From assembly GCF_900113045.1 (NCBI RefSeq), contig NZ_FONY01000021.1, positions 1 through 64,000 of the forward strand: a stretch of 64,000 bases of DNA. Direction: 5' to 3'. Shown in pieces: positions 1 to 64,000 of the stretch; positions within the stretch are counted from its first letter, which is position 1; each line of letters starts with the position of its first letter. This stretch comes from Thermoflexibacter ruber. GTDB lineage: Bacteria > Bacteroidota > Bacteroidia > Cytophagales > Thermoflexibacteraceae. The notes beneath the pieces were generated by a model. The model made no database searches. It saw nothing but the letters and a program-made list of their open reading frames with translations, and was not told the DNA's origin. The position numbers were made by a program, and so were the translations under genes.

Positions 1-341
1 ATGGAGATAAGGGTTATATTACTGCACTAAAAGAAGAATTTGCAGAAAGAAACTTGCACTTAATCACTAAGTTAAGAGCTAATATGAAGAAAAATCAAGT
101 ATTAACAGAACCACAAGCCTATTATTTAAGGCATAGAGGATTGATAGAAACTGCTTTCGATGTACTTAAAAATCAACTAAATATAGAACATTCAAGGCAC
201 AGAAGCCCTAAAAATTTTCTTATTAATTTGCTGGCAGGCTTAATTGCTTATACATTTTTGGAAAAAACACCAAACATAAAAGCATATCCACAAAAATTAG
301 AGGACAAACAAATTGTATTTATTCAAGAAAATGTAAAATAA
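1..341 (+). CDS. IS982-family transposase, C-terminal part (cut by window edge)
   Basis: The reading frame is open from the left window edge and ends at 341, so only the C-terminal part of a transposase is seen; upstream codons read GDKGYITALKEEF. The segments IEHSRHRSPKNF and LLAGLIAY are the typical C-terminal signature of IS982-type DDE transposases, and the conserved Glu of the DDE triad is plausibly in RGLIETAFDVLKNQ. It lies 51 bp upstream of the DGR target gene, so an insertion sequence borders the retroelement. Whether the element is intact cannot be told, and no terminal inverted repeat could be defined without the left end. The family call comes from motif recall. Confidence 0.8.
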   Translation, partial: GDKGYITALKEEFAERNLHLITKLRANMKKNQVLTEPQAYYLRHRGLIETAFDVLKNQLNIEHSRHRSPKNFLINLLAGLIAYTFLEKTPNIKAYPQKLEDKQIVFIQENVK

Positions 342-365
342 TTCACGTTAATACTATTTTTCATA

Positions 366-385
366 CTCGCTTTTACGCAAGCGAG
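366..385 (+). promoter_or_regulatory. Hairpin directly upstream of the DGR target gene
   Basis: Arms CTCGCTT (366-372) and AAGCGAG (379-385) form a perfect 7-bp stem with a 6-nt loop, ending 7 nt before the ATG of the variable protein. The same arm pair, in the opposite order, occurs just downstream of the template repeat (4164-4170 and 4189-4195). It may affect translation initiation of the target or be a leftover of the insertion sequence end; the role is unknown. Confidence 0.5.
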
Positions 386-392
386 GCAGTCC

Positions 393-2072
393 ATGCCCGA
401 AAAGCGAGTAGCTCTCTTAATTGGCAATGCCAACTACGCCGGAGAGGCAAAGCTCTACAACCCAATTAATGACGTAAACTCACTCACTACCGCATTGAAG
501 AAGGTCGGATTTGAAGTTACTCTCTTCTACGACCTTTCCCTGACAAACATGAAGAGCAAAGTAGGCGAATTTATCAGTAAGATTACCTCGCTCAAGCAAC
601 AAGGGTATTACGTAACTGCCCTCTTTTACTTCTCGGGGCATGGAATGCAAGACAACGGAGAAAACTTCCTCTTCCCCATAGGGGCAGAAGTAAACAAGCC
701 CGCAGACCTCCCTTATGAGTGCTACCCACTCTCTCGCTTGGAAGCCAACCTCAGCCAAAGCAAGGCAGATATGCAGATAATCATGATAGATGCCTGCCGC
801 GCCAACCCCACAGCCAAAAGCTGGACACGGGACTTCCCCTCCATAGACCCCAACGCAGGCTTAACTACCCCCACATTTACCCGAAGAGATAATCAAAGTG
901 CCACTATCAACTTTGCCCAAGCACAAGGCACACTCATCTCCTTTGCTGCCGCCCCAGGACAAAAGGCTCTGGATGGCAGAGGAGGCGAAAATAGCCCCTA
1001 TATCAGGGCGTTTACTACTGTACTTGACCAATATCCTACCGAAGTCTTAGAAAGTTTTTTCAGAAAAGTAAATGAATATGTAGCCCAATATACCCAAGGC
1101 GTTCAAGAATCTTGGAGCACTAACAATGTAAAAGGCAACTTTTACTTCCAAAAACCCGATACCAAACCCGTAACTACCCCAACTACTGACAACAGAGAAG
1201 AAAAAGACTACCAACGTGCTATTCAAAGAGATGAAAAAAGCCTCTACGAAACTTTCCTCGAGGACTACCCCAACAGCAAGTACAAAACTGAAATCTCCCA
1301 AAAACTTAAAGCCAAACAACAAACCACTAACAACTCATCACTAATCACCAAACAAGACCTCCTCCCCTTCGAGCCTGAAATGGTCTATGTGCAGGGAGGC
1401 ACCTTCGAGATGGGCTGCACCTCCGAACAGCGAGACTGCTATAATAATGAAAAACCTGTGCATAGCGTAACAGTGGATAACTTTTACATGGGAAAGTACG
1501 AGGTAAGCCAAAAAGAATGGGTAGCTGTTATGGGTAGCAATCCTTCTTACTTCAAAGGAGATAACTTACCTGTAGAGCAAGTTTCTTGGGAAGACGTGCA
1601 AGAGTATATCAAAAAGCTAAACGCCAAAACAGGCAAAAAATACCGACTGCCCACTGAAGCAGAGTGGGAATATGCTGCAAGGGAAGGAGGGAAAAAAGTC
1701 CTCTTTGGCAATGGGAGCAATACCGCAGACCCCAGCCAAATGAACTTTGATGCTTCCGCTTCTTACAAAAAATCGTATTCAGTGGCAGGGACTTATAGAG
1801 GTAAAACTGTACCTGTAGATTCTTTTTCTCCTAATAGCTTAGGACTTTACAATATGTCTGGCAACGTATGGGAATGGTGTAGCGATTGGTATGGGGCTTA
1901 TTCAGCTTCTCCACAAACCAATCCAACGGGTGCAAATACAGGCTCTTACCGAGTGGGTCGGGGCGGGAGTTGGCGCCACAACCCGCGGTCCTTGCGTGTA
2001 GCGGTTCGTGTCAACAACTACCCTACGTATCGTCGCAGCAGCATAGGTTTTCGTCTTTCCAAGATGGATTAA
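393..2072 (+). CDS. DGR variable protein: caspase-like protease fused to FGE/C-type-lectin-fold domain
   Basis: 559 aa with no signal peptide, so probably cytoplasmic. Residues ~1-255 are a caspase-like (peptidase C14) domain starting at RVALLIGNANY, with a catalytic His83 in FSGHG and Cys135 in IDACR. A Thr/Pro-rich and charged helical linker (~256-325) leads to a formylglycine-generating-enzyme/sulfatase-modifying-factor domain (~330-557) with GGTFEMG, NPVEQVSW-like and RLPTEAEWEYAAR motifs. FGE domains in DGR targets adopt a C-type-lectin fold and display diversified residues; they are binders, not oxidases. The last 43 codons (517-559) are the variable repeat. The architecture suggests a diversified recognition module controlling a protease, a layout typical of bacterial conflict or death effectors; that role is inferred. 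ATG at 393 precedes the first conserved strand directly. The ORF is first in the DGR cassette. Confidence 0.93.
   Translation: MPEKRVALLIGNANYAGEAKLYNPINDVNSLTTALKKVGFEVTLFYDLSLTNMKSKVGEFISKITSLKQQGYYVTALFYFSGHGMQDNGENFLFPIGAEVNKPADLPYECYPLSRLEANLSQSKADMQIIMIDACRANPTAKSWTRDFPSIDPNAGLTTPTFTRRDNQSATINFAQAQGTLISFAAAPGQKALDGRGGENSPYIRAFTTVLDQYPTEVLESFFRKVNEYVAQYTQGVQESWSTNNVKGNFYFQKPDTKPVTTPTTDNREEKDYQRAIQRDEKSLYETFLEDYPNSKYKTEISQKLKAKQQTTNNSSLITKQDLLPFEPEMVYVQGGTFEMGCTSEQRDCYNNEKPVHSVTVDNFYMGKYEVSQKEWVAVMGSNPSYFKGDNLPVEQVSWEDVQEYIKKLNAKTGKKYRLPTEAEWEYAAREGGKKVLFGNGSNTADPSQMNFDASASYKKSYSVAGTYRGKTVPVDSFSPNSLGLYNMSGNVWEWCSDWYGAYSASPQTNPTGANTGSYRVGRGGSWRHNPRSLRVAVRVNNYPTYRRSSIGFRLSKMD
1941..2068 (+). 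repeat. DGR variable repeat (VR)
   Basis: This 128-bp stretch at the 3' end of the caspase-FGE gene aligns without gaps to 4009-4136. There are 20 mismatches; 19 sit where the template has A (9 A to G, 6 A to T, 4 A to C), and one is a template T against VR G at 2063. Thirteen codons change: residues 519, 522, 528, 529, 532, 533, 538, 540, 543, 546, 548, 549 and 550. The invariant 3' segment (about 2042-2062) is adenine-poor in substitutions and should contain the initiation-of-mutagenic-homing (IMH) site. Confidence 0.95.
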
Positions 2073-2118
2073 GTTTTAGTATTCTTACCTTTTTACCTTT
2101 TAGCCCCCAATACAGTAG

Positions 2119-2150
2119 GTCTGACTTCCTAAGTCAGACACTTTTTTTTG
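2119..2150 (+). terminator. Hairpin with T-run after the VR gene (terminator and/or DGR homing hairpin)
   Basis: Arms GTCTGACTT (2119-2127) and AAGTCAGAC (2131-2139) form a perfect 9-bp stem with a 3-nt loop, followed by a run of eight T. It is 50 bp past the VR. It has the look of a rho-independent terminator, but DGR target genes also often carry a short hairpin just downstream of the IMH that promotes homing. Palindromes of the same style occur elsewhere (44561-44602), so it may be a dispersed repeat reused here. Confidence 0.7.
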
Positions 2151-2237
2151 TTTATATATAAACAAAAAAAGGAGCTAATATATTTGTTTTTTATTTTATA
2201 TATAGTAAATTTATCTCACATATATCATTTTGTATAT

Positions 2238-2675
2238 ATGCTGATTCGTATATTTACCTTGCCTTTTGACGAGGTTACGCAAGGTTTTCCTGACCACATC
2301 ATCGCAGATTTTTGCTTGAATAAAAAAGTGCATGAGGTCAAAAGTCGCTTTTTTACGAGTGAAGGTAAGCCTTACTGGTCTGTATCAGTGCTTTACGACG
2401 TATTGCCCAAAGGAGAGGAGAAAATCAGAGAACTGGACGATACGCAAAAAGCGGCATACATCAAGCTCAAAGAGTGGCGCAAACTCAAAGGAGAAAAAGA
2501 GGGCTTCCCTGTGTACTTGATATGCAACAATGCCCAGCTAATGGACATAGTTCTGCGAAAGTGCATTACCTTAGAGTCCCTCAAAGACATCAAGGGCTTC
2601 GGCAGGAAAAAAATAGATAAGTACGGCAAGGAAATCATAGAAATTATCAAAGCGTTTTATCTACCCGAAAAGTAA
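2238..2675 (+). CDS. HRDC-domain DGR accessory protein
   Basis: 145 aa when started at the ATG at 2238; an upstream in-frame ATG at 2148 would add a hydrophobic leader lying in the terminator T-run and is unlikely. The C-terminal half (~70-140) is an HRDC (helicase and RNase D C-terminal) nucleic-acid-binding fold: a helix with LKEWRKLKGEKEGFP, then PVYLICNNAQL, then LKDIKGFGRKKIDKYG. HRDC proteins are a known class of DGR accessory genes beside the RT. The stop codon abuts the ATG of the Avd gene, so translation is probably coupled. A role in binding the TR RNA or cDNA intermediate is inferred. Confidence 0.85.
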   Translation: MLIRIFTLPFDEVTQGFPDHIIADFCLNKKVHEVKSRFFTSEGKPYWSVSVLYDVLPKGEEKIRELDDTQKAAYIKLKEWRKLKGEKEGFPVYLICNNAQLMDIVLRKCITLESLKDIKGFGRKKIDKYGKEIIEIIKAFYLPEK

Positions 2676-3020
2676 ATGACAGACAACTTCCAATACCCCA
2701 TATTTGAGCATTGGTATAAAACCACCGATTGGATTTTGGACAAATGCGACAAAATGCCCAAGCAAACTCGCTTTACGGTAAGTAGTCGGATAGCGGCTTT
2801 GACCATAGAAAACTTAGAGCTACTCACCGAAGCGATTTATTCCAAAGCCAAAATCCCCCTACTCCAAAAGGTAAATATGAATTTGGAAAAGTTGCGTATC
2901 TTTTTTCGTCTTTCCAAAGACAGGCAATATATGAGCCTTGCCCAATACGAATATGGAATCCAAGAACTCAATCAAACAGGCAGGATGTGCGGAGGCTGGC
3001 TCAAAGAATGCAAAGAATAG
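2676..3020 (+). CDS. avd: Avd-like four-helix-bundle DGR accessory protein
   Basis: 114 aa, all predicted helical, with the bAvd-type start YPIFEHWYKTTDWIL, then MPKQTRFTVSSRIA and the C-terminal [19 protein letters not shown]. Accessory variability determinant proteins form pentameric positively charged barrels that bind the DGR RT and are needed for TR-primed cDNA synthesis. Its ATG follows the HRDC stop with no gap, and its 3' end overlaps the RT start by 34 bp, consistent with one co-translated operon. Confidence 0.92.
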   Translation: MTDNFQYPIFEHWYKTTDWILDKCDKMPKQTRFTVSSRIAALTIENLELLTEAIYSKAKIPLLQKVNMNLEKLRIFFRLSKDRQYMSLAQYEYGIQELNQTGRMCGGWLKECKE

Positions 3021-4024
3021 GAAACTTATATGCTACTTTTTGTAGCTTTGACAACTTGCTTTTGGCATACTACAAAGCCAAGAAAGGAAGCAGGAAAAAC
3101 CAAGAAAGTGCCGCTTTTGCTTTTCATTTAGAAAAAGAACTGCTCTCCCTCAAAGAAGCCTTAGAAAGCCACACCTATCAGCCTGCCTCTTATCGGCATT
3201 TTCAGATTCACGACCCCAAAGAGCGCACAATTTCTGTGGCTACTTTTCGAGATAGAGTAGTGCATCACGCCCTTGTCAATGTGTTAGAGCCTATTTACGA
3301 AAAATGTTTTATCTATGATTCTTATGCTACCCGTAAAGGCAAAGGAGTTCATAAAGCCGTTTTGCGTTCTCAAGCCTTTTTACGTAAAAATCGTTGGTTT
3401 TTCAAAGCAGATATTGAAAAATTCTTTGATTCTATTGACCATGAAATACTTATACAGATTTTAGAAAAGAAAATCAAAGACAAAAAGCTGATAGAAGTTA
3501 TCAAAAGAATCATTGGCAATGGAGGCAAAGATGGGAAAGGGCTACCTATTGGCAACCTCACGAGTCAGTTTTTTGCCAATGTTTACCTCCACCCCTTTGA
3601 CCTTTTTGTCAAGGAAACCCTCAAAGTGAAGTGTTACCTGCGTTATATGGACGACTTTGTATTGTTCAGCCCTGATAAAACCCATCTCAAAATGTGGAGA
3701 AATCAAATCCAAAGTTTTCTTTCTACCCAATTAGGGCTTTTCTTGAAAGAAAATGCTTGTTTTTTTAACCAACAGGCAAATGGCTTGAGTTTTTTGGGCA
3801 GGCGAGTTTTTCCTGCTATGCTTCGCATCAGAAATGAAAACCTGCGTAGAGTAATTAAAAGGCTTCAAAACAAAGAAACTGCCCTGCAAAAAGGTAAAAT
3901 TACAGAAGCACAGTTTTTAGAAAGCGTGAATAGTTATTGGGCTTATTTGTCTTATTTTGGCAATTATGAGCTGAGAAATAGTATCTTGCAAAAGGCAGCG
4001 AGCAGGAAGGCTCTAACCGAGTGA
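2987..4024 (+). CDS. DGR-type reverse transcriptase
   Basis: 345 aa from the ATG at 2987 (a second Met at 3008 is also possible). RT motifs are in order: [10 protein letters not shown] (~87-96), the first catalytic Asp in [14 protein letters not shown] (Asp142), the DGR/group II-like [15 protein letters not shown] (~187-200) containing the IGxxxSQ signature that marks DGR RTs, and YMDDFVLF (220-227) with the catalytic Asp pair 222/223. A short thumb region follows. There is no maturase or endonuclease domain, as is usual for DGRs. The enzyme reverse-transcribes TR RNA with adenine infidelity. Its last codons (from 4009) are part of the TR itself. Confidence 0.95.
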
Positions 4025-4136
4025 ATCGGGGCGGGAGTTGGAACAACAACCCGCAGAACTTGCGTGTAGCGAATCGTAACAACAACAACCCTACGAATCG
4101 TAACAACAACATAGGTTTTCGTCTTTCCAATATGGA
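4009..4136 (+). repeat. DGR template repeat (TR)
   Basis: This copy is the adenine-rich partner of 1941-2068. Read in the VR frame it is dominated by AAC/AAT codons ([20 protein letters not shown]), the classic TR design: any change at the first two positions of AAY codons gives sense codons only, so diversification cannot create stops. The first 16 bp overlap the end of the RT gene, including its TGA at 4022-4024. It is a template, not a coding sequence; the short open frame over it has no independent support. Confidence 0.95.
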
Positions 4137-4282
4137 AATCTTCTCGATTGCTTGCTTTCAAGGAAGCGAGTACCATGAAATTTTCTATCTCGCTTGCTGT
4201 CTTGCGTGCCAAAAACACCAAATAAACCCAACCTTGTGCTGTGAGTAGTAGAGTTTTTATCGAAAGTGGCACAAGGTTCTCT
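4137..4282 (+). ncRNA. Probable 3' part of the DGR TR RNA (spacer) with inverted repeats
   Basis: No gene is seen here. In characterised DGRs the RNA continues past the TR into a structured spacer needed for cDNA priming; since the TR is last in this cassette, that spacer should lie here. Two perfect inverted repeats fit a folded RNA: AAGCGAG (4164-4170) with CTCGCTT (4189-4195), and AACCTTGTGC (4230-4239) with GCACAAGGTT (4269-4278), a 10-bp stem closing a 29-nt loop. The extent of the transcript is inferred. Confidence 0.45.
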
Positions 4283-4636
4283 GTACCCAACTACCCCTGT
4301 ACCCAACAGTTTCCAACTGTTGGGATAGATTTTTTACCTATTTAGAAAATAGGTGCTACATACCCAACAGTTTCCTAACTGTTGAAATAAAAAATACTTC
4401 GTTTTTTCATCTACTTAGGAAAGTAGGTGTTACGTACCCAACTACCCCTGTACCCAACAGTTTCCTAACTGTTGGGATAGGTTTTTTACCTATTTAGAAA
4501 ATAGGTGCTACATACCCAACAGTGTACAACTGTTAGAATATATTGATATAAAAAATACTTCGTTTTTTCACCTACTTAGGAAAGTAGGTGTTACGTATCC
4601 AACTACCCCTGTACCCAACAGTTTCCTAACTGTTGG
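4283..4636. repeat. REP-like palindrome array upstream of the RAYT gene
   Basis: About 2.3 tandem units start at 4283, 4434 and 4595 (periods 151 and 161 bp). Three palindrome types alternate. Type A has arms CCAACAGTT/AACTGTTGG (4302-4324, 4363-4384, 4453-4476, a decayed one at 4515-4535, and 4614-4636). Type B has arms ACCTATTT/AAATAGGT (4336-4354, 4488-4506). Type C has arms CACCTACTT/AAGTAGGTG (4408-4429, 4569-4590). Such clustered imperfect hairpins beside a Y1 transposase are typical of REP/BIME elements, which RAYT proteins recognise and cut as hairpins. Confidence 0.88.
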
Positions 4637-4705
4637 TATTGTAAATATATTTTTTTACTATATTTATACACTTGGAAAGTGCATACTACAATCAAAGTAA
4701 GTACC

Positions 4706-5353
4706 ATGATGCAAAATACTGATTTTTATAGAGCAAAACTCCCTCATTGGCAACCACTTGGCGGTACTTTCTTCGTAACTTACAATCTTAACGGCTGCAT
4801 ACCCAGAGAAGTATTTGAGCGGTGGCAAGAGGATTATGAAATAGAAAAGCGAGCCATTTTACAAAAAAATCCAATTTCCCCTATTGAATTGGACAACCTC
4901 GATAAGCGTTATTTCGCCAAGCGAGACAAATACTTAGATACTCTACAATCTGGCAATCACTACCTCAAAGACGACAGAGTCGCCAAAGTTGTAGCTGACA
5001 GTTTGCATTATTGGGACAACAAACGGATTGAGTTATATGCCTATTGCATCATGTCCAATCATGTTCATGTTGTTCTCCGTTTGTTAGGAGATGATGAAGC
5101 TGAAAAAGTGATTTATTTGCAGACCTTGATGCACTCCATCAAACTCTTCTCCGCAAGAAATTGCAACAAAATCTTAAACTTGTCAGGACAATTTTGGCAA
5201 CATGAAAGCTATGATAGGCTGGTACGTGATGCTGATGAATTAGATAGGATTTTGTTTTATGTGCTTAATAACCCAGTGAAGGCAGGTTTATGCTTGCGAA
5301 TAGAAGATTGGAAATATTCCTACATTAAGCCTGACTACAACCAATACTTTTAA
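4706..5353 (+). CDS. REP-associated tyrosine transposase (RAYT, Y1 HUH family)
   Basis: 215 aa from ATG 4706 (an upstream GTG at 4679 and a second ATG at 4709 are alternatives). The HUH metal-binding motif is in MSNHVHVVLRLL, preceded by YAYCI, with the N-terminal FFVTYNLNG strand of the IS200/RAYT fold. The catalytic Tyr is probably in the later helix around FWQHESYDRLV or the DELDRILFYVLNNPVKAGL segment typical of the family. RAYTs are single-copy domesticated transposases linked to REP palindromes. Here palindromes of the same three types flank it on both sides, so gene and repeats form one system. It lies directly downstream of the DGR. Confidence 0.9.
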   Translation: MMQNTDFYRAKLPHWQPLGGTFFVTYNLNGCIPREVFERWQEDYEIEKRAILQKNPISPIELDNLDKRYFAKRDKYLDTLQSGNHYLKDDRVAKVVADSLHYWDNKRIELYAYCIMSNHVHVVLRLLGDDEAEKVIYLQTLMHSIKLFSARNCNKILNLSGQFWQHESYDRLVRDADELDRILFYVLNNPVKAGLCLRIEDWKYSYIKPDYNQYF

Positions 5354-5355
5354 CT

Positions 5356-5490
5356 TTTACCCAACCACCTCTGTACCCAACAGTTTCCAACTGTTGAGAT
5401 AGATTTTTTACCTATTTAGAAAATAGGTACTACATACCCAACTGTTGGTATAAATATGATTTGCTTTCCACCTACTTAGGAAAGTAGGTG
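5356..5490. repeat. REP-like palindrome unit downstream of the RAYT gene
   Basis: One further copy of the unit found upstream of the RAYT gene: a type A hairpin at 5377-5396, type B (5410-5428), a shortened type A core (5437-5448) and type C (5469-5490, identical to 4569-4590). The order is the same as upstream, so the transposase gene is embedded in the array. Confidence 0.87.
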
Positions 5491-5556
5491 TTACGACATA
5501 TTAGATACTACATCGAAAATTCAAATAGGGTCTATGGTTTTTCATTAAAAAGGTAT

Positions 5557-5564
5557 TAACTTTG
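5557..5564 (+). promoter_or_regulatory. Bacteroidota-type -7 box TAACTTTG
   Basis: TAACTTTG matches the Bacteroidota TAnnTTTG -7 consensus and lies 42 bp before the ATG at 5606. No clear TTG is found at the -33 distance, so this is a moderate call. Confidence 0.45.
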
Positions 5565-5605
5565 GGATAAGGTATATTCTTTATAAAATTGTATCGTCAT
5601 TACTA

Positions 5606-6505
5606 ATGAAACGACTTTATTTACTTTTGTGCTTTTGCTTTATGTTTAATTCCTTCCTTGCTCAGGGGCAGGAAATATTTACTCAACAGGACTCTGCTTT
5701 TTTTGCTAACCAAAAAGCGGATATGAAGGCTTGGCTTGTCCAAGTAGGCATAGATAGCCTCAAAATCACAGATATTCGTATTCAGACAGTACCAAGCTAT
5801 GTAATTTTACGGGTTTATGCTTTATCACCTGAGGTATGGATAGCTTTGCGAGAAAGCTACCTATCCCAATACAAGCGTAATTTGGAAAAAGATATTTTTG
5901 AAAAATTTGTTTTTCTATGCGAAGTAGAAGCAAAGCAAGCGCTGCTTATCATAGAAGAGCCTACTGAAAGTCTGAGTAAGTTTGAGGTCAAAGCAGGACT
6001 TGACCCTGATAAAGACTACAGTTTTAATATCATTGAACATAATAAGCCCAAAGTTGCTCATGTAGAGAAATTCCAACTGCCTGCTGCTAAAATCATTCCA
6101 CCTAAGGAAGCAACCTCGATAGATGATTTTGAGGTTGCTCGATTACGTATTATTAGTATTTTACGCCAATATTACGCTAAGAAAGGGACTTGGTTCGAGC
6201 AGTCCAAGTTTGATGTCAAAGAGTCCATAGACAAGCAGGTCAAGATTATCATTACTAATCTAAGAAATGAGATGCTCCATGACCTATTTTTCGGTCATTT
6301 TGAGCGAATAGAACTGCGCTTTTACCTTACTAAAGAAGTAGAAAAAGTATTATTTGAGTGCATGATAGATGGCAAATATGGCACTTCCATTTTGCTTGCG
6401 CCTCGCAGTGATTATCACTACAAAGATATGGGCATACGTTACCAAAGCTACATTAATGATTATGCTTTGAAAATCAAGTCGTTACTGTATTATGCCTTAA
6501 AATGA
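5606..6505 (+). CDS. Secreted protein of unknown function
   Basis: 299 aa with a signal peptide: KR, then LYLLLCFCFMFNSFLA, with likely cleavage after AQG. The mature protein is soluble-looking and mixed alpha/beta; no family is recognised. It has a repeated structural feel: an early segment (IDSLKITDIRIQTVPSYVILR) and a later one (DKQVKIIITNLRNEM... RIELRFYL) are both short domains that could be duplicates, but similarity is weak. It starts a two-gene unit with the membrane protein 25 bp downstream. Confidence 0.75.
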   Translation: MKRLYLLLCFCFMFNSFLAQGQEIFTQQDSAFFANQKADMKAWLVQVGIDSLKITDIRIQTVPSYVILRVYALSPEVWIALRESYLSQYKRNLEKDIFEKFVFLCEVEAKQALLIIEEPTESLSKFEVKAGLDPDKDYSFNIIEHNKPKVAHVEKFQLPAAKIIPPKEATSIDDFEVARLRIISILRQYYAKKGTWFEQSKFDVKESIDKQVKIIITNLRNEMLHDLFFGHFERIELRFYLTKEVEKVLFECMIDGKYGTSILLAPRSDYHYKDMGIRYQSYINDYALKIKSLLYYALK

Positions 6506-6530
6506 ATATTGACCTATAATCACTAAAAAA

Positions 6531-7088
6531 ATGCAAAGCAAACATTTTATATGGGCAAATATCACATGGATAGGATTATTTGCTCTTTATCAAATATTTA
6601 GTTTTGAGCCTGACGAAGTGATTGGGGTACTACCTTGGATAGGGTTGCACACATTCTATTTTTTTATCTTAGTCAAATTTATAGCTATTTCTGCTCGTTT
6701 AGTTGGTGTAATTTGGATTTATGCCATTTTATTGATATTGATTATATCTTTCCATAAGCTATTAGGATTCATTAGCATAGAAGAAATGAATTATGGTATA
6801 GGTCTAATAGCCTTACTCTTTGGTTTTTATTTGCTAAGTCAGAGTCATCTTTTGAAAAAATATATCCAGCCATCGCCACCAACACCTGATGTTCTTGAGG
6901 GTTTAAGAAAAGTTTTAGTTCACATAGACAATGCGGATTTGGAAAAGGCTTTTGCTACCTTAGACCACATAGGTGTCCAAAATTCTACCTTCTCCAAACT
7001 CAAAAAGGAGTTTATTAGCGGGAAACAGGGATTTGATTTTGAAGACCGATTCAAGACAGCGATTAATGAATTAATCCATAGTCAATAA
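6531..7088 (+). CDS. Membrane protein with C-terminal helical domain
   Basis: 185 aa. Residues ~5-115 contain four hydrophobic segments (for example ITWIGLFALYQIFSF, LHTFYFFILVKFIAI, IYAILLILIISFH and IGLIALLFGFYLLS). The C-terminal ~60 residues (LEGLRKVLVHIDNADLEKAFATL to the end) form a soluble helical domain. Its pattern, with an amphipathic helix pair around LEKAF and then FSKLKKEFISGKQG, faintly recalls effector-associated adaptor domains found with caspases and STAND proteins; that resemblance is only an impression. It sits 25 bp behind the secreted gene, so the two are probably co-transcribed. Confidence 0.7.
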   Translation: MQSKHFIWANITWIGLFALYQIFSFEPDEVIGVLPWIGLHTFYFFILVKFIAISARLVGVIWIYAILLILIISFHKLLGFISIEEMNYGIGLIALLFGFYLLSQSHLLKKYIQPSPPTPDVLEGLRKVLVHIDNADLEKAFATLDHIGVQNSTFSKLKKEFISGKQGFDFEDRFKTAINELIHSQ

Positions 7089-7408
7089 CTTCGTTTGTAA
7101 TTATGACCATGAATCCAAACTGACAGATTCATTTATGAGAATCAACTTGTTATATTATACTTTTTAGCAGCTTAGAGAAAATTTTAATTAAATCAGTAGA
7201 AACCTAAGCTAATACGTTACCATTTTTCTAATATGAGCAATTCTTTGATGTAGCTTGGGATGGCTTAGATTTGCTTTTGCTCTCTACAAAAATAGACAAA
7301 AGGTTTAGGTTTTCCTTAGCAAAAGAAAAGTTTAACAAATAGACTTGTCTGAGCGAGATTTTTATAAAAAAGGCTTAACTTTAAATCACAATCCAAAGAC
7401 CAATTTTT
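7089..7408. other. Intergenic region, no gene seen
   Basis: This 320-bp AT-rich region has no convincing coding frame, RNA gene or palindrome. A possible -7-like TAACTTTA occurs about 30 bp before the next gene. Confidence 0.5.
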
Positions 7409-8029
7409 ATGAAAATCCTTATATTTCTATTATTGTGTTTTTACTTTTCTTTGAGTTATGCCCAGCAGTTACCTATTGTCAAAGCCCAAGCTACTCAAAA
7501 AGAGCGTTATTACGACTGGATGCTGGAGAAACCCAAACCCGGCGATGAGGGTCCTGACTTTTGGGTAACAGGCGATTGTTCTGAATTTGTAAACAGTCCC
7601 CAAGCCTCCTCCACCTTAGCCTCGCAAGGGAAAAATAGCTACCAAGCTAAAAATATCGCTGATGACGACCCTACAACTGCATGGGTAGAAGGGAAAGCAG
7701 ACTACGGCATAGGGGAATACATAGAATTTAAAACGGTATTTTTTTATACTTGCTGTATTCTTAATGGCTATCAGAAGGATAAAAATACTTGGGAAAATAA
7801 CTCCAGAGTAAAAAAACTACGCGTGTTTATCGAGGGCAAACCCATTTTTGAAGTAATTTTAGAAGACAAGATGGGCATACAAAGTTTTGCTTTCCCAGAA
7901 CACCTCAAAATAGACCCTAAAAAAACAGAAACAGGGGGAACAAAAGTAAAAATGCAGATTTTGGAAGTGTATGAAGGCAAAAAGTATAAAGACGTAGCTA
8001 TTTCAGAGATTTTTTTTGCTGGTTGTTAA
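7409..8029 (+). CDS. Secreted NADase-type glycan-binding (discoidin-like) domain protein
   Basis: 206 aa with a signal peptide (MKILIFLLLCFYFSLSYAQ). The mature part carries the segment KNIADDDPTTAWVEGKADYGIGEYIEF, the hallmark of the discoidin-like NADase-translocation/glycan-binding domain family, followed by the beta strands typical of that jelly roll. Several Cys occur (CSEF, TCC, and C-terminal AGC). It probably binds carbohydrate outside the inner membrane; there is no catalytic domain. The start was chosen at ATG 7409, which begins the signal peptide. It is monocistronic as far as can be seen. Confidence 0.75.
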   Translation: MKILIFLLLCFYFSLSYAQQLPIVKAQATQKERYYDWMLEKPKPGDEGPDFWVTGDCSEFVNSPQASSTLASQGKNSYQAKNIADDDPTTAWVEGKADYGIGEYIEFKTVFFYTCCILNGYQKDKNTWENNSRVKKLRVFIEGKPIFEVILEDKMGIQSFAFPEHLKIDPKKTETGGTKVKMQILEVYEGKKYKDVAISEIFFAGC

Positions 8030-8092
8030 ACCCGAACAAGATTAGTTTGCGAATTATTTAAGTGAAAAAGCATTATTATCAATCTTTTACAT

Positions 8093-8117
8093 CTGACAGG
8101 TTTGCGAAACCTGTCAG
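8093..8117. repeat. Perfect palindrome (REP-like)
   Basis: Arms CTGACAGGTTT (8093-8103) and AAACCTGTCAG (8107-8117) form an 11-bp stem with loop GCG, between convergent genes ending at 8029 and 8221. There is no T-run, so it looks more like a dispersed palindromic repeat than a terminator. Confidence 0.6.
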
Positions 8118-8220
8118 AGATGAGTATAAAAATCAATTTAAGTAAAAAGTAGTATTTACACGCACTTTTATCCAAATCCCTACCTCCAAAAGGAGAAGGG
8201 GACTTTAAGTAGCATAACTT

Positions 8221-10029
8221 TTATGACTGCCTCGTATTCAGTTTTCCCCATACTTTAAAAATAAAATATCCGCAAAGCAAAGCAAGCAAGGAAAGCCCAA
8301 TAGCAGGGACAGTATTTCCGTAAATCCATGAACCTGTGGCAAATAAAGCACTGTATATAGTGATAGAGCCTAAGAACACACAAAGCAATTCTTTGGCAAT
8401 GCCTCTGCTGTCTTCCTCCGCACTTTTTATGGGTGTGCCTTCTGCTTCAGCTTGGTCGACTACTGCTTTCCAACCTACTCCTCCTGGTCGTGTTAATTTG
8501 TAAAAAGAAATCAAGGTTTTCATGTCGGTTGGGCGAGTAGCCAGTGCTACACTTACCCAAGCAAGCGTAGTAATAAGTACACCTATGCACAACTGCCAAT
8601 GGCTTTCTAAGGGAGAAAATCCCAATACTTTTTCGTGTATAAAATGGAAATACAAGGCAATGAGGAAAGAAACAACCATAGCCGTAATTTCACTCCAAGC
8701 ATTGATGCGCCACCAGAACCAGCGAAGAATAAAAATAAGTCCTGTTCCTGCGCCTATTTGCAAGAGAATATCAAAAGTTTTCAAAGCACTTTCTAAGGAC
8801 AAAGCCAGCAAAGCCGCCAAAGCCATCAATACTATGGTAGAAATTCTACCAATATTCACCAGTTGTTTTTGAGAAGCATGGGGATTGATAAAGCGCAAGT
8901 AAAAGTCATTGGTGATATAAGACGAACCCCAATTTAACTGCGTAGAGATAGTCGACATAAAAGCGGAAATCAAAGAAGCAACTACTAAGCCCATTAAGCC
9001 CACAGGCAGATAAGTAAGCATAGCGGGATAAGCTAAGTCATTGCCTATTTTATCATCAGGAATATGGGGGAATTTTTCTTTGAGGCTTGCCAAATCGGGA
9101 AATACTATCATAGAGCAGAAAGCAACAATAATCCAAGGCCAAGGGCGCAAGGCATAATGTGCTGCATTAAAAAACAAAGTTGCACCTATGGCATGTTTTT
9201 CATTTTTGGCAGAAAGCATACGCTGGGCAATATACCCACCCCCGCCGGGCTCCGCCCCTGGATACCAAACGCTCCACCACTGCACCGCTAAGGGTATGAT
9301 AAAGAGCATGATAAGATTCTTAGTATCTGAAAAATCAGGAATAAAGTTGAGCTTATTTTGTAAATTGGGTTGTGCAAGTAGGTTATCCAAACCATTGATT
9401 TGAGGGAGGTTAAGCGCAACTATCGCAGCTCCTATAGAGCCAATCATCGCAATAATAAATTGGAAAAAATCGGTATAAAGCACTCCTTTAAGCCCTCCTA
9501 ATGAGCTATAAATGACAGTAACTATGGAAGCAATCAGCAAAGTTTGGACAGGGCTGAGGTTGAGCATTACGCCTCCTATCTTGATAGCGGCAAGGGATAC
9601 ACTTGCCATAATCATCACGTTAAAAAATACGCCTAAATAAATTGCCCTAAAACCGCGAATAAATGCAGCTTCTTTCCCACTATACCGTAGCTCATAAAAT
9701 TCTAAGTCAGTGATGACTTTTGAGCGTCTCCAAAGTTTGGCATAGATAAAAACGGTAAGCATACCCGTAAGTAAAAAAGCCCACCACACCCAGTTTCCTG
9801 CTACTCCGTTTTCTCTGACAATATTGGTAACTAAGTTGGGGGTATCCGCAGAGAAAGTAGTCGCTACCATAGATACGCCCAGTAGCCACCAAGGCATATT
9901 ACGCCCTGAGAGGAAAAAATCTTCCGCACTTTTGCCTGCATCTTTGGCTACGGCAAGCCCAATGGCTATGGAAAAAATAAAAAAAGCACCAATGATTGCC
10001 CAATCAATCCAAGAAAGTTCTAATGTCAT
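8221..10029 (-). CDS. Sodium:solute symporter family protein
   Basis: 602 aa, with about 13-15 hydrophobic segments, beginning with the SSS-type start WIDWAIIGAFFIFSIAIGL and then the conserved loop SAEDFFLSGRNMPWWLLGVSMVATTFSADTP. The family Na+-site region SLISAFMSTISTQLNWGSSYITND is present near residues 355-380. Members of this subgroup in Bacteroidota are annotated as sugar or solute symporters; substrate cannot be read from sequence. The C-terminal ~80 residues hold a cytoplasmic loop and two extra hydrophobic segments. It stands alone, convergent to the gene at 7409. Confidence 0.9.
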   Translation of the reverse strand: MTLELSWIDWAIIGAFFIFSIAIGLAVAKDAGKSAEDFFLSGRNMPWWLLGVSMVATTFSADTPNLVTNIVRENGVAGNWVWWAFLLTGMLTVFIYAKLWRRSKVITDLEFYELRYSGKEAAFIRGFRAIYLGVFFNVMIMASVSLAAIKIGGVMLNLSPVQTLLIASIVTVIYSSLGGLKGVLYTDFFQFIIAMIGSIGAAIVALNLPQINGLDNLLAQPNLQNKLNFIPDFSDTKNLIMLFIIPLAVQWWSVWYPGAEPGGGGYIAQRMLSAKNEKHAIGATLFFNAAHYALRPWPWIIVAFCSMIVFPDLASLKEKFPHIPDDKIGNDLAYPAMLTYLPVGLMGLVVASLISAFMSTISTQLNWGSSYITNDFYLRFINPHASQKQLVNIGRISTIVLMALAALLALSLESALKTFDILLQIGAGTGLIFILRWFWWRINAWSEITAMVVSFLIALYFHFIHEKVLGFSPLESHWQLCIGVLITTLAWVSVALATRPTDMKTLISFYKLTRPGGVGWKAVVDQAEAEGTPIKSAEEDSRGIAKELLCVFLGSITIYSALFATGSWIYGNTVPAIGLSLLALLCGYFIFKVWGKLNTRQS

Positions 10030-10120
10030 ATTTACTATTGAGTTTAGATTCGAGTTGGCAAGCTAAATAAATCTATTTGGAAAATGAAAGGAATAGTGAA
10101 AATTTGTGTATGCCATTTCT

Positions 10121-11191
10121 TTACCTATTCAACTTAATAATAAAAGCATCTTTAAATCCTCTTTTTCGCACATACTCCATCAAAGTCAGGGCATCTTCTA
10201 TAGTATAGACATTCCCAACAGTATATTTGTAGAAAAAACTACCCTTTTTTTCTTCATTTTTGATTTCATCTATCTTCATGTCCAACTTTTTAAAATCTGT
10301 ATGATTAGTAGGAATAGGCTTAGGCGAGGCAGAGATTTGGACTTTGTAAACTACTTTTTCGTCTTTGGGTGCTTTGGCACGTGGGGGAGTTTTTTCTTCT
10401 TTGTAGTTAGCTAAGACAGCACTATTTGCATTTTGGGTATCCTGCTTTGCTACTGCTTTTTTATCCTCTTCTTTTTCCTTAGCAATGAGTTTGTAGCCTG
10501 ATTTTGTCAAAAAATTTCTTATTCCTCTGTAAATCGCAGAAGATACTATCTCCTGACCACTTTCAGAGTTCAAAAACTCCTCCTCCTCTTTGTGCGAAAG
10601 GAAGCCTGTTTCTATCAATACTCCCGGCATAGTGGTATATTGGAGTACATAGAGGTTAAAACGGCGGTCTTTGGCATTGAAAAGCCCTTTGGAGTTGCGT
10701 TTGGCACGCGTGGTAAACTCTTCGTCTAACATCTGTGCCAGCTTGGTGCTTTTCGGATAAGTAAAGTCGTGTACGTGCATTTGCGTACCTGATACATCTT
10801 TTTTGTGGCTCGAGTTGCAGTGAATACTTACAAAGTAGTCTGCTTTGGCTTCGTTGGCTATGGCTACTCTCTGCTCCAAACTTATTGTAATATCTCTTTT
10901 TCGAGTATAGATAACCTTAATGTTTTCGTAGTTTTCATCTACTAACTTCCCCACTTTCAAGGCAATATCTAAGGTAATGTCTTTTTCATTTTTAAACTTA
11001 GGACTGCTCCCTTCTGTACCGGGGTCTATGCCCCCATGCCCTGCATCTATAACTACTTTGACTATTTCTGTTTCATTACTTGCTTTCTGATTGGCGTTTT
11101 TAGCAGTCGTATCTATTTTGGAGTTAGCATTTTTTTGGGCTTTTACGCTCGCAAAAATACCAATCAGGCAAACTATCATCAAAAATCGCAT
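10121..11191 (-). CDS. N-acetylmuramoyl-L-alanine amidase (Amidase_3)
   Basis: 356 aa with a signal peptide (MRFLMIVCLIGIFASVKAQ). The amidase_3 domain (~45-235) has the zinc ligands and signature VVIDAGHGGIDPGTEG, the Glu in KNEKDITL, SIHCNSSHKKDVSG and the catalytic Glu in GVLIETGFLSHKEEEEF. A charged linker follows, and then a SPOR-like C-terminal segment (VVYKVQISAS... FKDAFIIKL). It cleaves the amide bond between MurNAc and the stem peptide in the periplasm, probably in cell separation. Residue layout matches Bacteroidota homologues. Confidence 0.92.
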   Translation of the reverse strand: MRFLMIVCLIGIFASVKAQKNANSKIDTTAKNANQKASNETEIVKVVIDAGHGGIDPGTEGSSPKFKNEKDITLDIALKVGKLVDENYENIKVIYTRKRDITISLEQRVAIANEAKADYFVSIHCNSSHKKDVSGTQMHVHDFTYPKSTKLAQMLDEEFTTRAKRNSKGLFNAKDRRFNLYVLQYTTMPGVLIETGFLSHKEEEEFLNSESGQEIVSSAIYRGIRNFLTKSGYKLIAKEKEEDKKAVAKQDTQNANSAVLANYKEEKTPPRAKAPKDEKVVYKVQISASPKPIPTNHTDFKKLDMKIDEIKNEEKKGSFFYKYTVGNVYTIEDALTLMEYVRKRGFKDAFIIKLNR

Positions 11192-11286
11192 ACATTAATA
11201 GGTTTTAACAATGATAGAAAGATTACTTGGCAAATATTAGAAAAAAAAACTAAAATTCAAATAAATTGATAATCAATCGTTTATTT

Positions 11287-11538
11287 TTACAGGTCAATAC
11301 CTAAATCTTCTAGTAAAAATCTCCAGTCATCTTGGCTAATATTTAATTTTTGAAGGAAAACCATAAAATCTTCTTCTGAATAGACTTGGGAATAGCTCAT
11401 CGCTTCGTCAAATTCTATGAACTCAAATAGATTATCGGCGTATGCTAAACCAAAACCTACTCGTCCACGCCTTGCAAAAGTTTGCCCATTTTTGAGAGCA
11501 TCAATAATTTTTTTGATTTGAATTTGGGCTAAGTACAT
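11287..11538 (-). CDS. Small conserved hypothetical protein
   Basis: 83 aa, soluble and acidic, no signal peptide or recognised domain. It starts with MYLAQIQIKKIIDALKNGQTF, and the C-terminus is rich in acidic and aromatic residues (SQVYSEEDFMVFLQ, DDWRFLLEDLGIDL). The coding frame is clean and stands in its own gap between the amidase and the GlmU-like gene. Function is unknown. Confidence 0.65.
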   Translation of the reverse strand: MYLAQIQIKKIIDALKNGQTFARRGRVGFGLAYADNLFEFIEFDEAMSYSQVYSEEDFMVFLQKLNISQDDWRFLLEDLGIDL

Positions 11539-11720
11539 GCGAGAAATAGGTGATTATTTGGGCTAATTTAGCAAATAACTCTGTTAAACTTGTACTTTTA
11601 CAAGTAAAAATGATTTGATTGGGCTACAATATTGTGAAAATGAGAACAAAGTCCTATCTTAGCAAGGTTTTTTGTATGACTTGATGCTGAACAAATTTTA
11701 AACCTTATCTTTCAAAAAGA

Positions 11721-12914
11721 ATGAACCTAATTTTTTTTGATACGCCAACTCAACATCTTGACCTCTCTCCACTTACTTTGACTCGTCCTTTGGCAGACTT
11801 GCGTATAGGTATTTTGAAAATTGCAGAAAAGTGGAAATATTGGTTCAGCGAGTATTTTGGAAATCAAGACATTAAAGTTTCCTTTCTGACCCCCAACTAC
11901 CTAAGTACAAAGTTCCCACTCCAACATGATACAGATAATTTCTACATTAATGGAGGGCTGCTTCCTAACAAAGAAATTACAAGACAAATTTTTCAACTTT
12001 TTCATAATGAAGTCATTAGTAATGAACAACACCTGCTTGCGGCAAGAACAGATAAAATATTCAATAGCTATGAGGCTTTGGTAGAGGGCATACCTGTTCT
12101 CCAACAAATGAATGAAGATATTACCATTATCAGCCAACTTTGGCACATATTTGAGCATAATAGAAACCAGATTATTGCTGATTTTGAAATGATTACAAAA
12201 GGTAGAAAAAGCCAGCCTATTACAGACCCTCATACTATTGCTTACGCTAAAGATAATATTTTTTTAGAGGAAGGAGCAGTAGTCAAAGCCGCAATATTAG
12301 ATGCTGAAAATGCCCCGATTTACTTAGGGAAAAACTCTTTGGTAGAAATTGGGTGCATAATAAGAGGGGCTTTCGCCCTTTGCGAAGGAGCATCATTGAA
12401 CTTTGGGGCAAAAATGCGGGGCGACACTACGATTGGTGTTTTCTCTAAATTTGGAGGAGAAGTAAGCAATGTAGTAGTGCAAGGATATAGCAACAAGGCG
12501 CATGATGGCTATTTAGGCAATTCGGTGATTGGGGAGTGGTGTAATATGGGAGCAGATACGAATAGTTCTAATTTGAAAAATACCTTTAAACCTGTTAGCA
12601 TTTGGAACTATCGCTTCAAAGACTATATAAATACAGAAAAACTGTTTTGTGGCACATTTATGGGCGATTTTGTACGGTGTGGTATCAATACCATGCTCAA
12701 TACAGGGACGGTCATAGGCGTTGGAGCAAATGTTTTTGGTGCAGACTTTCCCCCAAAGTTTGTACCTGATTTTGCTTGGGGGGGAGCTGCGGGTTTTGTC
12801 AAAACACAATTAGATAAGCTATTTGAAACAGCAAGCGTCATGAAGTCGCGCAGGGGGCAGACTTTGACAAAGGAGGACAAAGCTATTTTGACTCATCTCT
12901 ACGCATCGAGCTGA
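11721..12914 (+). CDS. GlmU-family sugar nucleotidyltransferase-like protein
   Basis: 397 aa. The N-terminus (NLIFFDTPTQHLDLSPLTLTRPLADLR) is typical of the Bacteroidota GlmU-like family with an unusual nucleotidyltransferase domain. The second half is a left-handed beta-helix of hexapeptide repeats (FLEEGAVVKAAILDAENAPIYLGKNS..., then LGNSVIGEWCNMGADTNSSNLKN), as in sugar N-acetyltransferases. The canonical pyrophosphorylase loop GxGTRM is not seen, so catalytic activity of the N-domain is doubtful. It probably acts on sugar nucleotides for cell-wall or surface polysaccharide. Confidence 0.82.
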   Translation: MNLIFFDTPTQHLDLSPLTLTRPLADLRIGILKIAEKWKYWFSEYFGNQDIKVSFLTPNYLSTKFPLQHDTDNFYINGGLLPNKEITRQIFQLFHNEVISNEQHLLAARTDKIFNSYEALVEGIPVLQQMNEDITIISQLWHIFEHNRNQIIADFEMITKGRKSQPITDPHTIAYAKDNIFLEEGAVVKAAILDAENAPIYLGKNSLVEIGCIIRGAFALCEGASLNFGAKMRGDTTIGVFSKFGGEVSNVVVQGYSNKAHDGYLGNSVIGEWCNMGADTNSSNLKNTFKPVSIWNYRFKDYINTEKLFCGTFMGDFVRCGINTMLNTGTVIGVGANVFGADFPPKFVPDFAWGGAAGFVKTQLDKLFETASVMKSRRGQTLTKEDKAILTHLYASS

Positions 12915-12922
12915 TAAATAGG

Positions 12923-12951
12923 ACACAGATTTAATCACTAAAAATCTGTGT
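12923..12951. terminator. Bidirectional terminator-like hairpin
   Basis: Arms ACACAGATTT (12923-12932) and AAATCTGTGT (12942-12951) form a 10-bp stem with a 9-nt loop between the convergent GlmU-like and bshA genes. There is no long T-run, so it may also be a palindromic repeat; a related arm sequence recurs at 37265-37330. Confidence 0.55.
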
Positions 12952-12978
12952 TCCAAATTGGGAAGTAGATAGTTAGAA

Positions 12979-14124
12979 TTAATAAGCTACCTCAGTTTTC
13001 ATGCTTTTAGCCAATACTTTTTCATAGACAGCCTCGTACATAGGTCTAATTTTATCCAACTCAAAGTCTTTGGCTCTGGCAAGAGCATTTTCTCTAAAGC
13101 GAGGTAAGTTATTGTCATCTAAGATGATGAGCGCATTTTTTACCATGTCTTCTATATCTCCTACATTGCTCAAAAACCCTGTAACACCTTGCACGTTCAA
13201 TTCAGGCAACCCTCCTGTATTAGTAGAAATCACGGGCACTTCGCAAGCCATCGCCTCCAAAGCCGCCAAGCCAAAACTCTCTTTCTCAGAAGGCATAATG
13301 AATAAGTCAGCTACAGAAAGTACCTCCTCAATAGCTTCCAATTTTCCTAAAAATCGTACATCGTCCAAAAGATTATGCTCTTGACAGAAAACTTCTGCTT
13401 TGCGTCTTTCGGGACCGTCGCCTATCATAAGCAATTTGGCGGGAATTTCTTTACTCAATTTACAAAAAACGCTCAGTATATCGTCTATCCGTTTTACTTT
13501 TCTAAAATTGGAAGTATGCACTATGATTTTTTCTCCATTAGGGCTGATTGCCTTTTTGAAATGGTCTTTTTTCTGTTTTTTGAAACGCCTCAAATCTATA
13601 AAGTTAGGGATTACATCTATTTCTTGGGTAACAGCAAAATGTTCGTAAGTATCTTGCTTGAGGCTTTTAGATACTGTCGTTACGCCGTCAGATTGGTTGA
13701 TGCTAAATGTAACTACAGGCTCGTAGCTTTCATCTTTGCCTACCAAAGTGATGTCAGTTCCGTGCAAAGTCGTAACTACAGGAATATAAATACCTTCTGT
13801 TTTTAGAATTTGCTTAGCCATATAAGCTGCTGAGGCATGAGGAATGGCATAGTGAACGTGTAGCAGGTCTAACTGTTCGTATTTGACTACATTGACCATC
13901 TTGCTTGCCAAAGCAAGTTCGTAAGGCGGATATTCAAATAGTGGATAGGTACGAATATCTACTTTGTGATAGTAGAGATTGGGGCTAAAAAAGTCTAAGC
14001 GAGTAGGCTGGTCGTAGGTAATGAAGTGAATTTCATGCCCTTGCTCTGCCAATGCCTTGCCAAGCTCGGTAGCTACTACGCCACTCCCGCCAAAAGTAGG
14101 ATAACAAACAATGCCTATTTTCAT
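12979..14124 (-). CDS. bshA: N-acetyl-alpha-D-glucosaminyl L-malate synthase
   Basis: 381 aa from the ATG at 14124, just before the typical start MKIGIVCYPTFGGSGVVATELG; the longer frame to 14217 adds a non-conserved stretch. This is a GT4 glycosyltransferase with the BshA N-terminal signature, HVHYAIPHASAAYMAKQIL, the LHGTDIT donor/acceptor loop, and the C-terminal EX7E motif in PSEKESFGLAALEAMA. It transfers GlcNAc from UDP-GlcNAc to L-malate, the first step of bacillithiol synthesis, so the organism uses bacillithiol as a low-molecular-weight thiol. BshB and BshC are not in this window. Confidence 0.93.
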   Translation of the reverse strand: MKIGIVCYPTFGGSGVVATELGKALAEQGHEIHFITYDQPTRLDFFSPNLYYHKVDIRTYPLFEYPPYELALASKMVNVVKYEQLDLLHVHYAIPHASAAYMAKQILKTEGIYIPVVTTLHGTDITLVGKDESYEPVVTFSINQSDGVTTVSKSLKQDTYEHFAVTQEIDVIPNFIDLRRFKKQKKDHFKKAISPNGEKIIVHTSNFRKVKRIDDILSVFCKLSKEIPAKLLMIGDGPERRKAEVFCQEHNLLDDVRFLGKLEAIEEVLSVADLFIMPSEKESFGLAALEAMACEVPVISTNTGGLPELNVQGVTGFLSNVGDIEDMVKNALIILDDNNLPRFRENALARAKDFELDKIRPMYEAVYEKVLAKSMKTEVAY

Positions 14125-14270
14125 TTTTTTTAGGATATTGGATATGAAAAAATTATCAGATTTTACGTAAAAAAATGTATCAAAATTTCTATCATTACGT
14201 ATAACAATAAAAGTCAAATTAATTCACAGAAAAACTAAAAATTTAAACAAAATTTAATCCTTAGTGTATC

Positions 14271-14456
14271 ATGAACATAATAAAATCAGAAAAAAACAAG
14301 ATGATAGCAGGGGTATGTGGAGGACTTGGAGAGTATTTTGGCATAGACCCTGCCATAGTAAGAATAGGCTTTGTAGTTTGCTTTTTTTTAGGCATTGGCT
14401 TTCCTGTAATTGCTTATTTGGTGCTTGCTTTAATCATGAAAAGGGAAACTTGGTAA
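14271..14456 (+). CDS. PspC-domain membrane protein
   Basis: 61 aa, almost entirely the PspC domain: KNKMIAGVCGGLGEYFGIDPAIVRIGFV and then a single hydrophobic segment (FVVCFFLGIGFPVIAYLVLALIM). PspC proteins are small inner-membrane partners of phage-shock-type envelope stress responses. There are no other psp genes nearby. It is divergent from bshA across a 146-bp gap. Confidence 0.88.
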   Translation: MNIIKSEKNKMIAGVCGGLGEYFGIDPAIVRIGFVVCFFLGIGFPVIAYLVLALIMKRETW

Positions 14457-14562
14457 AATAATTATTTGCCACTTTTGTATTTTTTCTCACTTTTTGCCAT
14501 ACTTTTTTTCTTAATTTGTGTTTTGAAATCAGACATTTTAAGAAAGATTAAATCATACAACA

Positions 14563-15459
14563 ATGAATATTAAAGTATGGCTAAGTGCTTTCCGACTTCG
14601 TACCTTGCCTTTGGCACTGTCTTCTATTTTCATGGGAAGTTTTTTAGCTGCTGCACATGGAAGATTTGAACTAAGTATTTTTATTCTGGCAGTACTAACT
14701 ACTATTTTCCTTCAAATATTGTCTAATTTGGCAAATGACTATGGGGACTCGGTGCATGGAGCAGATCATTCAGAAAGACTGGGACCGAAGCGTGCTGTTC
14801 AGACGGGGAAAATCTCTCCCCAAGCTATGAAAAAAGCTATTTACATTTTTATTGGCTTAGCTTTACTCAGCGGGCTGAGTCTAATTTGGACGGCTTTCAA
14901 AGACAACTTATCTCTTTTCTTTATATTTTTGGGATTAGGCATAGCCGCTATTATAGCCGCTATTACTTATACAGCAGGAAAAAAACCTTATGGATATGCA
15001 GGGCTGGGCGATATTTCTGTGCTGATATTTTTTGGTTGGGTGGGAGTAATAGGCACTTATTTTCTTTACACACATCATTTTGGCGTTTGGATACTCTTAC
15101 CTGCTACAAGTTGCGGGCTTTTTGCCGTAGGTGTACTGAATATCAACAATATCAGAGATATTACCTCAGACAAAAAAGCAGGAAAGCTATCTATTCCTGT
15201 CAGACTTGGGAGAGAAAAAGCTGTCTATTATCATTGGGCATTGCTGTCGGTGGGTTTTTCTTGTGCGATTATATTTACTGCTTTGAACTATTACAGTAAC
15301 TATCAATGGCTTTTTCTTATTACTGCCCCACTTTTCCTTATTAATGCAAGAGCTGTCAAGCTGTATGAAGAACCTGCTCGCCTTGACCCTTACCTTAAAC
15401 AAATGGCATTAAGTACCTTGCAATTTGTCATTATGTTTGGTGTAGGTCTTTTGCTCTAA
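14563..15459 (+). CDS. menA: 1,4-dihydroxy-2-naphthoate polyprenyltransferase
   Basis: 298 aa, UbiA-superfamily integral membrane protein with about eight helices. The first prenyl-diphosphate motif is in NLANDYGDSVHGADHSERLG (~55-74), followed by KRAVQTGKIS, and the second Asp-rich motif is in NNIRDITSDKKAGK. These features match MenA, which joins a polyprenyl tail to 1,4-dihydroxy-2-naphthoate in menaquinone synthesis. The next gene begins 8 bp downstream, suggesting an operon with the VKGC-like gene. Confidence 0.93.
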   Translation: MNIKVWLSAFRLRTLPLALSSIFMGSFLAAAHGRFELSIFILAVLTTIFLQILSNLANDYGDSVHGADHSERLGPKRAVQTGKISPQAMKKAIYIFIGLALLSGLSLIWTAFKDNLSLFFIFLGLGIAAIIAAITYTAGKKPYGYAGLGDISVLIFFGWVGVIGTYFLYTHHFGVWILLPATSCGLFAVGVLNINNIRDITSDKKAGKLSIPVRLGREKAVYYHWALLSVGFSCAIIFTALNYYSNYQWLFLITAPLFLINARAVKLYEEPARLDPYLKQMALSTLQFVIMFGVGLLL

Positions 15460-15467
15460 ACGAAAAG

Positions 15468-16853
15468 ATGAAGTGGCTGTTTGCTCCTGTTTCTCCTGTC
15501 CCTTTAGCAATATTTCGCATTGGATTCGGCACGTTGATGCTTCTAAGCACCATTCGCTTTTGGCTAAAGGGCTGGATTGAAGAACTTTACATCAAGCCTA
15601 AGTTTTATTTTGCCTATTATGGATTTGAATGGGTAAAGCCCCTGCCTGCTTATGGCATGTATGTATTATTCTTTTTAGTGGGCTTGTCTGCCTTGCTGAT
15701 AGCTTTGGGCTTTTTCTATCGCATTTCAACCGTCGTATTTTTTTCTTCTTTTACCTACATCGAATTGATAGATAAAACCAACTATCTGAATCACTATTAT
15801 TTGATAAGCCTGTTGAGTTTTTTATTAGTTTTCCTTCCTGCTCATTGCCGCTTCTCGGTAGATGCTTGGCGTAGCCAAAAAGTTTACAGGAAAGAAATAC
15901 CTTCTATCTATTTGATAACTATTCAATTGCAGTTAGTTATTACTTATTTTTTTGCAGGAGTTGCTAAAATACATGCTGACTGGCTCTTAGAGGCTCTGCC
16001 TCTAAAAATATGGTTATCAGTAAAAACGGATTTGCCCGTTGCAGGGTGGTTTTTGCAGTTTCCTGAAACAGCCTATATATTTTCTTGGGCTGGAATGTTT
16101 TTTGACCTTTCTATTGGCTTTTTGCTATGGTGGAAAAAAGTACGAAGGGTTGCGTATCTCTTTGTGCTTATTTTTCATGTACTTACAGCTATTCTTTTCC
16201 CTCAAATAGGTCTATTCCCTTATATCATGATAGTCAGTACTTTAATTTTTTTCTCAGAAAAAGATTGGCAGTCCTTAGCCAAAAAGATTAATGAACTTCT
16301 TTTTTTTCATTCATCTTTTCAGAATAGAAGCTATCAACCAAATATAAATAAAGAGCAAAGATTAGAAACTACCTCGCTACAGCCATCACATTTTTTAGTG
16401 CAATACAAAGTTCTCAAAACTATTTTGTTTCTTCTTTATTTTGCGGTTCAGCTATTTTTGCCTTTTCGCTATTTGCTGTATCCCAATGATTTGTTTTGGA
16501 CAGAAGAGGGTTTCAGATTCTCTTGGCGGGTCATGCTGATAGAAAAGACAGGGATTGCTTTTTTTACTGTTAAAGACGCTATATTAGGGAAAAGCATAAA
16601 AATCAATAACCAAGGCTACCTCACCCCTTTGCAGGAAAAAATGATGAGTACCCAACCTGACATGATACTCCAATTCGCTCATTTTTTGGCAAATACTTAT
16701 CAACAAAAAGGTTTGCGAGAACCAGAGGTCTTTGTAGAGAGTTATGTTTCTCTCAATGGACGAAGTAGCCAACTTTTTATTAATCCTCACACAAACTTGG
16801 CAAAAGAAAGGGAAAGTTTTGCTCCTAAGCACTGGATTTTAGTTAAAAAATAG
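15468..16853 (+). CDS. HTTM/vitamin K-dependent gamma-carboxylase-like membrane protein
   Basis: 461 aa with several membrane segments. The segment DKTNYLNHYYLISLLSFLLVFLPAH (~102-126) parallels the NHxYL region of the vertebrate enzyme, and YFFAGVAKIHADWL (~160-173) contains a Lys (167) in the AGxxK-x-x-ADW context of the catalytic Lys of gamma-glutamyl carboxylase. This is the HTTM domain family; the bacterial homologues lack a proven substrate. It lies 8 bp behind menA, which makes the precursor of the quinone cofactor that such an enzyme would need in reduced form. A link is inference. The C-terminal ~170 residues are less conserved. Confidence 0.85.
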   Translation: MKWLFAPVSPVPLAIFRIGFGTLMLLSTIRFWLKGWIEELYIKPKFYFAYYGFEWVKPLPAYGMYVLFFLVGLSALLIALGFFYRISTVVFFSSFTYIELIDKTNYLNHYYLISLLSFLLVFLPAHCRFSVDAWRSQKVYRKEIPSIYLITIQLQLVITYFFAGVAKIHADWLLEALPLKIWLSVKTDLPVAGWFLQFPETAYIFSWAGMFFDLSIGFLLWWKKVRRVAYLFVLIFHVLTAILFPQIGLFPYIMIVSTLIFFSEKDWQSLAKKINELLFFHSSFQNRSYQPNINKEQRLETTSLQPSHFLVQYKVLKTILFLLYFAVQLFLPFRYLLYPNDLFWTEEGFRFSWRVMLIEKTGIAFFTVKDAILGKSIKINNQGYLTPLQEKMMSTQPDMILQFAHFLANTYQQKGLREPEVFVESYVSLNGRSSQLFINPHTNLAKERESFAPKHWILVKK

Positions 16854-16962
16854 AGATATACCTATACTGTAAAATAAATCGTTTATTTCTGTCTAATTTT
16901 GTACTATCAGCAAGGAAATTTTAGCTTTGCTTTCTCTTAGGATAAATAACATCAAAACTACT

Positions 16963-17358
16963 ATGTCTTTTCTTTTCAAATATGGCATTAATCTGCTCAA
17001 AATGCTGGGAAGTTTTATTTTTGCGTGGAGAGGCATTCGCATCACGGTCAAAGAAGAAAATAACATGAAAGTCCATGCGGTTGCGGCTGTGCTGGTCGTA
17101 GGTGTAGCTTTTTTTTTCCAAATTTCTATGACAGACTGGGCGATTTTACTGTTAGTGATAGGCATGGTTTGGACGGCGGAGATTTTCAACAGTGCCTTTG
17201 AGCGTTTGGTAGATATGGTTTCACCAGACTTTAACCCCAAGGCAGGCATTATCAAAGACATGGCGGCGGGAGCGGTGTTAGTAAGTGCTATCGTTGCAGT
17301 TGTGGTTGGCGTGCTGATTTTTTGGAAATATGTAGCGGCATGGGTAACAAGTTGGTAA
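16963..17358 (+). CDS. dgkA: Diacylglycerol kinase family protein (DgkA-like)
   Basis: 131 aa from the ATG at 16963; a TTG at 16927 would add 12 unrelated residues. Three hydrophobic segments and the DgkA motif EIFNSAFERLVDMVSPDFNPKAGIIKDMAAGAVL, with the conserved Glu and Lys, support a small membrane lipid kinase that phosphorylates diacylglycerol or undecaprenol. The N-terminal GSFIFAWRGIRITVKEENNMKVH amphipathic stretch also fits the family. Confidence 0.92.
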   Translation: MSFLFKYGINLLKMLGSFIFAWRGIRITVKEENNMKVHAVAAVLVVGVAFFFQISMTDWAILLLVIGMVWTAEIFNSAFERLVDMVSPDFNPKAGIIKDMAAGAVLVSAIVAVVVGVLIFWKYVAAWVTSW

Positions 17359-17487
17359 ACTGTTACTTACCAATTAGCTTGTTGCTTTGTGTGAAGTTAA
17401 AATTGTTGGTAGGTAAAGGTCAGATTAAATCTCTATTAGAAAATGCCTTTGATGACTTTTATCATTTATTTTCCACTTAGCGTTTCC

Positions 17488-17495
17488 TATCTTTG
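17488..17495 (+). promoter_or_regulatory. Bacteroidota-type -7 box TATCTTTG
   Basis: TATCTTTG fits TAnnTTTG and lies 45 bp before the ATG at 17541. It overlaps the alternative start at 17493, which argues for the shorter reading of the stress-protein gene. Confidence 0.5.
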
Positions 17496-17540
17496 ATAAG
17501 CAATAAAAATTTATTTTCATCAACACTAACCTCGTACATC

Positions 17541-18035
17541 ATGGAAACACTCAATTCAACAGTAGGTATTTATAAATCTCATAAAAAAGCAGTACAAGCA
17601 GTAAAGGAACTTCAAGAATCAGGTTTTCCAATAGAAAAAATCTCTTTGCTTGGCAGTGCCAAAATAGAAGATGACCACTTGCACGTCATTGACAATGAAA
17701 CTATTTTTGATACCGTAGCCGCTACAGGCTCAGTATTAGGGACTATCTTAGGAGCATTAGCAGGAATGAGCATCATAGCCGTTCCGGGAATAGGTTTGCT
17801 CTACGCCGCAGGAGCATTAGTAGGGGCAGTAGGCGGGCTTTCTATCGGTTCTATTAGTGGAGGCATTGCTGGGGCATTGCTTGCCTTAGGAGTTGGGAAA
17901 GATGGCATTTTACTTTACAAAGAGCATTTGAAAGAGGGCAAGTTTTTAGTGGTAGTGCATGGAACGCAAGACGATGTGGACAAAGCACATGAAATTTTAG
18001 AAAAGACAGAATATCACGAAATCAATAAGCACTAA
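17541..18035 (+). CDS. General-stress-protein-like (YflT/GSP17M-type) protein
   Basis: 164 aa from ATG 17541. The N-terminal ~65 residues (TVGIYKSHKKAVQAVKELQESGFPIEKISLLG) are the general-stress-protein 17M/YflT domain. Then a long Gly/Ala-rich hydrophobic region (~75-130, with GTILGALAGMS and GLSIGSISGG) forms membrane-inserting or hairpin helices, and a short C-terminal domain repeats the ferredoxin-like fold (KFLVVVHGTQDDVDKAHEIL). This layout is common in stress-linked proteins; exact function is unknown. Confidence 0.82.
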   Translation: METLNSTVGIYKSHKKAVQAVKELQESGFPIEKISLLGSAKIEDDHLHVIDNETIFDTVAATGSVLGTILGALAGMSIIAVPGIGLLYAAGALVGAVGGLSIGSISGGIAGALLALGVGKDGILLYKEHLKEGKFLVVVHGTQDDVDKAHEILEKTEYHEINKH

Positions 18036-18057
18036 GTTGCTCATTTTATTAAAATTT

Positions 18058-18092
18058 AAGCCTGTTAGTATAGAAAAACTAACAGGCTTTTT
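18058..18092. terminator. Bidirectional rho-independent terminator
   Basis: Arms AAGCCTGTTAGT (18058-18069) and ACTAACAGGCTT (18078-18089) form a 12-bp stem with an 8-nt loop and a T-run on the plus strand. It separates convergent genes ending at 18035 and 18115. Confidence 0.88.
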
Positions 18093-18114
18093 GAATCATA
18101 AGTAAGCAAACTAT

Positions 18115-18705
18115 CTACCTTACCAATACAAACCTAATTTTTTTCATCATTGTGCTGGTTTGCATTTCCTTGCAAATACCATTTTCGTATAAGTAATAAT
18201 TTTTATCTCCATTAGGCAAAGTTAGCTCGTATTTGTGAGAGGCTATCTCTTTGATAATACCAAAGTTAGCGTGCCTTTCCATAAAAATCTGTCTTACTTC
18301 CTGTGGCTCGTGGTGATAAAGCATAGCAACGCTGTAATAAATAGGTTCTTTTACTATTTTTTTTATCTCATCTTTTTTTATTTCGTATTGATTATCAACA
18401 AAGAAAGTTTTTGTACAGCCCTTTATCTTGCCATTTACTTTCTCATTGGCACAAGCCTCCCAAAGTTGATTTTGGCGAAACTTGCTTTCAATGGTACTGC
18501 TAATCTCCCAAAACATAAAATCAATCTGAGTTTTCATGCTAAAAACACACTCCTGCTCGGCAGATAGGATTTTTTCCACACACAAACTTCCTGCTTGCCT
18601 GTCCCCAATCCAAATTAGGTATTGCAGGCGGTTTGTTTCTTTTTTATGAGGCATGAAGGCTGTCAATAAAATAACCATCATGCCGTTGAAAAATAATTTA
18701 GTCAT
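18115..18705 (-). CDS. DUF6134-like secreted protein
   Basis: 196 aa with a hydrophobic N-terminal segment (FFNGMMVILLTAFM) that may be a signal. The C-terminal part with YYSVAMLYHHEPQEVRQIFMERHANFGIIKEI and LTLPNGDKNYYLYENGICKEM matches the DUF6134 pattern known in Bacteroidota. The role is unknown. It shares a terminator with the convergent stress gene. Confidence 0.7.
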   Translation of the reverse strand: MTKLFFNGMMVILLTAFMPHKKETNRLQYLIWIGDRQAGSLCVEKILSAEQECVFSMKTQIDFMFWEISSTIESKFRQNQLWEACANEKVNGKIKGCTKTFFVDNQYEIKKDEIKKIVKEPIYYSVAMLYHHEPQEVRQIFMERHANFGIIKEIASHKYELTLPNGDKNYYLYENGICKEMQTSTMMKKIRFVLVR

Positions 18706-18870
18706 CGTATTTTTAGCTTTAAGTATTTATTTTCTACAAACCACCTTATCACTTTTTTATATTGGCACAATATCAATCATTTAGTTTTAGGGCAAACCCC
18801 TGCAAGGCAACTTTTTATTGCAGAGATTTGCTTTTATAAATAATTGGAGAATAAGACTTTAAAGAGATTG

Positions 18871-19527
18871 CTAAAATTTTCCAAAAGAAAATCCAAACTG
18901 CAAAGTAGGTGCGCTTAGGTCTTTGTTGGGGTTGATACTAAAGGTTTCTTTACCTGACATGAAGCTATAGCCCACTCCTGCAAAAGCCTGCATCCAGCGA
19001 AAAACATTGACTTCTACGTTTAGCATAGGATTCACCATGTAAAAAGCTTGGGAAACTTCTGCATCATGGTAGCGGCTATTGTAGTACTTTTCATTAATCA
19101 TAAACGCTCCTCCTATTTTTGTGCTAAAATTGAGGTGAACCAATTTAGTGGGGAAAAACTTGTAACCAATCAGCCCTCCAGTTTGAATCAGGCGAATGTT
19201 GCGATTGTCCGTAGTAATGCTGCCATTGCCCAAAGTGCTGATGTCAGTGGGAGAGAGCGAGGTCATACCATAAATACCAATATAAAAACTACGATTGAAA
19301 AGTAATCCGCCTTCTGCACCAATGGAATAAAAACTACGTATCTTGTCATTTTTAGCCAAATTTACCTGATTGATTAGCGAGCCAAAACCCGTAACGCGAG
19401 ACTTGCCAGAGAATAAAGTCTGTATTCTTTCGCTGTCTTGGGCATGAGCAAAGGAAGCCACAACGAGTAGATTAAGAGCAAGGATAAAAATTTGATTTTT
19501 GACGAAAAAGTTTTTTAAAGTTTTCAT
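18871..19527 (-). CDS. Outer-membrane beta-barrel-like protein
   Basis: 218 aa with a signal peptide (LALNLLVVASFAHAQ). The mature part has alternating aromatic/polar beta strands (SIGAEGGLLFNRSFYIGIYGMTSL, GVGYSFMSGKE, FGFSFGKF) and ends with a C-terminal Phe, so it is probably a small outer-membrane barrel. No specific family is recognised. It is divergent from the ECF sigma gene. Confidence 0.72.
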   Translation of the reverse strand: MKTLKNFFVKNQIFILALNLLVVASFAHAQDSERIQTLFSGKSRVTGFGSLINQVNLAKNDKIRSFYSIGAEGGLLFNRSFYIGIYGMTSLSPTDISTLGNGSITTDNRNIRLIQTGGLIGYKFFPTKLVHLNFSTKIGGAFMINEKYYNSRYHDAEVSQAFYMVNPMLNVEVNVFRWMQAFAGVGYSFMSGKETFSINPNKDLSAPTLQFGFSFGKF

Positions 19528-19828
19528 TGAATTAAAAAAGTTTAAGTTTTCTATAAATTAATTTGATGATGAAATAGTAGCATTTTACTGTTTTCATTGC
19601 TAAGACAAATCAAGATGTACTTACCCCTATGCCTCCTGCATTTTTTTTGAAAATAATTTTTCTTGGTAAACTCAATAGGGGTAAAAGCCTTTTCGCTTGT
19701 CTTAGAGATATAGCAGGAAAGTTGTTTTTTGAATCAGAAAAACTAATTTTGTGGTATGTAGTGAAATGCTCTGTTAGGAGTTATAAAACTCTAATAGCGA
19801 TTTATACTACTATTTTAAAACCTCAAAA
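19528..19828. other. Intergenic region with a long inverted repeat upstream of the sigma gene
   Basis: A perfect 10-bp inverted repeat, TTACCCCTAT (19621-19630) and ATAGGGGTAA (19675-19684), has a 44-nt centre and lies between the divergent barrel gene and the sigma-factor promoter. It may be an operator or loop; the role is unknown. No coding frame is credible here. Confidence 0.5.
19722..19751 (+). promoter_or_regulatory. Promoter of the ECF sigma gene
   Basis: A TTG at 19722-19724 followed after 19 nt by TAATTTTG (19744-19751) fits the Bacteroidota TTG/TAnnTTTG housekeeping promoter, 77 bp before the sigma start. Confidence 0.6.
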
Positions 19829-20401
19829 ATGCAAGCTACTGATTCCACAATTATTACTGCTATCCAAAAAGGTGATGAGCGAGCTTTTGAAAAGATTTTT
19901 CGCGAGTATTATGAAAAACTTTGCCATTATGCCTATTCCTTCCTTAGAGATATGGACGAAGCGGAGGAGATGGTGCAGGGCATTTTTCATTACTATTGGG
20001 AGAAGCGGGAAAGTCTGGAAATTACGACTTCTCTCAAATCGTACCTCTACAAGATGGTGTATAATCGCTGTCTGAATGTGAAAAAACACGAAAAGGTAAA
20101 AGCAGAACACCAAAAGCATACGATGGTGGATTTTCGTCAAAGTCCCAGCTATGCTTCTGACGTAGCAGAAAGACAGGAACTTGAAAAACAAATAGATAAG
20201 GCAATAGAAAGTCTGCCAGAGCAGTGCCGCCTCATCTTCAAAATGAGTCGCTTTGAAGAACTGAAGTACAGCGAAATAGCCGAACACTTGGGCATTTCGC
20301 CTAAAACAGTGGAGAATCAGATGGGAAAGGCTTTAAAGCTGCTAAGACAACAGTTGATTGAGTATTTGACGATTGCGCTCTGGGTAGTTATGAATGTATA
20401 A
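19829..20401 (+). CDS. ECF-type RNA polymerase sigma-70 factor
   Basis: 190 aa. Region 2 is at ~20-85 (FEKIFREYYEKLCHYAYSFLRDMDEAEEMVQGIFHYYWEKRE) and region 4 at ~120-175 (ALESLPEQCRLIFKMSRFEELKYSEIAEHLGISPKTVENQMGKALKLL in substance). This is the Bacteroidota ECF group paired with FecR-type anti-sigma factors. The FecR gene lies 454 bp downstream with a STN protein after it, so it probably answers an extracellular or surface signal passed through FecR. ATG 19829 precedes the conserved TIITAIQKGDERAFE start. Confidence 0.93.
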   Translation: MQATDSTIITAIQKGDERAFEKIFREYYEKLCHYAYSFLRDMDEAEEMVQGIFHYYWEKRESLEITTSLKSYLYKMVYNRCLNVKKHEKVKAEHQKHTMVDFRQSPSYASDVAERQELEKQIDKAIESLPEQCRLIFKMSRFEELKYSEIAEHLGISPKTVENQMGKALKLLRQQLIEYLTIALWVVMNV

Positions 20402-20854
20402 TTAGGAATCTGGAATGAATACAAATTATAAATGATGAATTATAAATTATTGTTTTTTAATAAGTTATAAACTAATCAAAGTTCCAGAGGGATGACAGCT
20501 TTGTAGAAATTAAGGTTGTAACATTTTGATTAAAGTCCCAGAGGGACGAAACCTATTTTGACCATTCCCTTTTGCTATGCACGTGATAACACGTGTAGAG
20601 TGGGAATAGATAATATTTTATGTGAAAACACATGAAATACAAATAATTATGATATATGTATTTCTTGTTTTTAAATCGCTCTTGTTTTAAAGGTATGATT
20701 CGATCTAATATGGACTGCGGTAACAGTGGCTTTAATTTTGAATTATTAGCCAAATGATTTGATGACAGCAAGTTTTAAAAATATAACAAAAAATATTGTT
20801 AGTGAACAATTAGCAATATTCTAACTCTCAACCTTTTAAATTTACTTTTAACCA
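20402..20854. other. Intergenic region between sigma and FecR genes
   Basis: This 453-bp AT-rich gap has no coding frame. It holds two diverged copies of a short motif, GTTCCAGAGGGATGA near 20481 and GTCCCAGAGGGACGA near 20535, which recall a dispersed intergenic repeat, and the palindromic CACGTGATAACACGTG near 20580-20596. Such a gap is unusual in a sigma/FecR pair and suggests FecR has its own promoter. Confidence 0.5.
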
Positions 20855-21844
20855 TTGGAAAAACAGACACCCATAGTAAATGACGACCTGATTGCCAAGT
20901 TTTTGGCGGGAGAGGCAGATAATACCGAAAGCGAGGCGGTGAATGACTGGATTTTGGAATCAGAAAAGAACGAAAATTACTTTTTTGAGGCTCAAAAGAC
21001 GTGGGAGAAAGCAAGTAGGAGCAGGAACTTCCGAAAGGTTAATACTGATGCCGCATGGCAGAAGTGGCAAAGCAAAGAGGCAAAAGTGGTGCAGCTAAAA
21101 CCTAAGCGAACTGCTGTACCTTTCATGCAAATTGCCGCCGCAGTAGTGCTTTTGCTTGGGGTAAGTACAATTTGGTATTTAGTTACTAAGCAAAATATTG
21201 AGCAAGTAGCTTTTGTTACCAAAGAAAAGGTAGATTCGCTTTTGTTGGCTGACGGTACGCAGGTTTTTGTAAATAGAGAAAGTAAGATTACCTATCCCAA
21301 AGAGTTTTCTGGGAAAAAGCGTAGGGTAAAGTTGGAAGGAGAAGCCTTCTTCCAAGTCCAATCTGATAAAGAAAAGCCTTTTGTGGTAGAAACACAAAGT
21401 ACTGAAATTCAAGTAGTAGGTACAGCTTTTAATGTAAAATCTACCTTTGCTCTCCAAAGGACAGAAGTAGTTGTTCAGGAAGGAAAAGTATTGGTCAGAA
21501 GCGGCAAAGATAGCCTTTATCTGAACGCAGGAGAGCAGGTTACAGTAGAAAAAGATAAGATTCAAAGAAAAGAAAGCATACAAGATAAAAATTTTCTTGC
21601 TTACAAAACACGCTTATTAGTTTTTGAGAAAACAAGTTTAAATGAGGTAATCGCAAAGATTAATGCCTTGTATGCTACAGAGATAATTTTAAAAAATAAG
21701 GCATTAGGAAACTGCCCCATCACAGTTACTTTTGATGATGCAAGTATAGAAGAAATCATAGATATTATTACACAAACGCATCAGGGCTTGCGGGTAAGCA
21801 AGGAAGGAAAGCGTTTTGTTTTTGAAGGAGAGCGGTGTGAGTAA
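20855..21844 (+). CDS. FecR-family anti-sigma/sensor protein
   Basis: 329 aa; the only in-frame start before the conserved N-terminus is TTG 20855, because a stop codon lies at 20849-20851. The N-terminal cytoplasmic anti-sigma part (LIAKFLAGEADNTESEAVNDWI) is followed by one membrane helix (~89-110), then the FecR domain (~118-215, with LLADGTQVFVNRESKITYPKEF and EGEAFFQV) and a C-terminal DUF4974-type domain (~255-325). It would hold the ECF sigma factor inactive and relay a periplasmic signal. The STN protein follows. Confidence 0.9.
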   Translation: MEKQTPIVNDDLIAKFLAGEADNTESEAVNDWILESEKNENYFFEAQKTWEKASRSRNFRKVNTDAAWQKWQSKEAKVVQLKPKRTAVPFMQIAAAVVLLLGVSTIWYLVTKQNIEQVAFVTKEKVDSLLLADGTQVFVNRESKITYPKEFSGKKRRVKLEGEAFFQVQSDKEKPFVVETQSTEIQVVGTAFNVKSTFALQRTEVVVQEGKVLVRSGKDSLYLNAGEQVTVEKDKIQRKESIQDKNFLAYKTRLLVFEKTSLNEVIAKINALYATEIILKNKALGNCPITVTFDDASIEEIIDIITQTHQGLRVSKEGKRFVFEGERCE

Positions 21845-21965
21845 ATGTTTTTGGCTATATGAGTAGGCTTTCTAATTGGTTTTTATAGATTTGCAAGAAT
21901 TTGCATATCTTCCTCACTTAACTTACGCCTTTTTAGCTGTGAGAACTCTTTACGATGCGATAAAA

Positions 21966-23858
21966 ATGTTCAGACTTTATATTGTTATCTTGCTATTATT
22001 TTTTTGTTTTCTATCACCATCCAATACCTTTGCCCAAACTTCTATTTTAGAAAAAAATATTTCTTTGGAAGTTCGTAATGAGCCTATTAGCGAGGTACTT
22101 AAAAAGATTTCCCAACAAGGTAACTTTATTTTTTCTTATAATCCATCAGTCATAGAAGTAAGTAAGACTGTTTCGTTCTCAGCAAACGCAAAGACCATCA
22201 GGGAGGTTTTGCAGCTTATTTTCCAAGAAAAAGTAAGGTACAAGGAAAAAGGAAAATATTTGATTTTGCAAAGAGCAGAAGAAGATGAAAATAGCAAATA
22301 TTTCTTTATCTCTGGCTACGTGCTTGACTACCAAACAGGGAAAAAACTTGCCCAAGCCAGTGTATATGAGCCTCTTACTTTTGCCTCAGCGGTAAGTAAT
22401 GAGTATGGTTATTATCAAATCAAGTTATTAAGCAAGCAAACACAAGTTACCATAAAGGCAGTAAAACAAGACTATCAAGAGCAAGATTTGGTAGTAGAAA
22501 CGAAAAAAAATCAAAACCTCAACATCATTCTTTCGCCCCAAACCACCAATGCTATCCAAGTAGCTGAAATTCGTAAGCAAGATAGCCTTACGATAAGGCA
22601 AGCAAACCCCAACCTACCCGATTCTATTGTAATCCAAATGGTAGAGATTAAGCAAAAAGAAAGAGAATCTTTGGCAGCACGCTTAAAGTCTTCATTATCC
22701 AACTTTCTTACTTCTGCCAACCAGAAAATTAATGCTCTTAATATCAAAAATGTGTTGAGCAAAGAGTGGCAGGTGGGTTTAGTACCTTACCTAAGCACCA
22801 ATCAGTTGATGGGAAATACAGAAGTGGGCTTTTCTCTGAACCTAATTGCAGGTAATAATGCGGGGGTAAAAAAAGCAGAACTGGGCGGTGTAGTTAATAT
22901 AGTGGGGAATAACGTTGAGGGGGTGCAGGTGGCAGGCGTACTCAATCTGGTAGGAAAACAAGTAAAAGGCGTACAGATAGCAGGTACGGGTAATATCGTA
23001 GGTGGAGAGGTTGGCTATATCCAAGCGGGAGGACTATTCAACATTAATAAAGGCAGCATGACAGGAGCGCAGATAAGTGGCTTATTTAACTTGAATGCAA
23101 AATCGCAGATTGGTTTTCAGGCGGCAGGCTTATTCAATTCCAATGGGAAAGAAATAGGCGAAGGCATACAAGTGGCAGGTTTGTCCAACTTCCAATTTGG
23201 AAGATATGAAGGTGTCCAAATCAGTGGCTTGCTTAACTTTGTATCTGGCGAGTTTGAGGGTGTGCAAATAAGTGGGCTTGTGAACTATGCCAAAAAAGTA
23301 AGTACGGGTGCTCAGATTGGTGTTTTTAACTATGCTGATTCTGTGGGTACTTTGATTCCTATTGGTTTGTTTAGCTATATCCGCAGAGGAGGCTATCACC
23401 CCTTAGAGTTCTCTGTCAATGAGATGGAATTTACCAATCTTACTTTTAAAACAGGAGTTAGAAAATTTTATACCATACTCACAGTAGGAATGCAACCGCA
23501 CCAAGTAGCCAAACGCTTGTGGCACTTTGGTTATGGCGTAGGCACTTACTGGACTCTGAACAATAGCTTGGCGGTCAATTTGGATTTGACAGTGCATCAA
23601 ATTAACCAAGATAGCTTTAGCCGATATGTGAACCTGCTTAATAGGGCAAGCCTTGCTCTGGAAGTGCGAGGCAGGTGGCTTGGGTTTGCTATTGGTCCTG
23701 CTTGGAATCTTTTGATTACAGATACAAGCAACCCTAATTATCAAACTATATTTGATGACTTTCCTCAATTTTCGCTTGGCAAAAACGAAACTGTAAATTC
23801 AGGATTTAGGGTAAGGTCTTGGGTAGGGTTGCAGGCGGCAGTAAGAATGGGGAAGTGA
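21966..23858 (+). CDS. STN-domain surface protein with repetitive beta-helix-like region
   Basis: 630 aa from ATG 21966, which starts a signal peptide (LYIVILLLFFCFLSPSNTFAQ). An STN (secretin/TonB N-terminal) domain (~30-105: LEVRNEPISEVLKKISQQGNF) follows, then a carboxypeptidase-regulatory-like domain (~115-190: ISGYVLDYQTGKKLAQASVYEP). The central part (~290-470) has about ten repeats of ~20 aa with the pattern GVQVAGVLNLVG / GAQISGLFNL, like LA_2272-type surface repeats. The C-terminal part is beta-rich, perhaps a barrel. It is the expected outer-membrane partner of the sigma/FecR pair but is not a TonB receptor. Confidence 0.85.
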   Translation: MFRLYIVILLLFFCFLSPSNTFAQTSILEKNISLEVRNEPISEVLKKISQQGNFIFSYNPSVIEVSKTVSFSANAKTIREVLQLIFQEKVRYKEKGKYLILQRAEEDENSKYFFISGYVLDYQTGKKLAQASVYEPLTFASAVSNEYGYYQIKLLSKQTQVTIKAVKQDYQEQDLVVETKKNQNLNIILSPQTTNAIQVAEIRKQDSLTIRQANPNLPDSIVIQMVEIKQKERESLAARLKSSLSNFLTSANQKINALNIKNVLSKEWQVGLVPYLSTNQLMGNTEVGFSLNLIAGNNAGVKKAELGGVVNIVGNNVEGVQVAGVLNLVGKQVKGVQIAGTGNIVGGEVGYIQAGGLFNINKGSMTGAQISGLFNLNAKSQIGFQAAGLFNSNGKEIGEGIQVAGLSNFQFGRYEGVQISGLLNFVSGEFEGVQISGLVNYAKKVSTGAQIGVFNYADSVGTLIPIGLFSYIRRGGYHPLEFSVNEMEFTNLTFKTGVRKFYTILTVGMQPHQVAKRLWHFGYGVGTYWTLNNSLAVNLDLTVHQINQDSFSRYVNLLNRASLALEVRGRWLGFAIGPAWNLLITDTSNPNYQTIFDDFPQFSLGKNETVNSGFRVRSWVGLQAAVRMGK

Positions 23859-24147
23859 GTGAAAAATTTTTGTCAGTGCAGAAATAATAAAAAAGGTTTT
23901 CTGACACTTTCTGTGTAAAACTTATGTAACCGATGGACTTTAGTGTGCCATTAACTAACACCTTAGGTGTACTATTTTTGTAGGAAATAATGAATAAAAC
24001 CGCGTAGCGGTGGCATATTTCACGCCTACAGCGTTGCTGTATGCTGGATTTGCTCTTTTCTACAAAGATGACAGCCCTACGGGCTTAAAGTTACACATGG
24101 TATTGTTCATTGGCTAACTTCACAAAAAGTGTCAAAGAACCATAAAA
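23859..24147. other. Intergenic region with small hairpins, no gene
   Basis: Two short palindromes occur: ACCGC/GCGGT around 23999-24011 (loop GTA) and TACAGC/GCTGTA at 24027-24041 (loop GTT). The sequence between them resembles a dispersed Bacteroidota intergenic repeat. No coding frame is supported. Confidence 0.5.
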
Positions 24148-24177
24148 AAACCCTTACGAAAAAAATCGCAAAGGCTT
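24148..24177 (-). terminator. Terminator of the tRNA-fMet gene
   Basis: On the minus strand the arms AAGCCTTTGCGA (24177-24166) and TCGTAAGGGTTT (24159-24148) pair in full when G-U pairs are allowed, followed by a long T-run. It lies 12 bp past the tRNA. Confidence 0.72.
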
Positions 24178-24188
24178 TTTTGGATTAG

Positions 24189-24261
<73 letters not shown>

Positions 24262-24310
24262 ATATGGAATATTTGAAACTGTTTTTGTGATACATTTTCA
24301 AATAGTGGTG

Positions 24311-24341
24311 CAAAGATACAAGGATTTATTGTAAAAAGCAA
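24311..24341 (-). promoter_or_regulatory. Promoter of tRNA-fMet
   Basis: On the minus strand, TTG (24341-24339), 20 nt, then TATCTTTG (24318-24311) is an exact Bacteroidota promoter, 49 bp before the tRNA. It overlaps a plus-strand TAACTTTG (24342-24349) that could serve era. Confidence 0.72.
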
Positions 24342-24381
24342 TAACTTTGTAAAATTTTTAAAAAATAGAGAAAATTGTGGC

Positions 24382-25269
24382 ATGGAAAAAGTACACAAGG
24401 CTGGTTTTGTGAATATCATTGGGAAGCCTAATGTAGGGAAGTCCACGCTCATGAACGTGATGGTGGGCGAGAAACTCTCCATTATTACCTCTAAGGCACA
24501 GACCACGCGACATCGCATCATGGGTATTTTGAATGGTGAGGACTTCCAAATAGTTTACTCAGATACACCGGGCATCATCAACCCACATTATGAATTGCAT
24601 AGAGCCATGATGCAATTTGTGAATGTTTCCTTAGAAGATGCTGATGTTATTCTCTTTGTTACGGATATTTTTGAAAAGTACGATGAGGAAGACGTATTAA
24701 AAAAGTTAAAAACTATCTCTGCCCCTATTTTGTTACTTATCAACAAGGTGGATTTGGCAAAGCAAGAACAAGTAGAGGAAAAAATTGCTTACTGGGCAGA
24801 GGTTCTTAATGCCAAAGAAATTATCCCTATTTCTGCTTTGAATAATTACAACATAGAAAAAGTTTTTGATAAAATTTTGGAAAAGCTGCCAGCACATCCT
24901 CCCTATTACCCCAAAGACGAACTGACAGACCGCTCAGAGCGTTTTTTTGCTGCAGAAATTATCCGAGAGAAAATTTTTATGAACTATACGAAAGAAATTC
25001 CTTATAGTTGCGAAGTAATTGTTACTTCTTTCAAAGAAGAAGAAAGCATCATTCGGATTAGTGCAGAGATTTTAGTAGAAAGACCTACGCAAAAATCTAT
25101 CGTGATAGGGAAAGGAGGGGAAAAACTCAAAAAAGTAGGCACAGAGGCACGAAAAGACTTGGAAGAGTTTTTCCAAAAAAAGATTTTCTTAGAACAGCAC
25201 GTCAAAGTAGAACCAGATTGGCGTAATAAAAAGAATAAGTTAGTATCTTTGGGCTATATTCAAACATAA
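24382..25269 (+). CDS. era: GTPase Era
   Basis: 295 aa. The GTPase domain has G1 IGKPNVGKSTLM, G3 DTPG and G4 NKVD; the C-terminal KH domain contains VIGKGGEKLKKVG near residue 235. Era binds the 3' end of 16S rRNA and helps 30S maturation. The ATG at 24382 is 33 bp after a plus-strand TAACTTTG box. The gene is divergent from tRNA-fMet. Confidence 0.96.
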   Translation: MEKVHKAGFVNIIGKPNVGKSTLMNVMVGEKLSIITSKAQTTRHRIMGILNGEDFQIVYSDTPGIINPHYELHRAMMQFVNVSLEDADVILFVTDIFEKYDEEDVLKKLKTISAPILLLINKVDLAKQEQVEEKIAYWAEVLNAKEIIPISALNNYNIEKVFDKILEKLPAHPPYYPKDELTDRSERFFAAEIIREKIFMNYTKEIPYSCEVIVTSFKEEESIIRISAEILVERPTQKSIVIGKGGEKLKKVGTEARKDLEEFFQKKIFLEQHVKVEPDWRNKKNKLVSLGYIQT

Positions 25270-25287
25270 CCTTATAAATTTGGAACT

Positions 25288-25842
25288 ATGAAAAAATATA
25301 TTTTACCAATCTTCTTTGTTTTCACCGTATTAGCCTTTAGTGCTTGTGGGAGTGGACAGCAAGAAACCTCCCAGGAGGCAAGCCAAGCACAAAAGACCAC
25401 CAAAATTAAGTTAGAAGTTCCTAACTTTGATACTACCAAAATTAGCAAAGCCGACGTAGAGGCTATGATTAATCCGTACCTATCTTTGAAAGATGCTTTT
25501 GTAGCTTCTAATGCAGAAAGGTCGCAAAAATTGGCAGAAGAATTAGCTAATGCCATTCAAAATGAGGCACTTCAAGCCGTCAAAGCTGATGCCCAAGCTA
25601 TTCAACAAAGCACTGATTTAGAAAGTCAAAGATTGAGCTTTTATCAACTCTCCGCTAAGATATTCTTTTTAGTAAAAAATATTGGTGGCAACAAAGAACC
25701 ACTTTATCAGCAGTACTGCCCTATGGCATTTAATGACCAAGGTGCTTATTGGCTTAGCAAAGAGAATAAAATCAGGAATCCTTATTTTGGAGATGAAATG
25801 CTCACTTGTGGGATAGTGAACGAGGCTTTGGCAGTAAAATAA
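25288..25842 (+). CDS. DUF3347 lipoprotein
   Basis: 184 aa with a lipoprotein signal (FVFTVLAFSAC, lipid Cys ~20). The C-terminal half carries the DUF3347 pattern: VEAMINPYLSLKDAFVASN, then YQQYCPMAFNDQGAYWLSKENKIRNPYFGDEMLTCG. The conserved Cys, Met and His-like positions of this family suggest binding of a copper-type metal, by analogy with CusB-associated domains. No efflux genes are adjacent. It starts 18 bp after era. Confidence 0.82.
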   Translation: MKKYILPIFFVFTVLAFSACGSGQQETSQEASQAQKTTKIKLEVPNFDTTKISKADVEAMINPYLSLKDAFVASNAERSQKLAEELANAIQNEALQAVKADAQAIQQSTDLESQRLSFYQLSAKIFFLVKNIGGNKEPLYQQYCPMAFNDQGAYWLSKENKIRNPYFGDEMLTCGIVNEALAVK

Positions 25843-25944
25843 GTGATATAGCATTTTACCACCCCTCAAACTACATAGCTCTAACTAAGTACACAAGTAT
25901 CTTAATGTAAACAACGCTTAGATTTTTCAAAGAAATAATATACA

Positions 25945-26490
25945 ATGACAACACCAACCATTCATGCCACCACTGTTTTAGGCATTATACACAATGGGGA
26001 AATCGTTATCGGGGCAGACGGACAAGCAACTATGGGGGCAACTGTAGCTAAAAGTAATGTTCGCAAGGTCAGAAAACTCATGGACGGAAAGGTTGTAGCT
26101 GGCTTTGCTGGAGCTACTGCTGATGCTTTTACCTTATTAGAAAAATTTGAGGAGAAACTCAATGCTTACGGCGGCAATCTTCGCAGAGGAGCGATAGAGT
26201 TAGCCAAAGAATGGCGTACTGACCGCTATCTCAGGCACTTAGAAGCAATGATTATAGCAGCAAATGCCAATGAGATGCTCATTATTTCTGGCTCGGGAGA
26301 TGTTTTAGAGCCAGACAAGCAAGTAGCCTCTATTGGGTCTGGCTCTATGTACGCACAAGCCGCTGCTTTAGCCCTCAAAGCCCATGCTCCTCACTTGACA
26401 GCAGAGGAAATGGTCAAAGAGGCTTTGACTATTGCAGCAGATATTTGTATCTATACCAATCACAACTTTATTATAGAGAAGGTGAAATAA
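25945..26490 (+). CDS. hslV: ATP-dependent protease peptidase subunit HslV
   Basis: 181 aa, an N-terminal nucleophile hydrolase of the proteasome-beta fold. The mature start is the Thr of TTVLGIIHNGEIVIGADGQ (Thr9), after an eight-residue propeptide. Conserved GFAGATADAFTLLEKFEEKL and GSGSMYAQAAALAL fit HslV. Its ATPase partner HslU is not in this window, though it is usually adjacent. Confidence 0.94.
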   Translation: MTTPTIHATTVLGIIHNGEIVIGADGQATMGATVAKSNVRKVRKLMDGKVVAGFAGATADAFTLLEKFEEKLNAYGGNLRRGAIELAKEWRTDRYLRHLEAMIIAANANEMLIISGSGDVLEPDKQVASIGSGSMYAQAAALALKAHAPHLTAEEMVKEALTIAADICIYTNHNFIIEKVK

Positions 26491-26562
26491 CGATTATACT
26501 TTATTGATTTTTATTTATAAAGTTTTGACTATTAGGCATTTTACTATAAATTCGGATATTTT

Positions 26563-28041
26563 ATGAAATTGACTTTTTGGGGTGCGGCAAGGCAGGTTTC
26601 GGGCAGCATGTTTTTATTGGAGTTAGAAGATGACTACCGCATCTTGATTGATTGTGGCTTAGACTTAGAAAAGGAGCGTAGCAAAAAAAATGGACAGCAT
26701 CTCTCCTTGGTGAATGGAGTACCCCAACAAGCCTCTGCCGCGCATGCCATTTTCCCTTTTGAAGCAAGCATGGTCAATGTTGTTTTACTTACCCATGCCC
26801 ACATAGACCATTCTGGGAATATCCCTAATTTGTTCAGAGAAGGTTACGAAGGTCAAGTGCTTTGTACTTCTCCCACTTATGAACTTTCTGAACTTTTGCT
26901 TATGGACTCCGCCAGTTTGCATAGGCGAAGACTCAATGCTTTTAGTAAAAAGAAAAATAAGAAAAATAAAAAATCTTCTCTTTCTCCCTCAGACCTTGCA
27001 GAAATGTATTTGGAACACAACGTCAAAGAATCCTTAGAGCGATTTGTTCCAATTGCTTTTAATAAAAAATTTAAGCTAAAAAAAGGAGTAGAAGTTACCT
27101 TCAACCCTGCAGGACATCTTCTCGGTGCGGCAAATGTGATTTTAGAAATTACAGAAAATGGTGAGAAAAAAACGCTTGCCTTCTCTGGGGATATAGGAAG
27201 GTATGACTATCCTTTACACATAGACCCACAGCCCCTGCCCCAAGTAGATTACCTAGTTTGCGAAAGCACTTATGGAAATAGAAGACATGACTACGGAAGA
27301 AAATCTGCTATCATAGATGCAGAAGAACGATTATCAGAAATCATACAAAAAACTTGTGTAGATATTCCAGGACGCCTAATTATTCCTGCTTTTAGCGTGG
27401 GCAGAACTCAGGCTTTGCTTTACACCCTAAAGAAACTTTGTGTAAAAAAACAATTACCTCCTATCAAAGTATTTTCTGACAGCCCTCTGGCACACAAGAG
27501 TACAGAAACTTATATCAAGTATCACAGATTTTTGAACTCTGAAGCCCAGCAGTTCCAAGAAGAATACGATGATTTGTTTGACTTCGAGAATTTGGAATAC
27601 ATTGAGGATTTGAAAACAAGCAAAAAAGTAGCAAATCACAACGAACCTTGTATCATTATCTCCTCCTCAGGAATGATAGAAGGAGGACGTATCCAATACC
27701 ACGTCAGGACAAATCTCTCCAATCCTTACTGCACTATTTTGATGATTGGCTATGCGGCAGAAGGTACCATAGGGCATAGATTATTGCAAGGAGAAAAAAC
27801 CATACGCATAGAGGATAAAGAAGTCGCAGTACTGGCAAATATTGCTCGAATAGATGCCTTCAGTGGACACGGGGACTTAGACGACCTACTCGGATTTGTC
27901 AAGCATCAAAATCCGCAAGCACTGAAAAAAGTATTTTTAGTTCACGGAGAAAATGAATCTTTGGAGCATTTCAAAGCCTTATTAGAAACAGAAGGCTACC
28001 AAGTAGAAATTCCTACCAAAGGACAGAGTTTTGAGCTGTAA
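26563..28041 (+). CDS. MBL-fold/beta-CASP RNA-processing nuclease-like protein
   Basis: 492 aa. The metallo-beta-lactamase motif THAHIDHSGNIPNL gives the dinuclear zinc site; later metal ligands are in NPAGHLLGAANV and FSGDIGRYDYPL. The beta-CASP region and the RNA-specificity (RMMBL) segment (FSGHGDLDDLLGFV, VFLVHGENESL) follow. This is the CPSF73-like family of RNA exo/endonucleases. A basic Lys/Asn-rich insertion (~128-142) is unusual. Substrate is unknown. Confidence 0.9.
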   Translation: MKLTFWGAARQVSGSMFLLELEDDYRILIDCGLDLEKERSKKNGQHLSLVNGVPQQASAAHAIFPFEASMVNVVLLTHAHIDHSGNIPNLFREGYEGQVLCTSPTYELSELLLMDSASLHRRRLNAFSKKKNKKNKKSSLSPSDLAEMYLEHNVKESLERFVPIAFNKKFKLKKGVEVTFNPAGHLLGAANVILEITENGEKKTLAFSGDIGRYDYPLHIDPQPLPQVDYLVCESTYGNRRHDYGRKSAIIDAEERLSEIIQKTCVDIPGRLIIPAFSVGRTQALLYTLKKLCVKKQLPPIKVFSDSPLAHKSTETYIKYHRFLNSEAQQFQEEYDDLFDFENLEYIEDLKTSKKVANHNEPCIIISSSGMIEGGRIQYHVRTNLSNPYCTILMIGYAAEGTIGHRLLQGEKTIRIEDKEVAVLANIARIDAFSGHGDLDDLLGFVKHQNPQALKKVFLVHGENESLEHFKALLETEGYQVEIPTKGQSFEL

Positions 28042-28070
28042 TTAGCTAATTTACAATATACTAAAAATGA

Positions 28071-29525
28071 CTATTTGCTATACACCGCAAAGCCTAACTC
28101 GTATGCTTTGGCAAAATCCCTATTGAGCCAATAGGTAGTATCTGCATAAAAAGAGTTTCGTTCTAAACTGCCCGGGGGCAAAGTAATAGGGTTTAATCCC
28201 ACAGGTTCACGATGCTTTTTAGCCTTCAAATCCAACAAATATTTTACCTGAACATCATACTCTTGAGCATATATCTTTGCCCCTTTGACCTCATTTACCC
28301 ACCTATACCTTCCTTCATATACTAGTGCTATCAATGCCAAAATAGCCAACACTAAAGCCAATTTTTTAGGGAAAAGTGTCTGATAACCTAATTGGAAAGC
28401 AAAATAAGCACTAAAAATCACCAATAAAAAAGCTACTATCGTAAGTGTTCGGTTGGGCTCTATATTGCCAAAAGCATAGACAACTGGTAAAATACTCACC
28501 AAGATAAATCCAAGCAGTAAGATTATACCCAAAAGCAATTCAGAAATTAACTTTATTTCTTGCTCTGGGTTTATTTCTTTTTTTTTGAAATACACCCCTA
28601 CGTAGCACATCACCAAAGCAAGCAACAATAGGTAGTTGATTCTGGAAAATGCAATGTCATGGAAAAAATAAGGCACGCTTTTGCGTACCTGCCAAAGGAA
28701 GTCCGTCCAATTAAGCACTTGACTTGTAGCTAACCTCGCTTTCGTTCCCGAGGAGAACCAAGCAATAACAAAAGAACTCAGATGCACTATCCATGCGGTA
28801 AGCCACTTGCTTTGGTTTAATTTTGTGCGTTGATTAAAGAAAAATAGAGAATAGTTTGAAAAAGAAAAAACTAAACCTATGCTCAAAAGCAATCCACAAA
28901 GAATTGCTATGTTTTCTACCGCACTACCCACGAATAAAGAACTTAAAATCAAACCTGTCCATACTAAGAAATGAGTCGAGGATGACAATAAGCATACTGC
29001 CAATATACTTGCAAATAGTACCCCACCGAAGTAGCCAATAGAGGCGCAAAACCAATAGAAAGTGCTAAAATTGTAGTTGGTGATGACAAAAATGATAAAA
29101 AGGAAAATAGCTAAATTAAGTATCAAAAAATAGTCTTGACGACTGTTAATCAATGATTTAAATACTAAACGAAGTCCATAAAAGAAAGTAATGCTGTAAG
29201 CAAATACTAAAAAGAAAGTCCAAAAAGCAAGATTTTGTAGATATACATACACTTGGATAGCCACTAACATCAACCAGACCGAAGCAAATCGCCCTGACCA
29301 GTGCTGATAAAAATCTGCTACTCCCTCCGTAATTCCATGCTCATTGAATACACAGAGGGCAGTAAAGTCGTCCATTGCCAAGCGATTGTAAAAAGAAAGG
29401 TGAAGCAAGTAGCCAACAAAAAGAAAGTTGGCAAGGCTAAGAAAAAATAAAAATACAGCGTGAGATTTTCGAGTAAAAGATTCATGTTGAAAATATGCTT
29501 GGATTTTAGCTATCAACTTAAACAT
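28071..29525 (-). CDS. DUF6056-like polytopic membrane protein
   Basis: 484 aa from ATG 29525; the longer frame to 29579 overlaps the upstream gene. At least ten hydrophobic helices are spread over the first ~400 residues, with an early conserved loop MDDFTALCVFNEHGITEGVADFYQHWSGRFASVW. The Asp-Asp and Arg-rich first loop recalls GT-C type glycosyltransferases and the DUF6056 family. The last ~90 residues are soluble and may be periplasmic. It sits 11 bp downstream of the CCDC81/SPOR gene, so it may be co-transcribed. Confidence 0.72.
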   Translation of the reverse strand: MFKLIAKIQAYFQHESFTRKSHAVFLFFLSLANFLFVGYLLHLSFYNRLAMDDFTALCVFNEHGITEGVADFYQHWSGRFASVWLMLVAIQVYVYLQNLAFWTFFLVFAYSITFFYGLRLVFKSLINSRQDYFLILNLAIFLFIIFVITNYNFSTFYWFCASIGYFGGVLFASILAVCLLSSSTHFLVWTGLILSSLFVGSAVENIAILCGLLLSIGLVFSFSNYSLFFFNQRTKLNQSKWLTAWIVHLSSFVIAWFSSGTKARLATSQVLNWTDFLWQVRKSVPYFFHDIAFSRINYLLLLALVMCYVGVYFKKKEINPEQEIKLISELLLGIILLLGFILVSILPVVYAFGNIEPNRTLTIVAFLLVIFSAYFAFQLGYQTLFPKKLALVLAILALIALVYEGRYRWVNEVKGAKIYAQEYDVQVKYLLDLKAKKHREPVGLNPITLPPGSLERNSFYADTTYWLNRDFAKAYELGFAVYSK

Positions 29526-29535
29526 ATCAGATGTT

Positions 29536-30723
29536 TTATTCTCCCTTGAGCACCCAAGTCTGACTAAAATCGCTACCAAGTGCTACTTTCTTGTTATTTG
29601 CTTCTTCATAAGAGTTAAACTCTCCTATCACTACTCGATACATGTTCTTAGCACTAAGGAAAATCAATTTTACCTCTAAACCTTGATTCTCAAGCATTTT
29701 ACGAGCCTTTTCTGCTCCGTTTTTTGCACTGAAACTGCCATATACTAAGTAAAATTTACCTGCAACAAGTTCATCATTGCTTGCTTTGGAATCCTTAACC
29801 ACAGGAGGCGGTTCTGTAACAGGCTTTGTATCTTGTATGGGTGTCGGATTGTCGCTGAGGCGATTGTCTATGGGATTGATTTCCTCTGTGATAAGATTCG
29901 AATCCTCTTCGCTATCCAAAGATGATGTAATCTCCTCGTTAATAGGATTATTTACCTCTTCGCTTACTTTCTCCTCACTTGTGAAATAAGATTTGAAATT
30001 TTGCATAGCTTCGGGAGAGGTGAATAGATATATTAGAAAAGCCAATAAGAAAACCATAGGCACTACAGCAATCCACCAAGTTAGGTCTGTTTTTCTTTCT
30101 GCTTGCTTAGTATCAAGGTTTGTTTTTGGGTCTTTATTAGTTTTTTGCTCGAGTATTTCTTGCTGTCGTTTTATTTCTTGTCGGTTGGCTTCTTCGTATT
30201 TTTCTACTACTTTTGTTTTAGTAGCATTGGGCTTCTCTTCACTTGGCTGTGTTTCTAATGGCTTTACTTCTTCTATTTCAGGGACTTCTTGCTCTTTGGA
30301 TTTATGGACAAAATTAGTATCTAAGGTGGGCAAGCCAAAGCTATCGCCTAATAAAAACTCATTGGGGTCTTGCTGCAAAATAATTTTGTTGTATGCGTCT
30401 TTCACCAGCGTACCCAGTCCCTCTAAGTGATACTTGCCATAGGTAGCAATAGACTGCTGCACCTGTTCCACAAAAGCCAATAGACTCTCATTAAAATCGT
30501 AATAACCAATATTTTCAGCTTTCATTACTGCTTTCATAAAATCATCATTTCGGTCCTCTTCGCGGATGTAAATGCTAAAAGAGATTTCTTTATGAGGAGG
30601 TAGTAAGGTAGTCCCGTCAGCACTGATACGTGAAGGAGAAAAAGAAGCCGTAAAAGTTCCTAAATGAGGAACTGTAACCTTGTCTTGTGTTAAAAGCAGT
30701 TCTTTAATGTATTTTTCTATCAT
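29536..30723 (-). CDS. CCDC81-type HU/SPOR-domain membrane protein
   Basis: 395 aa from ATG 30723. Residues ~1-135 are the two CCDC81-like prokaryotic HU domains (MIEKYIKELLLTQDKVTVPHLGTFTA..., YGKYHLEGLGTLVKD). A charged coiled-coil-like linker and a single membrane helix (WWIAVVPMVFLLAFLIYLF) follow, then an acidic stretch and a C-terminal SPOR domain (~320-390: KFYLVYGSFSAKNGAEKARKMLENQG). SPOR domains bind denuded glycan at division sites, so this protein may link cytoplasm to septal peptidoglycan; that is inference. Confidence 0.86.
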   Translation of the reverse strand: MIEKYIKELLLTQDKVTVPHLGTFTASFSPSRISADGTTLLPPHKEISFSIYIREEDRNDDFMKAVMKAENIGYYDFNESLLAFVEQVQQSIATYGKYHLEGLGTLVKDAYNKIILQQDPNEFLLGDSFGLPTLDTNFVHKSKEQEVPEIEEVKPLETQPSEEKPNATKTKVVEKYEEANRQEIKRQQEILEQKTNKDPKTNLDTKQAERKTDLTWWIAVVPMVFLLAFLIYLFTSPEAMQNFKSYFTSEEKVSEEVNNPINEEITSSLDSEEDSNLITEEINPIDNRLSDNPTPIQDTKPVTEPPPVVKDSKASNDELVAGKFYLVYGSFSAKNGAEKARKMLENQGLEVKLIFLSAKNMYRVVIGEFNSYEEANNKKVALGSDFSQTWVLKGE

Positions 30724-30827
30724 TGATTTGAATATGCGCTTGTTTTTTGTTTTACTGAAACACAATTTTAATAATTTTCTGATGAATAAAAAAATAATTC
30801 TCTTTGAAAATGTGAAACATACGAATC

Positions 30828-32525
30828 TTAGAAGGCAAAACTAACGCCCCCCAACAATTCTGTAGTCCTTACATCATAGCAAAGAAAGCGTTGGTAAGGC
30901 TGAGCAAGCAGATTATTGCCTTTGAAAAAGATAGACCAATTAGTACTGAAAGCATAGTCAATCTGCACACCTAAGTCTATAACATCTTGAAAGTCAATAC
31001 TTGCTGACTTATTTATATCAAAAGCAGTGATTCCTGACAAGTGATACAAACTTGACTGTATAGATAACTTATCTTTATAGCGATAAGTAAAGGAGAGTGT
31101 ATTGGTAAGTAAAGGGCGATGCCAAGCGGCGGCAAGTGTTTGTAGGTGGTATTGGAAAAACTCAGTTTTAAGGCTTGTCCTGAATTTTTTAAAACTCAAT
31201 CCGATTTCATTCATTACTTGGAATACAGGTACGGTTTGAGTTTCATATTGAATAAGAAACTTCGCAGGATTATGCGAATCATTGATGAAAAAATGTAGGT
31301 TTTGATAACGTCCATAGCTTGCCTTTGCCTTCCAATTCAACGGGCTTGATAGCTGCGTTTGTATGCCCGCAAAAGACTCCCATAGTTGATTGGTATGGCT
31401 AAGGTTTACATTAGCCGCTAAAAAAGGATTTTCATGTATCATTTTTCTCAGCAATCTTTTTTGCATACCTCCTTCTAAACCTAAATAGAAGTTTAATTTA
31501 TTTTTCCAAGTATTCCAAGAAAAATACAATTTAGGATAAATGTTCCATTGTGGTATCCTCCCTAAGGTGTCGTTATGAGTAGCCACTTTCCCTCCAAATT
31601 GGAGTTTGATTTTATCATTGGCTAATTGATAAGCCACCTCCATTTGAGCCAACCTTCTATTCAAATGTCCTTCGCTATCACTTCGTTTAGAGATTGAAGT
31701 TGTTGTTTTAAAACTTAACTGCTGAAAAGGATTAATAGTAGTATAATCTTGTACTTGTAACTCAACTTCTTGCTCTCTGGCTTGGTAACGGTCTGCCAAG
31801 TAATGGTATCCTATACCAAGTTCAAAGCTGTTTTTATTCATGCTTGGTTTATTGCTATAGCCTACTTGGGCATTCAAGAGATGAAAACGCTGTAAGATTT
31901 GGTCTTTGGGAGGGATAATAGTAGTAAAAGGCTTGTATCCATAAAAATGAACTTGATTTTGTTGCAAATCCATGCTCCCTGAAAGCACATTTTTTTTGAT
32001 AAAATATTTGTAAGTAAAGTTCAACTCATTTTGGCTATTCCCTGAGTTCTGTTCATCTACTTTACCTGTGCGTGCTGCCAAGTGCTTTACATGGATTCCG
32101 TAGTTATATTTTTCGCTTCTTTTGTTATTAAAAAATGCTTCTGCGTAAGAAGTAAAATAATTGCCCATGCCTGCTTTGATGTAATTTCCGTACAATTTTT
32201 TTTGAGGCAACTTGCTTATGAGCATCGGTCTGATGTTGAACTGCAAAGGCACAGCTTGTTTAAGAAGATGAAAATGATATTTATTTTCTATTCTTTTTGG
32301 AGGTGGTTCTATAGAAGACATAGGCACTATTGGCTTTTGCCACTTGTTCATATCTATCCAATAGTCCTTAATAGAAGGGGGTAGCGTAGATTGGGCTGAG
32401 ATAGACTTAGAAGCAGTAAGTAAAAAAAATAATATAAACAAGAAACAGCAACAACGCCAAAAACAAGCATTCCAAAGCACAAAAAGATAACTTAATGCAC
32501 TTCTTAAAGTAAGCAAAAACTGCAT
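30828..32525 (-). CDS. Outer-membrane beta-barrel protein (TonB-receptor-like barrel)
   Basis: 565 aa with a long N-terminus and signal (FLFILFFLLTASKSISAQ). The mature protein is a series of amphipathic beta strands typical of a large barrel, with KLYGNYIKAGMGNYFTSYAEAFFNN near the start and a last strand ending FAF. No plug domain or TonB box is visible, so it is closer to the porin-like outer-membrane family that lies beside CCDC81/SPOR genes in Bacteroidota. Function is unknown. Confidence 0.75.
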   Translation of the reverse strand: MQFLLTLRSALSYLFVLWNACFWRCCCFLFILFFLLTASKSISAQSTLPPSIKDYWIDMNKWQKPIVPMSSIEPPPKRIENKYHFHLLKQAVPLQFNIRPMLISKLPQKKLYGNYIKAGMGNYFTSYAEAFFNNKRSEKYNYGIHVKHLAARTGKVDEQNSGNSQNELNFTYKYFIKKNVLSGSMDLQQNQVHFYGYKPFTTIIPPKDQILQRFHLLNAQVGYSNKPSMNKNSFELGIGYHYLADRYQAREQEVELQVQDYTTINPFQQLSFKTTTSISKRSDSEGHLNRRLAQMEVAYQLANDKIKLQFGGKVATHNDTLGRIPQWNIYPKLYFSWNTWKNKLNFYLGLEGGMQKRLLRKMIHENPFLAANVNLSHTNQLWESFAGIQTQLSSPLNWKAKASYGRYQNLHFFINDSHNPAKFLIQYETQTVPVFQVMNEIGLSFKKFRTSLKTEFFQYHLQTLAAAWHRPLLTNTLSFTYRYKDKLSIQSSLYHLSGITAFDINKSASIDFQDVIDLGVQIDYAFSTNWSIFFKGNNLLAQPYQRFLCYDVRTTELLGGVSFAF

Positions 32526-32683
32526 AAGGGGTTAAGGGGAATAAATAGTTTGCTGAATATTTATTTTATCACAAGACCTTGCAAGTTATAAATAAAATAC
32601 GCATGAAAACAAGCAAACTTCCAACTAATTGTTGAAAATATTTTTGCTAAAACAAGTCTAAGATTGCACAATCTTACTTTTGC

Positions 32684-33307
32684 TTACAATTTTTCAAATC
32701 GGAATCCTTGCTTGCTAAAATATTCCAAATAACGAGGCAGCGTATAATATAGGTTCTTTTTAGCTTTTTTGCTATCATGGAATATAACAATGCTACCGCC
32801 TTTGGTATATTGAATGGTTTTCTTCAGACATTTCTCCTCAGCTAATTTCTGGTCAAAGTCTCCTGAAAGTACATTCCACATGATGATTTGATAGTTTTCT
32901 TGTTCTCGTAAGATTTGACTTTGTTGGGTGGTAAGTCTTCCATAAGGAGGGCGGAAAAGTTTTTGGCTATGTTCATGCAAGTACTCCTCGCACATCTTTA
33001 CATTAGCTATATACTTATCTGTATCGCATCTCCAGCCATTCAAATGGTTAAAAGTATGATTACCAACGCTATGCCCTTCGGATAGGATTTTCTCAAAGAT
33101 AAGACCATGCTTGCGGATATTGTCCCCTATACAGAAAAAAGTAGCTTTGGCTTGGTAGTTCCTTAGCTGCTCTAATACCCATGGGGTTACTTCTGGAATA
33201 GGTCCATCATCAAAAGTTAAGTAAATAACCTTCTCATTAGCAGGGATTTGCCAAATGAAATGAGGAAAGAGATTTTGTATAAAACGGTTTGTAAAGTGCA
33301 AATACAT
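32684..33307 (-). CDS. Polysaccharide deacetylase (NodB homology)
   Basis: 207 aa from ATG 33307; a longer frame would read into tRNA-Leu. Carbohydrate esterase 4 motifs are present: LTFDDGPIPEVTP (catalytic Asp pair), SVGNHTFNHL (metal His pair), FRPPYGRL, and a C-terminal IVIFHDS. It removes N-acetyl groups from a GlcNAc polymer or peptidoglycan. It lies 71 bp behind two tRNA genes that share a promoter, so it may be co-transcribed with them. Confidence 0.92.
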   Translation of the reverse strand: MYLHFTNRFIQNLFPHFIWQIPANEKVIYLTFDDGPIPEVTPWVLEQLRNYQAKATFFCIGDNIRKHGLIFEKILSEGHSVGNHTFNHLNGWRCDTDKYIANVKMCEEYLHEHSQKLFRPPYGRLTTQQSQILREQENYQIIMWNVLSGDFDQKLAEEKCLKKTIQYTKGGSIVIFHDSKKAKKNLYYTLPRYLEYFSKQGFRFEKL

Positions 33308-33378
33308 GAGAGAATACCTTATGAACGAACAGGACCAATAGCAAAAAAGCCTATCACATATCTTGTAATAGGCTCTTG

Positions 33379-33464
33379 TACCAGGAGTGGGGGTCGAACC
33401 CACACGGCATATAACTGCCACAGGATTTTAAGTCCTGCGTGTCTACCAATTCCACCATCCCGGC
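33379..33464 (-). tRNA. tRNA-Leu (anticodon TAA)
   Basis: 86 nt with the long variable arm of class II tRNA. Anticodon loop ACTTAAAAT contains TAA, the acceptor GCCGGGA pairs with TCCTGGT (two G-U), and the T-loop is TTCGACC. CCA is not encoded. Confidence 0.93.
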
Positions 33465-33516
33465 AGCTACTTTATGAAAAAAAATAGATAAAGCGTCATA
33501 CTTTATCTATCAATAG

Positions 33517-33589
33517 AGCGGGAAACGAGACTCGAACCCGCGACCCTCACCTTGGCAAGGTGATGCTCTACCAACTGAGCTATTCCCGC
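33517..33589 (-). tRNA. tRNA-Gly (anticodon GCC)
   Basis: 73 nt; acceptor GCGGGAA/TTCCCGC, D-arm GCTCAGTTGGTAGAGC, anticodon loop TTGCCAA, T-loop TTCGAGT. Directly upstream of tRNA-Leu in the same transcript. Confidence 0.94.
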
Positions 33590-33625
33590 TTATATTTTCC
33601 AATTAGGTTTTTGCTAATTGCGATG

Positions 33626-33656
33626 CAAAGGTAGCACAATTTTTTTTGCTTGTCAA
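33626..33656 (-). promoter_or_regulatory. Promoter of the tRNA-Gly/tRNA-Leu/deacetylase unit
   Basis: On the minus strand, TTGACA (starting 33656), and 20 nt after the TTG, TACCTTTG (33633-33626) form an excellent Bacteroidota promoter 36 bp before tRNA-Gly. Confidence 0.78.
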
Positions 33657-33751
33657 TATTTAGCAAGAAAATTTTACAGATTTTGTACTAAGATTTTTTT
33701 AAAATACTGATTAACAAATTATTAATTTTATAAAAACAAAGCAATTATTCC

Positions 33752-34369
33752 TTAATTTAGAAGTGTATCAAACAGTTCATCAAAAGAAAGTACAGGCGTA
33801 TAGAGAAAATCTGAATAGTAGTGCGTCATGAAACGCAAGAAACTTGGTTTTTCGTCTATGGTGATGTATTCTATTAGTATATTGCCGTAGCGTTGGTCAA
33901 AAATAGCTTTATTTTGTGGGCTATTATTCTCCTCAATGCTCTGTACCTTTGTATTAATAGGCTTCAGGTAGTGTTTTTCTATACTTTCGACATGATTAGT
34001 ATGGTCAAAAGTTCTACGGTCAGAGGTGTAAAGGCGATAGCCCATATTGAGCAACTTGTCTTTGAGATAATCAAAAAGAAACTGAAGGTCTTTCTCTGCC
34101 ATGAGAGGGCTGTGCGTAACGGCGAAGCCTTTTGCTCCTGTGGAGTTAAGTATGTGTACTTGTATGTCGTAAGGTTCATTTTGTTTTTTTAGTGCATAAC
34201 CTTCTCTTATTTTTTGAGTAAGCCATTGGAAATCTTTTTCATTTACCCATCGGAAGTAGGCTTTCCTATATGCCTCACTTCTCTTGATTTCTTCTTCTAT
34301 CAGAGGGATAGCACTATTTACTTTATGAGAACCAAAGATTTGCTTGATTAATTTATCAAAAAAGGTCAT
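33752..34369 (-). CDS. Conserved hypothetical cytoplasmic protein
   Basis: 205 aa from ATG 34369, chosen because the upstream 20 residues are AT-rich coding-unlike sequence. It starts TFFDKLIKQIFGSHKVNSAIPLIEEEIKRSE; the central part has FDYLKDKLLNMGYRLYTSDRRTF. It is soluble and mixed alpha/beta; no family is recognised. It is divergent from the DUF819 gene. Confidence 0.65.
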   Translation of the reverse strand: MTFFDKLIKQIFGSHKVNSAIPLIEEEIKRSEAYRKAYFRWVNEKDFQWLTQKIREGYALKKQNEPYDIQVHILNSTGAKGFAVTHSPLMAEKDLQFLFDYLKDKLLNMGYRLYTSDRRTFDHTNHVESIEKHYLKPINTKVQSIEENNSPQNKAIFDQRYGNILIEYITIDEKPSFLRFMTHYYSDFLYTPVLSFDELFDTLLN

Positions 34370-34497
34370 TGAATTTATTTGTATATTTACAAAGATACAT
34401 TTTGTATTGTAAATTTTATAGTATTGCATTAGTTTTGAAGATATAAGTATGACTGATTTTCAAAGTTTTCTCTACTGAATCTAAAAGTAAAGTTACT

Positions 34498-35760
34498 ATG
34501 CCTACACCCTTACTCTCCAACCCTATTGTCATTGCAGGATTGCTTTTTGTTATCTTGTCTTTGGTTTTCTATACTTCCTCTTTGGACAAACCTTTTTGGA
34601 AAAAATTTTATAGTTATGTCCCAGCCTTGCTTTTGTGTTATTTTATCCCGTCTTTGCTCAATACCTTTGGCTGGATAGACAAGCAAGATACAACACTTTA
34701 TAAGTTTGCTTCTCGATACCTACTTCCTGCAAGTTTAGTATTATTTACGGTAAGTTTGGATTTGAAAGCTATTTTAAAATTAGGTAAAAAAGCCTTAGCG
34801 GTGTTTTTGGCAGGGACGATAGGAGTAATAATTGGTGGAGCAGTAGCAATGGTAGTCGTAGGAAGTATTTTCCCAGAAGTAATGCAAAAGCAAGGTGATG
34901 AGGAAATCTGGAAAGGTTTAGCCACAGTAGCTGGCAGTTGGATAGGGGGAAGTGCGAACCAGACTGCATTAAAAGAGGTATTTCAGCCAAGTCCTACACT
35001 TTTTGGGCAAATGGTAACGGTAGATGTGATAGTGGGTAACTTATGGACGGCAGTCTTGCTTTTAGGGATTGGATACAACCAAAAGTTAAATACGTTTTTG
35101 AAAGCGGATACCTCTATGATAGAGGAAGTCAAGAACAAAATAGAAACTTATAGGGCAAGCATTGCTCGTATTCCTACGCTGAAAGATGAAATGTTGGTAC
35201 TTACGGTGGGGTTTGGAGCTACTGCCTTAGCATATATAGGCTCGGACTGGCTTATGCCCATCATGGAAGCAAATAAAGCATGGCTTGTTTCCCATAACTT
35301 ATCTTCCTTGATTTCCCAGTTTTTCTGGGTAGTGGTGATTGCTACTTTGATAGGTTTAGGGCTTTCCTTTACCAAAGCAAAAGAATTAGAGGGAGTAGGG
35401 GCATCTCGGATGGGAAGTATTTTGCTTTATTTTTTAGTAGCTACGATTGGTATGCAAATGGACGTATTGGAAATATTCAAAGAACCAAAGTTTTTCTTGA
35501 TAGGTGTGATATGGATGGTCATTCATGCCATTTGCATTATTACAGTAGCAAAAATTATCAAAGCTCCTTATTTTTTTATTGCTGTAGGTAGCCAAGCTAA
35601 TATTGGAGCGGCGGCTTCTGCACCTGTTGTTGCCTCAGCTTTTCACCCTGCTTTAGCACCTGTGGGAGTATTGCTGGCGGTATTAGGCTATGCGGTAGGT
35701 ACTTATGGAGGCTGGTTGAGTGCTTTGCTAATGCAGTGGGTATTTCAGCACCTTTTTTGA
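34498..35760 (+). CDS. DUF819 family membrane protein
   Basis: 420 aa with about 10-12 membrane helices. The DUF819 pattern is clear: SRYLLPASLVLFTVSLDLKAILKLG, then VAGSWIGGSANQTALKEVF and a C-terminal SQANIGAAASAPVVASAFHPALAPVGVLLAVLGYAVGTYGG in substance. The two halves form an inverted-repeat-like transporter fold of the CPA/AT superfamily. Substrate is unknown. It converges on the kinase gene, with 4 bp between stops. Confidence 0.86.
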   Translation: MPTPLLSNPIVIAGLLFVILSLVFYTSSLDKPFWKKFYSYVPALLLCYFIPSLLNTFGWIDKQDTTLYKFASRYLLPASLVLFTVSLDLKAILKLGKKALAVFLAGTIGVIIGGAVAMVVVGSIFPEVMQKQGDEEIWKGLATVAGSWIGGSANQTALKEVFQPSPTLFGQMVTVDVIVGNLWTAVLLLGIGYNQKLNTFLKADTSMIEEVKNKIETYRASIARIPTLKDEMLVLTVGFGATALAYIGSDWLMPIMEANKAWLVSHNLSSLISQFFWVVVIATLIGLGLSFTKAKELEGVGASRMGSILLYFLVATIGMQMDVLEIFKEPKFFLIGVIWMVIHAICIITVAKIIKAPYFFIAVGSQANIGAAASAPVVASAFHPALAPVGVLLAVLGYAVGTYGGWLSALLMQWVFQHLF

Positions 35761-35764
35761 GAAA

Positions 35765-37006
35765 TTATCCTTTGGGTAAAAATATCTCAAAAGTTGTCCC
35801 GATGTTTAGTTCGCTTTCTAAGTGAATGCTGCCATTAAGTTGATGCACAGCTGCCTTAGCCAAATAAAGCCCCATGCCATTGCCTTTGGATTTGGAAGTA
35901 CCTCTAAAAAATCGCTCAAATACTTTGCCTTGAATCTCCTCGCTGATGCCTATGCCGTTATCGGCAATAGTGATTTTTACTCCTTCATTCAATATAGGTA
36001 TTATAGAAATATTAACCTCTGCTTGGCGAGCTTGATTATCAATACGGTAGAGAATAGCATTGTGCAGGAGGTAGAAAAAGATAAATCGTAAAAGTAAAGG
36101 GTCATTCTCAAAATGAAGGTCTTTAGCTACCTGCACATTTATCTGCACTTCTTGATAGCCAGCTACGCTATGCATACTTTCTAAGACCTCTTTGATAAGG
36201 GAATGAAAATCAATTTCTACTAAGTGTAGTCGTCTATACTTGATTTCATTTTCTCGTATTAGATTAGTTAGTATATACCGCAGATTTTCTGCCTCGTCTT
36301 TGAGAAGTTTGAAATAAGTTTGGCTACTTGAGTCTTGGCTTTCTATCAAAGCAATATTGCATAGACCCGCAAAACGGGCTAAGGGTCCTGCAATATCATG
36401 CGAAGCCCTGTAAATGTAATTATCTAATTCTTTGTTAAAGTCCAACAAAGTCATATAAGCACTGGATAGCTTAGAAGTACGCTGTTGGATTTTCTCCTCG
36501 AGTTCATCTTTGAGTGCATTAAGTTCTTTGGTTCTTTCTTCTACTTTGGTTTCTAAGGTTTTAGCATATTCTTCTAATTCTTTGTTTGCCTGTTGGAGGT
36601 TTATGATAAGTGCTTTGTTTTGCTGTCGGAGTTCATAGCTTTCCAAAGCATTTTCTATGGTAATTTTTAGTTCTTCCTGTTTCCAAGGCTTTGTAACATA
36701 ATGATAGATACCTCCCATATTAATTGCCTTGATAATCGTCTGAAGGTCCCCAAAACCTGTCAGAATGATATTAATGATGTCAGGATACTTTTTTAGTACA
36801 ATTTCTATCAGATTTAGCCCACTCATTTCAGGCATTCTCTCATCAGCAATGAGTAAAGCTATGTCAGGATTTTTTTCTAAAATTTGTAGGGCATTGAGAG
36901 CAGAGTTAGCAGTAAATATTTGAAAATGCCAGCGAAAAGCAGATTCAAAAACTACTAAGTTGTCTATCTCATCATCCACGTAAAGAATTTTTTTTGTTAG
37001 TGTCAT
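35765..37006 (-). CDS. Response-regulator/histidine-kinase hybrid (receiver first)
   Basis: 413 aa. A CheY-like receiver (~1-122) has phospho-acceptor Asp55 in ADERMPE, Thr in ILTGF and Lys in VTKPW. A long coiled coil (~125-190) follows, then an H-box RASHDIAGPLARF with His203 and a GHKL ATPase with HNAILYR, DNGIGIS, FERFF and GNGMGLYLAK. There are no membrane helices. The receiver-then-kinase order is the reverse of usual hybrid kinases and suggests the receiver controls the kinase, so it sits mid-way in a phosphorelay. No partner regulator is beside it. Confidence 0.92.
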   Translation of the reverse strand: MTLTKKILYVDDEIDNLVVFESAFRWHFQIFTANSALNALQILEKNPDIALLIADERMPEMSGLNLIEIVLKKYPDIINIILTGFGDLQTIIKAINMGGIYHYVTKPWKQEELKITIENALESYELRQQNKALIINLQQANKELEEYAKTLETKVEERTKELNALKDELEEKIQQRTSKLSSAYMTLLDFNKELDNYIYRASHDIAGPLARFAGLCNIALIESQDSSSQTYFKLLKDEAENLRYILTNLIRENEIKYRRLHLVEIDFHSLIKEVLESMHSVAGYQEVQINVQVAKDLHFENDPLLLRFIFFYLLHNAILYRIDNQARQAEVNISIIPILNEGVKITIADNGIGISEEIQGKVFERFFRGTSKSKGNGMGLYLAKAAVHQLNGSIHLESELNIGTTFEIFLPKG

Positions 37007-37437
37007 GTAAAATAATAAGGAGTCAAAACCAAGATTAAAGGCAAAGGAAATTAAATCAAACGTGAAATTATAAAGAGTATGTTTTTTTCTATGGAATATA
37101 TAACAAAATTTGCGATTTTCTCTTAATATGTGTAGTTTTCAACAAAATACTTCTTTATTTTGCTATCTTATAAGTTTTGTGTGCTTATAGTGATGATTCC
37201 AATCGTATGATGGTATTTTATCTACTGTTATCAATTTGATGAGAAAAGTGTTTTTTTGAATAAAAATCTGTGTTTATCAGCCCAATCCGTATTATCGGTG
37301 TTCTGTTTTGGAACACTGATGACACAGATTGTACCGATGAGAACGGATTTTTTTAAACACATAAAATTATCATACATTTGAAAGCAACACCTGATTATAA
37401 TGAAACGAAAATTTTTAAATCTTTATTTTATAAAACA
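37007..37437. other. Intergenic region with nested inverted repeats
   Basis: AT-rich upstream part, then at 37265-37349 several nested arms: AATCTGTGT (37265-37273) with ACACAGATT (37322-37330), AATCCGT (37284-37290) with ACGGATT (37343-37349), and GTGTTC/GAACAC (37298-37303, 37311-37316). It looks like a dispersed intergenic repeat that can fold as a hairpin; ACACAGATTT also recurs at 12923. No coding frame. Confidence 0.5.
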
Positions 37438-37950
37438 ATGAATCCCGGATACAATCCCGAGAATATCAAAAATCTAAAGCAAGCCGCCGCTCATGCGGGG
37501 AGGTCATTTGTCATCAATGATAGCCAAGAAAGCGATGACCAAAGTGTATATTTTCTTTTTGTAGGAAAAAACGATGCAGGACAAGAAGTTATCTATGATA
37601 CCTTCATGTACACCTTACACGCTGAGTATGAGGTACAACTATACGAAGCTGCAGAAGCCTTACTTTTTGAGAAATTTCCCGACTTAAAAAGTATAGATGA
37701 AGCTACTGAGGAGCAGATGGAATATTTAGACCTCTTGGCTGATGAAATAGAACAAAGAAATGAAATTCATGTAGTGGAGTTTATCAACATAGATGAAGCC
37801 GTAGAAATGGGCATAGCAATTGATGTATGCTTGAATGTAGAAACCATTACTACTGAGGTGATTGAGCAGTTTATTCATGATTTCAATAACAATACCCTTG
37901 ATTTAGACGATACAGAGTATTCCTTCAGCCCGTATGCAGAGGAGGAGTAG
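37438..37950 (+). CDS. Acidic conserved hypothetical protein
   Basis: 170 aa from ATG 37438 (a TTG at 37378 is unlikely). Very acidic, with many Glu/Asp and the end TEYSFSPYAEEE; central part YDTFMYTLHAEYEVQLYEAAEALLF. No signal or membrane helix. Function is unknown. It is followed 26 bp downstream by a serine hydrolase. Confidence 0.68.
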   Translation: MNPGYNPENIKNLKQAAAHAGRSFVINDSQESDDQSVYFLFVGKNDAGQEVIYDTFMYTLHAEYEVQLYEAAEALLFEKFPDLKSIDEATEEQMEYLDLLADEIEQRNEIHVVEFINIDEAVEMGIAIDVCLNVETITTEVIEQFIHDFNNNTLDLDDTEYSFSPYAEEE

Positions 37951-37976
37951 AAAAATCTATTTAAAATCACTTGCCT

Positions 37977-39098
37977 ATGAAGTACTTAGTAATTGGTATT
38001 GCATTATTTCTTACTTTAATTATTGGAGAGAGAAAAGCTACTTCTGTACCCAAAAAAAGTTTTGATAGAAGCCTTTATGAGCAGTGCAAAAAAGATTTCC
38101 AAACTTCTATGATTCATTTGCTGATAGACAGTATGCACAAGGCAGGGAACTACAACGGGGTATTGTTAGTAGCCGAAAATGGAAATGTCATTTTCAAAAA
38201 AGCATACGGTCGCTCTTGGTATGATACTACCCAAGTCTTTACTGTTAATACCGCCATGCAGTTAGCTTCTGTATCTAAACCTTTTACAGCTATGGCAATC
38301 TTAATTTTGGCAGAGAAAGGCTTAGTGAATTACCACGACGACATTACTAAGTATTTTCCTAATCTAAAATATAAAGGCATCACCGTCAAGCATTTGCTCA
38401 ATCATACCTCCGGCTTGCCTGATTATCTCAATCGCCCTTGGCTGTTTGCTAAGTACATTGGGAAAAAAAGTGAGCTTACTAACGAGGGCTTATTAGACAT
38501 TTTAGAGAAACATGCTAACAAACTCCGACTTGATTTCACTCCCGGTAAGCAACATAGATACAGCAACACAGGCTACGCCTTACTTGCCCTCATTGTAGAA
38601 AGGGCTTCGGGAATACCTTTTAAAACCTTCATGTCGCAGCATATTTTTATGCCTTTGGGAATGACAAGTACTTTTATCTATGATAAAAGTAAGAAAATCA
38701 AAATGTTAAGGGAAGAAGAACCCAAAGATGGAGTTTGGGGGGACAAGGGCGTATTCTCTACGGTAGATGATATGTTGCGCTGGGACCAAGCCCTCTACAC
38801 AGAAAAACTCATTAAAAGAAAAACCTTAGATGAGGCTTTTAGTCAAGGAGTTACGCTTGATGAAACGAAATTTGACTATGGCTATGGCTGGCGTATAGCC
38901 CAAAGTGATAATGGCGAAAAAATTATTTATCACAAAGGACTTTGGCAAGGAGCAAATCCCATGCTTATTCGCATTGTAGAATGTAACCGTACTGTGATTT
39001 CTTTGAATCCTGTTAGCTCAAAATACAACTCTTGGGAAATGGTGTATAAAATTAATAGAATCATGAACGAAAGTGAAAAAGTGTGTTCAGGCTATTGA
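37977..39098 (+). CDS. Serine hydrolase, beta-lactamase class C family
   Basis: 373 aa from ATG 37977, with a hydrophobic N-terminal signal (YLVIGIALFLTLIIG). Catalytic motifs are SVSK in QLASVSKPFTAMA (nucleophile Ser and Lys), YSN in HRYSNTGYALLA, and HKG in IIYHKGLWQGA, as in class C beta-lactamase/D-aminopeptidase-like enzymes. HLLNHTSGLPDYL is a further family signature. Substrate is open: D-amino-acid peptides or esters are usual. Confidence 0.9.
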   Translation: MKYLVIGIALFLTLIIGERKATSVPKKSFDRSLYEQCKKDFQTSMIHLLIDSMHKAGNYNGVLLVAENGNVIFKKAYGRSWYDTTQVFTVNTAMQLASVSKPFTAMAILILAEKGLVNYHDDITKYFPNLKYKGITVKHLLNHTSGLPDYLNRPWLFAKYIGKKSELTNEGLLDILEKHANKLRLDFTPGKQHRYSNTGYALLALIVERASGIPFKTFMSQHIFMPLGMTSTFIYDKSKKIKMLREEEPKDGVWGDKGVFSTVDDMLRWDQALYTEKLIKRKTLDEAFSQGVTLDETKFDYGYGWRIAQSDNGEKIIYHKGLWQGANPMLIRIVECNRTVISLNPVSSKYNSWEMVYKINRIMNESEKVCSGY

Positions 39099-39140
39099 TT
39101 TCTTAAATAAAAAGAGTTCGATGAGATGTGGTTTTTCTCA

Positions 39141-39881
39141 TTAGATAAGTGTACCATTTAGCAAATCTAATTTGAGTGCCTTTTGATAGTATGGGAGAGA
39201 AACAGTATTTTTCATTGCCTGAATATGCCTCTCTCCATGGCAATCGCTCCCTAAAAAGTTCACCATTTTGTTGTCTATGAGTTTTTCTGCTAAAAGTTTG
39301 GCAGAAGTAGAATAATAGCCACTTAAAGAGTTGATATTGAGTTGCATCAGCACTCCTTTGTCATACCATTGTTTAGGTTTTTCAAGGCTATCAAATAGAT
39401 ATACGTAGCGTTCAGGATGCGCCAATACAGGTTTGTAACCTTGCGATTGCATCAAAAAAACAGCATAATCAAAATGAGGGGAGGCATTCATGTAAGAAGT
39501 TTCAAATAAAAGGTACTTATGCTTTCCAAAAGCTAAAAGAGGTTCTTTTCTCTCCAATTTCGTAATAAATCCCTCATCTAAGTAATACTCTGCGGCAGCT
39601 TCTATTTCTATAGCTATATGTAAATTTTTGATAATATCGTTCAATTTATCCAATTTATCCAAAATGATTTCAGGAGTATTGGTGTAAAAATCACTCATAA
39701 TGTGTGGAGTAGTGATAAGTTTTTTGTAACCCATCGCCACAAAAGATTGAATGAGTTGGATAGAATGCTCAAAGTCTTTAGCCCCATCATCTATGCCGGG
39801 TAGCAGATGCGAGTGCATATCTACTTGGATAGTAGAGGAGTACACTTGAATTGTTTTTTTCTTTTTAAATAATGAAAGCAT
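39141..39881 (-). CDS. CpsB/YwqE-type tyrosine-protein phosphatase (PHP domain)
   Basis: 246 aa. PHP-family metal motifs are in VDMHSHLLPGIDDGA, ITTPHIMSDFY, EIEAAAEYYLDEGF, LLFETSY and VLAHPERYVYL. Such phosphatases dephosphorylate the polysaccharide tyrosine kinase encoded by the neighbouring gene. It lies 21 bp downstream of that kinase, completing a capsule/exopolysaccharide export control module. Confidence 0.9.
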   Translation of the reverse strand: MLSLFKKKKTIQVYSSTIQVDMHSHLLPGIDDGAKDFEHSIQLIQSFVAMGYKKLITTPHIMSDFYTNTPEIILDKLDKLNDIIKNLHIAIEIEAAAEYYLDEGFITKLERKEPLLAFGKHKYLLFETSYMNASPHFDYAVFLMQSQGYKPVLAHPERYVYLFDSLEKPKQWYDKGVLMQLNINSLSGYYSTSAKLLAEKLIDNKMVNFLGSDCHGERHIQAMKNTVSLPYYQKALKLDLLNGTLI

Positions 39882-39902
39882 AGGTAAAATCGTTTAAAAG
39901 TA

Positions 39903-42380
39903 TCAAGCGTCTTTTTCTGCTTTTTGCTTGGAAAATATATTTTTAATTTTGCCCAGAAGAGTAGGTGCGGGCGTATCATCATAGTAACCATAACCACTGC
40001 CATACCCCCCATAGCCGTAGCCATAGCCATAACCGTAGCCGTAACCGTAACCATAGCCATACGTACCTGCTTTGCCTACCCCGTTGAGTACTACTGATAG
40101 CTTACTAAAATTATTTGCTGAAATCAATTTATTTAAGTTGCTGATAAATATTTTCTTAGAGTAGGCAGAACGAAGTACGTAGATAGGTACATCTGCCATT
40201 TTCATTACTAACAATCCATCAGTTACTATACCCACTGGAGGAGTATCGCAAATAATCAGGTCATACGTCTGGTGTAACTCTTTGATAAGGTCTTTGAACT
40301 CGTTTGACATAATCAATTCGGAAGGATTAGGAGGATGCGGACCCGCAGTGATGTAATGCAAGTTCTCAATTTCTGACTTTTTGATACATTCTTCTATGGT
40401 CGCTTTCCCAATCAAGATATTGCTTATCCCGTTAAAGTTTTCCGCTCCAAAGGCTAAGTGAATTTTGGGTTTTCTCAAATCTAAGTCCAAGATAATAACC
40501 TTAGTTTGCGAAAGTGCAATAATACCCGCCAAATTGACCGCTACAAAAGTTTTGCCTTCCCCACTAATCGTAGAAGTAACAGAGATGATTCTTTTATGCT
40601 GTTTTTGGGTCATAAAATCCAAGTTGGTACGAATAGAACGCATAGCTTCGCTCATGGAAGACTTGGGATTGATATTCACGACTAACTGAGAGTTTTCCAT
40701 TTTGAATTTACTGTAGTACGGCACCATACCCAGTATAGGTGCTTTAGTAAATTTTTCTACTTCTTTGAGGTTTGTTATCTTATTGAGTAGTAAATATCTT
40801 ACTATTATTACGGCTACACTCAAACCCAAAGCGGCAATAAATCCATACAAGTAAAAGGTATTTCGCACTGGATAAATTGGCACTTGAGGAATAGAAGCCT
40901 TAGAAAGTACTTGAAAACTTGCAACTGTACCTGCCTCTGCAATACCCAACTCCACAATACGACTTAATAAAATATTGTAATTATTTTCATAAGAAGCATA
41001 GTAGCGATTTAGGCGGCGAAGCTCTAAGTCCATGTCCGAAGCGCCATTAGGAATCTTATTTTCTAACTTTCTAATCTCTACATCTATTTGATATACTTTA
41101 TCATACAAGCGAAACTTGTTAAAGCTAATCAACTCTAATAATTCTTCTCTGATTTCTTCTAATTTTTTTTGCTTTTGTTGGAGAGCAAAACTTGGCTCTC
41201 TATAAGACTCACTAATACGCTTTAACTCTTTTTGTGCTTCTTCCAACTGATTAATTTTCTGATTAATACGTCCATCAGTAATGCCCATGGCTACCGTATT
41301 GATGAGTTGGTAGCTGGAATCAGAGGAAAGAAAATTAACTACATCTTTGTATTTTTTTATCTCATCATTCAGTTTCATTTTTTCTGAATGTAACGTCTTG
41401 ATTCCGTTCAATATTTCAGCTAAGGTAGGTTCAAGATTGAGGGGATTGTTTGCTTCTCCTTTTCCTCTCTTATAAGCATCTATTTTGGCATCATACTCTT
41501 CTAAACGCAAGGTAAGTGTATCTAACTGTTCCTCAAGGTATTGTATTTGTTGCTTATTCGTCAAATTTTTATTATCAATACTTTTTTTCAAATATACTTC
41601 GTTAATGGCATTGACTATGGCGGTGGCTTTGTACTTATTTGCATCTTTGAACACAATGCCTATGGTACGAGCCTTTACATTCATCGGGAAAACAGAGAGA
41701 TTCTGCCCAATATAAGATTGCAAGTAGCCATGACTTTGGAAAATGAAAAAGTACTTATTTTGTATGTCTAAATTGATTAAGTGTATTGTACAGTTAAAAT
41801 TTTCATCTTTGATTTTTTCCCCAAATCGATAGGTTTTACTTATGATAGCATCATCAAGCTCATAGCTTAGTGCAAAATGAGCGGAATCAAGCATTTGTAA
41901 ATAAATTTTTTTATTGTCAAAAAAATCATAATTGGTAACTTCATAATTGACTACTTTAAATGGAGAACTATTGAACTTCTCATCGTCTATGAATCTACCT
42001 TGTATCCAATAACTTATGTACAAGTCCAACATATTGATTACTTCATCTTTAATTTTGTTGGACATAATGAACTCTGTTTCCCCGACCAAGTAATCATTAA
42101 TGCTCGATTCGTCTTTGAAAATCCCTAAACCAAGCGTAGGGGCTGTACCTTTGGCTTCTAACTGAATAATGGCATCAGACTGATAGATTTTTTTTACATA
42201 CCGAAGTGCAATAAAAACAGCAAAAATACAAACAGCAAAAATCAATACTACCCAAATGATGCTTCGGCGGACTACCCAGAGAAATTTCTCCAAGTCAAAG
42301 TCTGCCAAAAAATCATTTTCTTCATCTTCTACTACTACTTGCTTAGTGGCAAGGTATTGTCCATTACCATTTACTCCCAT
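39903..42380 (-). CDS. Wzc-type polysaccharide co-polymerase and tyrosine autokinase
   Basis: 825 aa. An N-terminal Wzz-like part has membrane helices near 40-60 and 520-540, flanking a long periplasmic coiled coil. The C-terminal BY-kinase domain (~590-760) has Walker A in TISGEGKTFVAVNLAG, Walker A' in KVIILDLDLRKP and Walker B in LIICDTPPVG. The tail (774-802) is a Gly-Tyr run with 13 Tyr, the autophosphorylation cluster. The tail is encoded by a hexanucleotide tandem repeat (40011-40061). It drives polysaccharide polymerisation and export with the wza-like gene directly upstream and the PHP phosphatase downstream. Confidence 0.94.
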   Translation of the reverse strand: MGVNGNGQYLATKQVVVEDEENDFLADFDLEKFLWVVRRSIIWVVLIFAVCIFAVFIALRYVKKIYQSDAIIQLEAKGTAPTLGLGIFKDESSINDYLVGETEFIMSNKIKDEVINMLDLYISYWIQGRFIDDEKFNSSPFKVVNYEVTNYDFFDNKKIYLQMLDSAHFALSYELDDAIISKTYRFGEKIKDENFNCTIHLINLDIQNKYFFIFQSHGYLQSYIGQNLSVFPMNVKARTIGIVFKDANKYKATAIVNAINEVYLKKSIDNKNLTNKQQIQYLEEQLDTLTLRLEEYDAKIDAYKRGKGEANNPLNLEPTLAEILNGIKTLHSEKMKLNDEIKKYKDVVNFLSSDSSYQLINTVAMGITDGRINQKINQLEEAQKELKRISESYREPSFALQQKQKKLEEIREELLELISFNKFRLYDKVYQIDVEIRKLENKIPNGASDMDLELRRLNRYYASYENNYNILLSRIVELGIAEAGTVASFQVLSKASIPQVPIYPVRNTFYLYGFIAALGLSVAVIIVRYLLLNKITNLKEVEKFTKAPILGMVPYYSKFKMENSQLVVNINPKSSMSEAMRSIRTNLDFMTQKQHKRIISVTSTISGEGKTFVAVNLAGIIALSQTKVIILDLDLRKPKIHLAFGAENFNGISNILIGKATIEECIKKSEIENLHYITAGPHPPNPSELIMSNEFKDLIKELHQTYDLIICDTPPVGIVTDGLLVMKMADVPIYVLRSAYSKKIFISNLNKLISANNFSKLSVVLNGVGKAGTYGYGYGYGYGYGYGYGYGGYGSGYGYYDDTPAPTLLGKIKNIFSKQKAEKDA
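40011..40061. repeat. Hexanucleotide tandem repeat encoding the Gly-Tyr tail
   Basis: Eight successive units of the form RTARCC (plus strand) encode alternating Tyr and Gly on the minus strand. Third-position A/G and C/T variants break perfect identity, so slippage would be in-frame units of two residues. Confidence 0.85.
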
Positions 42381-42382
42381 GG

Positions 42383-43279
42383 CTATTTATTAAGACTTTG
42401 TAATGCTATAATGCTAAGAATGACAGTGGAGATAGTCCCCATAATAGCCGAGATAGGGCTAAGTATGCGTACTGTATCATTAATTGTTTCTTCCCTGCCT
42501 ACACGTCTGCGGGGTTCTATGTAAATAATATCGTTAGGTTCTACTTTTAGATTTGCCGCTCTCATTCCCTCAAAGGTAGTCAAATCTATGACTTGCATCA
42601 CAGGGTTATTAAGAGGGTTTCTAATGATACGAATTTTATCCCCGCGTACTCTTTGGTCAAAATTACCCACTGAGGCAATGACTTCTATAACGTTTAGGTT
42701 CTCATTATCCAAAGAGATAATTCTATTACCTAATGCCCCAATTACTGTTGCTCGTCTGTTAAGCAAGCGTGTTACTACATAAGTTTCTTTGTAATTTTTC
42801 TCATATTCTTTGGACAACAAGCTATCTATTTGATATAGCTTCAGTCCCTCCAATTTGACTGCCCCTAAAATAGGGAGGTAAGCATTTCCGTCATCTTGTA
42901 TCATGTATCTTCTTGCAGCACTGAAGTTAGCTACTCCTTGTTGTTGTAAGGGATTCGCTACCCCTATTCCCCCGCCAAAACCTGCAAATGACTGTGCTGT
43001 AGCAGCGTCTTTCCGTCCTAATTGCAACTCAAAATTAGGGTCGACAAGTAACTCCCCTTTATTAGTGAATACTTCTATGGCTAAAAAGTCAAATTTTTGT
43101 ACTTTGTAGTTTTTCTCTGCTTGTGCTGCCATTGCTGCCGCTTTCAAAAAGGCATCATTAGAAAAGTTTTCACCTTCTTTGAATAGCAATACATGGTTGT
43201 AAAAACCACAAGAAGATAAAAAGGCAAGTAAAAAAACACTACCCAGAGAATATATTATTTTAAGAAATGAGTGATTCAT
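42383..43279 (-). CDS. Polysaccharide export outer-membrane lipoprotein (Wza-like)
   Basis: 298 aa with a lipoprotein-type N-terminus (IYSLGSVFLLAFLSSCGFYNHV, lipid Cys ~25). Poly-export and SLBB domains are visible: DFLAIEVFTNKGELLVDP, PILGAVKLEGLKLYQIDSLLSKEY, then KVEPNDIIYIEPRR. A C-terminal hydrophobic segment (IMGTISTVILSIIALQ) may anchor it. It is the outer-membrane channel of the exopolysaccharide machine; the stop is 2 bp before the kinase start, so expression is coupled. Confidence 0.9.
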   Translation of the reverse strand: MNHSFLKIIYSLGSVFLLAFLSSCGFYNHVLLFKEGENFSNDAFLKAAAMAAQAEKNYKVQKFDFLAIEVFTNKGELLVDPNFELQLGRKDAATAQSFAGFGGGIGVANPLQQQGVANFSAARRYMIQDDGNAYLPILGAVKLEGLKLYQIDSLLSKEYEKNYKETYVVTRLLNRRATVIGALGNRIISLDNENLNVIEVIASVGNFDQRVRGDKIRIIRNPLNNPVMQVIDLTTFEGMRAANLKVEPNDIIYIEPRRRVGREETINDTVRILSPISAIMGTISTVILSIIALQSLNK

Positions 43280-43500
43280 CAGACAGAAAAAAGTAAATAA
43301 TAAAATTTATGATGTGTATGCTTAAATAAAATTATGCAAAATTAAAACCAATCCTTAGTTTGATGTATGAAAATAAAAAAACATGCTACTTTTTATAAAA
43401 GCATTATAAAAAATATCATGTTTTATCTTAGAATAATAACAAAATATTGCCTTCAAAAATTATTATCTGAATAACTATACTTGCTGTATCTCTTGCAGAT

Positions 43501-43962
43501 TTACATTTTTTGAAAACTCTTTAACACGACAAGTGCATAGTCCTCCATATCAGGAGCATAGGCAATCACTACAAAAAAGTTGTCATCGCTATCAGCGTCT
43601 AATAAACTCAAAATAATGGCTTTCACTCCGCTTTTTGTTCCCTCTACATAATAGCCTTCATAGCCATTCAAATCCACCTCTCCACCATCTTCTATAGAGG
43701 AGTACTTGAGTTCTTTAGCAAGTTTCAAGGTCGCATCAGCCAAATTGTCGTGAGTAACACTTGCATCTTTGAAAGGATAAATTCCTACAGAAAAGCCTGT
43801 CTTAGAGGCTTCAAAGGCATCTCCTGTACTTTTGGTAACTTTACAGCCTTTGGGCAAAGCAAACTTCATATTGTAACTATCCCATTCCCAAGGGTCGGGT
43901 TGAGCATTTGCTTGGACAGCCCAAAAAGATAAAAAAGCAAGCAATAAGAATTTTTGTTTCAT
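43501..43962 (-). CDS. Secreted protein, paralogue A
   Basis: 153 aa from ATG 43962 with a signal peptide (FLLLAFLSFWAVQANAQ). The mature part begins PDPWEWDSYNMKFALPKGCKVTKSTGDAFEASKTGFSVGIYPFKD. It is clearly similar to the protein encoded at 44060-44521 (shared pattern of FALP/FSLP, GC/DC, FEASKTGFS/FEIRKTGFS and ending SFQK/SFWR). Function unknown; probably periplasmic. Confidence 0.75.
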   Translation of the reverse strand: MKQKFLLLAFLSFWAVQANAQPDPWEWDSYNMKFALPKGCKVTKSTGDAFEASKTGFSVGIYPFKDASVTHDNLADATLKLAKELKYSSIEDGGEVDLNGYEGYYVEGTKSGVKAIILSLLDADSDDNFFVVIAYAPDMEDYALVVLKSFQKM

Positions 43963-44059
43963 AATGAGTTTTGGTTTAGTAAAAAAAATGATATGAGAAA
44001 GGTACAAAAGCGAGTTGTTAAAATAAGTTTAAATATGTTAAGCAATTTTGCAACCAAAA

Positions 44060-44521
44060 TTAATCTCGCCTCCAAAAACTTTTAATAATTTGGCTGACCT
44101 CATAGGTGTTAGTGGCGCTATAGATGAGAACGGCAGCAAAATGTTGATGACCTTTTTGATTTAGTAGGCTCATTATCATTACCTTAACTTCTTTTTTTGT
44201 GCCTATGACTGCACAACATTTAAAATTTGAGCTATAAAAAAATTCTATATGCTCTATCTTATCATAAGCTACTTGCTTCGCTGCCTCTTGCGTTACCTCT
44301 GCTTGGTTATCGAGGTTTAAATTTGCATTTTTGAAAGAGAACACGGTCATAGAAAAGCCCGTTTTCCGTATCTCAAAACGAGAAGTATCATCAGCAACTA
44401 TTTCACAGTCAGTAGGTAAGCTAAAAGTTAAACCCTTAGCCATCCAAGCGAAAGTATCCATTTGGGCTTGTGATAACAAAGAGTAAAAACATAAAACAAA
44501 AATCAATACTAACTTTTTCAC
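44060..44521 (-). CDS. Secreted protein, paralogue B
   Basis: 153 aa with a signal peptide (KLVLIFVLCFYSLLSQAQ). Mature part MDTFAWMAKGLTFSLPTDCEIVADDTSRFEIRKTGFSMTVFSFKN is a diverged tandem copy of the next gene downstream, of the same length, so this is a local duplication. Function unknown. Confidence 0.75.
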   Translation of the reverse strand: MKKLVLIFVLCFYSLLSQAQMDTFAWMAKGLTFSLPTDCEIVADDTSRFEIRKTGFSMTVFSFKNANLNLDNQAEVTQEAAKQVAYDKIEHIEFFYSSNFKCCAVIGTKKEVKVMIMSLLNQKGHQHFAAVLIYSATNTYEVSQIIKSFWRRD

Positions 44522-44560
44522 TTTATTAAGATTGAGCCAATATTTGTTTCCATCTGGAAG

Positions 44561-44602
44561 CCTGATTTTCCAAATCAGGTAATGACTGACTTGGAAAGTC
44601 AG
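44561..44602. repeat. Two adjacent REP-like hairpins
   Basis: Arms CCTGATTT (44561-44568) and AAATCAGG (44572-44579) with loop TCC; then CTGACTT (44586-44592) and AAGTCAG (44596-44602) with loop GGA. Both share the core form TT-N3-AA with the palindromes at 2119-2139 and in the RAYT arrays. They lie between surA-like and paralogue B genes. Confidence 0.6.
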
Positions 44603-44617
44603 GCTACAATCAACAAT

Positions 44618-45964
44618 CTATAAGTTTTTCAGTAAATTACAGTAGTCAAACTCCTCATCTATGTCTATAAAAACCTCTTTTTTAGCTTTTTCAAACCACT
44701 TCATCAGCAGTTCTGCCTTTTGGTCTTCTTGAGCTAACTGTGTGATTTTTTGCCAGTCATCTTTGAGGTTCATGTAATGTGGTGGAATACGCGTTTTATA
44801 ATACAAAATGCGTAGGGCTTGCTTCTCATCATTTGTCCTGAACTCAATTACTTCGGAGATTTCTCCAACTTTCATTTTTTCCAAAGTCATATATACCCCA
44901 AAACCTAACAATTCAGTATTGTCCACTGGAATCTTTGTTTCCCCATTTTCTGGATTGTGAATCATTCCTTCTTTAGCTTTGGTAGCCTTGTCATCAGAAA
45001 ATTGGTGTACTGCATCTACAAACTTAATACTGTCTTTTTTAATCAAAGTGCGGATACTATCTAAGAAATTTCTTGCATCTTGAATATCCTGGGGAGTAGG
45101 TTTAGGACGAATGAGTATATGACGAGAGCGGTGTCTATTCCCTTGCCTTTCAAGGAGTTGTATCAAGTGAATACCAAACTCTGACTCGACAGGCTCGGAA
45201 ATTTGCATGGGTTCTAAGGAAAATACAGCCGCCTCAAAAGGAGGGACTAACTCACCTCTTCCATGCCAGCCTAAGTCTCCACCACGCCCAGCTGAACCCA
45301 AATCTTCTGAATATTTAGAGGCTAACTCCTCAAAATCTACTCCATTAAGAATCTGCTTTTTAAAATCTAATAGCTGGGCTTTGGCTTTGTCTTTTTCTGA
45401 TTTGCTTACCTTAGGGAAACGTACTATTTGCCCTACTTCCACCTCGGCAGGTAGGAAAGGTAAACTATCTTTGGGAATCTCAGCAAAAAACTTTTTTACT
45501 TGGCGAGGTGTAATTTTAGCTTCATCAGTAATTTTTTTCCGCATAGTTTGTACCGTCAGTTGTTCTTTGATTTGGTCGCGCAGTTCTTCTTTGAGCATAG
45601 AGGTTGTTTTTCCCAGCGTTTTTTCCAATTTTTCTTTATCTCCAAACTGCCCAATGAAGTAATCCATACGACGGTCTAACTCAAGTTCTACCCTACCATT
45701 ATCTACCTCTACCGAGTCTATTTCTGCCTTTGCTACTAAAACCTTATTCACGATGAGTTGTTGCAGCAGGTAGCAATATATATTGGGAGGTAGGTTTTTC
45801 TCCTGCTCCAAGACCTGCTGATACATCTTTTCTAAGTCTGATTTTAAAATAATTTCGTTGTTTACTCTGCCCACAATTTTATCGATGACAACATTTTGAG
45901 CTGTTAGTTGCTTAACAAACAGCATCATAAATAAAGTAATGCTGTACGCTACAAATTTTTTCAT
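44618..45964 (-). CDS. SurA-like periplasmic peptidylprolyl isomerase/chaperone
   Basis: 448 aa from ATG 45964 with a signal peptide (FVAYSITLFMMLFVKQLTAQ). The SurA N-terminal chaperone part (VVIDKIVGRVNNEIILKSDLEKMY) is followed by two parvulin domains (~170-270 with EVGQIVRFP, EDLGSAGRGGDLGWHGRGELVPPFEAAVF; ~275-380 with SRHILIRPKPT). It helps outer-membrane protein folding. The neighbouring gene upstream encodes a second SurA-type protein. An N-terminal extension to 46063 is non-conserved. Confidence 0.9.
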   Translation of the reverse strand: MKKFVAYSITLFMMLFVKQLTAQNVVIDKIVGRVNNEIILKSDLEKMYQQVLEQEKNLPPNIYCYLLQQLIVNKVLVAKAEIDSVEVDNGRVELELDRRMDYFIGQFGDKEKLEKTLGKTTSMLKEELRDQIKEQLTVQTMRKKITDEAKITPRQVKKFFAEIPKDSLPFLPAEVEVGQIVRFPKVSKSEKDKAKAQLLDFKKQILNGVDFEELASKYSEDLGSAGRGGDLGWHGRGELVPPFEAAVFSLEPMQISEPVESEFGIHLIQLLERQGNRHRSRHILIRPKPTPQDIQDARNFLDSIRTLIKKDSIKFVDAVHQFSDDKATKAKEGMIHNPENGETKIPVDNTELLGFGVYMTLEKMKVGEISEVIEFRTNDEKQALRILYYKTRIPPHYMNLKDDWQKITQLAQEDQKAELLMKWFEKAKKEVFIDIDEEFDYCNLLKNL

Positions 45965-46004
45965 AATGAACAATATATGTTTAAATAATTGTGAATCAAT
46001 ATTT

Positions 46005-46880
46005 TTACTTAAAAATCTCCACCCTTTTTTCTTTCTCTGCCTTGTGGAGGATTTCGCTTTCATGCTGATTTTGCAACTCTATCTTTCGCTTGTTCAGAAT
46101 AATATCTTTGATATGTTCTTTGACAAAATCCAGAGGGGAAATTTGCTCTGCTATTTTGTAATCTATGATTTTGATTAAATATACAAAATCATTATCTGCT
46201 ATTTCTAAAATTTTATTTTGATTGAGCAACTGATTGCGATTGGGATTATTAAAGAAAGGCGTATTGGCTATCATCTCCTCGAAATCAATCCAAGTTGTGT
46301 CGCTCAGCAACTTCACTTCTGCATACGGATAGTTCTTAATTTCTTCTTGCACATCATTGCTATTAGAACGCAGCCACAAACGCATCTCGTTAATTTTTGG
46401 TGCAGAAATAGGAATTTTCAGATAATATCCCTTGACGATATTTTGTTTTAATTCAAAATTGCGTTGATTAGCATGATAGTAGGCTTCTATTTGGGCTGGC
46501 GTTACAAGCGTATCTAAGTTTTTTTCTATGTATTGTTTTTGGTAGGCATAAATAAGCAACTGGTCTTTGTACTCTTGTACCCTTCGCTCTATCTCTGCCA
46601 TGTCTGCTTCCATGTTATTCTCGGCGGCATGTACCAACAATTGCTTTTTAATCCAAGAATCTATGTATCTTTGTATTACATCTGCGCTGTCTTTTCTATT
46701 AGGAGAACCTTCTAATATATTTTTGAGGTCTTTTTGGTACAAATAAACATTGTGGACTCTTGCCACTGCCTTCATGCCAATATCATCTTGGCTCTCACCA
46801 AAAAGGCTACAAGCACTAAGTAAAACAGAACATGCAAGTAGTTGAAAAGCAAATAATAATCTATAAACAACTTTTTCCAT
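46005..46880 (-). CDS. SurA/PpiC-type lipoprotein chaperone
   Basis: 291 aa, lipoprotein signal (FAFQLLACSVLLSACSLFG). The chaperone core is helical: VARVHNVYLYQKDLKNIL, DVIQRYIDSWIKKQLLVHAAENNMEADMAEIERRVQEYKDQLLIYAYQKQYIEKNL, with a VTPAQIEAYYHANQRNFELKQ linker. No complete parvulin active site is seen. It precedes the SurA-like gene and probably acts with it in outer-membrane biogenesis. Confidence 0.82.
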   Translation of the reverse strand: MEKVVYRLLFAFQLLACSVLLSACSLFGESQDDIGMKAVARVHNVYLYQKDLKNILEGSPNRKDSADVIQRYIDSWIKKQLLVHAAENNMEADMAEIERRVQEYKDQLLIYAYQKQYIEKNLDTLVTPAQIEAYYHANQRNFELKQNIVKGYYLKIPISAPKINEMRLWLRSNSNDVQEEIKNYPYAEVKLLSDTTWIDFEEMIANTPFFNNPNRNQLLNQNKILEIADNDFVYLIKIIDYKIAEQISPLDFVKEHIKDIILNKRKIELQNQHESEILHKAEKEKRVEIFK

Positions 46881-46935
46881 TTTGCAAAAATAGCAATGGT
46901 ACTCTAAAACACCGAATTACAAGCGTTAAATCTTA

Positions 46936-47370
46936 TTAATTCGTGATAGTCAATATACTACCCGCTAAAGAAGTTCTGTACCTTAGCATAGGGCTAAAGG
47001 CAGGACCACTTGTAGGATTACCTTCAAAATCAAAGTAAGATTTACAACATTCGTCTAACATAAAAAAGCCAGAAATATCTACTTTCACTTGGGCGCAGGC
47101 ATCATAAGGGCGATACGGGCAGTTCCGCTCAAAAGCATAGTACACATTGGCATTTTTACGATAAATAATAATGCCTCTTACTCCGCCTTCCTCATAGACA
47201 AAGCCACCGTCAAACTTAAGTCTTTGGTAAGCTAAATTATTCAAGTCTATAATTTTATTCACAAAGCGATAAGGGATTGGCTCTGGGGTAGGGGTATTGT
47301 CGCAGGCATAGAAGCAAGATATAATACATACTAAAAAGAGTATTTTTCCTATTTTTTTAAAAGCAACCAT
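46936..47370 (-). CDS. Rieske-fold lipoprotein lacking metal ligands
   Basis: 144 aa with a lipoprotein-like signal (FLVCIISCFYAC). The fold resembles Rieske-type ferredoxin domains of Bacteroidota (YAFERNCPYRPYDACAQV, ECCKSYFDFEGNPTSGPAFSPMLRY), but the usual CxH and CxxH ligands are absent: Cys84 is followed by Pro-Tyr and the second site reads CCKSYF with no His. It therefore probably lacks a [2Fe-2S] cluster. Function unknown. Confidence 0.68.
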   Translation of the reverse strand: MVAFKKIGKILFLVCIISCFYACDNTPTPEPIPYRFVNKIIDLNNLAYQRLKFDGGFVYEEGGVRGIIIYRKNANVYYAFERNCPYRPYDACAQVKVDISGFFMLDECCKSYFDFEGNPTSGPAFSPMLRYRTSLAGSILTITN

Positions 47371-47601
47371 AGAAGTTAATTTTTTATCATTACGTTGTCA
47401 AATTCTATTCCGTTGATTCATTTTTAATAAAAAGGTATTAATTTTGCTACTCTTAGCAAAATAGTGTAAATTTTGTTCTAAAATGGCTAATTTTAAAAAT
47501 TATCTAAGCCATAGATGGTTTTCATACATAATAAAAATTTTGATACTTGACCTTACTATCAAAGATATACGCTTAATAATCAATAGTATAAAAAACGGAT
47601 T

Positions 47602-48288
47602 ATGAAAAAAATTGCTTGCTTACTTATTGCCATATTTTCCTTCTTTGCTATTCAGTTGATTTTTGCTCAGCAATCGTATGCCCAATTTTTTAGTGTAGGT
47701 GGTGGTATAGCCAATTCACGCTATTTTGGGAAAAGGGCAGACTATCCGCTCCAAACACCCAAAGATTACCCGCATACCTTTGGCTTGAAACTACGGGGTA
47801 GTTATGGAGGTTTTGGAGATAGAAAAAATGCCCTTAATGCGAGTTTTACCTATTTTTTCCCTACCAAATCTATAGACTTACAGTACGGAGGTGCTACTTT
47901 GAGAGGAAAAGCTATGGAGTTAGAAATTAATTATTTGCGATATTTGCGTGGGAGATATATAGATGATGCTTTGAATGTGTATGCTATTGGTGGATTCTCT
48001 GGAACTATCAATACACTGGACTACAATGTGCCAGCACCAGAGTTGATTATTCCCGGTGAGCAGAAATATTTTAAAGATGAAACTACACTTTTTGGTTATT
48101 TCAACATAGGCATAGGGGCAGAGTACCCCGTAGGAGAGCTTTATGTATTTTTAGAAGGCAAGGCGGCAATTCACCTAAACGCCTATGTAAGTAATACTAC
48201 TATTTGGCAAAACAATCTCATGTATTGGGGAGGAGGTACTTTCGGAGTTCGTTATCCTCTTTTGCCTAAACGCCCAAGAAATAGATAG
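47602..48288 (+). CDS. Outer-membrane beta-barrel-like protein
   Basis: 228 aa with a signal peptide (IACLLIAIFSFFAIQLIFAQQSYAQ). Mature part has barrel strands (FFSVGGGIANSRYFG, LNASFTYFFPTKSIDLQYGG, MELEINYLRYLRGRYID, FGYFNIGIGAEYPVGELYVFLEG), ending FGVRYPLLPKRPRNR. A TAATTTTG box with an upstream TTG occurs 150 bp before it. No family recognised. Confidence 0.75.
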   Translation: MKKIACLLIAIFSFFAIQLIFAQQSYAQFFSVGGGIANSRYFGKRADYPLQTPKDYPHTFGLKLRGSYGGFGDRKNALNASFTYFFPTKSIDLQYGGATLRGKAMELEINYLRYLRGRYIDDALNVYAIGGFSGTINTLDYNVPAPELIIPGEQKYFKDETTLFGYFNIGIGAEYPVGELYVFLEGKAAIHLNAYVSNTTIWQNNLMYWGGGTFGVRYPLLPKRPRNR

Positions 48289-48311
48289 CCAAAGCCAAAT
48301 CAATAGAAACA

Positions 48312-48839
48312 CTATGTCATATCTTTTGGTGGTGGGCTTTTCTTCAGAATTAGCCCAATCACCATACCCATAATCAATCCTATAAAAAGGGTTTTTATCC
48401 ACTCGTCTATAGCAATAGTACTTGCTGAAATAGATTTGATAGACTCGAACTGAGCCTCGTACTGTTTTATATCCAAGTTTTCTACCTCTTTATATTTTAA
48501 AAGTAATTCTGTTAGCTCTTTTTTGTGCAAGTCTAAAATACTGCCGTCAGCATACGCCAAGAGTACGTAAACCAAAACTGCATACAAAAAAGCCGCACAA
48601 ATATTGATAAATAAAGCCAAAAATATAGCAATCCCCCCCCCTATGTAACCTCCATTGCGGTAATCTCTGTAAAATTTCAAGCCTCCTACTATGCCAAGTG
48701 CGTAAATAGGCAGATATATCATTTTGTACTGCCCAAATGGATTTAAGTCCATGACATACAACAGAATAAGAAATAAAAAGTAGGCTACTGCCGTCAAAGC
48801 TCCACTTACCAAGACTACTTGAATAAAAACTTTCCTCAT
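48312..48839 (-). CDS. DUF4199 family membrane protein
   Basis: 175 aa from ATG 48839. Four hydrophobic segments, including FIQVVLVSGALTAVAYFLFLILLY and IFLALFINICAAFLYAVLVYVLLAYADGS, with YLPIYALGIVGGLKFYRDYRNGGYIGGG in between, match DUF4199. Function unknown; common in Bacteroidota. Confidence 0.8.
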   Translation of the reverse strand: MRKVFIQVVLVSGALTAVAYFLFLILLYVMDLNPFGQYKMIYLPIYALGIVGGLKFYRDYRNGGYIGGGIAIFLALFINICAAFLYAVLVYVLLAYADGSILDLHKKELTELLLKYKEVENLDIKQYEAQFESIKSISASTIAIDEWIKTLFIGLIMGMVIGLILKKSPPPKDMT

Positions 48840-49064
48840 ATTAAATTTATTTAACCAAAATAAAATAGGCACTATTGCATATAAAGTTGAAATTACAATA
48901 AATTTGCAAGTCTTGTTAGTAATGCCTTTGACTACAAAAATATCTTATTTGGCATTGCAAACAAAATAATTACTCTGTTTAAATTTTAACTACTAATTTG
49001 CAATCTATTAGTTATCAATATCATAAATTTAAAATACTTTTACTACTCTCGAATTTTTTTACTT

Positions 49065-49898
49065 ATGAATATACTATCCGCAATTATTTGGGACGCAAGC
49101 CCAGATATTTTTTCCTTTGAAATCCCTTTTATCGGAAGCACTTTGACCATTCGTTGGTATGGTCTGCTTTTCGCTTCAGGCTTTTTAGTAGGGCAGTACA
49201 TTATGCTCAAAATTTTTAAAGCAGAAGGTAAACCTGAAAAAGACATAGATGCGATGACGCTTTACATGATAGTTTCTACTTTAGTGGGGGCGCGTTTAGG
49301 GCATTGCTTATTTTACCAGCCTGATTTTTACTTAGCTAATCCTATTGAAATTTTAAAAGTTTGGGAAGGAGGGCTGGCAAGTCACGGTGCAACTATTGGG
49401 ATTTTATTTGGACTTTATTTATATAGCCGCTCCCGCCCTGACCAGTCTTATTTATGGGTGCTTGACCGCATCGTAATTGTAGTGGCTTTGGGTGGTGCCT
49501 TTATTCGCTTAGGCAACTTATTTAACTCTGAAATTGTTGGTTTGCCTACCGACCTTCCTTGGGGTTTTGTTTTTGTCAAATTGGGCGAGGATTTTGCTCG
49601 CCACCCTGCGCAGCTTTATGAGGCTATCTCTTGCGTTTTCCTATTTTTATTCTTGCTTTGGATGTGGAGCAGAACCAAAGAAAAAACTCCAGAAGGCAGA
49701 CTTTTTGGGCTTTTTGTTGTAATTTTATTTAGTTTGAGAATTTTCTACGAATTTTTGAAAGAAAATCAGGTGGACTTTGAAAATGGCTTACCTCTTAACA
49801 TGGGGCAGATTCTAAGTATTCCTATGGTATTTATTGGCTTGTGGATATTAATAAGAAGTACTAAAAATAAGGTAGAAAATAAGCCATTACCAAACTAA
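49065..49898 (+). CDS. lgt: Prolipoprotein diacylglyceryl transferase
   Basis: 277 aa with seven membrane helices. Lgt features: TIRWYGLLFASGFLVGQYIM, VGARLGHCLFYQPDFY, EGGLASHGATIGILFGLYLYSR, and the signature RLGNLFNSEIVGLPTDLPWGFVFV (essential Arg/Gly/Asn/Glu). It adds diacylglycerol to the lipobox Cys of lipoproteins, several of which are encoded in this window. Followed 4 bp downstream by a glycosyltransferase. Confidence 0.95.
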   Translation: MNILSAIIWDASPDIFSFEIPFIGSTLTIRWYGLLFASGFLVGQYIMLKIFKAEGKPEKDIDAMTLYMIVSTLVGARLGHCLFYQPDFYLANPIEILKVWEGGLASHGATIGILFGLYLYSRSRPDQSYLWVLDRIVIVVALGGAFIRLGNLFNSEIVGLPTDLPWGFVFVKLGEDFARHPAQLYEAISCVFLFLFLLWMWSRTKEKTPEGRLFGLFVVILFSLRIFYEFLKENQVDFENGLPLNMGQILSIPMVFIGLWILIRSTKNKVENKPLPN

Positions 49899-49902
49899 GT
49901 AC

Positions 49903-51216
49903 ATGGAGAGGAAAAAGGTACTTATCATCACCTACTATTGGTATCCAAGTGGAGGTATTGGGGTTTTAAGATGTTTGAAAACTGCCAAATATCTAAGACA
50001 ATTTGGCTGGGAGCCAATTATTTACACCGCAAAAAATGCTCACTATCCAAGCATAGATGAAAGTAACCTAAAAGATATTCCCCCACATATTACAGTACTG
50101 AAACAGCCTATTTTTGAGCCATATTCTTTGTATAAAAAATTTACAGGAAAGCCTCCAGAAGCCAATGTAAACCATGCCTTAGTCGCCAATGAAGATAAAG
50201 AAAGTTGGAAACACAAGGTAGCTGTGTGGATTCGCAGTAATTTTTTTATTCCAGATGCAAGAGCTTTTTGGATTCGCCCTTCCGTCAAATTTTTAGTCAA
50301 TTACCTGAAAAAGAATCCTGTAGATGCTATTTTTTCTGACGGTCCTCCTCACTCCAATACACGCATTGCTTGCTTAGTAAAGCAAAAAACAGGGATTCCT
50401 TGGCTATGCGACTTCCAAGACCCTTGGACGCAAATGGATTTGTACGAACGCTTAAATGTTTCCAAACTTGCTTGGCAGAAACACCAAAAAATGGAGCAGG
50501 AGGCTTTTCAAACCGCCGATGCTATTACGATAGTAAGCGAAACTTGGAAAAAAGACTTAGAAAGTATTGGGGCAAAAAATGTCAGTGTGGTGCCTTGGGG
50601 CTACGATGAGGACGACTTCAAGCACGCCAATTTTGCTCCAGACTGGAAACTTACCCTTACCCATACAGGACTGCTCGGCGAAGACCGAAACCCTGAAAAC
50701 TTGTTTGTATCAATGCGAGAACTCAGCGAAGAGCTTACAGACTTCAAGCAACTATTCAGACTTAGGTTAGTGGGGGAAGTGGATAGCAAAGTAAGACAAA
50801 CCGCAGAAAAATACAAAGTCGCTACATTAATTGAGTACATTCCACAAGTTCCAAGAAATGAGGCTCTTAAATACACCATCAATACGCAAGCCTTACTTTT
50901 ATTACTTAATGACGCAGGAAACGTCATGGGACGTATTCCCGGAAAGTTTTTTGAGTACTTAGCGGCAAAAAGACCTATTTTGTGCTTGGGTGCAGTGGGT
51001 AGCGATGTAGATAAAATAATGCAAAAAACTCAAGCAGGAGTTTCCGTAAATTATGCTGATAAGCAGGGCATCAAGACCCAGCTATTATCATTTTATGAAT
51101 CTTATAAAAAAACAGGAATTATTGAAGGCAAAACTTGTCATATAGAGGAATTTACAAATAAGAATTTGACTAAACAAATAGCTCACTTATTAGATAAGAT
51201 TAGTACACAGAAATAA
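49903..51216 (+). CDS. GT4-type glycosyltransferase
   Basis: 437 aa. The N-terminal domain (KVLIITYYWYPSGGIGVLRCLKTAKYLRQFGWEP) and CDFQDPWTQMDLYERL match the GT4-type family found in exopolysaccharide synthesis; the C-terminal half has LGEDRNPENLFVSM and GRIPGKFFEYLAAKRPILCLG. Donor and acceptor sugars cannot be deduced. It is co-transcribed with lgt. Confidence 0.88.
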   Translation: MERKKVLIITYYWYPSGGIGVLRCLKTAKYLRQFGWEPIIYTAKNAHYPSIDESNLKDIPPHITVLKQPIFEPYSLYKKFTGKPPEANVNHALVANEDKESWKHKVAVWIRSNFFIPDARAFWIRPSVKFLVNYLKKNPVDAIFSDGPPHSNTRIACLVKQKTGIPWLCDFQDPWTQMDLYERLNVSKLAWQKHQKMEQEAFQTADAITIVSETWKKDLESIGAKNVSVVPWGYDEDDFKHANFAPDWKLTLTHTGLLGEDRNPENLFVSMRELSEELTDFKQLFRLRLVGEVDSKVRQTAEKYKVATLIEYIPQVPRNEALKYTINTQALLLLLNDAGNVMGRIPGKFFEYLAAKRPILCLGAVGSDVDKIMQKTQAGVSVNYADKQGIKTQLLSFYESYKKTGIIEGKTCHIEEFTNKNLTKQIAHLLDKISTQK

Positions 51217-51245
51217 AAAAGCCACATTTTGCTATGTGGCTTTTT
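51217..51245. terminator. Bidirectional rho-independent terminator
   Basis: Arms AAAAGCCACAT and ATGTGGCTTTT (about 51217-51227 and 51234-51244) with a 6-nt loop; A- and T-runs flank both sides. It ends both the glycosyltransferase and the convergent ribosomal-protein genes. Confidence 0.9.
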
Positions 51246-51271
51246 ATCAATATCACATTTCATTTAAAAAA

Positions 51272-51559
51272 CTATGCTTCTGAATAGAAATCTATAATCT
51301 CTCCCGCTGCCAACTGAACAATAGCTTTTTTGTACTTTGGCTTGCGTCCCTGAGCAACACCAGACTTTGTAAAGCGAACTTTTCTCTTTCCTGCTACTAC
51401 CATAGTACGCACACTGTCCACATTTACCCCGTACATTTGCTCTACTGCCTTCTTAATTTGGATTTTGTTAGCCTTTACATCAACTACAAATCCATATACG
51501 CCTTTCTCATTCATTGCGGCGACTTTTTCTGTCAATAAAGGTCTTTTTAAAATTTCCAT
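51272..51559 (-). CDS. rplW: 50S ribosomal protein L23
   Basis: 95 aa: MEILKRPLLTEKVAAMNEKG, NKIQIKKAVEQMYGVNVDSVRT, and RKPKYKKAIVQLAAGEIIDFY, the L23 pattern. It binds 23S rRNA domain III and docks trigger factor and SRP. It is the third gene of an rplC-rplD-rplW run and is followed by a terminator instead of rplB. Confidence 0.95.
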   Translation of the reverse strand: MEILKRPLLTEKVAAMNEKGVYGFVVDVKANKIQIKKAVEQMYGVNVDSVRTMVVAGKRKVRFTKSGVAQGRKPKYKKAIVQLAAGEIIDFYSEA

Positions 51560-51574
51560 TGGATTTTAGTAATT

Positions 51575-52204
51575 TTAGTTTGCTAACAATTCATTAATCT
51601 TCTCCACAGAACCCTCACATAAAATAAGGTTTTGAGCATGAAGTATGTCGTAAGTATTCAAAGAATCTGCGGTAACTACCTTTGCATTTTGAATATTACG
51701 AGAAGAAAGATATACATTAGGACTATGCGTTGGTACGACTAAAAGTGTCTTTTTGTCAGCTACTGACAGAGCAGAAAGCAACTTAATGTATTCTTTTGTC
51801 TTAGGAGCGTCAAAGCTAATATTTTCTAAAACAGTAATAGAAGCATCTTTTGCTTTATAGCTCAAAGCAGAACGTCTTGCTAATTGTTTTAATTTTTTGT
51901 TTAGCTTAAAACTGTAATCTCTTGGTACAGGTCCGAATATACGACCACCACCCTTGAACTGAGGGTTTTTGATGCTACCTGCACGCGCTCCACCTGTTCC
52001 TTTTTGCTTTTTCAATTTTTTTGTAGAACCAGAAACTTCGTTACGTTGCTTAGATTTATGCGTACCTTGTCTTTGATTAGCCAAATACTGCTTTACATCT
52101 AAATAAATTGCGTGGTCATTTGGCTCAATTCCAAAAATAGCCTCTGACAACGTAACTACTCTACCTGTTTCTTTTCCACTTGTGTTTAATACTGCTAATT
52201 CCAT
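51575..52204 (-). CDS. rplD: 50S ribosomal protein L4
   Basis: 209 aa: [68 protein letters not shown], with the internal loop ([24 protein letters not shown]) that lines the exit tunnel. L4 can also repress its own operon in other bacteria. It starts 40 bp after rplC. Confidence 0.96.
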
Positions 52205-52244
52205 TTTTTTTCAGGATTTTAATAGTAGAAATGGTTTTCAGAAA

Positions 52245-52865
52245 TTATTTTTCGATGAGCAAGTAAGAATTTTTCGCACCTGCTACTGAGCCACTGATTA
52301 CCAAAAGGTTCGCTTCTGGAATAATTTTCAGAATTTTCAGGTTTTGAGTTTTTATTCTTGCGTTACCTGTACGACCAGCCATGCGCTGACCTTTGAATAC
52401 CCTTGCAGGGAAAGAACAAGCACCGTTAGAACCTGGGTGTCTTTGGCGGTTATGCTGACCGTGAGTCTGCCCACCTACCCCACTAAAATTGTGGCGTTTT
52501 ACTACCCCTTGGAACCCTTTACCTTTGCTTGTACCTATCACATCTACAAAGTCCCCCTCGACAAAAATATCAACGGCTGTAAGCGTATCTCCTAAACTTA
52601 CTTGCTTAGCAAACTCTTTGAATTCTGCTAATTTACGCTTTGGAGTAGTGTTCGCTTTCTTGAAGTGTCCCAACAATGGTGCGGAAGTATTTTTTTCTTT
52701 CTTCTCACCAAATCCAAGTTGGACTGCTTCGTAGCCGTCTTTGTCCATAGTTTTTACTTGCGTAACTACGCAAGGACCAGCCTGAACTACTGTGCATGCG
52801 ACATTTCGTCCATCGGCACTTATCATGCTCGTCATTCCGATTTTTTTACCTATGATACCAGACAT
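52245..52865 (-). CDS. rplC: 50S ribosomal protein L3
   Basis: 206 aa: [30 protein letters not shown] and the core loop [47 protein letters not shown] near the peptidyl transferase centre. It is the first gene of a three-gene unit with its own promoter box at 52913-52920. rpsJ (S10), its usual upstream partner, is absent here. Confidence 0.96.
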
Positions 52866-52912
52866 TGATTGAACGTTAAATAATTAACCAATTCATTTTA
52901 AATTTGGAGTGC

Positions 52913-52920
52913 AAAGGTAG
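52913..52920 (-). promoter_or_regulatory. -7 box TACCTTTG of the rplC unit
   Basis: On the minus strand TACCTTTG fits TAnnTTTG and lies 48 bp before rplC. No clear TTG is seen at the -33 distance. It supports rplC-rplD-rplW being a separate transcript. Confidence 0.5.
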
Positions 52921-52963
52921 GTACTTTTTTTAGATATATGAAAGTTTTTGCTAAAAAATTCTA

Positions 52964-53001
52964 TAAAAAAAATAGCTACCCGATGAGAGGTAGCTATTTA
53001 A
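52964..53001 (-). terminator. Rho-independent terminator of gldL-gldM
   Basis: On the minus strand the arms AATAGCTACC (52998-52989) and GGTAGCTATT (52980-52971) close an 8-nt loop and are followed by a T-run (52970-52964). It lies just after the gldM stop. Confidence 0.9.
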
Positions 53002-53024
53002 GAGTATTTACAATGAGTAAGAGA

Positions 53025-54632
53025 TTAGTTGATAGAATATGTAAAGATTGGACTTCCAATTTTTGCATCTTCTGTTTGTCCTCTAAAATTCATACGCTTT
53101 ACGTTCTTTATCTCAATAATCAAGCGGTCACCGGGCTGTGCTTGGCTGGCAAATTGAGTAATGTCAACTGTTTCGCTTGTAACTTTCATTGGCGTACCTA
53201 TCGGTCTTCTACCTCTTGCCAAGGTAATTTCCCAAGCTGTTACTTTGTATCTTGCGTCTTTTGGAATCGCATCTCTAATACTTTGCTCTGCCAATGCCTT
53301 AGCTGTTAAAGACCTTGGACAAGGACCTCCTACTTTGAGGTCAAGTGCTCTTGTCCCACTAAAGATTTCTATATCTGGTTTTGGTAATAGGCGAACAGGA
53401 AAATGCTCTGTACCTATCAAAGTTCCTCCACTGCTTACCTGCAAATCAACTTTTGCTGCATTAGGAACGATGATAATATCCCCTTTCTTAGCACCCTTGA
53501 TAACTTCAGCATTTACAGCTGAGAATGAAGGATCATAATTAGCACCTAAGGCTGGTACTTGTACGCTTAGTTCATTACCGCAGTTCAGATAAAGAGACTT
53601 TACTGTAGCTGACTGAATTTGGATTACAGGTTTAGCAACAATATACTCTTGTTCAACTTTGAAGGTAGTATCGTTGCCACGAGTAGTTTTGATAGTGATA
53701 GCACCCTGCCAAGTTTTCTTTTCATTGCCATCTTTATCGTAGTTATTGCCGCTTGCTTTAAACTCTATATGACCTACACCGTTTTCTACTTTGACTGCAC
53801 CTACACTTGAACTCATACGAGGAGTGATTTGGGAAGAGGACGCAGCTAAGTACATAGTGGCTTTGTAAGTTGTACCTGCAGCAACTATTTTGGACTCTGC
53901 ACTCACTTTAGCTTCAATTCTATCAAACTTTACTACTACCTGACCCACTTTTTGAGAAATTACCTCCAACGCTTTAGCTTCATAACGAGCAACTTGAGTT
54001 TCCATTTCACTCATAATAGCCAAAGCTGCTACCAGAGGCGTATTACCAAAGTTGATTTGAGCAAAATCTTTACCTTTATGGTCTGGATTATTCTTGTACT
54101 GTTCCATTTCAGAAGCCTCAAGCGCAATCCTTGTTTGCAGTTGTTTACCAAGAGCAGTGTCCATTTCTGCAATTTTTTTAGCAAAGTTGTTCAAATCTGC
54201 TTGAAGTTGATACGCCTTACCAGATTTGCTACCTTCAGGACCTATCATATAGTTCATTACCATATCGTAATCCTTACCGTTTTTTAATTCTCCTGTTTTA
54301 GGGTCTCTACCTCCTGTAAACTCGATTAAATCTGCACGCAGCTTTTCAATCTCCCCAATCATCTTGGAGGTTTCTTCCTTCACACTTTCTGCCTTTTTCA
54401 AATATGCTAAATCTCTTGCGTCATTGCCTTCATCAGCTACTTTCTTTTTCATAGCTTCGAGCACCTTGGAGGAAGCATCTCTGGAAACATGGACAGAGTG
54501 TTGCAAACTTTCATCAATAAAGATAAATTTTTCGAGAACGGCATTACTTACCTGTAACGCTAATAGGGCAGTAAGTACCAAGTACATCAGACCTATCATT
54601 CTCTGTCTGGGCGTTTCTTTAAGACCAGCCAT
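53025..54632 (-). CDS. gldM: Gliding motility/T9SS protein GldM
   Basis: 535 aa: MAGLKETPRQRMIGLMYLVLTALLALQVSNAVLEKFIFIDESL, the single N-terminal membrane helix with its conserved Arg-rich flank, then the large periplasmic ring (VEQEYIVAKPVIQIQSATVKSLYLNCGNEL and the C-terminal KVTAWEITLARGRRPIG). With GldL it forms the proton-driven motor of type IX secretion and gliding. It lies 58 bp downstream of gldL, and ends at a terminator; gldN is not found after it. Confidence 0.94.
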   Translation of the reverse strand: MAGLKETPRQRMIGLMYLVLTALLALQVSNAVLEKFIFIDESLQHSVHVSRDASSKVLEAMKKKVADEGNDARDLAYLKKAESVKEETSKMIGEIEKLRADLIEFTGGRDPKTGELKNGKDYDMVMNYMIGPEGSKSGKAYQLQADLNNFAKKIAEMDTALGKQLQTRIALEASEMEQYKNNPDHKGKDFAQINFGNTPLVAALAIMSEMETQVARYEAKALEVISQKVGQVVVKFDRIEAKVSAESKIVAAGTTYKATMYLAASSSQITPRMSSSVGAVKVENGVGHIEFKASGNNYDKDGNEKKTWQGAITIKTTRGNDTTFKVEQEYIVAKPVIQIQSATVKSLYLNCGNELSVQVPALGANYDPSFSAVNAEVIKGAKKGDIIIVPNAAKVDLQVSSGGTLIGTEHFPVRLLPKPDIEIFSGTRALDLKVGGPCPRSLTAKALAEQSIRDAIPKDARYKVTAWEITLARGRRPIGTPMKVTSETVDITQFASQAQPGDRLIIEIKNVKRMNFRGQTEDAKIGSPIFTYSIN

Positions 54633-54690
54633 GTAACTATATTATTTTGGTTTAAAAGATTAAACAATTAGTTGAATTAGTAAATATAGA

Positions 54691-55518
54691 TTACTGACCT
54701 CTCATTGCAGTAAGCATATTGCCATATATTTTGTTCAGAGATGTCAAATTGGTTGTCAATTTAGACATTTGCTCTTTGAATATTTGAGATTCTTTACTTG
54801 CATCAGCCATGCTTTCCATAGCAAGAGTAAGATTGCTATAAAACTTATTCATTGCTTTCAAGTGACTATTCGCATCTTTCAATTCCATCTCATATACTGC
54901 GTTCAATGCACCTAAGTTCTTAGTAATTAACTGAACTTGAGAGTGATACTCTTTTGCATCTTTAGAAGCATTTGACATTTCTGTCATCGCAGTAATCGTA
55001 GTAGAGTATGCCTTATTCAAGTTTGCCATAGAAACAGCCGCTTCTCTTACGTTTTTAGTATATTCATTAGAAGCAGATGAGGCATCGGTAATATCTCTCA
55101 TTTTAAGAGCTGTTTCATTTAGCGATTTGATACCTTGTCCAAAACTTTTGAATGCCTCAGTACTTAAATTGGCTTCTGCAAGCATTTGGTCAAGACCAAT
55201 CAAAGCAGCTGTAGCAGACTTATTGCCACTTGTTTCAGGAAGTTTTCCCCAAGTATCCTCAGGTGCATCTGGGGCTAATTGTGGATAGACTCTTTCCCAC
55301 TCGTAGTGAATTTCTGGAGGAGGAACGGGTTGCCCTGCGGTCAAAAGGAAGATGACTGCCTCAGTAAGCAGACCTACGGTTAGTAGCTCGCCTGCAAAGG
55401 ACCAGTGCATGATTTTGAACAACGCTCCAACGATAACGACAGCCGCACCAATACTAATCAATTTTGGTACAATTACTCTGTAGAATTTTTCAAGGCTTGT
55501 TTCACGTACTTTACTCAT
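54691..55518 (-). CDS. gldL: Gliding motility/T9SS motor protein GldL
   Basis: 275 aa with two membrane helices near the N-terminus (LISIGAAVVIVGALFKIMHWSFAGELLTVGLLTEAVIFLLTAGQP) holding the conserved Lys/Glu pair region, then a long cytoplasmic helical domain. GldL pentamers surround the GldM dimer. Start ATG 55518 follows MSKVRETSLEKFYR. gldK, the usual upstream gene, is missing here. Confidence 0.94.
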   Translation of the reverse strand: MSKVRETSLEKFYRVIVPKLISIGAAVVIVGALFKIMHWSFAGELLTVGLLTEAVIFLLTAGQPVPPPEIHYEWERVYPQLAPDAPEDTWGKLPETSGNKSATAALIGLDQMLAEANLSTEAFKSFGQGIKSLNETALKMRDITDASSASNEYTKNVREAAVSMANLNKAYSTTITAMTEMSNASKDAKEYHSQVQLITKNLGALNAVYEMELKDANSHLKAMNKFYSNLTLAMESMADASKESQIFKEQMSKLTTNLTSLNKIYGNMLTAMRGQ

Positions 55519-55975
55519 TGTGTTTGGTTTTAATTAATAGTTGTTGATATAATCATTTTTTAGATTTCCAAAGAAATATGAATAAGAGGGCTTATCCATT
55601 GCTAATTGTAAAAAACATTTTCACAATCAACAAGCAAGTTTATGTAAAACTTTTCAAAGTTACAAAAATTGTTGGATTTTTTATATTTCACTTATTTAGA
55701 AATTATCTCAGGAAAATGGTAAATAGATGAACAATTATCTTTGCTATCTATTACGAATTTTCAAAGTTATGAAAAAAGAAAATACTTTTAAAAGCATTTT
55801 GAGAAATATTTTATTAAGGTTGGTATCAAAAGGATTTAAAATATTAAAGAATTTAAACTTTTGAAACAATAAAAATGAAATGTGCTACTCTCAATGTATG
55901 CTAAAAATAGTAACAAATTTTATTCCAAAAGTACATTTTTTATATTTATATGGCACAAGTTTAAGAATATTGTAT
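55519..55975. other. Intergenic region, AT-rich
   Basis: 457 bp between gldL and hldD (same strand). A minus-strand TAACTTTG at 55662-55655 may be the gldL promoter (137 bp before the start), without a good -33 TTG. No coding frame or RNA is supported. Confidence 0.45.
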
Positions 55976-56941
55976 TTAAAAATATTGATTGGCTGATAAA
56001 TAATTTTGCACGTAATCTGAAATTCCCTCCTCCAGCGAATAGAAGGGTTTTGTATAGCCTGCTTTTTGGAGTTTACTCATATTGGCTTGAGTAAAATATT
56101 GATATTTGTCGCGAATATCCAAAGGCGTATCTACGAAATTTATATTCTCTTCTACCTTTAATGCTTTAAAGGTATTGCGAGCTAAATCCAAAAAGGTACG
56201 AGCCTTTCCTGTCCCCAAGTTATAAATTCCTGAACTCACCGCATTCTCCAAGAAAAAGAGGCATACGCTCACTACATCTTTGACGTAGATGAAATCCCGT
56301 AATTGTTCTCCGTCTTTGTAATCGGGGTGATGGGAACGGAAAAGTTTCATAGACTTAGTTTGGCTGATTTGATTGAAAGCATGAAAAATTACTGATGCCA
56401 TTCGCCCTTTGTGGTACTCGTTAGGACCGTAAACGTTGAAAAACTTTAACCCGTACCAGCGTGGAGGCGTTTGTTTTTGTGCTAATACCCACTTATCAAA
56501 CTCATTTTTAGACTCGCCGTAGGGATTCAAGGGTTTTAGTAAGTGAATTTTACTCTCATCGTCGTCGTAGCCCTGTTCTCCTATGCCATAAGTGGCAGCA
56601 GAAGAAGCATAGACCAAAGGAGTTTGTTTATCTGCACAAAACTGCCAAATCTGCTTAGAATAATTTATATTTAGTTGTTCAAAAATCTGATAATCAAACT
56701 CAGTAGTATCAGTACGCGCACCTATATGAAAAATAAAATCAATGTTTTTATGATTTTCTTTGAGCCAATCAAACAAAGAAAACCTCTCTACTTTTGCCAT
56801 GAATTGTTTATTGGCTAAATTTTTGTTTTTTATTTCATTAGAAAAATCATCTACTATCACGATGTCTTTGCGACCAATTTTGTTCAGTTGGCTAAGCAAA
56901 CAACTTCCGATAAAACCAGCTGCCCCCGTAACTACTATCAT
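55976..56941 (-). CDS. hldD: ADP-L-glycero-D-manno-heptose-6-epimerase
   Basis: 321 aa, short-chain-dehydrogenase fold with the NAD motif VVTGAAGFIGSCLLSQLNKIG and catalytic YGESKNEFDKW. GARTDTTEFD, GLKFFNVYGPNEYHKGRMASV and DFIYVKDV match HldD (RfaD). It makes the heptose precursor for the LPS inner core. It stands alone. Confidence 0.9.
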   Translation of the reverse strand: MIVVTGAAGFIGSCLLSQLNKIGRKDIVIVDDFSNEIKNKNLANKQFMAKVERFSLFDWLKENHKNIDFIFHIGARTDTTEFDYQIFEQLNINYSKQIWQFCADKQTPLVYASSAATYGIGEQGYDDDESKIHLLKPLNPYGESKNEFDKWVLAQKQTPPRWYGLKFFNVYGPNEYHKGRMASVIFHAFNQISQTKSMKLFRSHHPDYKDGEQLRDFIYVKDVVSVCLFFLENAVSSGIYNLGTGKARTFLDLARNTFKALKVEENINFVDTPLDIRDKYQYFTQANMSKLQKAGYTKPFYSLEEGISDYVQNYLSANQYF

Positions 56942-57064
56942 ACTTTTTAATTTTATACTTGATTATAAATATTTAACTTGAAAAATAGGCTTTACCTCTT
57001 CTATGATTACTTTGTAAAATTCTATAAAATTTAGCAATACGGCAAAAAGCACTAAGGAAAAAAT

Positions 57065-57688
57065 ATGGTACGCAGTTTTTTTATGCTTTTGTGGGCAAGT
57101 TTGTATTTTCTTTTTGGGGCTTTGGCTCAGTCAGACAAACCGGGATTTAAAATTACGACATGGACAAAACCTGCTGAGTGTCAAGGCAGAGGGAGTAATT
57201 TTGAAATAGGGTATGTTTTCTCTCCCTTGGGTAAGGAGGTGGAGATAGCTTTGTATTTACAATTAGAGGACGGTAGTTGGGCGGTAAAAAAGTATTTGAC
57301 TAAAAGTTTTGGTTATTTTAAGATAGATGCAAGGAGTTGTCAATATACAGGGAATCATTATGGCTTTGCTAAATATACAGATGATAAAGAGAGCAGATTC
57401 CCTACCGAAGAGGCAGTAAGGCAACAGCATGAAGCCTCTGACCAGACGCCTCAATTTAGAATTTATGAGCAGATAGAAAATCCAGACTGTAAGGGAGTAA
57501 GGCTGGAGACGGGCTATGTGTATTCGCCTAAGGGGACAAAAGTGGCTATCGTACTCTCCTTAGAAAGATTAGATGGCTCTTGGACAAAAAAGCATTATAC
57601 TTTTTTTGGTACAGGAATTATGGACTTGGCTTTGCAAGACTGTAACTTTACAGGAAACTTCAAAGCAGAGGTAAAATACATAGAATAA
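57065..57688 (+). CDS. Secreted protein with two tandem ~80-aa repeats
   Basis: 207 aa with a signal peptide (FFMLLWASLYFLFGALAQS). Two copies of the same domain follow: FKITTWTKPAECQGRGSNFEIGYVFSPLGKEVEIALYLQLEDGSW and FRIYEQIENPDCKGVRLETGYVYSPKGTKVAIVLSLERLDGSW, each ending with a C-x-TGN motif and one Cys near the start and one near the end. This is internal duplication; each domain may have one disulphide. Function unknown. Confidence 0.75.
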   Translation: MVRSFFMLLWASLYFLFGALAQSDKPGFKITTWTKPAECQGRGSNFEIGYVFSPLGKEVEIALYLQLEDGSWAVKKYLTKSFGYFKIDARSCQYTGNHYGFAKYTDDKESRFPTEEAVRQQHEASDQTPQFRIYEQIENPDCKGVRLETGYVYSPKGTKVAIVLSLERLDGSWTKKHYTFFGTGIMDLALQDCNFTGNFKAEVKYIE

Positions 57689-57704
57689 GCAAGTATTGAC
57701 TTTA

Positions 57705-58634
57705 TTAGTCAAAAGGTTTGCTTTTTTGTGCTAAAAGATACAGTACAGCCATACGTACTGCTACTCCGTTTTCTACTTGTTGGAGAATAATAGAATGAGA
57801 TGAATCCGCCACATCGCTGGTTATTTCTACTCCCCTATTAATCGGACCGGGGTGCATAATAACGATTTCTCTATCCAACTTCTCTAATAAAGTTTTATTG
57901 ATGCCATAGTAAAGAGCATACTCTCTCAAAGAAGGGAAATTCTGTGCTTGCTGACGCTCTAATTGGATTCGGAGTACATTGGCTACATCGCACCACTGCA
58001 AAGCACGCAATACTTGATGCTCTACTTTAACTCCTAAATCTTTCATGTATTTGGGAATGAGTGTACTGGGTCCGCAGACCATTACCTCTGCGCCTAATTT
58101 TTGTAAAGCAAAAATATTGGAAAGAGCCACTCTTGAATGTGAAATATCACCTATAATCGCTATTTTTTTCCCTCTGATTTCTCCTAATTTTTCGCGCATA
58201 GAGAAAGCATCTAACAGGGCTTGTGTAGGGTGTTCGTGTGTGCCATCGCCTGCATTGATGATGTTAGCTTGAATGTGCTTTGCTAAGAAATGAGGGGCAC
58301 CGGGGCTGGCGTGCCGCATGACTATCATATCTACTTTCATCGCCAAAATATTATTAACAGTATCCAAGAGCGTTTCCCCTTTTTTCACGGAACTACCCGA
58401 AGCAGAAAAATTAATGACATCAGCAGAAAGGCGTTTCTCTGCCAACTCAAAAGAAAGGCGAGTACGGGTGGAATTCTCAAAAAAAACATTGGCAATCGTC
58501 ATATCGCGAAGTGAAGGAACTTTTTTGATAGGACGATTGATGACTTCCTTGAAGGTACTTGCCGTTTCCAAAATAAGTTCTATGTCCTTTAATGTAAGGT
58601 CTTTGATTCCAAGTAAGTGATTTACAGAAAGCAT
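57705..58634 (-). CDS. pyrB: Aspartate carbamoyltransferase catalytic subunit
   Basis: 309 aa from ATG 58634. Carbamoyl-phosphate motif STRTR in FFENSTRTRLSFELAEKRL and HPTQALLD in the active site; MHPGPINRGVEI at the C-terminus. It makes N-carbamoyl-L-aspartate in pyrimidine synthesis. pyrI is not adjacent. Confidence 0.96.
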   Translation of the reverse strand: MLSVNHLLGIKDLTLKDIELILETASTFKEVINRPIKKVPSLRDMTIANVFFENSTRTRLSFELAEKRLSADVINFSASGSSVKKGETLLDTVNNILAMKVDMIVMRHASPGAPHFLAKHIQANIINAGDGTHEHPTQALLDAFSMREKLGEIRGKKIAIIGDISHSRVALSNIFALQKLGAEVMVCGPSTLIPKYMKDLGVKVEHQVLRALQWCDVANVLRIQLERQQAQNFPSLREYALYYGINKTLLEKLDREIVIMHPGPINRGVEITSDVADSSHSIILQQVENGVAVRMAVLYLLAQKSKPFD

Positions 58635-58665
58635 AATTGATAGCAATTTTTAAATAAATCACTTG

Positions 58666-58673
58666 CAAAGGTA
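58666..58673 (-). promoter_or_regulatory. -7 box TACCTTTG of pyrB
   Basis: TACCTTTG on the minus strand 32 bp before pyrB matches the Bacteroidota -7 element; no clear TTG at the -33 distance. Confidence 0.5.
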
Positions 58674-58785
58674 GGATAAAAATAAAAAATTGTAAGTTAT
58701 CTAATTGAAATTTAAAGACAAATCCTTATAATAGCAGGTGCAAAAGTTAAAATTTGCTCCACAGCCTTATAAAACTTAATCTCCT

Positions 58786-59304
58786 ATGAGCAGTATCTCC
58801 AAAAAAAAAGAAATCAATCACGTAAAAAAACATCAACTTATCGTTTTTAAGTTAGAAGGTCAGGAATATGCCTTATTTATAGACCAGATTAAGGAAGTGG
58901 TCATTACCCCTGCGCTTACTCCTGTCCCTCTTACGCCTCCGTATATCAAGGGAGTAGCTAACATTCGGGGAGAGATTTTAGCAATGATAGACTTGGTAGA
59001 GCGATTTGAGTTGAAAAAACAAGGACAGGAATCTACTCCTAAAAAGTTGAACTTTACCTTAGTGATTGCAGATGAAGAAAAAAAAATGGGACTGCTCGTA
59101 GAAGAACTGCCTCAGACGCTCAATGTATTAGAAACAGATATGATACAACCTTCACTTATCTATCAAACAGAGGAAGAGAAAAACTATATCCAGTTCATCG
59201 TAAGGTTACAATCAAAGGAAAATACACAAAGACTAATCATTGTAATAGATTTGAACAAAATTATATTGAAGGAAGAAGTAAACTCAACTTTAACTAATTT
59301 TTAA
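58786..59304 (+). CDS. cheW: Chemotaxis coupling protein CheW
   Basis: 172 aa with the CheW fold: IVFKLEGQEYALFIDQIKEVV, PVPLTPPYIKGVANIRGEILAMIDL and VIADEEKKMGLLVEELP. It would link chemoreceptors to CheA. First gene of a cheW-cheY-cheB run; no cheA or receptor gene is in the window. Confidence 0.92.
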   Translation: MSSISKKKEINHVKKHQLIVFKLEGQEYALFIDQIKEVVITPALTPVPLTPPYIKGVANIRGEILAMIDLVERFELKKQGQESTPKKLNFTLVIADEEKKMGLLVEELPQTLNVLETDMIQPSLIYQTEEEKNYIQFIVRLQSKENTQRLIIVIDLNKIILKEEVNSTLTNF

Positions 59305-59325
59305 AACCTAATAAAAACATTCAAC

Positions 59326-59685
59326 ATGAGTAAAAAAGTCCTGATAGTAGATGATTCATTATACATGCGCACTATTATCAAAGATGCCCTAAGCGAGGCA
59401 GGTTATGAAATCATTGGGCAAGCGGCCAATGGAGAATCCGCTATAGACATGGCTTTGGAACTCCAGCCTGACATTATTACCTTAGATAATATCTTGCCTG
59501 ATATGTTGGGGTTAGACATCTTAAGAACTTTGAAAGAAGAAGGTCTGGCATCTAAGATACTGATGATTAGTGCCGTAGGTCAGCAGTCTGTTATAGAAGA
59601 AGGATTGAAACTCGGGGCGGAGAGCTATATAGTCAAGCCATTCTCCTCAGAGCAGCTTTTAGAAGCAGTCAAAAAGTTATCCTAA
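59326..59685 (+). CDS. cheY: CheY-like response regulator
   Basis: 119 aa single receiver domain: KVLIVDDSLYMRTIIKDAL, phospho-acceptor Asp in PDIITLDNILPDMLG, and Lys in YIVKPFSSEQLL. It lies 21 bp after cheW and 15 bp before cheB. Confidence 0.92.
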   Translation: MSKKVLIVDDSLYMRTIIKDALSEAGYEIIGQAANGESAIDMALELQPDIITLDNILPDMLGLDILRTLKEEGLASKILMISAVGQQSVIEEGLKLGAESYIVKPFSSEQLLEAVKKLS

Positions 59686-59700
59686 AATTTGATAGGAATA

Positions 59701-60759
59701 ATGATGGTAGCTGAAAGTCCTAAGTTGATTCGGGTATTGGTAGTGGACGACTCGAGCTTTATGCGTCTGATAGTTAGTGATATTTTGCAGCAGGATAGTC
59801 AAATAATTATAGTAGATACAGCCAAAGACGGTCAGGAAGCCTATCAAAAAACTTTGATGCTCAAACCCGATGTGATAGTATTGGATATAGTCATGCAAGA
59901 TTACGACGGGCTGTATGCTGTAAAAAAAATCATGCAAGAAATTCCTACCCCCATCATTATTCTGAGTTCCGAAGGCAATGTACACCCTGAGGTGGTTGTA
60001 GAAGCCTTAAATGCCGGGGCAGTAAGTTTTGTCAATAAACCCAGAGGCATACTTCAGTCAAAAATCAGAGAAATAGAGCATCTACTCATAGAAAAAGTCA
60101 AAATTGCTGCTCAAGTACCTTCTACTAAACTTATCCATTCTTTAAAAAGTACGAATAACCACCCTCATACTTTTGATAGTCGTACTGTCTATGAAATAGT
60201 TGTTGTGGGGGCATCTACGGGGGGGACAGGCGCAGTAGAGCATATCTTGCTCAACCTTCCTAACAATTTTCCTTTGCCCATACTCATTGCTCAGCATATT
60301 CCAGAAAAGTTTGTTCATTCCTTTGCCCAAAGATTAGATAAGTTAGTTTCCCTCCATGTAAAAGTAGCTAATGAAAACGAATATTTGGAAGCAGGGATAG
60401 TATATATTGCCCCGTGTCATGCTAATACAGAAATCAAAAAAAATCTCCCTACTGAAAAACTGAGTATTACTTTGACACATGAGCAATTTCCGCAACACAA
60501 TTACCCCTCGATAGACTGTCTAATGCTCTCCACTGCCACAGTTTGCCAACATAAAGCGATTGGCATTTTGCTAACAGGCATGGGCAAAGACGGCGCAAAA
60601 GGTTTAGTAGCTATGCACCAAGCAGGAGCGTTTACTATTGCCCAAGATGAAAAAACAAGCATCGTTTTTGGTATGCCAAAGGCTGCCATAGAAGAAGGTG
60701 GAGTAAGCCAAGTACTACCTTTGAATGAGATAGCACAGTTCGTAGTGGGTTGCTTGTAA
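59701..60759 (+). CDS. cheB: Chemotaxis protein-glutamate methylesterase CheB
   Basis: 352 aa from ATG 59701. Receiver domain (RVLVVDDSSFMRLIVSDIL, DVIVLDIVMQDYDGL) then a methylesterase domain with the Ser in GASTGGTGAVE, His in AQHIPEKFVHSFA and Asp in TGMGKDGAKG. It resets receptor methylation. Together with CheW and CheY it suggests a chemosensory pathway that may steer gliding; CheA and CheR lie elsewhere. Confidence 0.93.
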   Translation: MMVAESPKLIRVLVVDDSSFMRLIVSDILQQDSQIIIVDTAKDGQEAYQKTLMLKPDVIVLDIVMQDYDGLYAVKKIMQEIPTPIIILSSEGNVHPEVVVEALNAGAVSFVNKPRGILQSKIREIEHLLIEKVKIAAQVPSTKLIHSLKSTNNHPHTFDSRTVYEIVVVGASTGGTGAVEHILLNLPNNFPLPILIAQHIPEKFVHSFAQRLDKLVSLHVKVANENEYLEAGIVYIAPCHANTEIKKNLPTEKLSITLTHEQFPQHNYPSIDCLMLSTATVCQHKAIGILLTGMGKDGAKGLVAMHQAGAFTIAQDEKTSIVFGMPKAAIEEGGVSQVLPLNEIAQFVVGCL

Positions 60760-60799
60760 AAGTTTCAAAGAATTTGCACTTTTATTGGATACCCAGCTA

Positions 60800-61219
60800 T
60801 TAAAATCTCTGTTCGTTGAGTATTTCCGCAGTTCCGTCTATGGTCATTTTGCCTGTAGTTTTGTCTACGACTTGAGTCTGCAAAATGCCTTTGTGCTTTT
60901 GAGTATCTATTTCTTTTACCGTCACTACGGCTTCATAGACTGTATCTACAAACATAGGTCTTAAAAATTTCATTTCTTGACGCAAATAAATAGAACCTGC
61001 ACCGGGAAAGATTGTACCTAAGATTTTAGAAAAAATACTTCCCCCTAAAAAGCCGTGAATAATGGGTTTTTTGAACATAGTTTTAGATGCAAACTCAGTA
61101 TCCCAGTGCAAAGGGTTGTCGTCCCCAGAAACTTGCATAAATAAATTGACCTGTTCTTGGGAAAAAGAAAAAGTATGCTTGAATACTTCGCCCGCCTGAA
61201 TAGTTGTTGGTGTAGTCAT
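60800..61219 (-). CDS. MaoC-family (R)-hydratase
   Basis: 139 aa hot-dog fold: SGDDNPLHWDTEFASKTMFKKPIIHGFLGGSIFSKILGTIFPGAGSIYLRQEMKFLRPMF, with the catalytic Asp (SGDDNPLH) and His (PIIHG) of MaoC/PhaJ enzymes. It hydrates trans-2-enoyl-CoA or enoyl-ACP to the (R)-3-hydroxy form. Divergent from the PduO gene. Confidence 0.9.
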   Translation of the reverse strand: MTTPTTIQAGEVFKHTFSFSQEQVNLFMQVSGDDNPLHWDTEFASKTMFKKPIIHGFLGGSIFSKILGTIFPGAGSIYLRQEMKFLRPMFVDTVYEAVVTVKEIDTQKHKGILQTQVVDKTTGKMTIDGTAEILNEQRF

Positions 61220-61250
61220 GTTAGATGAAACCTTTTTATGAAAATTGAAT

Positions 61251-61258
61251 TATCTTTG
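61251..61258 (+). promoter_or_regulatory. -7 box TATCTTTG of the PduO gene
   Basis: TATCTTTG lies 43 bp before the PduO ATG at 61302; no clear -33 TTG is visible. Confidence 0.45.
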
Positions 61259-61301
61259 AACCAAAATTACCACAATTTAATAAAGAACTTTAAACAAAAT
61301 C

Positions 61302-61856
61302 ATGAAGATTTACACAAAAACAGGCGATAAAGGAGATACTTCTTTGGTATATGGGACGCGAGTCCGCAAAAATGATATGCGTATAGATAGCTATGGTACA
61401 GTAGATGAACTCAACGCCTACATAGGTTTGCTACGCGACCAAGCAGTAAATGAGCTAAGAAAAGATATTTTAAAAGAAATACAAGACCGACTTTTTACTA
61501 TTGGGGCTTCTTTGGCTACCGAGCCTAATAAAGACCGCAAAAAAATTCCTGATTTATACGAAACTGATGTAGAACTCTTGGAAAAAGAAATGGATAAAAT
61601 GGATGCTGCTCTTCCTGAACTGCGTCATTTTGTCCTGCCGGGTGGACATGAGTCAGTTTCTTTTTGCCACGTAGCGCGTACAGTATGTCGTAGGGCAGAG
61701 CGGATTTGCGTTGCACTCAGTCGTGAAGTAGAAGTAGATGATTTGATTATCAAATACCTCAATCGTCTTTCTGATTACTTGTTTGTCCTATCGCGCAAAA
61801 TGGCGCAAGAACTCAACGTAGAAGAAGTAAAATGGATTCCAAGAGTACATAAATAG
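61302..61856 (+). CDS. Cob(I)alamin adenosyltransferase, PduO type
   Basis: 184 aa with the PduO N-terminus KIYTKTGDKGDTSLVYGTRVRKNDMRIDSYGTVDELNAYIG and the ATP-binding helix segment HVARTVCRRAERICVAL. It converts cob(I)alamin to adenosylcobalamin. The organism therefore uses B12 coenzyme, probably salvaged. Confidence 0.95.
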   Translation: MKIYTKTGDKGDTSLVYGTRVRKNDMRIDSYGTVDELNAYIGLLRDQAVNELRKDILKEIQDRLFTIGASLATEPNKDRKKIPDLYETDVELLEKEMDKMDAALPELRHFVLPGGHESVSFCHVARTVCRRAERICVALSREVEVDDLIIKYLNRLSDYLFVLSRKMAQELNVEEVKWIPRVHK

Positions 61857-62000
61857 CTATTTTTATTTTGACTGATTACAAATTATCCTTTCCATGAACA
61901 ATTTAAAAGTTTTCTTTGTATAGATATGAGATTGGTTAAAAGTTTAATTTTTATTTAACCAATTTTAATTTTGGCTTAGACTAAAAAATTTCAAATACAC

Positions 62001-62534
62001 ATGGAAACTATCATTACAAAAAAGACTTCACTTTTAAGTGAAACTGAAAGCAAACTCAACAAGCAAGTCCGCATGGAAGGGCTTTCTGCTTTTTACTATC
62101 TCTCTATGGCGTCTTGGTGTGAAACCAGAGGCTATCTTGGCTCTGCAAAGTTCCTCTATGACCACTTTGAGGAAGAGAAAAAACACATGATGAAGTTAAT
62201 TAGGTACATCAACGAAGCGGGTGGACATGCCCTTGCTCCTGAGATTACCAATCTAAAATACGAATATAATTCTTTGAGAGAACTTTTTGAGCATGTATTG
62301 GAGCATGAAATTGCTGTAAGCAGGGCGATTAACAACCTCACTGATTACTGCTTCGGTGTGAAAGACTTTGCTACTTTTACTTTCTTGCAGTGGTATGTAA
62401 GCGAGCAGAGAGAAGAAGAAAACGTGGCTCGTAGGATTTTAGAACTTTTTGACATCATTACCGAGCAGGGACAGGGCATGTGGGAAATAGATAAGCAAAT
62501 AGGGAAACTGGCAGAGCAAATTGCCAAAGATTAA
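62001..62534 (+). CDS. ftnA: Ferritin
   Basis: 177 aa with the ferritin four-helix core: NKQVRMEGLSAFYYLSMASWCETRGYLGSAKFLYDHFEEEKKHMMKLIRYI (ferroxidase Glu/His), and EHEIAVSRAINNL, FLQWYVSEQREEENVARRILEL. It stores iron as a 24-mer. Followed by a strong hairpin terminator. Confidence 0.95.
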   Translation: METIITKKTSLLSETESKLNKQVRMEGLSAFYYLSMASWCETRGYLGSAKFLYDHFEEEKKHMMKLIRYINEAGGHALAPEITNLKYEYNSLRELFEHVLEHEIAVSRAINNLTDYCFGVKDFATFTFLQWYVSEQREEENVARRILELFDIITEQGQGMWEIDKQIGKLAEQIAKD

Positions 62535-62550
62535 TCTAATTTAATCGCAA

Positions 62551-62591
62551 AAAACATTATAAGGTGATGCGATATTCCCTTATAATGTTTT
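62551..62591. terminator. Bidirectional terminator after ferritin and HU
   Basis: Arms AAAACATTATAAGG (62551-62564) and CCTTATAATGTTTT (62578-62591) form a 14-bp stem with a 13-nt loop; T-runs at each end make it work both ways for convergent ferritin and HU genes. Confidence 0.82.
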
Positions 62592-62617
62592 GCTAAATAT
62601 GCAAGTACAACCTACTA

Positions 62618-62920
62618 CTATTTGTTAGCAAGTTTTACTCTGTCGCTTTTCTTTACTTCTTCTACAAAAGATTTAGAAGGTTTGAAAGCAGGAATAAAGT
62701 GTTCAGCTATCTCAATTCGCTGATTTTTAGATATATTTCTACCTACTTTCTTTGCGCGTTTCTTATTGATGAAGCTACCAAAGCCCCTAACATAGATGTT
62801 TTCACCTTCTACCATGTTGCTTTTCACTACCTTGAAGAACGCTTCAACTGTTGTTGAAACATCTTCTTTGCTGATGCCTGTTTTTTCAGCTATCTGAGCG
62901 ATAATATCTGCCTTTGTCAC
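62618..62920 (-). CDS. HU-family DNA-binding protein
   Basis: 100 aa HU/IHF: MTKADIIAQIAEKTGISKEDVSTTVEAFFKVVKSNMVEGENIYVRGFGSFINKKRAKKVGRNISKN with the beta-arm Arg/Pro region. The C-terminus (FVEEVKKSDRVKLANK) is typical. Single start. Confidence 0.95.
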   Translation of the reverse strand: MTKADIIAQIAEKTGISKEDVSTTVEAFFKVVKSNMVEGENIYVRGFGSFINKKRAKKVGRNISKNQRIEIAEHFIPAFKPSKSFVEEVKKSDRVKLANK

Positions 62921-62983
62921 GTTCTTAGTAATTTAAGTTAAAAAAAATGGTTAATACACTATAAATCAATCCATTTGATATTG

Positions 62984-63013
62984 CAAAGTTAAAACTGTAT
63001 TTTTTATATGCAA
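62984..63013 (-). promoter_or_regulatory. Promoter of the HU gene
   Basis: On the minus strand TTG (63013-63011), 19 nt, then TAACTTTG (62991-62984): a full Bacteroidota promoter, 63 bp before the HU ATG. Confidence 0.7.
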
Positions 63014-63052
63014 AAGTTTTGACAGATATTTTTTTTTATAAATTTCAGAAAA

Positions 63053-63511
63053 TCACGTAGGTAGCTTATAAGGTAGGTATTTCTCCACATTTTGACCGTA
63101 TCGGTGAATATCTCTGACTATGGTAGAACTAATATAAGCAAGTTCAGGTGAGGTAATAAGTAAAATAGTTTCTAATTCTGGGTATATGTTTTTGTTGATT
63201 TGGGCAATGCTATTTTCATACTCAAAGTCAGTAGTATTGCGAAGTCCACGCAGCAAGTACTTTGCTCCCAACTTCTTTGCAAAACCTGCCGTCAGCCCTA
63301 CAAAGCTTTCTACTCGCACATTGTCATACTCTTTGAAAGCCTCTTTGATGCAGTGAATCATCGTTTCTATAGGAAAATATCTTTGCTTTTGGCTGTTATG
63401 CCCTATGCCTATCACAACTTCATCAACTATCTGCCTTCCTCTTAGTACAATGTCTTCATGTCCTTTAGTAAAAGGGTCAAACGAGCCGGGGAATAATGCA
63501 ATTTTTTTCAT
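63053..63511 (-). CDS. coaD: Phosphopantetheine adenylyltransferase
   Basis: 152 aa nucleotidyltransferase with KKIALFPGSFDPFTKGHEDIVLRG (T/HxGH motif) and the C-terminal ISSTIVRD motif. It makes dephospho-CoA. The DUF3822 gene lies 24 bp upstream on the same strand. Confidence 0.96.
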   Translation of the reverse strand: MKKIALFPGSFDPFTKGHEDIVLRGRQIVDEVVIGIGHNSQKQRYFPIETMIHCIKEAFKEYDNVRVESFVGLTAGFAKKLGAKYLLRGLRNTTDFEYENSIAQINKNIYPELETILLITSPELAYISSTIVRDIHRYGQNVEKYLPYKLPT

Positions 63512-63535
63512 CTTGTTCTTAATATTTACTATGTG

Positions 63536-64000
63536 TTAGCTCAGCCAAGTACCTACACTAAGTAAGTCAAAAATAGAATGTAGAGGTACTTCATCAAATT
63601 TGAATCCTATCTGTATAAACTTAGGTTTTTTCCCAAAATCTACCTGTTTGACATACTTGCGAATTTCTTGGGGAATCGCATCTTTTTCGGATACATCACC
63701 ATACAATACAACAGAAATATCAGAAGGAAGTAGGTCTAACTTTTCAATAACAAGCAAGGAATAATAGACAAAATCTTTGGTAGAAAACACGGGAAAAGTA
63801 TTTAAAAAGTGTAAGTTGCCCTGCTTAAATGAAAGTAAAGTCAGTTTTTTCTCACTTATTAATGCGTGCAGGTTTCTTGCTTCTAACTCGTTAGGCTCTG
63901 AGAGTACACCCTGCAAGAAAGCACTGTTTTCATGTATGCAACTTACCTCTTGATAGGGGTATTTTCCCTTTACCCACCTCCATAGCTTTTGCTCAATAGC
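63536..64000 (-). CDS. DUF3822-like protein, cut by the right window edge
   Basis: The frame stays open to 64000 (visible N-terminal residues run from AIEQKLWRW at the edge), so only the C-terminal ~154 residues are seen. FSTKDFVYYSLLVIEKLDLLPSDISVVLYGDVSEKD and the actin-fold-like pattern fit the DUF3822 family next to coaD in Bacteroidota. Function unknown. Confidence 0.68.
   Translation of the reverse strand, partial: AIEQKLWRWVKGKYPYQEVSCIHENSAFLQGVLSEPNELEARNLHALISEKKLTLLSFKQGNLHFLNTFPVFSTKDFVYYSLLVIEKLDLLPSDISVVLYGDVSEKDAIPQEIRKYVKQVDFGKKPKFIQIGFKFDEVPLHSIFDLLSVGTWLS

What the first reader, a model, noticed from the sequence alone, without database searches (positions are those of the whole stretch)
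4283..5490. RAYT gene embedded in an array of three alternating palindrome types
Upstream units of 151-161 bp and one downstream unit carry the same ordered hairpins A, B, A, C. The intact HUH transposase between them is the likely actor. The arrangement of three distinct hairpins per unit is richer than the usual paired REP/BIME and sits right behind the DGR.
Basis: partly seen in the sequence, partly recalled or inferred. Interest (0 to 1): 0.68.

Follow-up and report, generated by a model that had tools for sequence, protein, structure and literature searches.

The report
RAYT gene inside its own REP array
A bacterial single-strand DNA transposase gene sits inside a small cluster of the hairpin repeats it probably cuts and copies; this is a known kind of arrangement, with an unusual spread of the four-base 'guide' next to the hairpins.

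Summary
An intact RAYT (TnpA-REP) gene at 4706-5353 is flanked by hairpin repeats at 4284-4640 and 5358-5495. The two upstream units are 97% identical. A third unit is cut to one hairpin, and in the downstream unit the second A is a remnant.

The three 'types' are not independent. A is a REP on the + strand. B and C are inverted REPs, related by a compensatory base-pair change. The unit A-B-A-C is therefore two REPINs (A/B and A/C), the standard BIME design. Near-exact A, B or C occur nowhere else in this 5.5 Mb draft genome. However, a diverged family with the same guide, loop and REPIN layout is dispersed (25 palindromes within 3 mismatches), and B has a 2-mismatch relative elsewhere. Relatives carry the same design: 55 of 77 RAYT loci have GTAN-guided hairpins, including alternating two-type arrays. 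Mixed REP subfamilies at one RAYT are already published.

The DGR neighbourhood is real but shows no general link: 0 of 10 other DGR loci have a RAYT relative. The least ordinary point is that one REPtron carries GTAC, GTAG and GTAA guides, which predicts different cleavage sites. Verdict: a new member of a known kind, of modest interest.

The parts
4706..5353 (+). RAYT / TnpA-REP gene (Y1 HUH transposase; N117-H118-V119-H120, W163-Q164, catalytic-type Y184 in YVLNNP; numbering from ATG 4709)
4284..4435 (+). upstream unit U1: spacer, REPIN A/B, REPIN A/C
4436..4596 (+). upstream unit U2, 97% identical to U1; inner A degenerate
4597..4640 (+). partial third unit: spacer and hairpin A only, about 66 nt before the gene's ATG
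5358..5495 (+). downstream unit (138 nt): A, B, deleted A remnant (5437-5448), C
4302..4324 (+). hairpin A (REP), guide GTAC at 4299-4302; further A at 4453-4476, 4615-4636, 5378-5396; inner A at 4365-4384 (guide ATAC) and degenerate 4518-4534
4336..4354 (-). hairpin B (inverted REP), guide GTAG on - strand; also 4488-4506 and 5409-5429
4408..4429 (-). hairpin C (inverted REP), guide GTAA on - strand; also 4569-4590 and 5469-5490
2119..2139 (+). solitary dispersed-family REP (GTAG-GTCTGACTTCCTAAGTCAGAC) behind the DGR target gene
44584..44604 (-). dispersed-family REP, paired with a second hairpin in a REPIN-like layout, in an intergenic gap

Best explanation
This is a REPtron: a RAYT (TnpA-REP) gene embedded in a local array of its own REP hairpins. 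A is a REP read on the + strand. B and C are two variants of the partner REP in inverted orientation, so each A-B or A-C pair is a REPIN, and A-B-A-C is two REPINs duplicated in tandem. The protein most likely binds single-stranded REP through the guide tetranucleotide and hairpin, cuts next to it with its tyrosine, and so moves or amplifies REPINs during replication. It probably also seeded the diverged, low-copy REPIN family scattered in this genome. Shown here: the gene, motifs, homology, array structure, pairing covariation, related dispersed family, and the same design in relatives. Inferred: binding, cleavage, mobilisation, and that this RAYT made the dispersed copies.
For: Protein: Y1_Tnp Pfam hit E 2e-6; NF047646 E 1e-21; profile to TnpA-REP 4ER8 E 8e-13 with the tyrosine helix aligned; N117, H118, V119, H120, W163 and Y184 invariant in 22 relatives. 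Flanking hairpins in relatives: 77 RAYT loci hold 304 hairpins against 20 expected by shuffling, and 202 with a GTAN guide against 2.9. The nearest relatives L013 and L014 (62% and 56% over the alignment) carry GTAG...GACAG[C/T]TTCCAA..., with the same core as A; that core is found 29 and 9 times in their genomes, 0 in the reversed control. The tree joins the window protein with L013/L014 (98/83) and L070 (92/82). L070 has an alternating A+/B- array on both sides of its RAYT. Dispersed family in the own genome: GTCTGACTTNNNAAGTCAGAC at 25 places, control 0; the ten sites first read carry GTAG, or GTAA/GTAG at one; several form REPINs ending in GGTGCTACA like A/B; B has a 2-mismatch copy at C107. 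Pairing across A, B, C and dispersed hairpins: 94% of cells paired against 72% mean (86% maximum) when arms are swapped. None of the three other Y1-type hits in the genome (C50, C77, C116) has GTAN-guided hairpins of this kind.
Against: Near-exact A, B and C are confined to this locus, so the array itself shows no recent dispersal. The stems of A differ strongly from the dispersed left hairpin, so the family link rests on guide, loop, layout and hairpin B. Only 4 of 6 A copies have GTAC (the two inner ones have ATAC), and in one studied system a GTAC guide abolished cleavage (PMC8266576), so some hairpins may be inactive. The assembly is a draft of 123 contigs.
Confidence: 0.85

Rival explanations
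1. An autonomous IS200/IS605-type insertion sequence whose left and right end hairpins were tandemly duplicated; the element moves as a unit by peel-and-paste.
For: Same Y1 HUH enzyme superfamily; hairpins with guides on both sides.
Against: The gene is single copy in the genome. The protein matches the REP-specific model and TnpA-REP far better than IS200 enzymes. Hairpin pairs alternate in orientation on both sides, as in BIMEs, rather than one LE and one RE.
Confidence: 0.06
2. The palindromes are ordinary transcription terminators or mRNA-stabilising hairpins, unrelated to the gene between them.
For: REPs can act as terminators or stabilisers in other bacteria (PMC3733652). The solitary copy at 2119 is followed by a T run.
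Against: Guided hairpins flank RAYTs in 55 of 77 loci, with the core tracking the RAYT clade. Tandem units with alternating orientation are not terminator-like.
Confidence: 0.05
3. The array and RAYT are part of the DGR, helping mutagenic retrohoming.
For: They begin straight after the DGR's TR-adjacent hairpin. The second DGR of this genome also has a Y1-type gene right behind it. IS200/IS605 transposases are reported near DGR variable proteins in cyanobacteria (PMC7517822).
Against: The two Y1 genes are of different subfamilies (about 26% identical). 0 of 10 other DGR RT loci have a RAYT relative within the flank held, some truncated. RAYTs in relatives sit at unrelated loci.
Confidence: 0.03

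Closest known systems
REPtron of E. coli (tnpA-REP with Y and Z2 REPs in three REPINs)
   Same: Y1 HUH gene flanked by REP/inverted-REP pairs of more than one subfamily, each with a 5' guide; diverged subfamilies in one genome
   Different: E. coli REPs are high copy with GTAG guide and a bulged stem. Here stems are perfect, the array sequences are local only, guides are GTAC/GTAG/GTAA, and the protein has a longer N-terminal part.
TnpA-Y1 subclasses 2.7 and 2.4 of Quentin et al. 2018 (PMC6006769; subclass 2.4 = Bertels RAYT group 4)
   Same: About 200-215 aa, NHVH, WQ, YxxNNP, long perfect REPs. E100 to D and H101 to R (W163 Q164 ... D169 R170) and an HUH-Tyr spacing near 66 fit 2.7 better.
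   Different: Published guide is GT[AG]G; here GTAC and GTAA also occur. The subclass was not assigned with the authors' models.
REPtrons of Flexibacter sp. CG_4_10 (L013/L069), G032 (L014) and Lacihabitans sp. LS3-19 (L070)
   Same: 55-62% identical RAYT; hairpins with TTTCCWA-type loop; alternating REP/iREP; dispersed copies in the first two genomes
   Different: One palindrome family (L013, L014) or two (L070) rather than A plus two B/C variants

Membership tests
RAYT / TnpA-REP | Y1 HUH catalytic motifs and a single tyrosine, with REP-type W-Q region | tested here: met
   NHVH, WQ, YVLNNP; best PDB match 4ER8
RAYT / TnpA-REP | passes the curated REP_Tyr_transpos cutoff (80 bits) | tested here: inconclusive
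   77.3 bits, E 1e-21, just below
RAYT / TnpA-REP | single copy, not an IS with identical copies | tested here: met
   next-best hit 33% identical
REPtron (RAYT flanked by REPs) | guided hairpins on both sides of the gene, in alternating orientation | tested here: met
REPtron (RAYT flanked by REPs) | canonical GT[AG]G guide | tested here: inconclusive
   B has GTAG; A has GTAC (inner copies ATAC); C has GTAA
REPtron (RAYT flanked by REPs) | the same REP family dispersed in intergenic regions | tested here: inconclusive
   near-exact A/B/C absent; diverged family present
REPtron (RAYT flanked by REPs) | protein binds and cuts single-stranded REP | not testable with these tools
   needs biochemistry
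TnpA-Y1 subclass 2.7 | HUH and Tyr motif forms, D at E100, long canonical REPs | tested here: inconclusive
   motifs agree by eye; no subclass model run
IS200/IS605 IS | multiple near-identical copies with LE and RE ends | tested here: not met

The most novel reading that the evidence does not exclude
In this RAYT clade the fourth guide base is free. One enzyme serves three guide types in a single REPtron (GTAC on A, GTAG on B, GTAA on C), so the left and right hairpins of each REPIN are cut at different dinucleotides and excision is directional, much as left and right ends differ in IS200/IS605.
Probability: 0.15. Interest if true: 0.5.

Novelty: new member of a known kind. Interest (0 to 1): 0.27.

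Why it matters
It adds a Bacteroidota REPtron in which array units are recent tandem copies while the dispersed family is old and diverged. That is a natural setting to ask how REP families drift away from their RAYT. The guide variation (GTAG 143, GTAA 35, GTAC 21, GTAT 11 calls around 77 RAYT loci) is wider than the published GT[AG]G rule. It gives a direct test of whether the guide sets the cleavage site in this branch.

Tried and rejected
The idea that the palindromes are absent elsewhere was held at first. It was dropped after searches showed a diverged dispersed family.

A DGR-RAYT functional link: two of two DGRs in this genome have a Y1-type gene behind them, but 0 of 10 other DGR loci had a RAYT relative.

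Empty-site comparison: the downstream gene has only distant homologues (41% or less) and none in the two genus-mates, so insertion boundaries could not be read.

Viral or plasmid origin: IMG/VR patterns gave no confirmed relative. Plasmids gave only a 38% relative in Bernardetia and two weaker hits.

Rfam: no match at gathering threshold in 1-10000.

About 0.97 Mb of stretches, partly chosen around known hits, was scanned instead.

Full report
What is there. An ORF at 4679-5353 (likely start ATG 4706/4709) encodes a Y1 HUH protein. Pfam gives Y1_Tnp (E 2e-6). NCBIfam gives REP_Tyr_transpos (E 1e-21, 77.3 bits against a cutoff of 80). A profile of 22 relatives finds E. coli TnpA-REP 4ER8 first (E 8e-13). 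N117, H118, V119, H120, W163, Y168, D169 and Y184 are invariant in that alignment.

The array. Units U1 (4284-4435) and U2 (4436-4596) are identical at 146 of 150 aligned bases. A third unit is cut to hairpin A (4597-4640). One unit (5358-5495) lies behind the gene with an 11-nt deletion in its second A. Each REPIN-sized piece folds well below shuffles, and so does the 377-nt array (z -10).

The three hairpins. Read with the guide 5', A is GTAC-CCAACAGTTTCC(T)AACTGTTGG on the + strand. B is GTAG-CACCTATTTTCTAAATAGGT and C is GTAA-CACCTACTTTCCTAAGTAGGTG, both on the - strand. B and C differ by a compensated pair and one loop base. All share a TT-TCT/TCC(T)-AA top. A-B and A-C are therefore inverted pairs (REPINs), and the unit is two REPINs.

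Copies elsewhere. Near-exact A and C (up to 3 mismatches) occur only here; blastn of the array agrees. B has one 2-mismatch relative at C107. The palindrome GTCTGACTTNNNAAGTCAGAC, first noticed at 2119-2139 in the window, occurs at 25 places within 3 mismatches, with none for the reversed control. The first sites read carry GTAG. Several are REPINs with a right hairpin of ACCGAT type ending GGTGCTACA, as in A/B. In about 0.97 Mb of stretches, partly chosen around known hits, 16 guided hairpins met the loop filter, including six array copies and two off-type matches; shuffling gave none. Across A, B, C and the dispersed hairpins 94% of stem cells pair, against 72% (maximum 86%) when arms are swapped between sequences. 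My inference is that array and dispersed copies belong to one diverged family. The other three Y1-type hits (C50, C77, C116) lack such hairpins.

Relatives. Of 77 loci with a related RAYT, 55 have GTAN-guided hairpins within 600 nt. There were 202 such hairpins against 2.9 from mononucleotide shuffles. L013 (Flexibacter sp. CG_4_10, identified through the equal contig length of L069) and L014 have the A core GACAG[C/T]TTCC, dispersed 29 and 9 times in their genomes. Lacihabitans L070 has alternating two-type arrays on both sides. The tree places the window RAYT with L013/L014 (98/83) and L070 (92/82), away from the RAYTs of its own family. This suggests horizontal acquisition.

Known background. 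Quentin et al. 2018 (PMC6006769) describe REPtrons with several REP subfamilies in nearly half of cases, three REP types in E. coli, and subclasses 2.4/2.7 with long perfect REPs. The motif forms here fit 2.7 best, but no subclass model was run. PMC8266576 shows that the guide's last bases matter for cleavage: GTAC abolishes it in one system and moves the cut to GA/GT in another. Guides GTAC and GTAA in this array are therefore either inactive copies or a guide-flexible branch. Relatives show GTAA, GTAC and GTAT too, which argues that the variation is not just decay.

DGR neighbourhood. The DGR (target 393-2072, HRDC 2148-2675, Avd 2676-3020, RT 2987-4024, TR about 4020-4135) ends just before the array. 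A second DGR on C77 also has a Y1-type gene behind it, but of another subfamily, and ten other DGR loci have no RAYT relative. I treat the proximity as incidental.

Limits. The genome is a draft of 123 contigs. Searches used perfect stems only. Guide calls required GTA by construction. Activity is inferred, not shown.

Noticed in passing
window 4231-4276; L144 8142-8187: A conserved hairpin with internal loop, AACCTTGTGCTGTGAGTAG-[stem-loop]-TCGAAAGTGGCACAAGGTT (window form), follows the TR of both DGRs in this genome. The pattern CTGTGAGTAGN{5,30}CGAAAGTGG hits only 4 of 2.9 million IMG/VR contigs, and 3 of the 4 are next to DGR-type RTs. No Rfam match in the window; not found in the Bordetella phage BPP-1 spacer. 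Possibly a conserved DGR RNA motif.
   Followed up: partly
L144 6925-8886 (G000:C77 about 106.9-108.9 kb): Second DGR in the same genome (FGE-type target, HRDC-like ORF, RT, TR) followed by a Y1-type gene of another subfamily flanked by CAGGTTTTTAAAACCTG repeats.
   Followed up: partly
window 54-341: C-terminal piece of a DDE transposase (DDE_Tnp_1_3) at the very start of the contig, upstream of the DGR target gene: probably an IS at an assembly break.
   Followed up: no
L013 2290-2465: Compact tandem array of six REP copies at 28-nt spacing beside the RAYT of Flexibacter sp. CG_4_10, all in one orientation.
   Followed up: no
G000 sites C27:28468, C54:140097, C74:69360, C78:24552: The dispersed REPINs seem to share further flanking sequence (CGTTCTTGTGTAG on the left, CTACATTCAAAGAA on the right), as if part of a longer MITE-like element.
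   Followed up: no

Follow-up and report, generated by a model that had tools for sequence, protein, structure and literature searches.

A vitamin K-dependent carboxylase homologue behind menA in Thermoflexibacter ruber and its imelysin-linked operon in relatives

The menA and VKGC genes

The window, i.e. the whole stretch of 64,000 nucleotides analysed from T. ruber, carries menA and a gene for a homologue of vitamin K-dependent gamma-carboxylase (VKGC) at the positions and with the short interval given in the original prediction (Table 1). The open reading frames (ORFs) were the output of a simple custom longest-ORF caller. The MenA protein scored 405.7 bits against NF004750 (cut-off 346) and 308.9 against TIGR00751 (cut-off 102.15), and menA is probably the first gene of a two-gene unit with the VKGC gene, the other neighbour of which encodes a diacylglycerol kinase.

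Table 1 Features of the menA-VKGC locus
Feature	Position	Strand	Basis
menA, 1,4-dihydroxy-2-naphthoate polyprenyltransferase, 298 aa	14563..15459	+	NF004750, TIGR00751, UbiA PF01040
Gap from menA stop to VKGC start, 8 bp	15460..15467	+	Sequence; computed
VKGC homologue (HTTM and VKGC lumenal domain), 461 aa	15468..16853	+	PF05090, PF22777, human GGCX match, predicted model
HTTM transmembrane domain, residues 5-267, quinone and Glu pockets	15480..16268	+	PF05090
Codons N108-H109, equivalent to human N159-H160	15789..15794	+	GGCX alignment
Codon K167, equivalent to human active-site base K218	15966..15968	+	GGCX alignment
VKGC lumenal domain, residues 316-459	16413..16844	+	PF22777

The VKGC protein is full-length and has both Pfam domains, PF05090 (HTTM, E 4.9e-79, profile positions 1-259 of 259) and PF22777 (VKGC_lumenal_dom, E 2.4e-54, profile positions 4-148 of 152), the second of which goes beyond the original prediction. 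By analogy with human GGCX, the lumenal domain presumably lies on the periplasmic side. The human enzyme matched the protein at E ~6e-45 (residues 4-448), and the predicted model (pLDDT 92.8) had GGCX as its top PDB match (9wfc, Z 33.3, rmsd 3.0, 428 residues aligned), compared with Z 9.0 for the top non-GGCX chain. The NHxYL and AGxxK-x-x-ADW motifs, on which the carboxylase-like assignment had been based, are real (NHYYL holds H109, AGVAKIHADW holds K167), and the similarity is far beyond chance. A bare HTTM or SdpB-like protein was ruled out because the lumenal domain is present.

The protein was compared with those of 119 other VKGC loci (120 VKGCs), 40 from relatives and 79 from named genomes. 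The 40 loci came from 35 of the 36 other VKGC genomes, with G053, G038:C90 and G002:C215 outside the set. The named-genome loci were the best 80 of at least 571 relatives, less one without a VKGC ORF (L134), and they therefore lean towards operon copies. One of the 119 loci had no upstream ORF (L104), and in three the contig ended before any downstream ORF (L047, L052, L155). The VKGCs of L110 and L152 are identical to those of L032 and L038, and one Algoriphagus strain gave both L089 and L112, so that the 120 VKGCs and the 90 upstream regions discussed below hold some repeats.

The equivalents of human N159, H160, K218, W223, F286, F294, F299 and P378, whose roles are described in the accessible part of PMC12589487, were invariant in 41/41 sequences and in the whole set of 120 (118 distinct, including the best 79 of at least 571). 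In the numbering of the window protein, the invariant residues of this 120-member set include N108, H109, K167 and W172, together with the quinone-pocket Phe residues, and there was thus no loss of the two catalytic residues, His109 and Lys167, among the relatives. A degenerate VKGC was ruled out because of this invariance. The human Y395 equivalent was Tyr in 80 of the 120 (again including the best 79 of at least 571). The human propeptide-docking Y425 and the C99-C450 disulfide were not conserved, the window protein having I379, F48 and F406, and K217 and R436 were not conserved among the homologues compared. Judged by its sequence, the window gene belongs to the VKGC family, and the active site of its product is intact.

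Gene neighbourhood in relatives

The original prediction also implied that the menA-HTTM pair is conserved and took the adjacency as an argument for a quinol-dependent enzyme. MenA was absent from the 40 relatives' VKGC loci and from the 79 named-genome loci (best 79 of at least 571), i.e. from all 119, and a conserved pair was thereby ruled out. Of 12 genomes in the family of the window's species, 11 gave a MenA match; none of these 11 menA genes had VKGC within about 1.5 kb, and their neighbours varied from genome to genome. Random neighbours elsewhere were accordingly found for the menA pair but not for VKGC, which lies mostly in an operon with imelysin, DUF4856 and TonB-receptor genes. The argument from menA adjacency fell, whereas a quinol-dependent carboxylase or epoxidase of unknown substrate is still the best chemical reading.

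A search of the window's genome for VKOR (PF07884) gave no match (the control matched in 3/14). VKOR was present in 9/37 VKGC genomes and 1/22 others (Fisher 0.07, shared ancestry ignored), and a vitamin K cycle with VKOR was set aside, there being no clear VKOR-VKGC link. It is very improbable, in our estimate, that the menA-VKGC arrangement is a meaningful unit, in which the cofactor-making gene would be co-expressed with a menaquinol-consuming VKGC, perhaps because the epoxide is not recycled. The 8-bp spacing on the same strand is in favour of it, as is the missing VKOR match in this genome, since the epoxide could then need replacement by new synthesis. However, 28 of the 37 VKGC genomes were without VKOR and no VKGC-menA pairing was seen in those examined, no MenA was encoded in the 119 other loci (including the best 79 of at least 571), all 11 family menA genes were found without VKGC alongside, and the menA neighbours change within the family.

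In most relatives the gene order was DUF4856 - imelysin - VKGC - TonB-receptor. Imelysin was located one or two ORFs upstream of VKGC in 24 of the 40 relatives' loci; among the named-genome loci (best 79 of at least 571) it was directly upstream in 74/79, the TonB receptor was directly downstream in 76/79 and DUF4856 was present in 72/79. The window VKGC has neither an imelysin gene directly upstream nor a TonB-receptor gene downstream. By sequence it nests among the operon copies, inside a branch of 68 rows with 64 operon copies (SH-aLRT 89 in a quick tree whose nearer branches are weak), and it was probably relocated rather than newly acquired.

Fur-box matches of at least 15/19 were present in 73 of 90 upstream regions, compared with 2.4 in shuffles (non-overlapping dinucleotides moved, 10 rounds), and in 72 of 87 without repeat genomes, both sets including loci from the best 79 of at least 571. 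In the window the best match, upstream of menA and of VKGC, was 12/19, and no match with three or fewer mismatches was found on the window's contig. The window's genome as a whole had 47 matches on both strands, compared with 8 for the reversed pattern, and the genes downstream of them include those for TonB receptors, HemS, SufE and SufBD; going by these matches, the genome uses the Fur-box pattern found upstream of VKGC operons. In Riemerella, the VKGC, imelysin and TonB-receptor genes are listed as iron-responsive, with -Fe/+Fe ratios of 2.64, 3.07 and 2.11, respectively; the fur mutant still responds to iron (ratio 2.77) and shows weak derepression (1.39) (PMC5609570 Table 4). The iron-gene neighbourhood in relatives points to an iron-uptake protein as candidate VKGC target.

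The tailed imelysin and candidate targets

The VKGC-adjacent imelysin ends in an invariant Asp-Gly-Asp. The imelysin with this tail was found in 35/37 VKGC genomes and in 1/22 without VKGC (Fisher 1e-12, shared ancestry ignored), the search profile having been built from 24 operon imelysins, so that independence from the profile is limited to the unlinked genomes (11 of the 35), those lacking VKGC and the phylum sample. In the phylum sample, where VKGC was counted at 249 bits or more and six genomes with 20-42 bits were taken as VKGC-negative, the tailed imelysin was present in 32/36 VKGC genomes and in 0/112 without VKGC. No tailed imelysin was thus found in four of these 36 and two of the relatives' 37 VKGC genomes; a weak match without the tail in G018 (18 bits) was counted as negative. 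The window's genome has an imelysin with the tail FTDADGD on a contig other than that of VKGC (C55:241524-242585). In imelysins of the window's genus the tail is kept and some otherwise near-invariant residues are altered, while one locus (L111) has beside the operon an extra copy of the same type without the tail.

DGD-ending imelysins of the same kind also occur in Psychrobacter (3pf0) and on a Pseudomonas and a Sulfitobacter plasmid, and on the two plasmids it is DUF1513, not VKGC, that follows. The tail as a VKGC-specific mark is weakened by these proteobacterial tails without a VKGC neighbour, and it was therefore kept as a candidate VKGC target only. The tail carries an invariant Asp, whereas the known carboxylase acts on Glu, which counts against the tail as target.

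The same proteobacterial imelysins would fit a VKGC that acts on the DUF4856 lipoprotein or the TonB receptor, with the imelysin tail serving otherwise, e.g. in receptor docking, as would the presence of these two genes in 72/79 and 76/79 named-genome loci (best 79 of at least 571). Such a target is unlikely, however, as five genomes (G002, G005, G032, G037, G047) have a tailed imelysin with neither gene recognised within about 1.5 kb, and the window's genome, which gave no DUF4856 match (the control was also silent), has kept VKGC and the tailed imelysin. Genome-wide tracking with VKGC was computed for the tailed imelysin, whereas for DUF4856 and the receptor the check was confined to the window's own genome.

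Our best reading, with a probability of roughly 0.6, is that a menaquinol-driven VKGC modifies an iron-uptake lipoprotein, and that the window gene stands apart from the operon and has no Fur box. The window VKGC would be catalytically active with menaquinol as its cofactor: K167 would deprotonate menaquinol, as in human GGCX, and the deprotonated menaquinol would react with O2 to an epoxide and strong base, which could add a carboxyl group to an acidic side chain on a periplasmic protein or activate it in some other way. Its natural partner, and probable substrate, would be not MenA but the imelysin (IPPA/PA4372-like), an iron-uptake lipoprotein whose C-terminal Asp-Gly-Asp tail is flexible. 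In the window's species VKGC would have come to lie behind menA, away from the operon, and the tailed imelysin would have stayed on another contig. More specifically, though this is doubtful, VKGC might carboxylate the tail (to beta-carboxyaspartate) or a nearby Glu, giving a malonate-like Fe(III) ligand through which iron would be passed to the TonB-receptor system or received from it.

Alternatively, VKGC might epoxidise or oxidise menaquinol without protein carboxylation, in a quinol oxidase-like role or a redox role in iron reduction. Such a role would fit the lack of conservation at Y425, C99, C450, R436 and K217 next to invariant quinone-pocket Phe and Trp residues, and the usual absence of VKOR from VKGC genomes; for the Leptospira homologue, too, a role other than protein carboxylation has reportedly been suggested. 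We regard it as quite unlikely, since the Glu-pocket pair N159-H160 is also invariant (120/120) and Y395 is Tyr in 80/120 (both counts including the best 79 of at least 571), and since human GGCX, according to the part of PMC9146348 available, needs Glu and shows no epoxidation without it.

Taken together, operon, Fur-box matches and genome-by-genome co-occurrence single out a particular candidate partner protein and, on it, a particular tail of three residues, and mass spectrometry of a single lipoprotein could therefore test whether VKGC modifies it. Were the modification to exist, bacterial iron uptake would be linked to vitamin K-dependent carboxylation, which would bear on the origin of the animal clotting enzyme; if carboxylation of the Asp-Gly-Asp or Glu is true, it would be a bacterial counterpart of the Gla modification, with iron in place of calcium. 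In open-licence PubMed Central no discussion of a VKGC-imelysin link was found, and the one co-mention consisted of the Riemerella table rows (PMC5609570 Table 4).

Comparison with known systems

The human vitamin K enzyme, GGCX, activates clotting factors. The window VKGC shares with it the two domains, the fold (Z 33.3 over 428 residues, predicted model), the catalytic Lys, His, Asn and Trp and the quinone-pocket Phe residues. It differs in length (461 aa compared with 758 aa, the model aligning to human residues 51-506 only) and in that Y425, the C99-C450 disulfide, K217 and R436 are not conserved. Unlike for the human enzyme, we know of no propeptide-bearing substrate for this prokaryotic protein. 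Another bacterial homologue, that of Leptospira, was reportedly described by Rishavy et al. in 2005 as having altered activity; in the accessible parts of two papers searched for the Leptospira gene context, imelysins are mentioned, whereas carboxylase, HTTM and vitamin K did not occur.

The Riemerella 'vitamin K-dependent gamma-carboxylase' RAYM_09784 apparently belongs to the same operon type, judging from how it is named and from the imelysin and TonB-receptor genes next to it in the table (PMC5609570 Table 4), but it is part of an iron-responsive gene set, whereas the window copy is next to menA and lacks a Fur box. The IPPA/PA4372-type proteobacterial operons, as far as they are covered by the accessible part of PMC3143127, are similar in that, on two plasmids, a di-haem oxidoreductase or cytochrome c gene is followed by a DGD-tailed imelysin; there the tailed imelysin is followed by DUF1513, whereas in most of the Bacteroidota loci examined it is followed by VKGC.

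The VKGC homologue and its catalytic core

The window's homologue of vitamin K-dependent gamma-carboxylase (VKGC) contains both halves of the family, the HTTM domain (E 4.9e-79) and the VKGC lumenal domain (E 2.4e-54), and gives the only HTTM match in the whole genome. Its alignment with the human member, GGCX (E ~6e-45), spans residues 4-448. The His and Lys motifs pointed out in the original prediction are genuine, H109 aligning with human H160 and K167 with human K218. According to passages of a cryo-EM study of human GGCX, N159 and H160 belong to the Glu pocket, K218 is the base, and W223, F286, F294 and F299 form the quinone pocket (PMC12589487). When human residues were carried onto the window VKGC through the alignment of the two proteins, the equivalents of N159, H160, K218, W223, F286, F294, F299 and P378 were invariant in 41 of 41 homologues and in all 120 of a wider set (118 distinct sequences). 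In the wider set 80 homologues have Tyr at the Y395 position and 33 have Phe, as the window protein does; K217 (Ala in 105), the disulfide residues C99 and C450, the propeptide residue Y425 and R436 are not conserved. The predicted structure (pLDDT 92.8) covers residues 51-506 of human GGCX. GGCX structures match it with Z values as high as 33.3 (rmsd 3.0 over 428 residues), and no other chain exceeds Z 9.0. The pattern of residue conservation and the match of the model therefore indicate that the core has been retained and the vertebrate docking features have not.

Pairing with menA

Features of the window and of two other contigs (C55, C73) of the same genome
Feature	Location	Strand	Remarks
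menA	14563-15459	+	curated MenA models passed
VKGC gene, 461 aa	15468-16853	+	HTTM and VKGC lumenal domain
Typical imelysin	C73 22104-23258		Fur-box match few bases ahead of its start
Tailed imelysin	C55 241524-242585		ends FTDADGD

The sequence places 8 bp between menA and the VKGC gene. As the gene upstream of menA (12979-14217) is on the opposite strand, the two probably form a two-gene unit; promoter- and terminator-like patterns around them were in no clear excess over shuffled sequence. A diacylglycerol kinase gene lies 3' of VKGC, after a gap. At 19829-23858, 3 kb from VKGC, an ECF sigma factor, an anti-sigma factor of the FecR type and a protein with an STN domain are encoded consecutively, a FecIR-like signalling set.

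The expectation that menA and VKGC are a conserved pair did not hold. A VKGC match was found in 37 of 59 relatives' genomes (own included), which leaves 36 besides the window's. MenA was present in none of 40 loci that cover 35 of these, nor in any of 79 loci from named genomes (best 80 of 571 relatives, minus one locus; biased to close matches). Of 12 genomes of the family, 11 gave a MenA match; VKGC lay within about 1.5 kb in 0 of these 11, and the neighbours of menA varied between genomes. As far as sampled, the pair is private to T. ruber.

The usual operon, its Fur-box matches and an iron response in Riemerella

The VKGC loci of relatives typically have the order DUF4856, imelysin, VKGC, TonB receptor. 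Imelysin was 1-2 ORFs upstream of VKGC in 24 of the relatives' 40 loci, a TonB receptor followed in 19 and DUF4856 was present in 17. In the named set, mostly Bacteroidota with some Rhodothermota, Balneolota and Chlorobiota records, imelysin was directly upstream in 74 and a TonB receptor directly downstream in 76 of the 79 loci, and DUF4856 was present in 72. Two genomes (G027, G022) have DUF4856-tailed imelysin-TonB receptor operons without VKGC (L182, L181), the only VKGC found in either being of a distant type and elsewhere in the genome.

Upstream of DUF4856, 73 of 90 regions had a match of at least 15/19 to the Riemerella Fur-box consensus, compared with 2.4 in shuffles (72 of 87 with repeat genomes removed). 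Riemerella RNA-seq data list four genes with consecutive tags as putatively Fur-regulated, with -Fe/+Fe ratios of 2.11 (TonB-dependent receptor), 2.64 (vitamin K-dependent gamma-carboxylase), 3.07 (imelysin) and 2.41 (hypothetical protein) (PMC5609570). Fur is not the whole explanation there, since, in the same data, the fur mutant still shows the response (2.77 for VKGC) and derepression is weak (1.39).

The genome of the window has two imelysins, both away from VKGC. DUF4856 gave no match, in a search whose control was also silent; VKOR was not found, in a search whose control gave matches. The Fur-box pattern had 47 matches in this genome on both strands (a palindromic site may count twice) and the reversed pattern 8; none of the 47 lies on the window's contig. 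Ten ORFs downstream of matches encode three TonB receptors (Plug domain), HemS, SufE, SufBD, an ABC ATPase, a hydrogenase subunit and two proteins of no assigned family; judged by these counts and genes, the pattern appears to be a genuine Fur box in this genome. Ahead of the menA, VKGC and C55 imelysin genes it scored 12/19, 12/19 and 11/19 at best. In a quick tree the window VKGC grouped with 64 operon copies in a branch of 68 rows (SH-aLRT 89), separately from the VKGC of a genome of the same genus (G002). We infer that it descended from an operon copy and then lost its setting.

The tailed imelysin as candidate partner

By the classification of PMC3143127, the imelysins linked to VKGC are similar to the IPPA/PA4372 kind. 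The His of GxHxxE is substituted (Pro 14, Leu 8, Gly 2; n=24), and their profile aligns up to the final residue of the IPPA structure 3pf0. All 24 from relatives end exactly in Asp-Gly-Asp (DGD). The same holds for 73 of 74 in the named set, and the remaining one is a 289-aa ORF. Among additional copies of this type, some also carry DGD (L117, L120, L138) and one (L111) stops just short of it; typical imelysins in the neighbourhood lack this end. One operon imelysin is modelled as unstructured after residue 348, with a low-confidence end (pLDDT 66 and 45), and residues 384-389 are described as disordered in the IPPA crystal (PMC3143127). When positions kept in at least 92% of 100 tailed imelysins were compared with five related imelysins from VKGC-less genomes, the tail DG was missing in 5/5, and P45, N212, G228, G232, K342 and D344 likewise differed in most of the five. 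The lipoprotein Cys was present in 100/100 and 12/12 imelysins.

Tailed imelysin was found in 35 of the 37 VKGC-positive relatives, and in 1 of 22 VKGC-negative relatives (G001, a 62% complete genome; Fisher 1e-12, 59 genomes). Of the 35, 24 have it in the operon (also the source of the search profile) and 10 at another place in the genome; the last is the window's genome. The two VKGC genomes without it (G038, G053) have distant VKGCs. All 12 imelysins of the profile search that reached the profile end finish in DGD. Among 148 genomes across the phylum (completeness at least 90%), 36 had VKGC, and an imelysin reaching the tail position occurred in 32, all VKGC-positive, and in 0 of 112 VKGC-negative ones (Fisher 2e-28). 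All 32 end in DGD and 30 adjoin VKGC by coordinates (exceptions G000, the window's own genome, and G163); five VKGC-negative genomes had a related imelysin, in no case with DGD. Four VKGC genomes lacked the tailed form (G158, G173, G178, G189).

In two VKGC-less genomes (L226, L227) a tailless imelysin adjoins a di-haem oxidoreductase and a gene resembling heme oxygenase, the latter from a Pfam match for the L226 copy. A second VKGC subfamily, present in one family (f26) and with the N, H, K and W residues retained, directly follows a ribF-like gene in 6/6 loci inspected (L233, L234, L235, L237, L238, L239; gap -8 to 0 bp). The FAD synthetase/riboflavin kinase identity is from Pfam for L233, and from similar length and N-terminus for the other five. 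Three of the genomes concerned (G158, G173, G189) gave no tailed imelysin.

By analogy with GGCX, K167 would deprotonate menaquinol and O2 would then add; the resulting base would deprotonate an acidic residue, and that residue would then take up CO2. The genomic evidence suggests that this residue lies on a periplasmic imelysin-type lipoprotein. Two further steps are speculative: the DGD tail as the target, and iron binding by the product. Proteobacterial imelysins of the same kind also end in DGD (Psychrobacter 3pf0, a P. aeruginosa plasmid, a Sulfitobacter plasmid), and the tail residue is Asp whereas the known GGCX substrate is Glu; the tail may therefore serve in docking or in binding iron, and VKGC only accompany it. 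On both plasmids DUF1513 follows the tailed imelysin (L242:7911-10078, L243:4136-10071), in the place held by VKGC in Bacteroidota, and may be a functional stand-in. A Paracoccus albus plasmid encodes a near full-length VKGC homologue (L173:5941-7332, 33% identity), and the annotation shows no imelysin less than 6 kb away.

A Leptospira study reportedly concerns a bacterial VKGC homologue. Bacterial homologues are already known (Pfam). In open-licence PubMed Central, which lacks most subscription papers and bioRxiv, VKGC and imelysin appeared in one gene set, among the matches listed, only in PMC5609570 (Riemerella); the matching text of PMC7709123 has 'imelysin' and 'vitamin K' in unrelated places. 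The window VKGC and GGCX have the chemistry core in common, whereas the vertebrate substrate-docking features are absent from the former.
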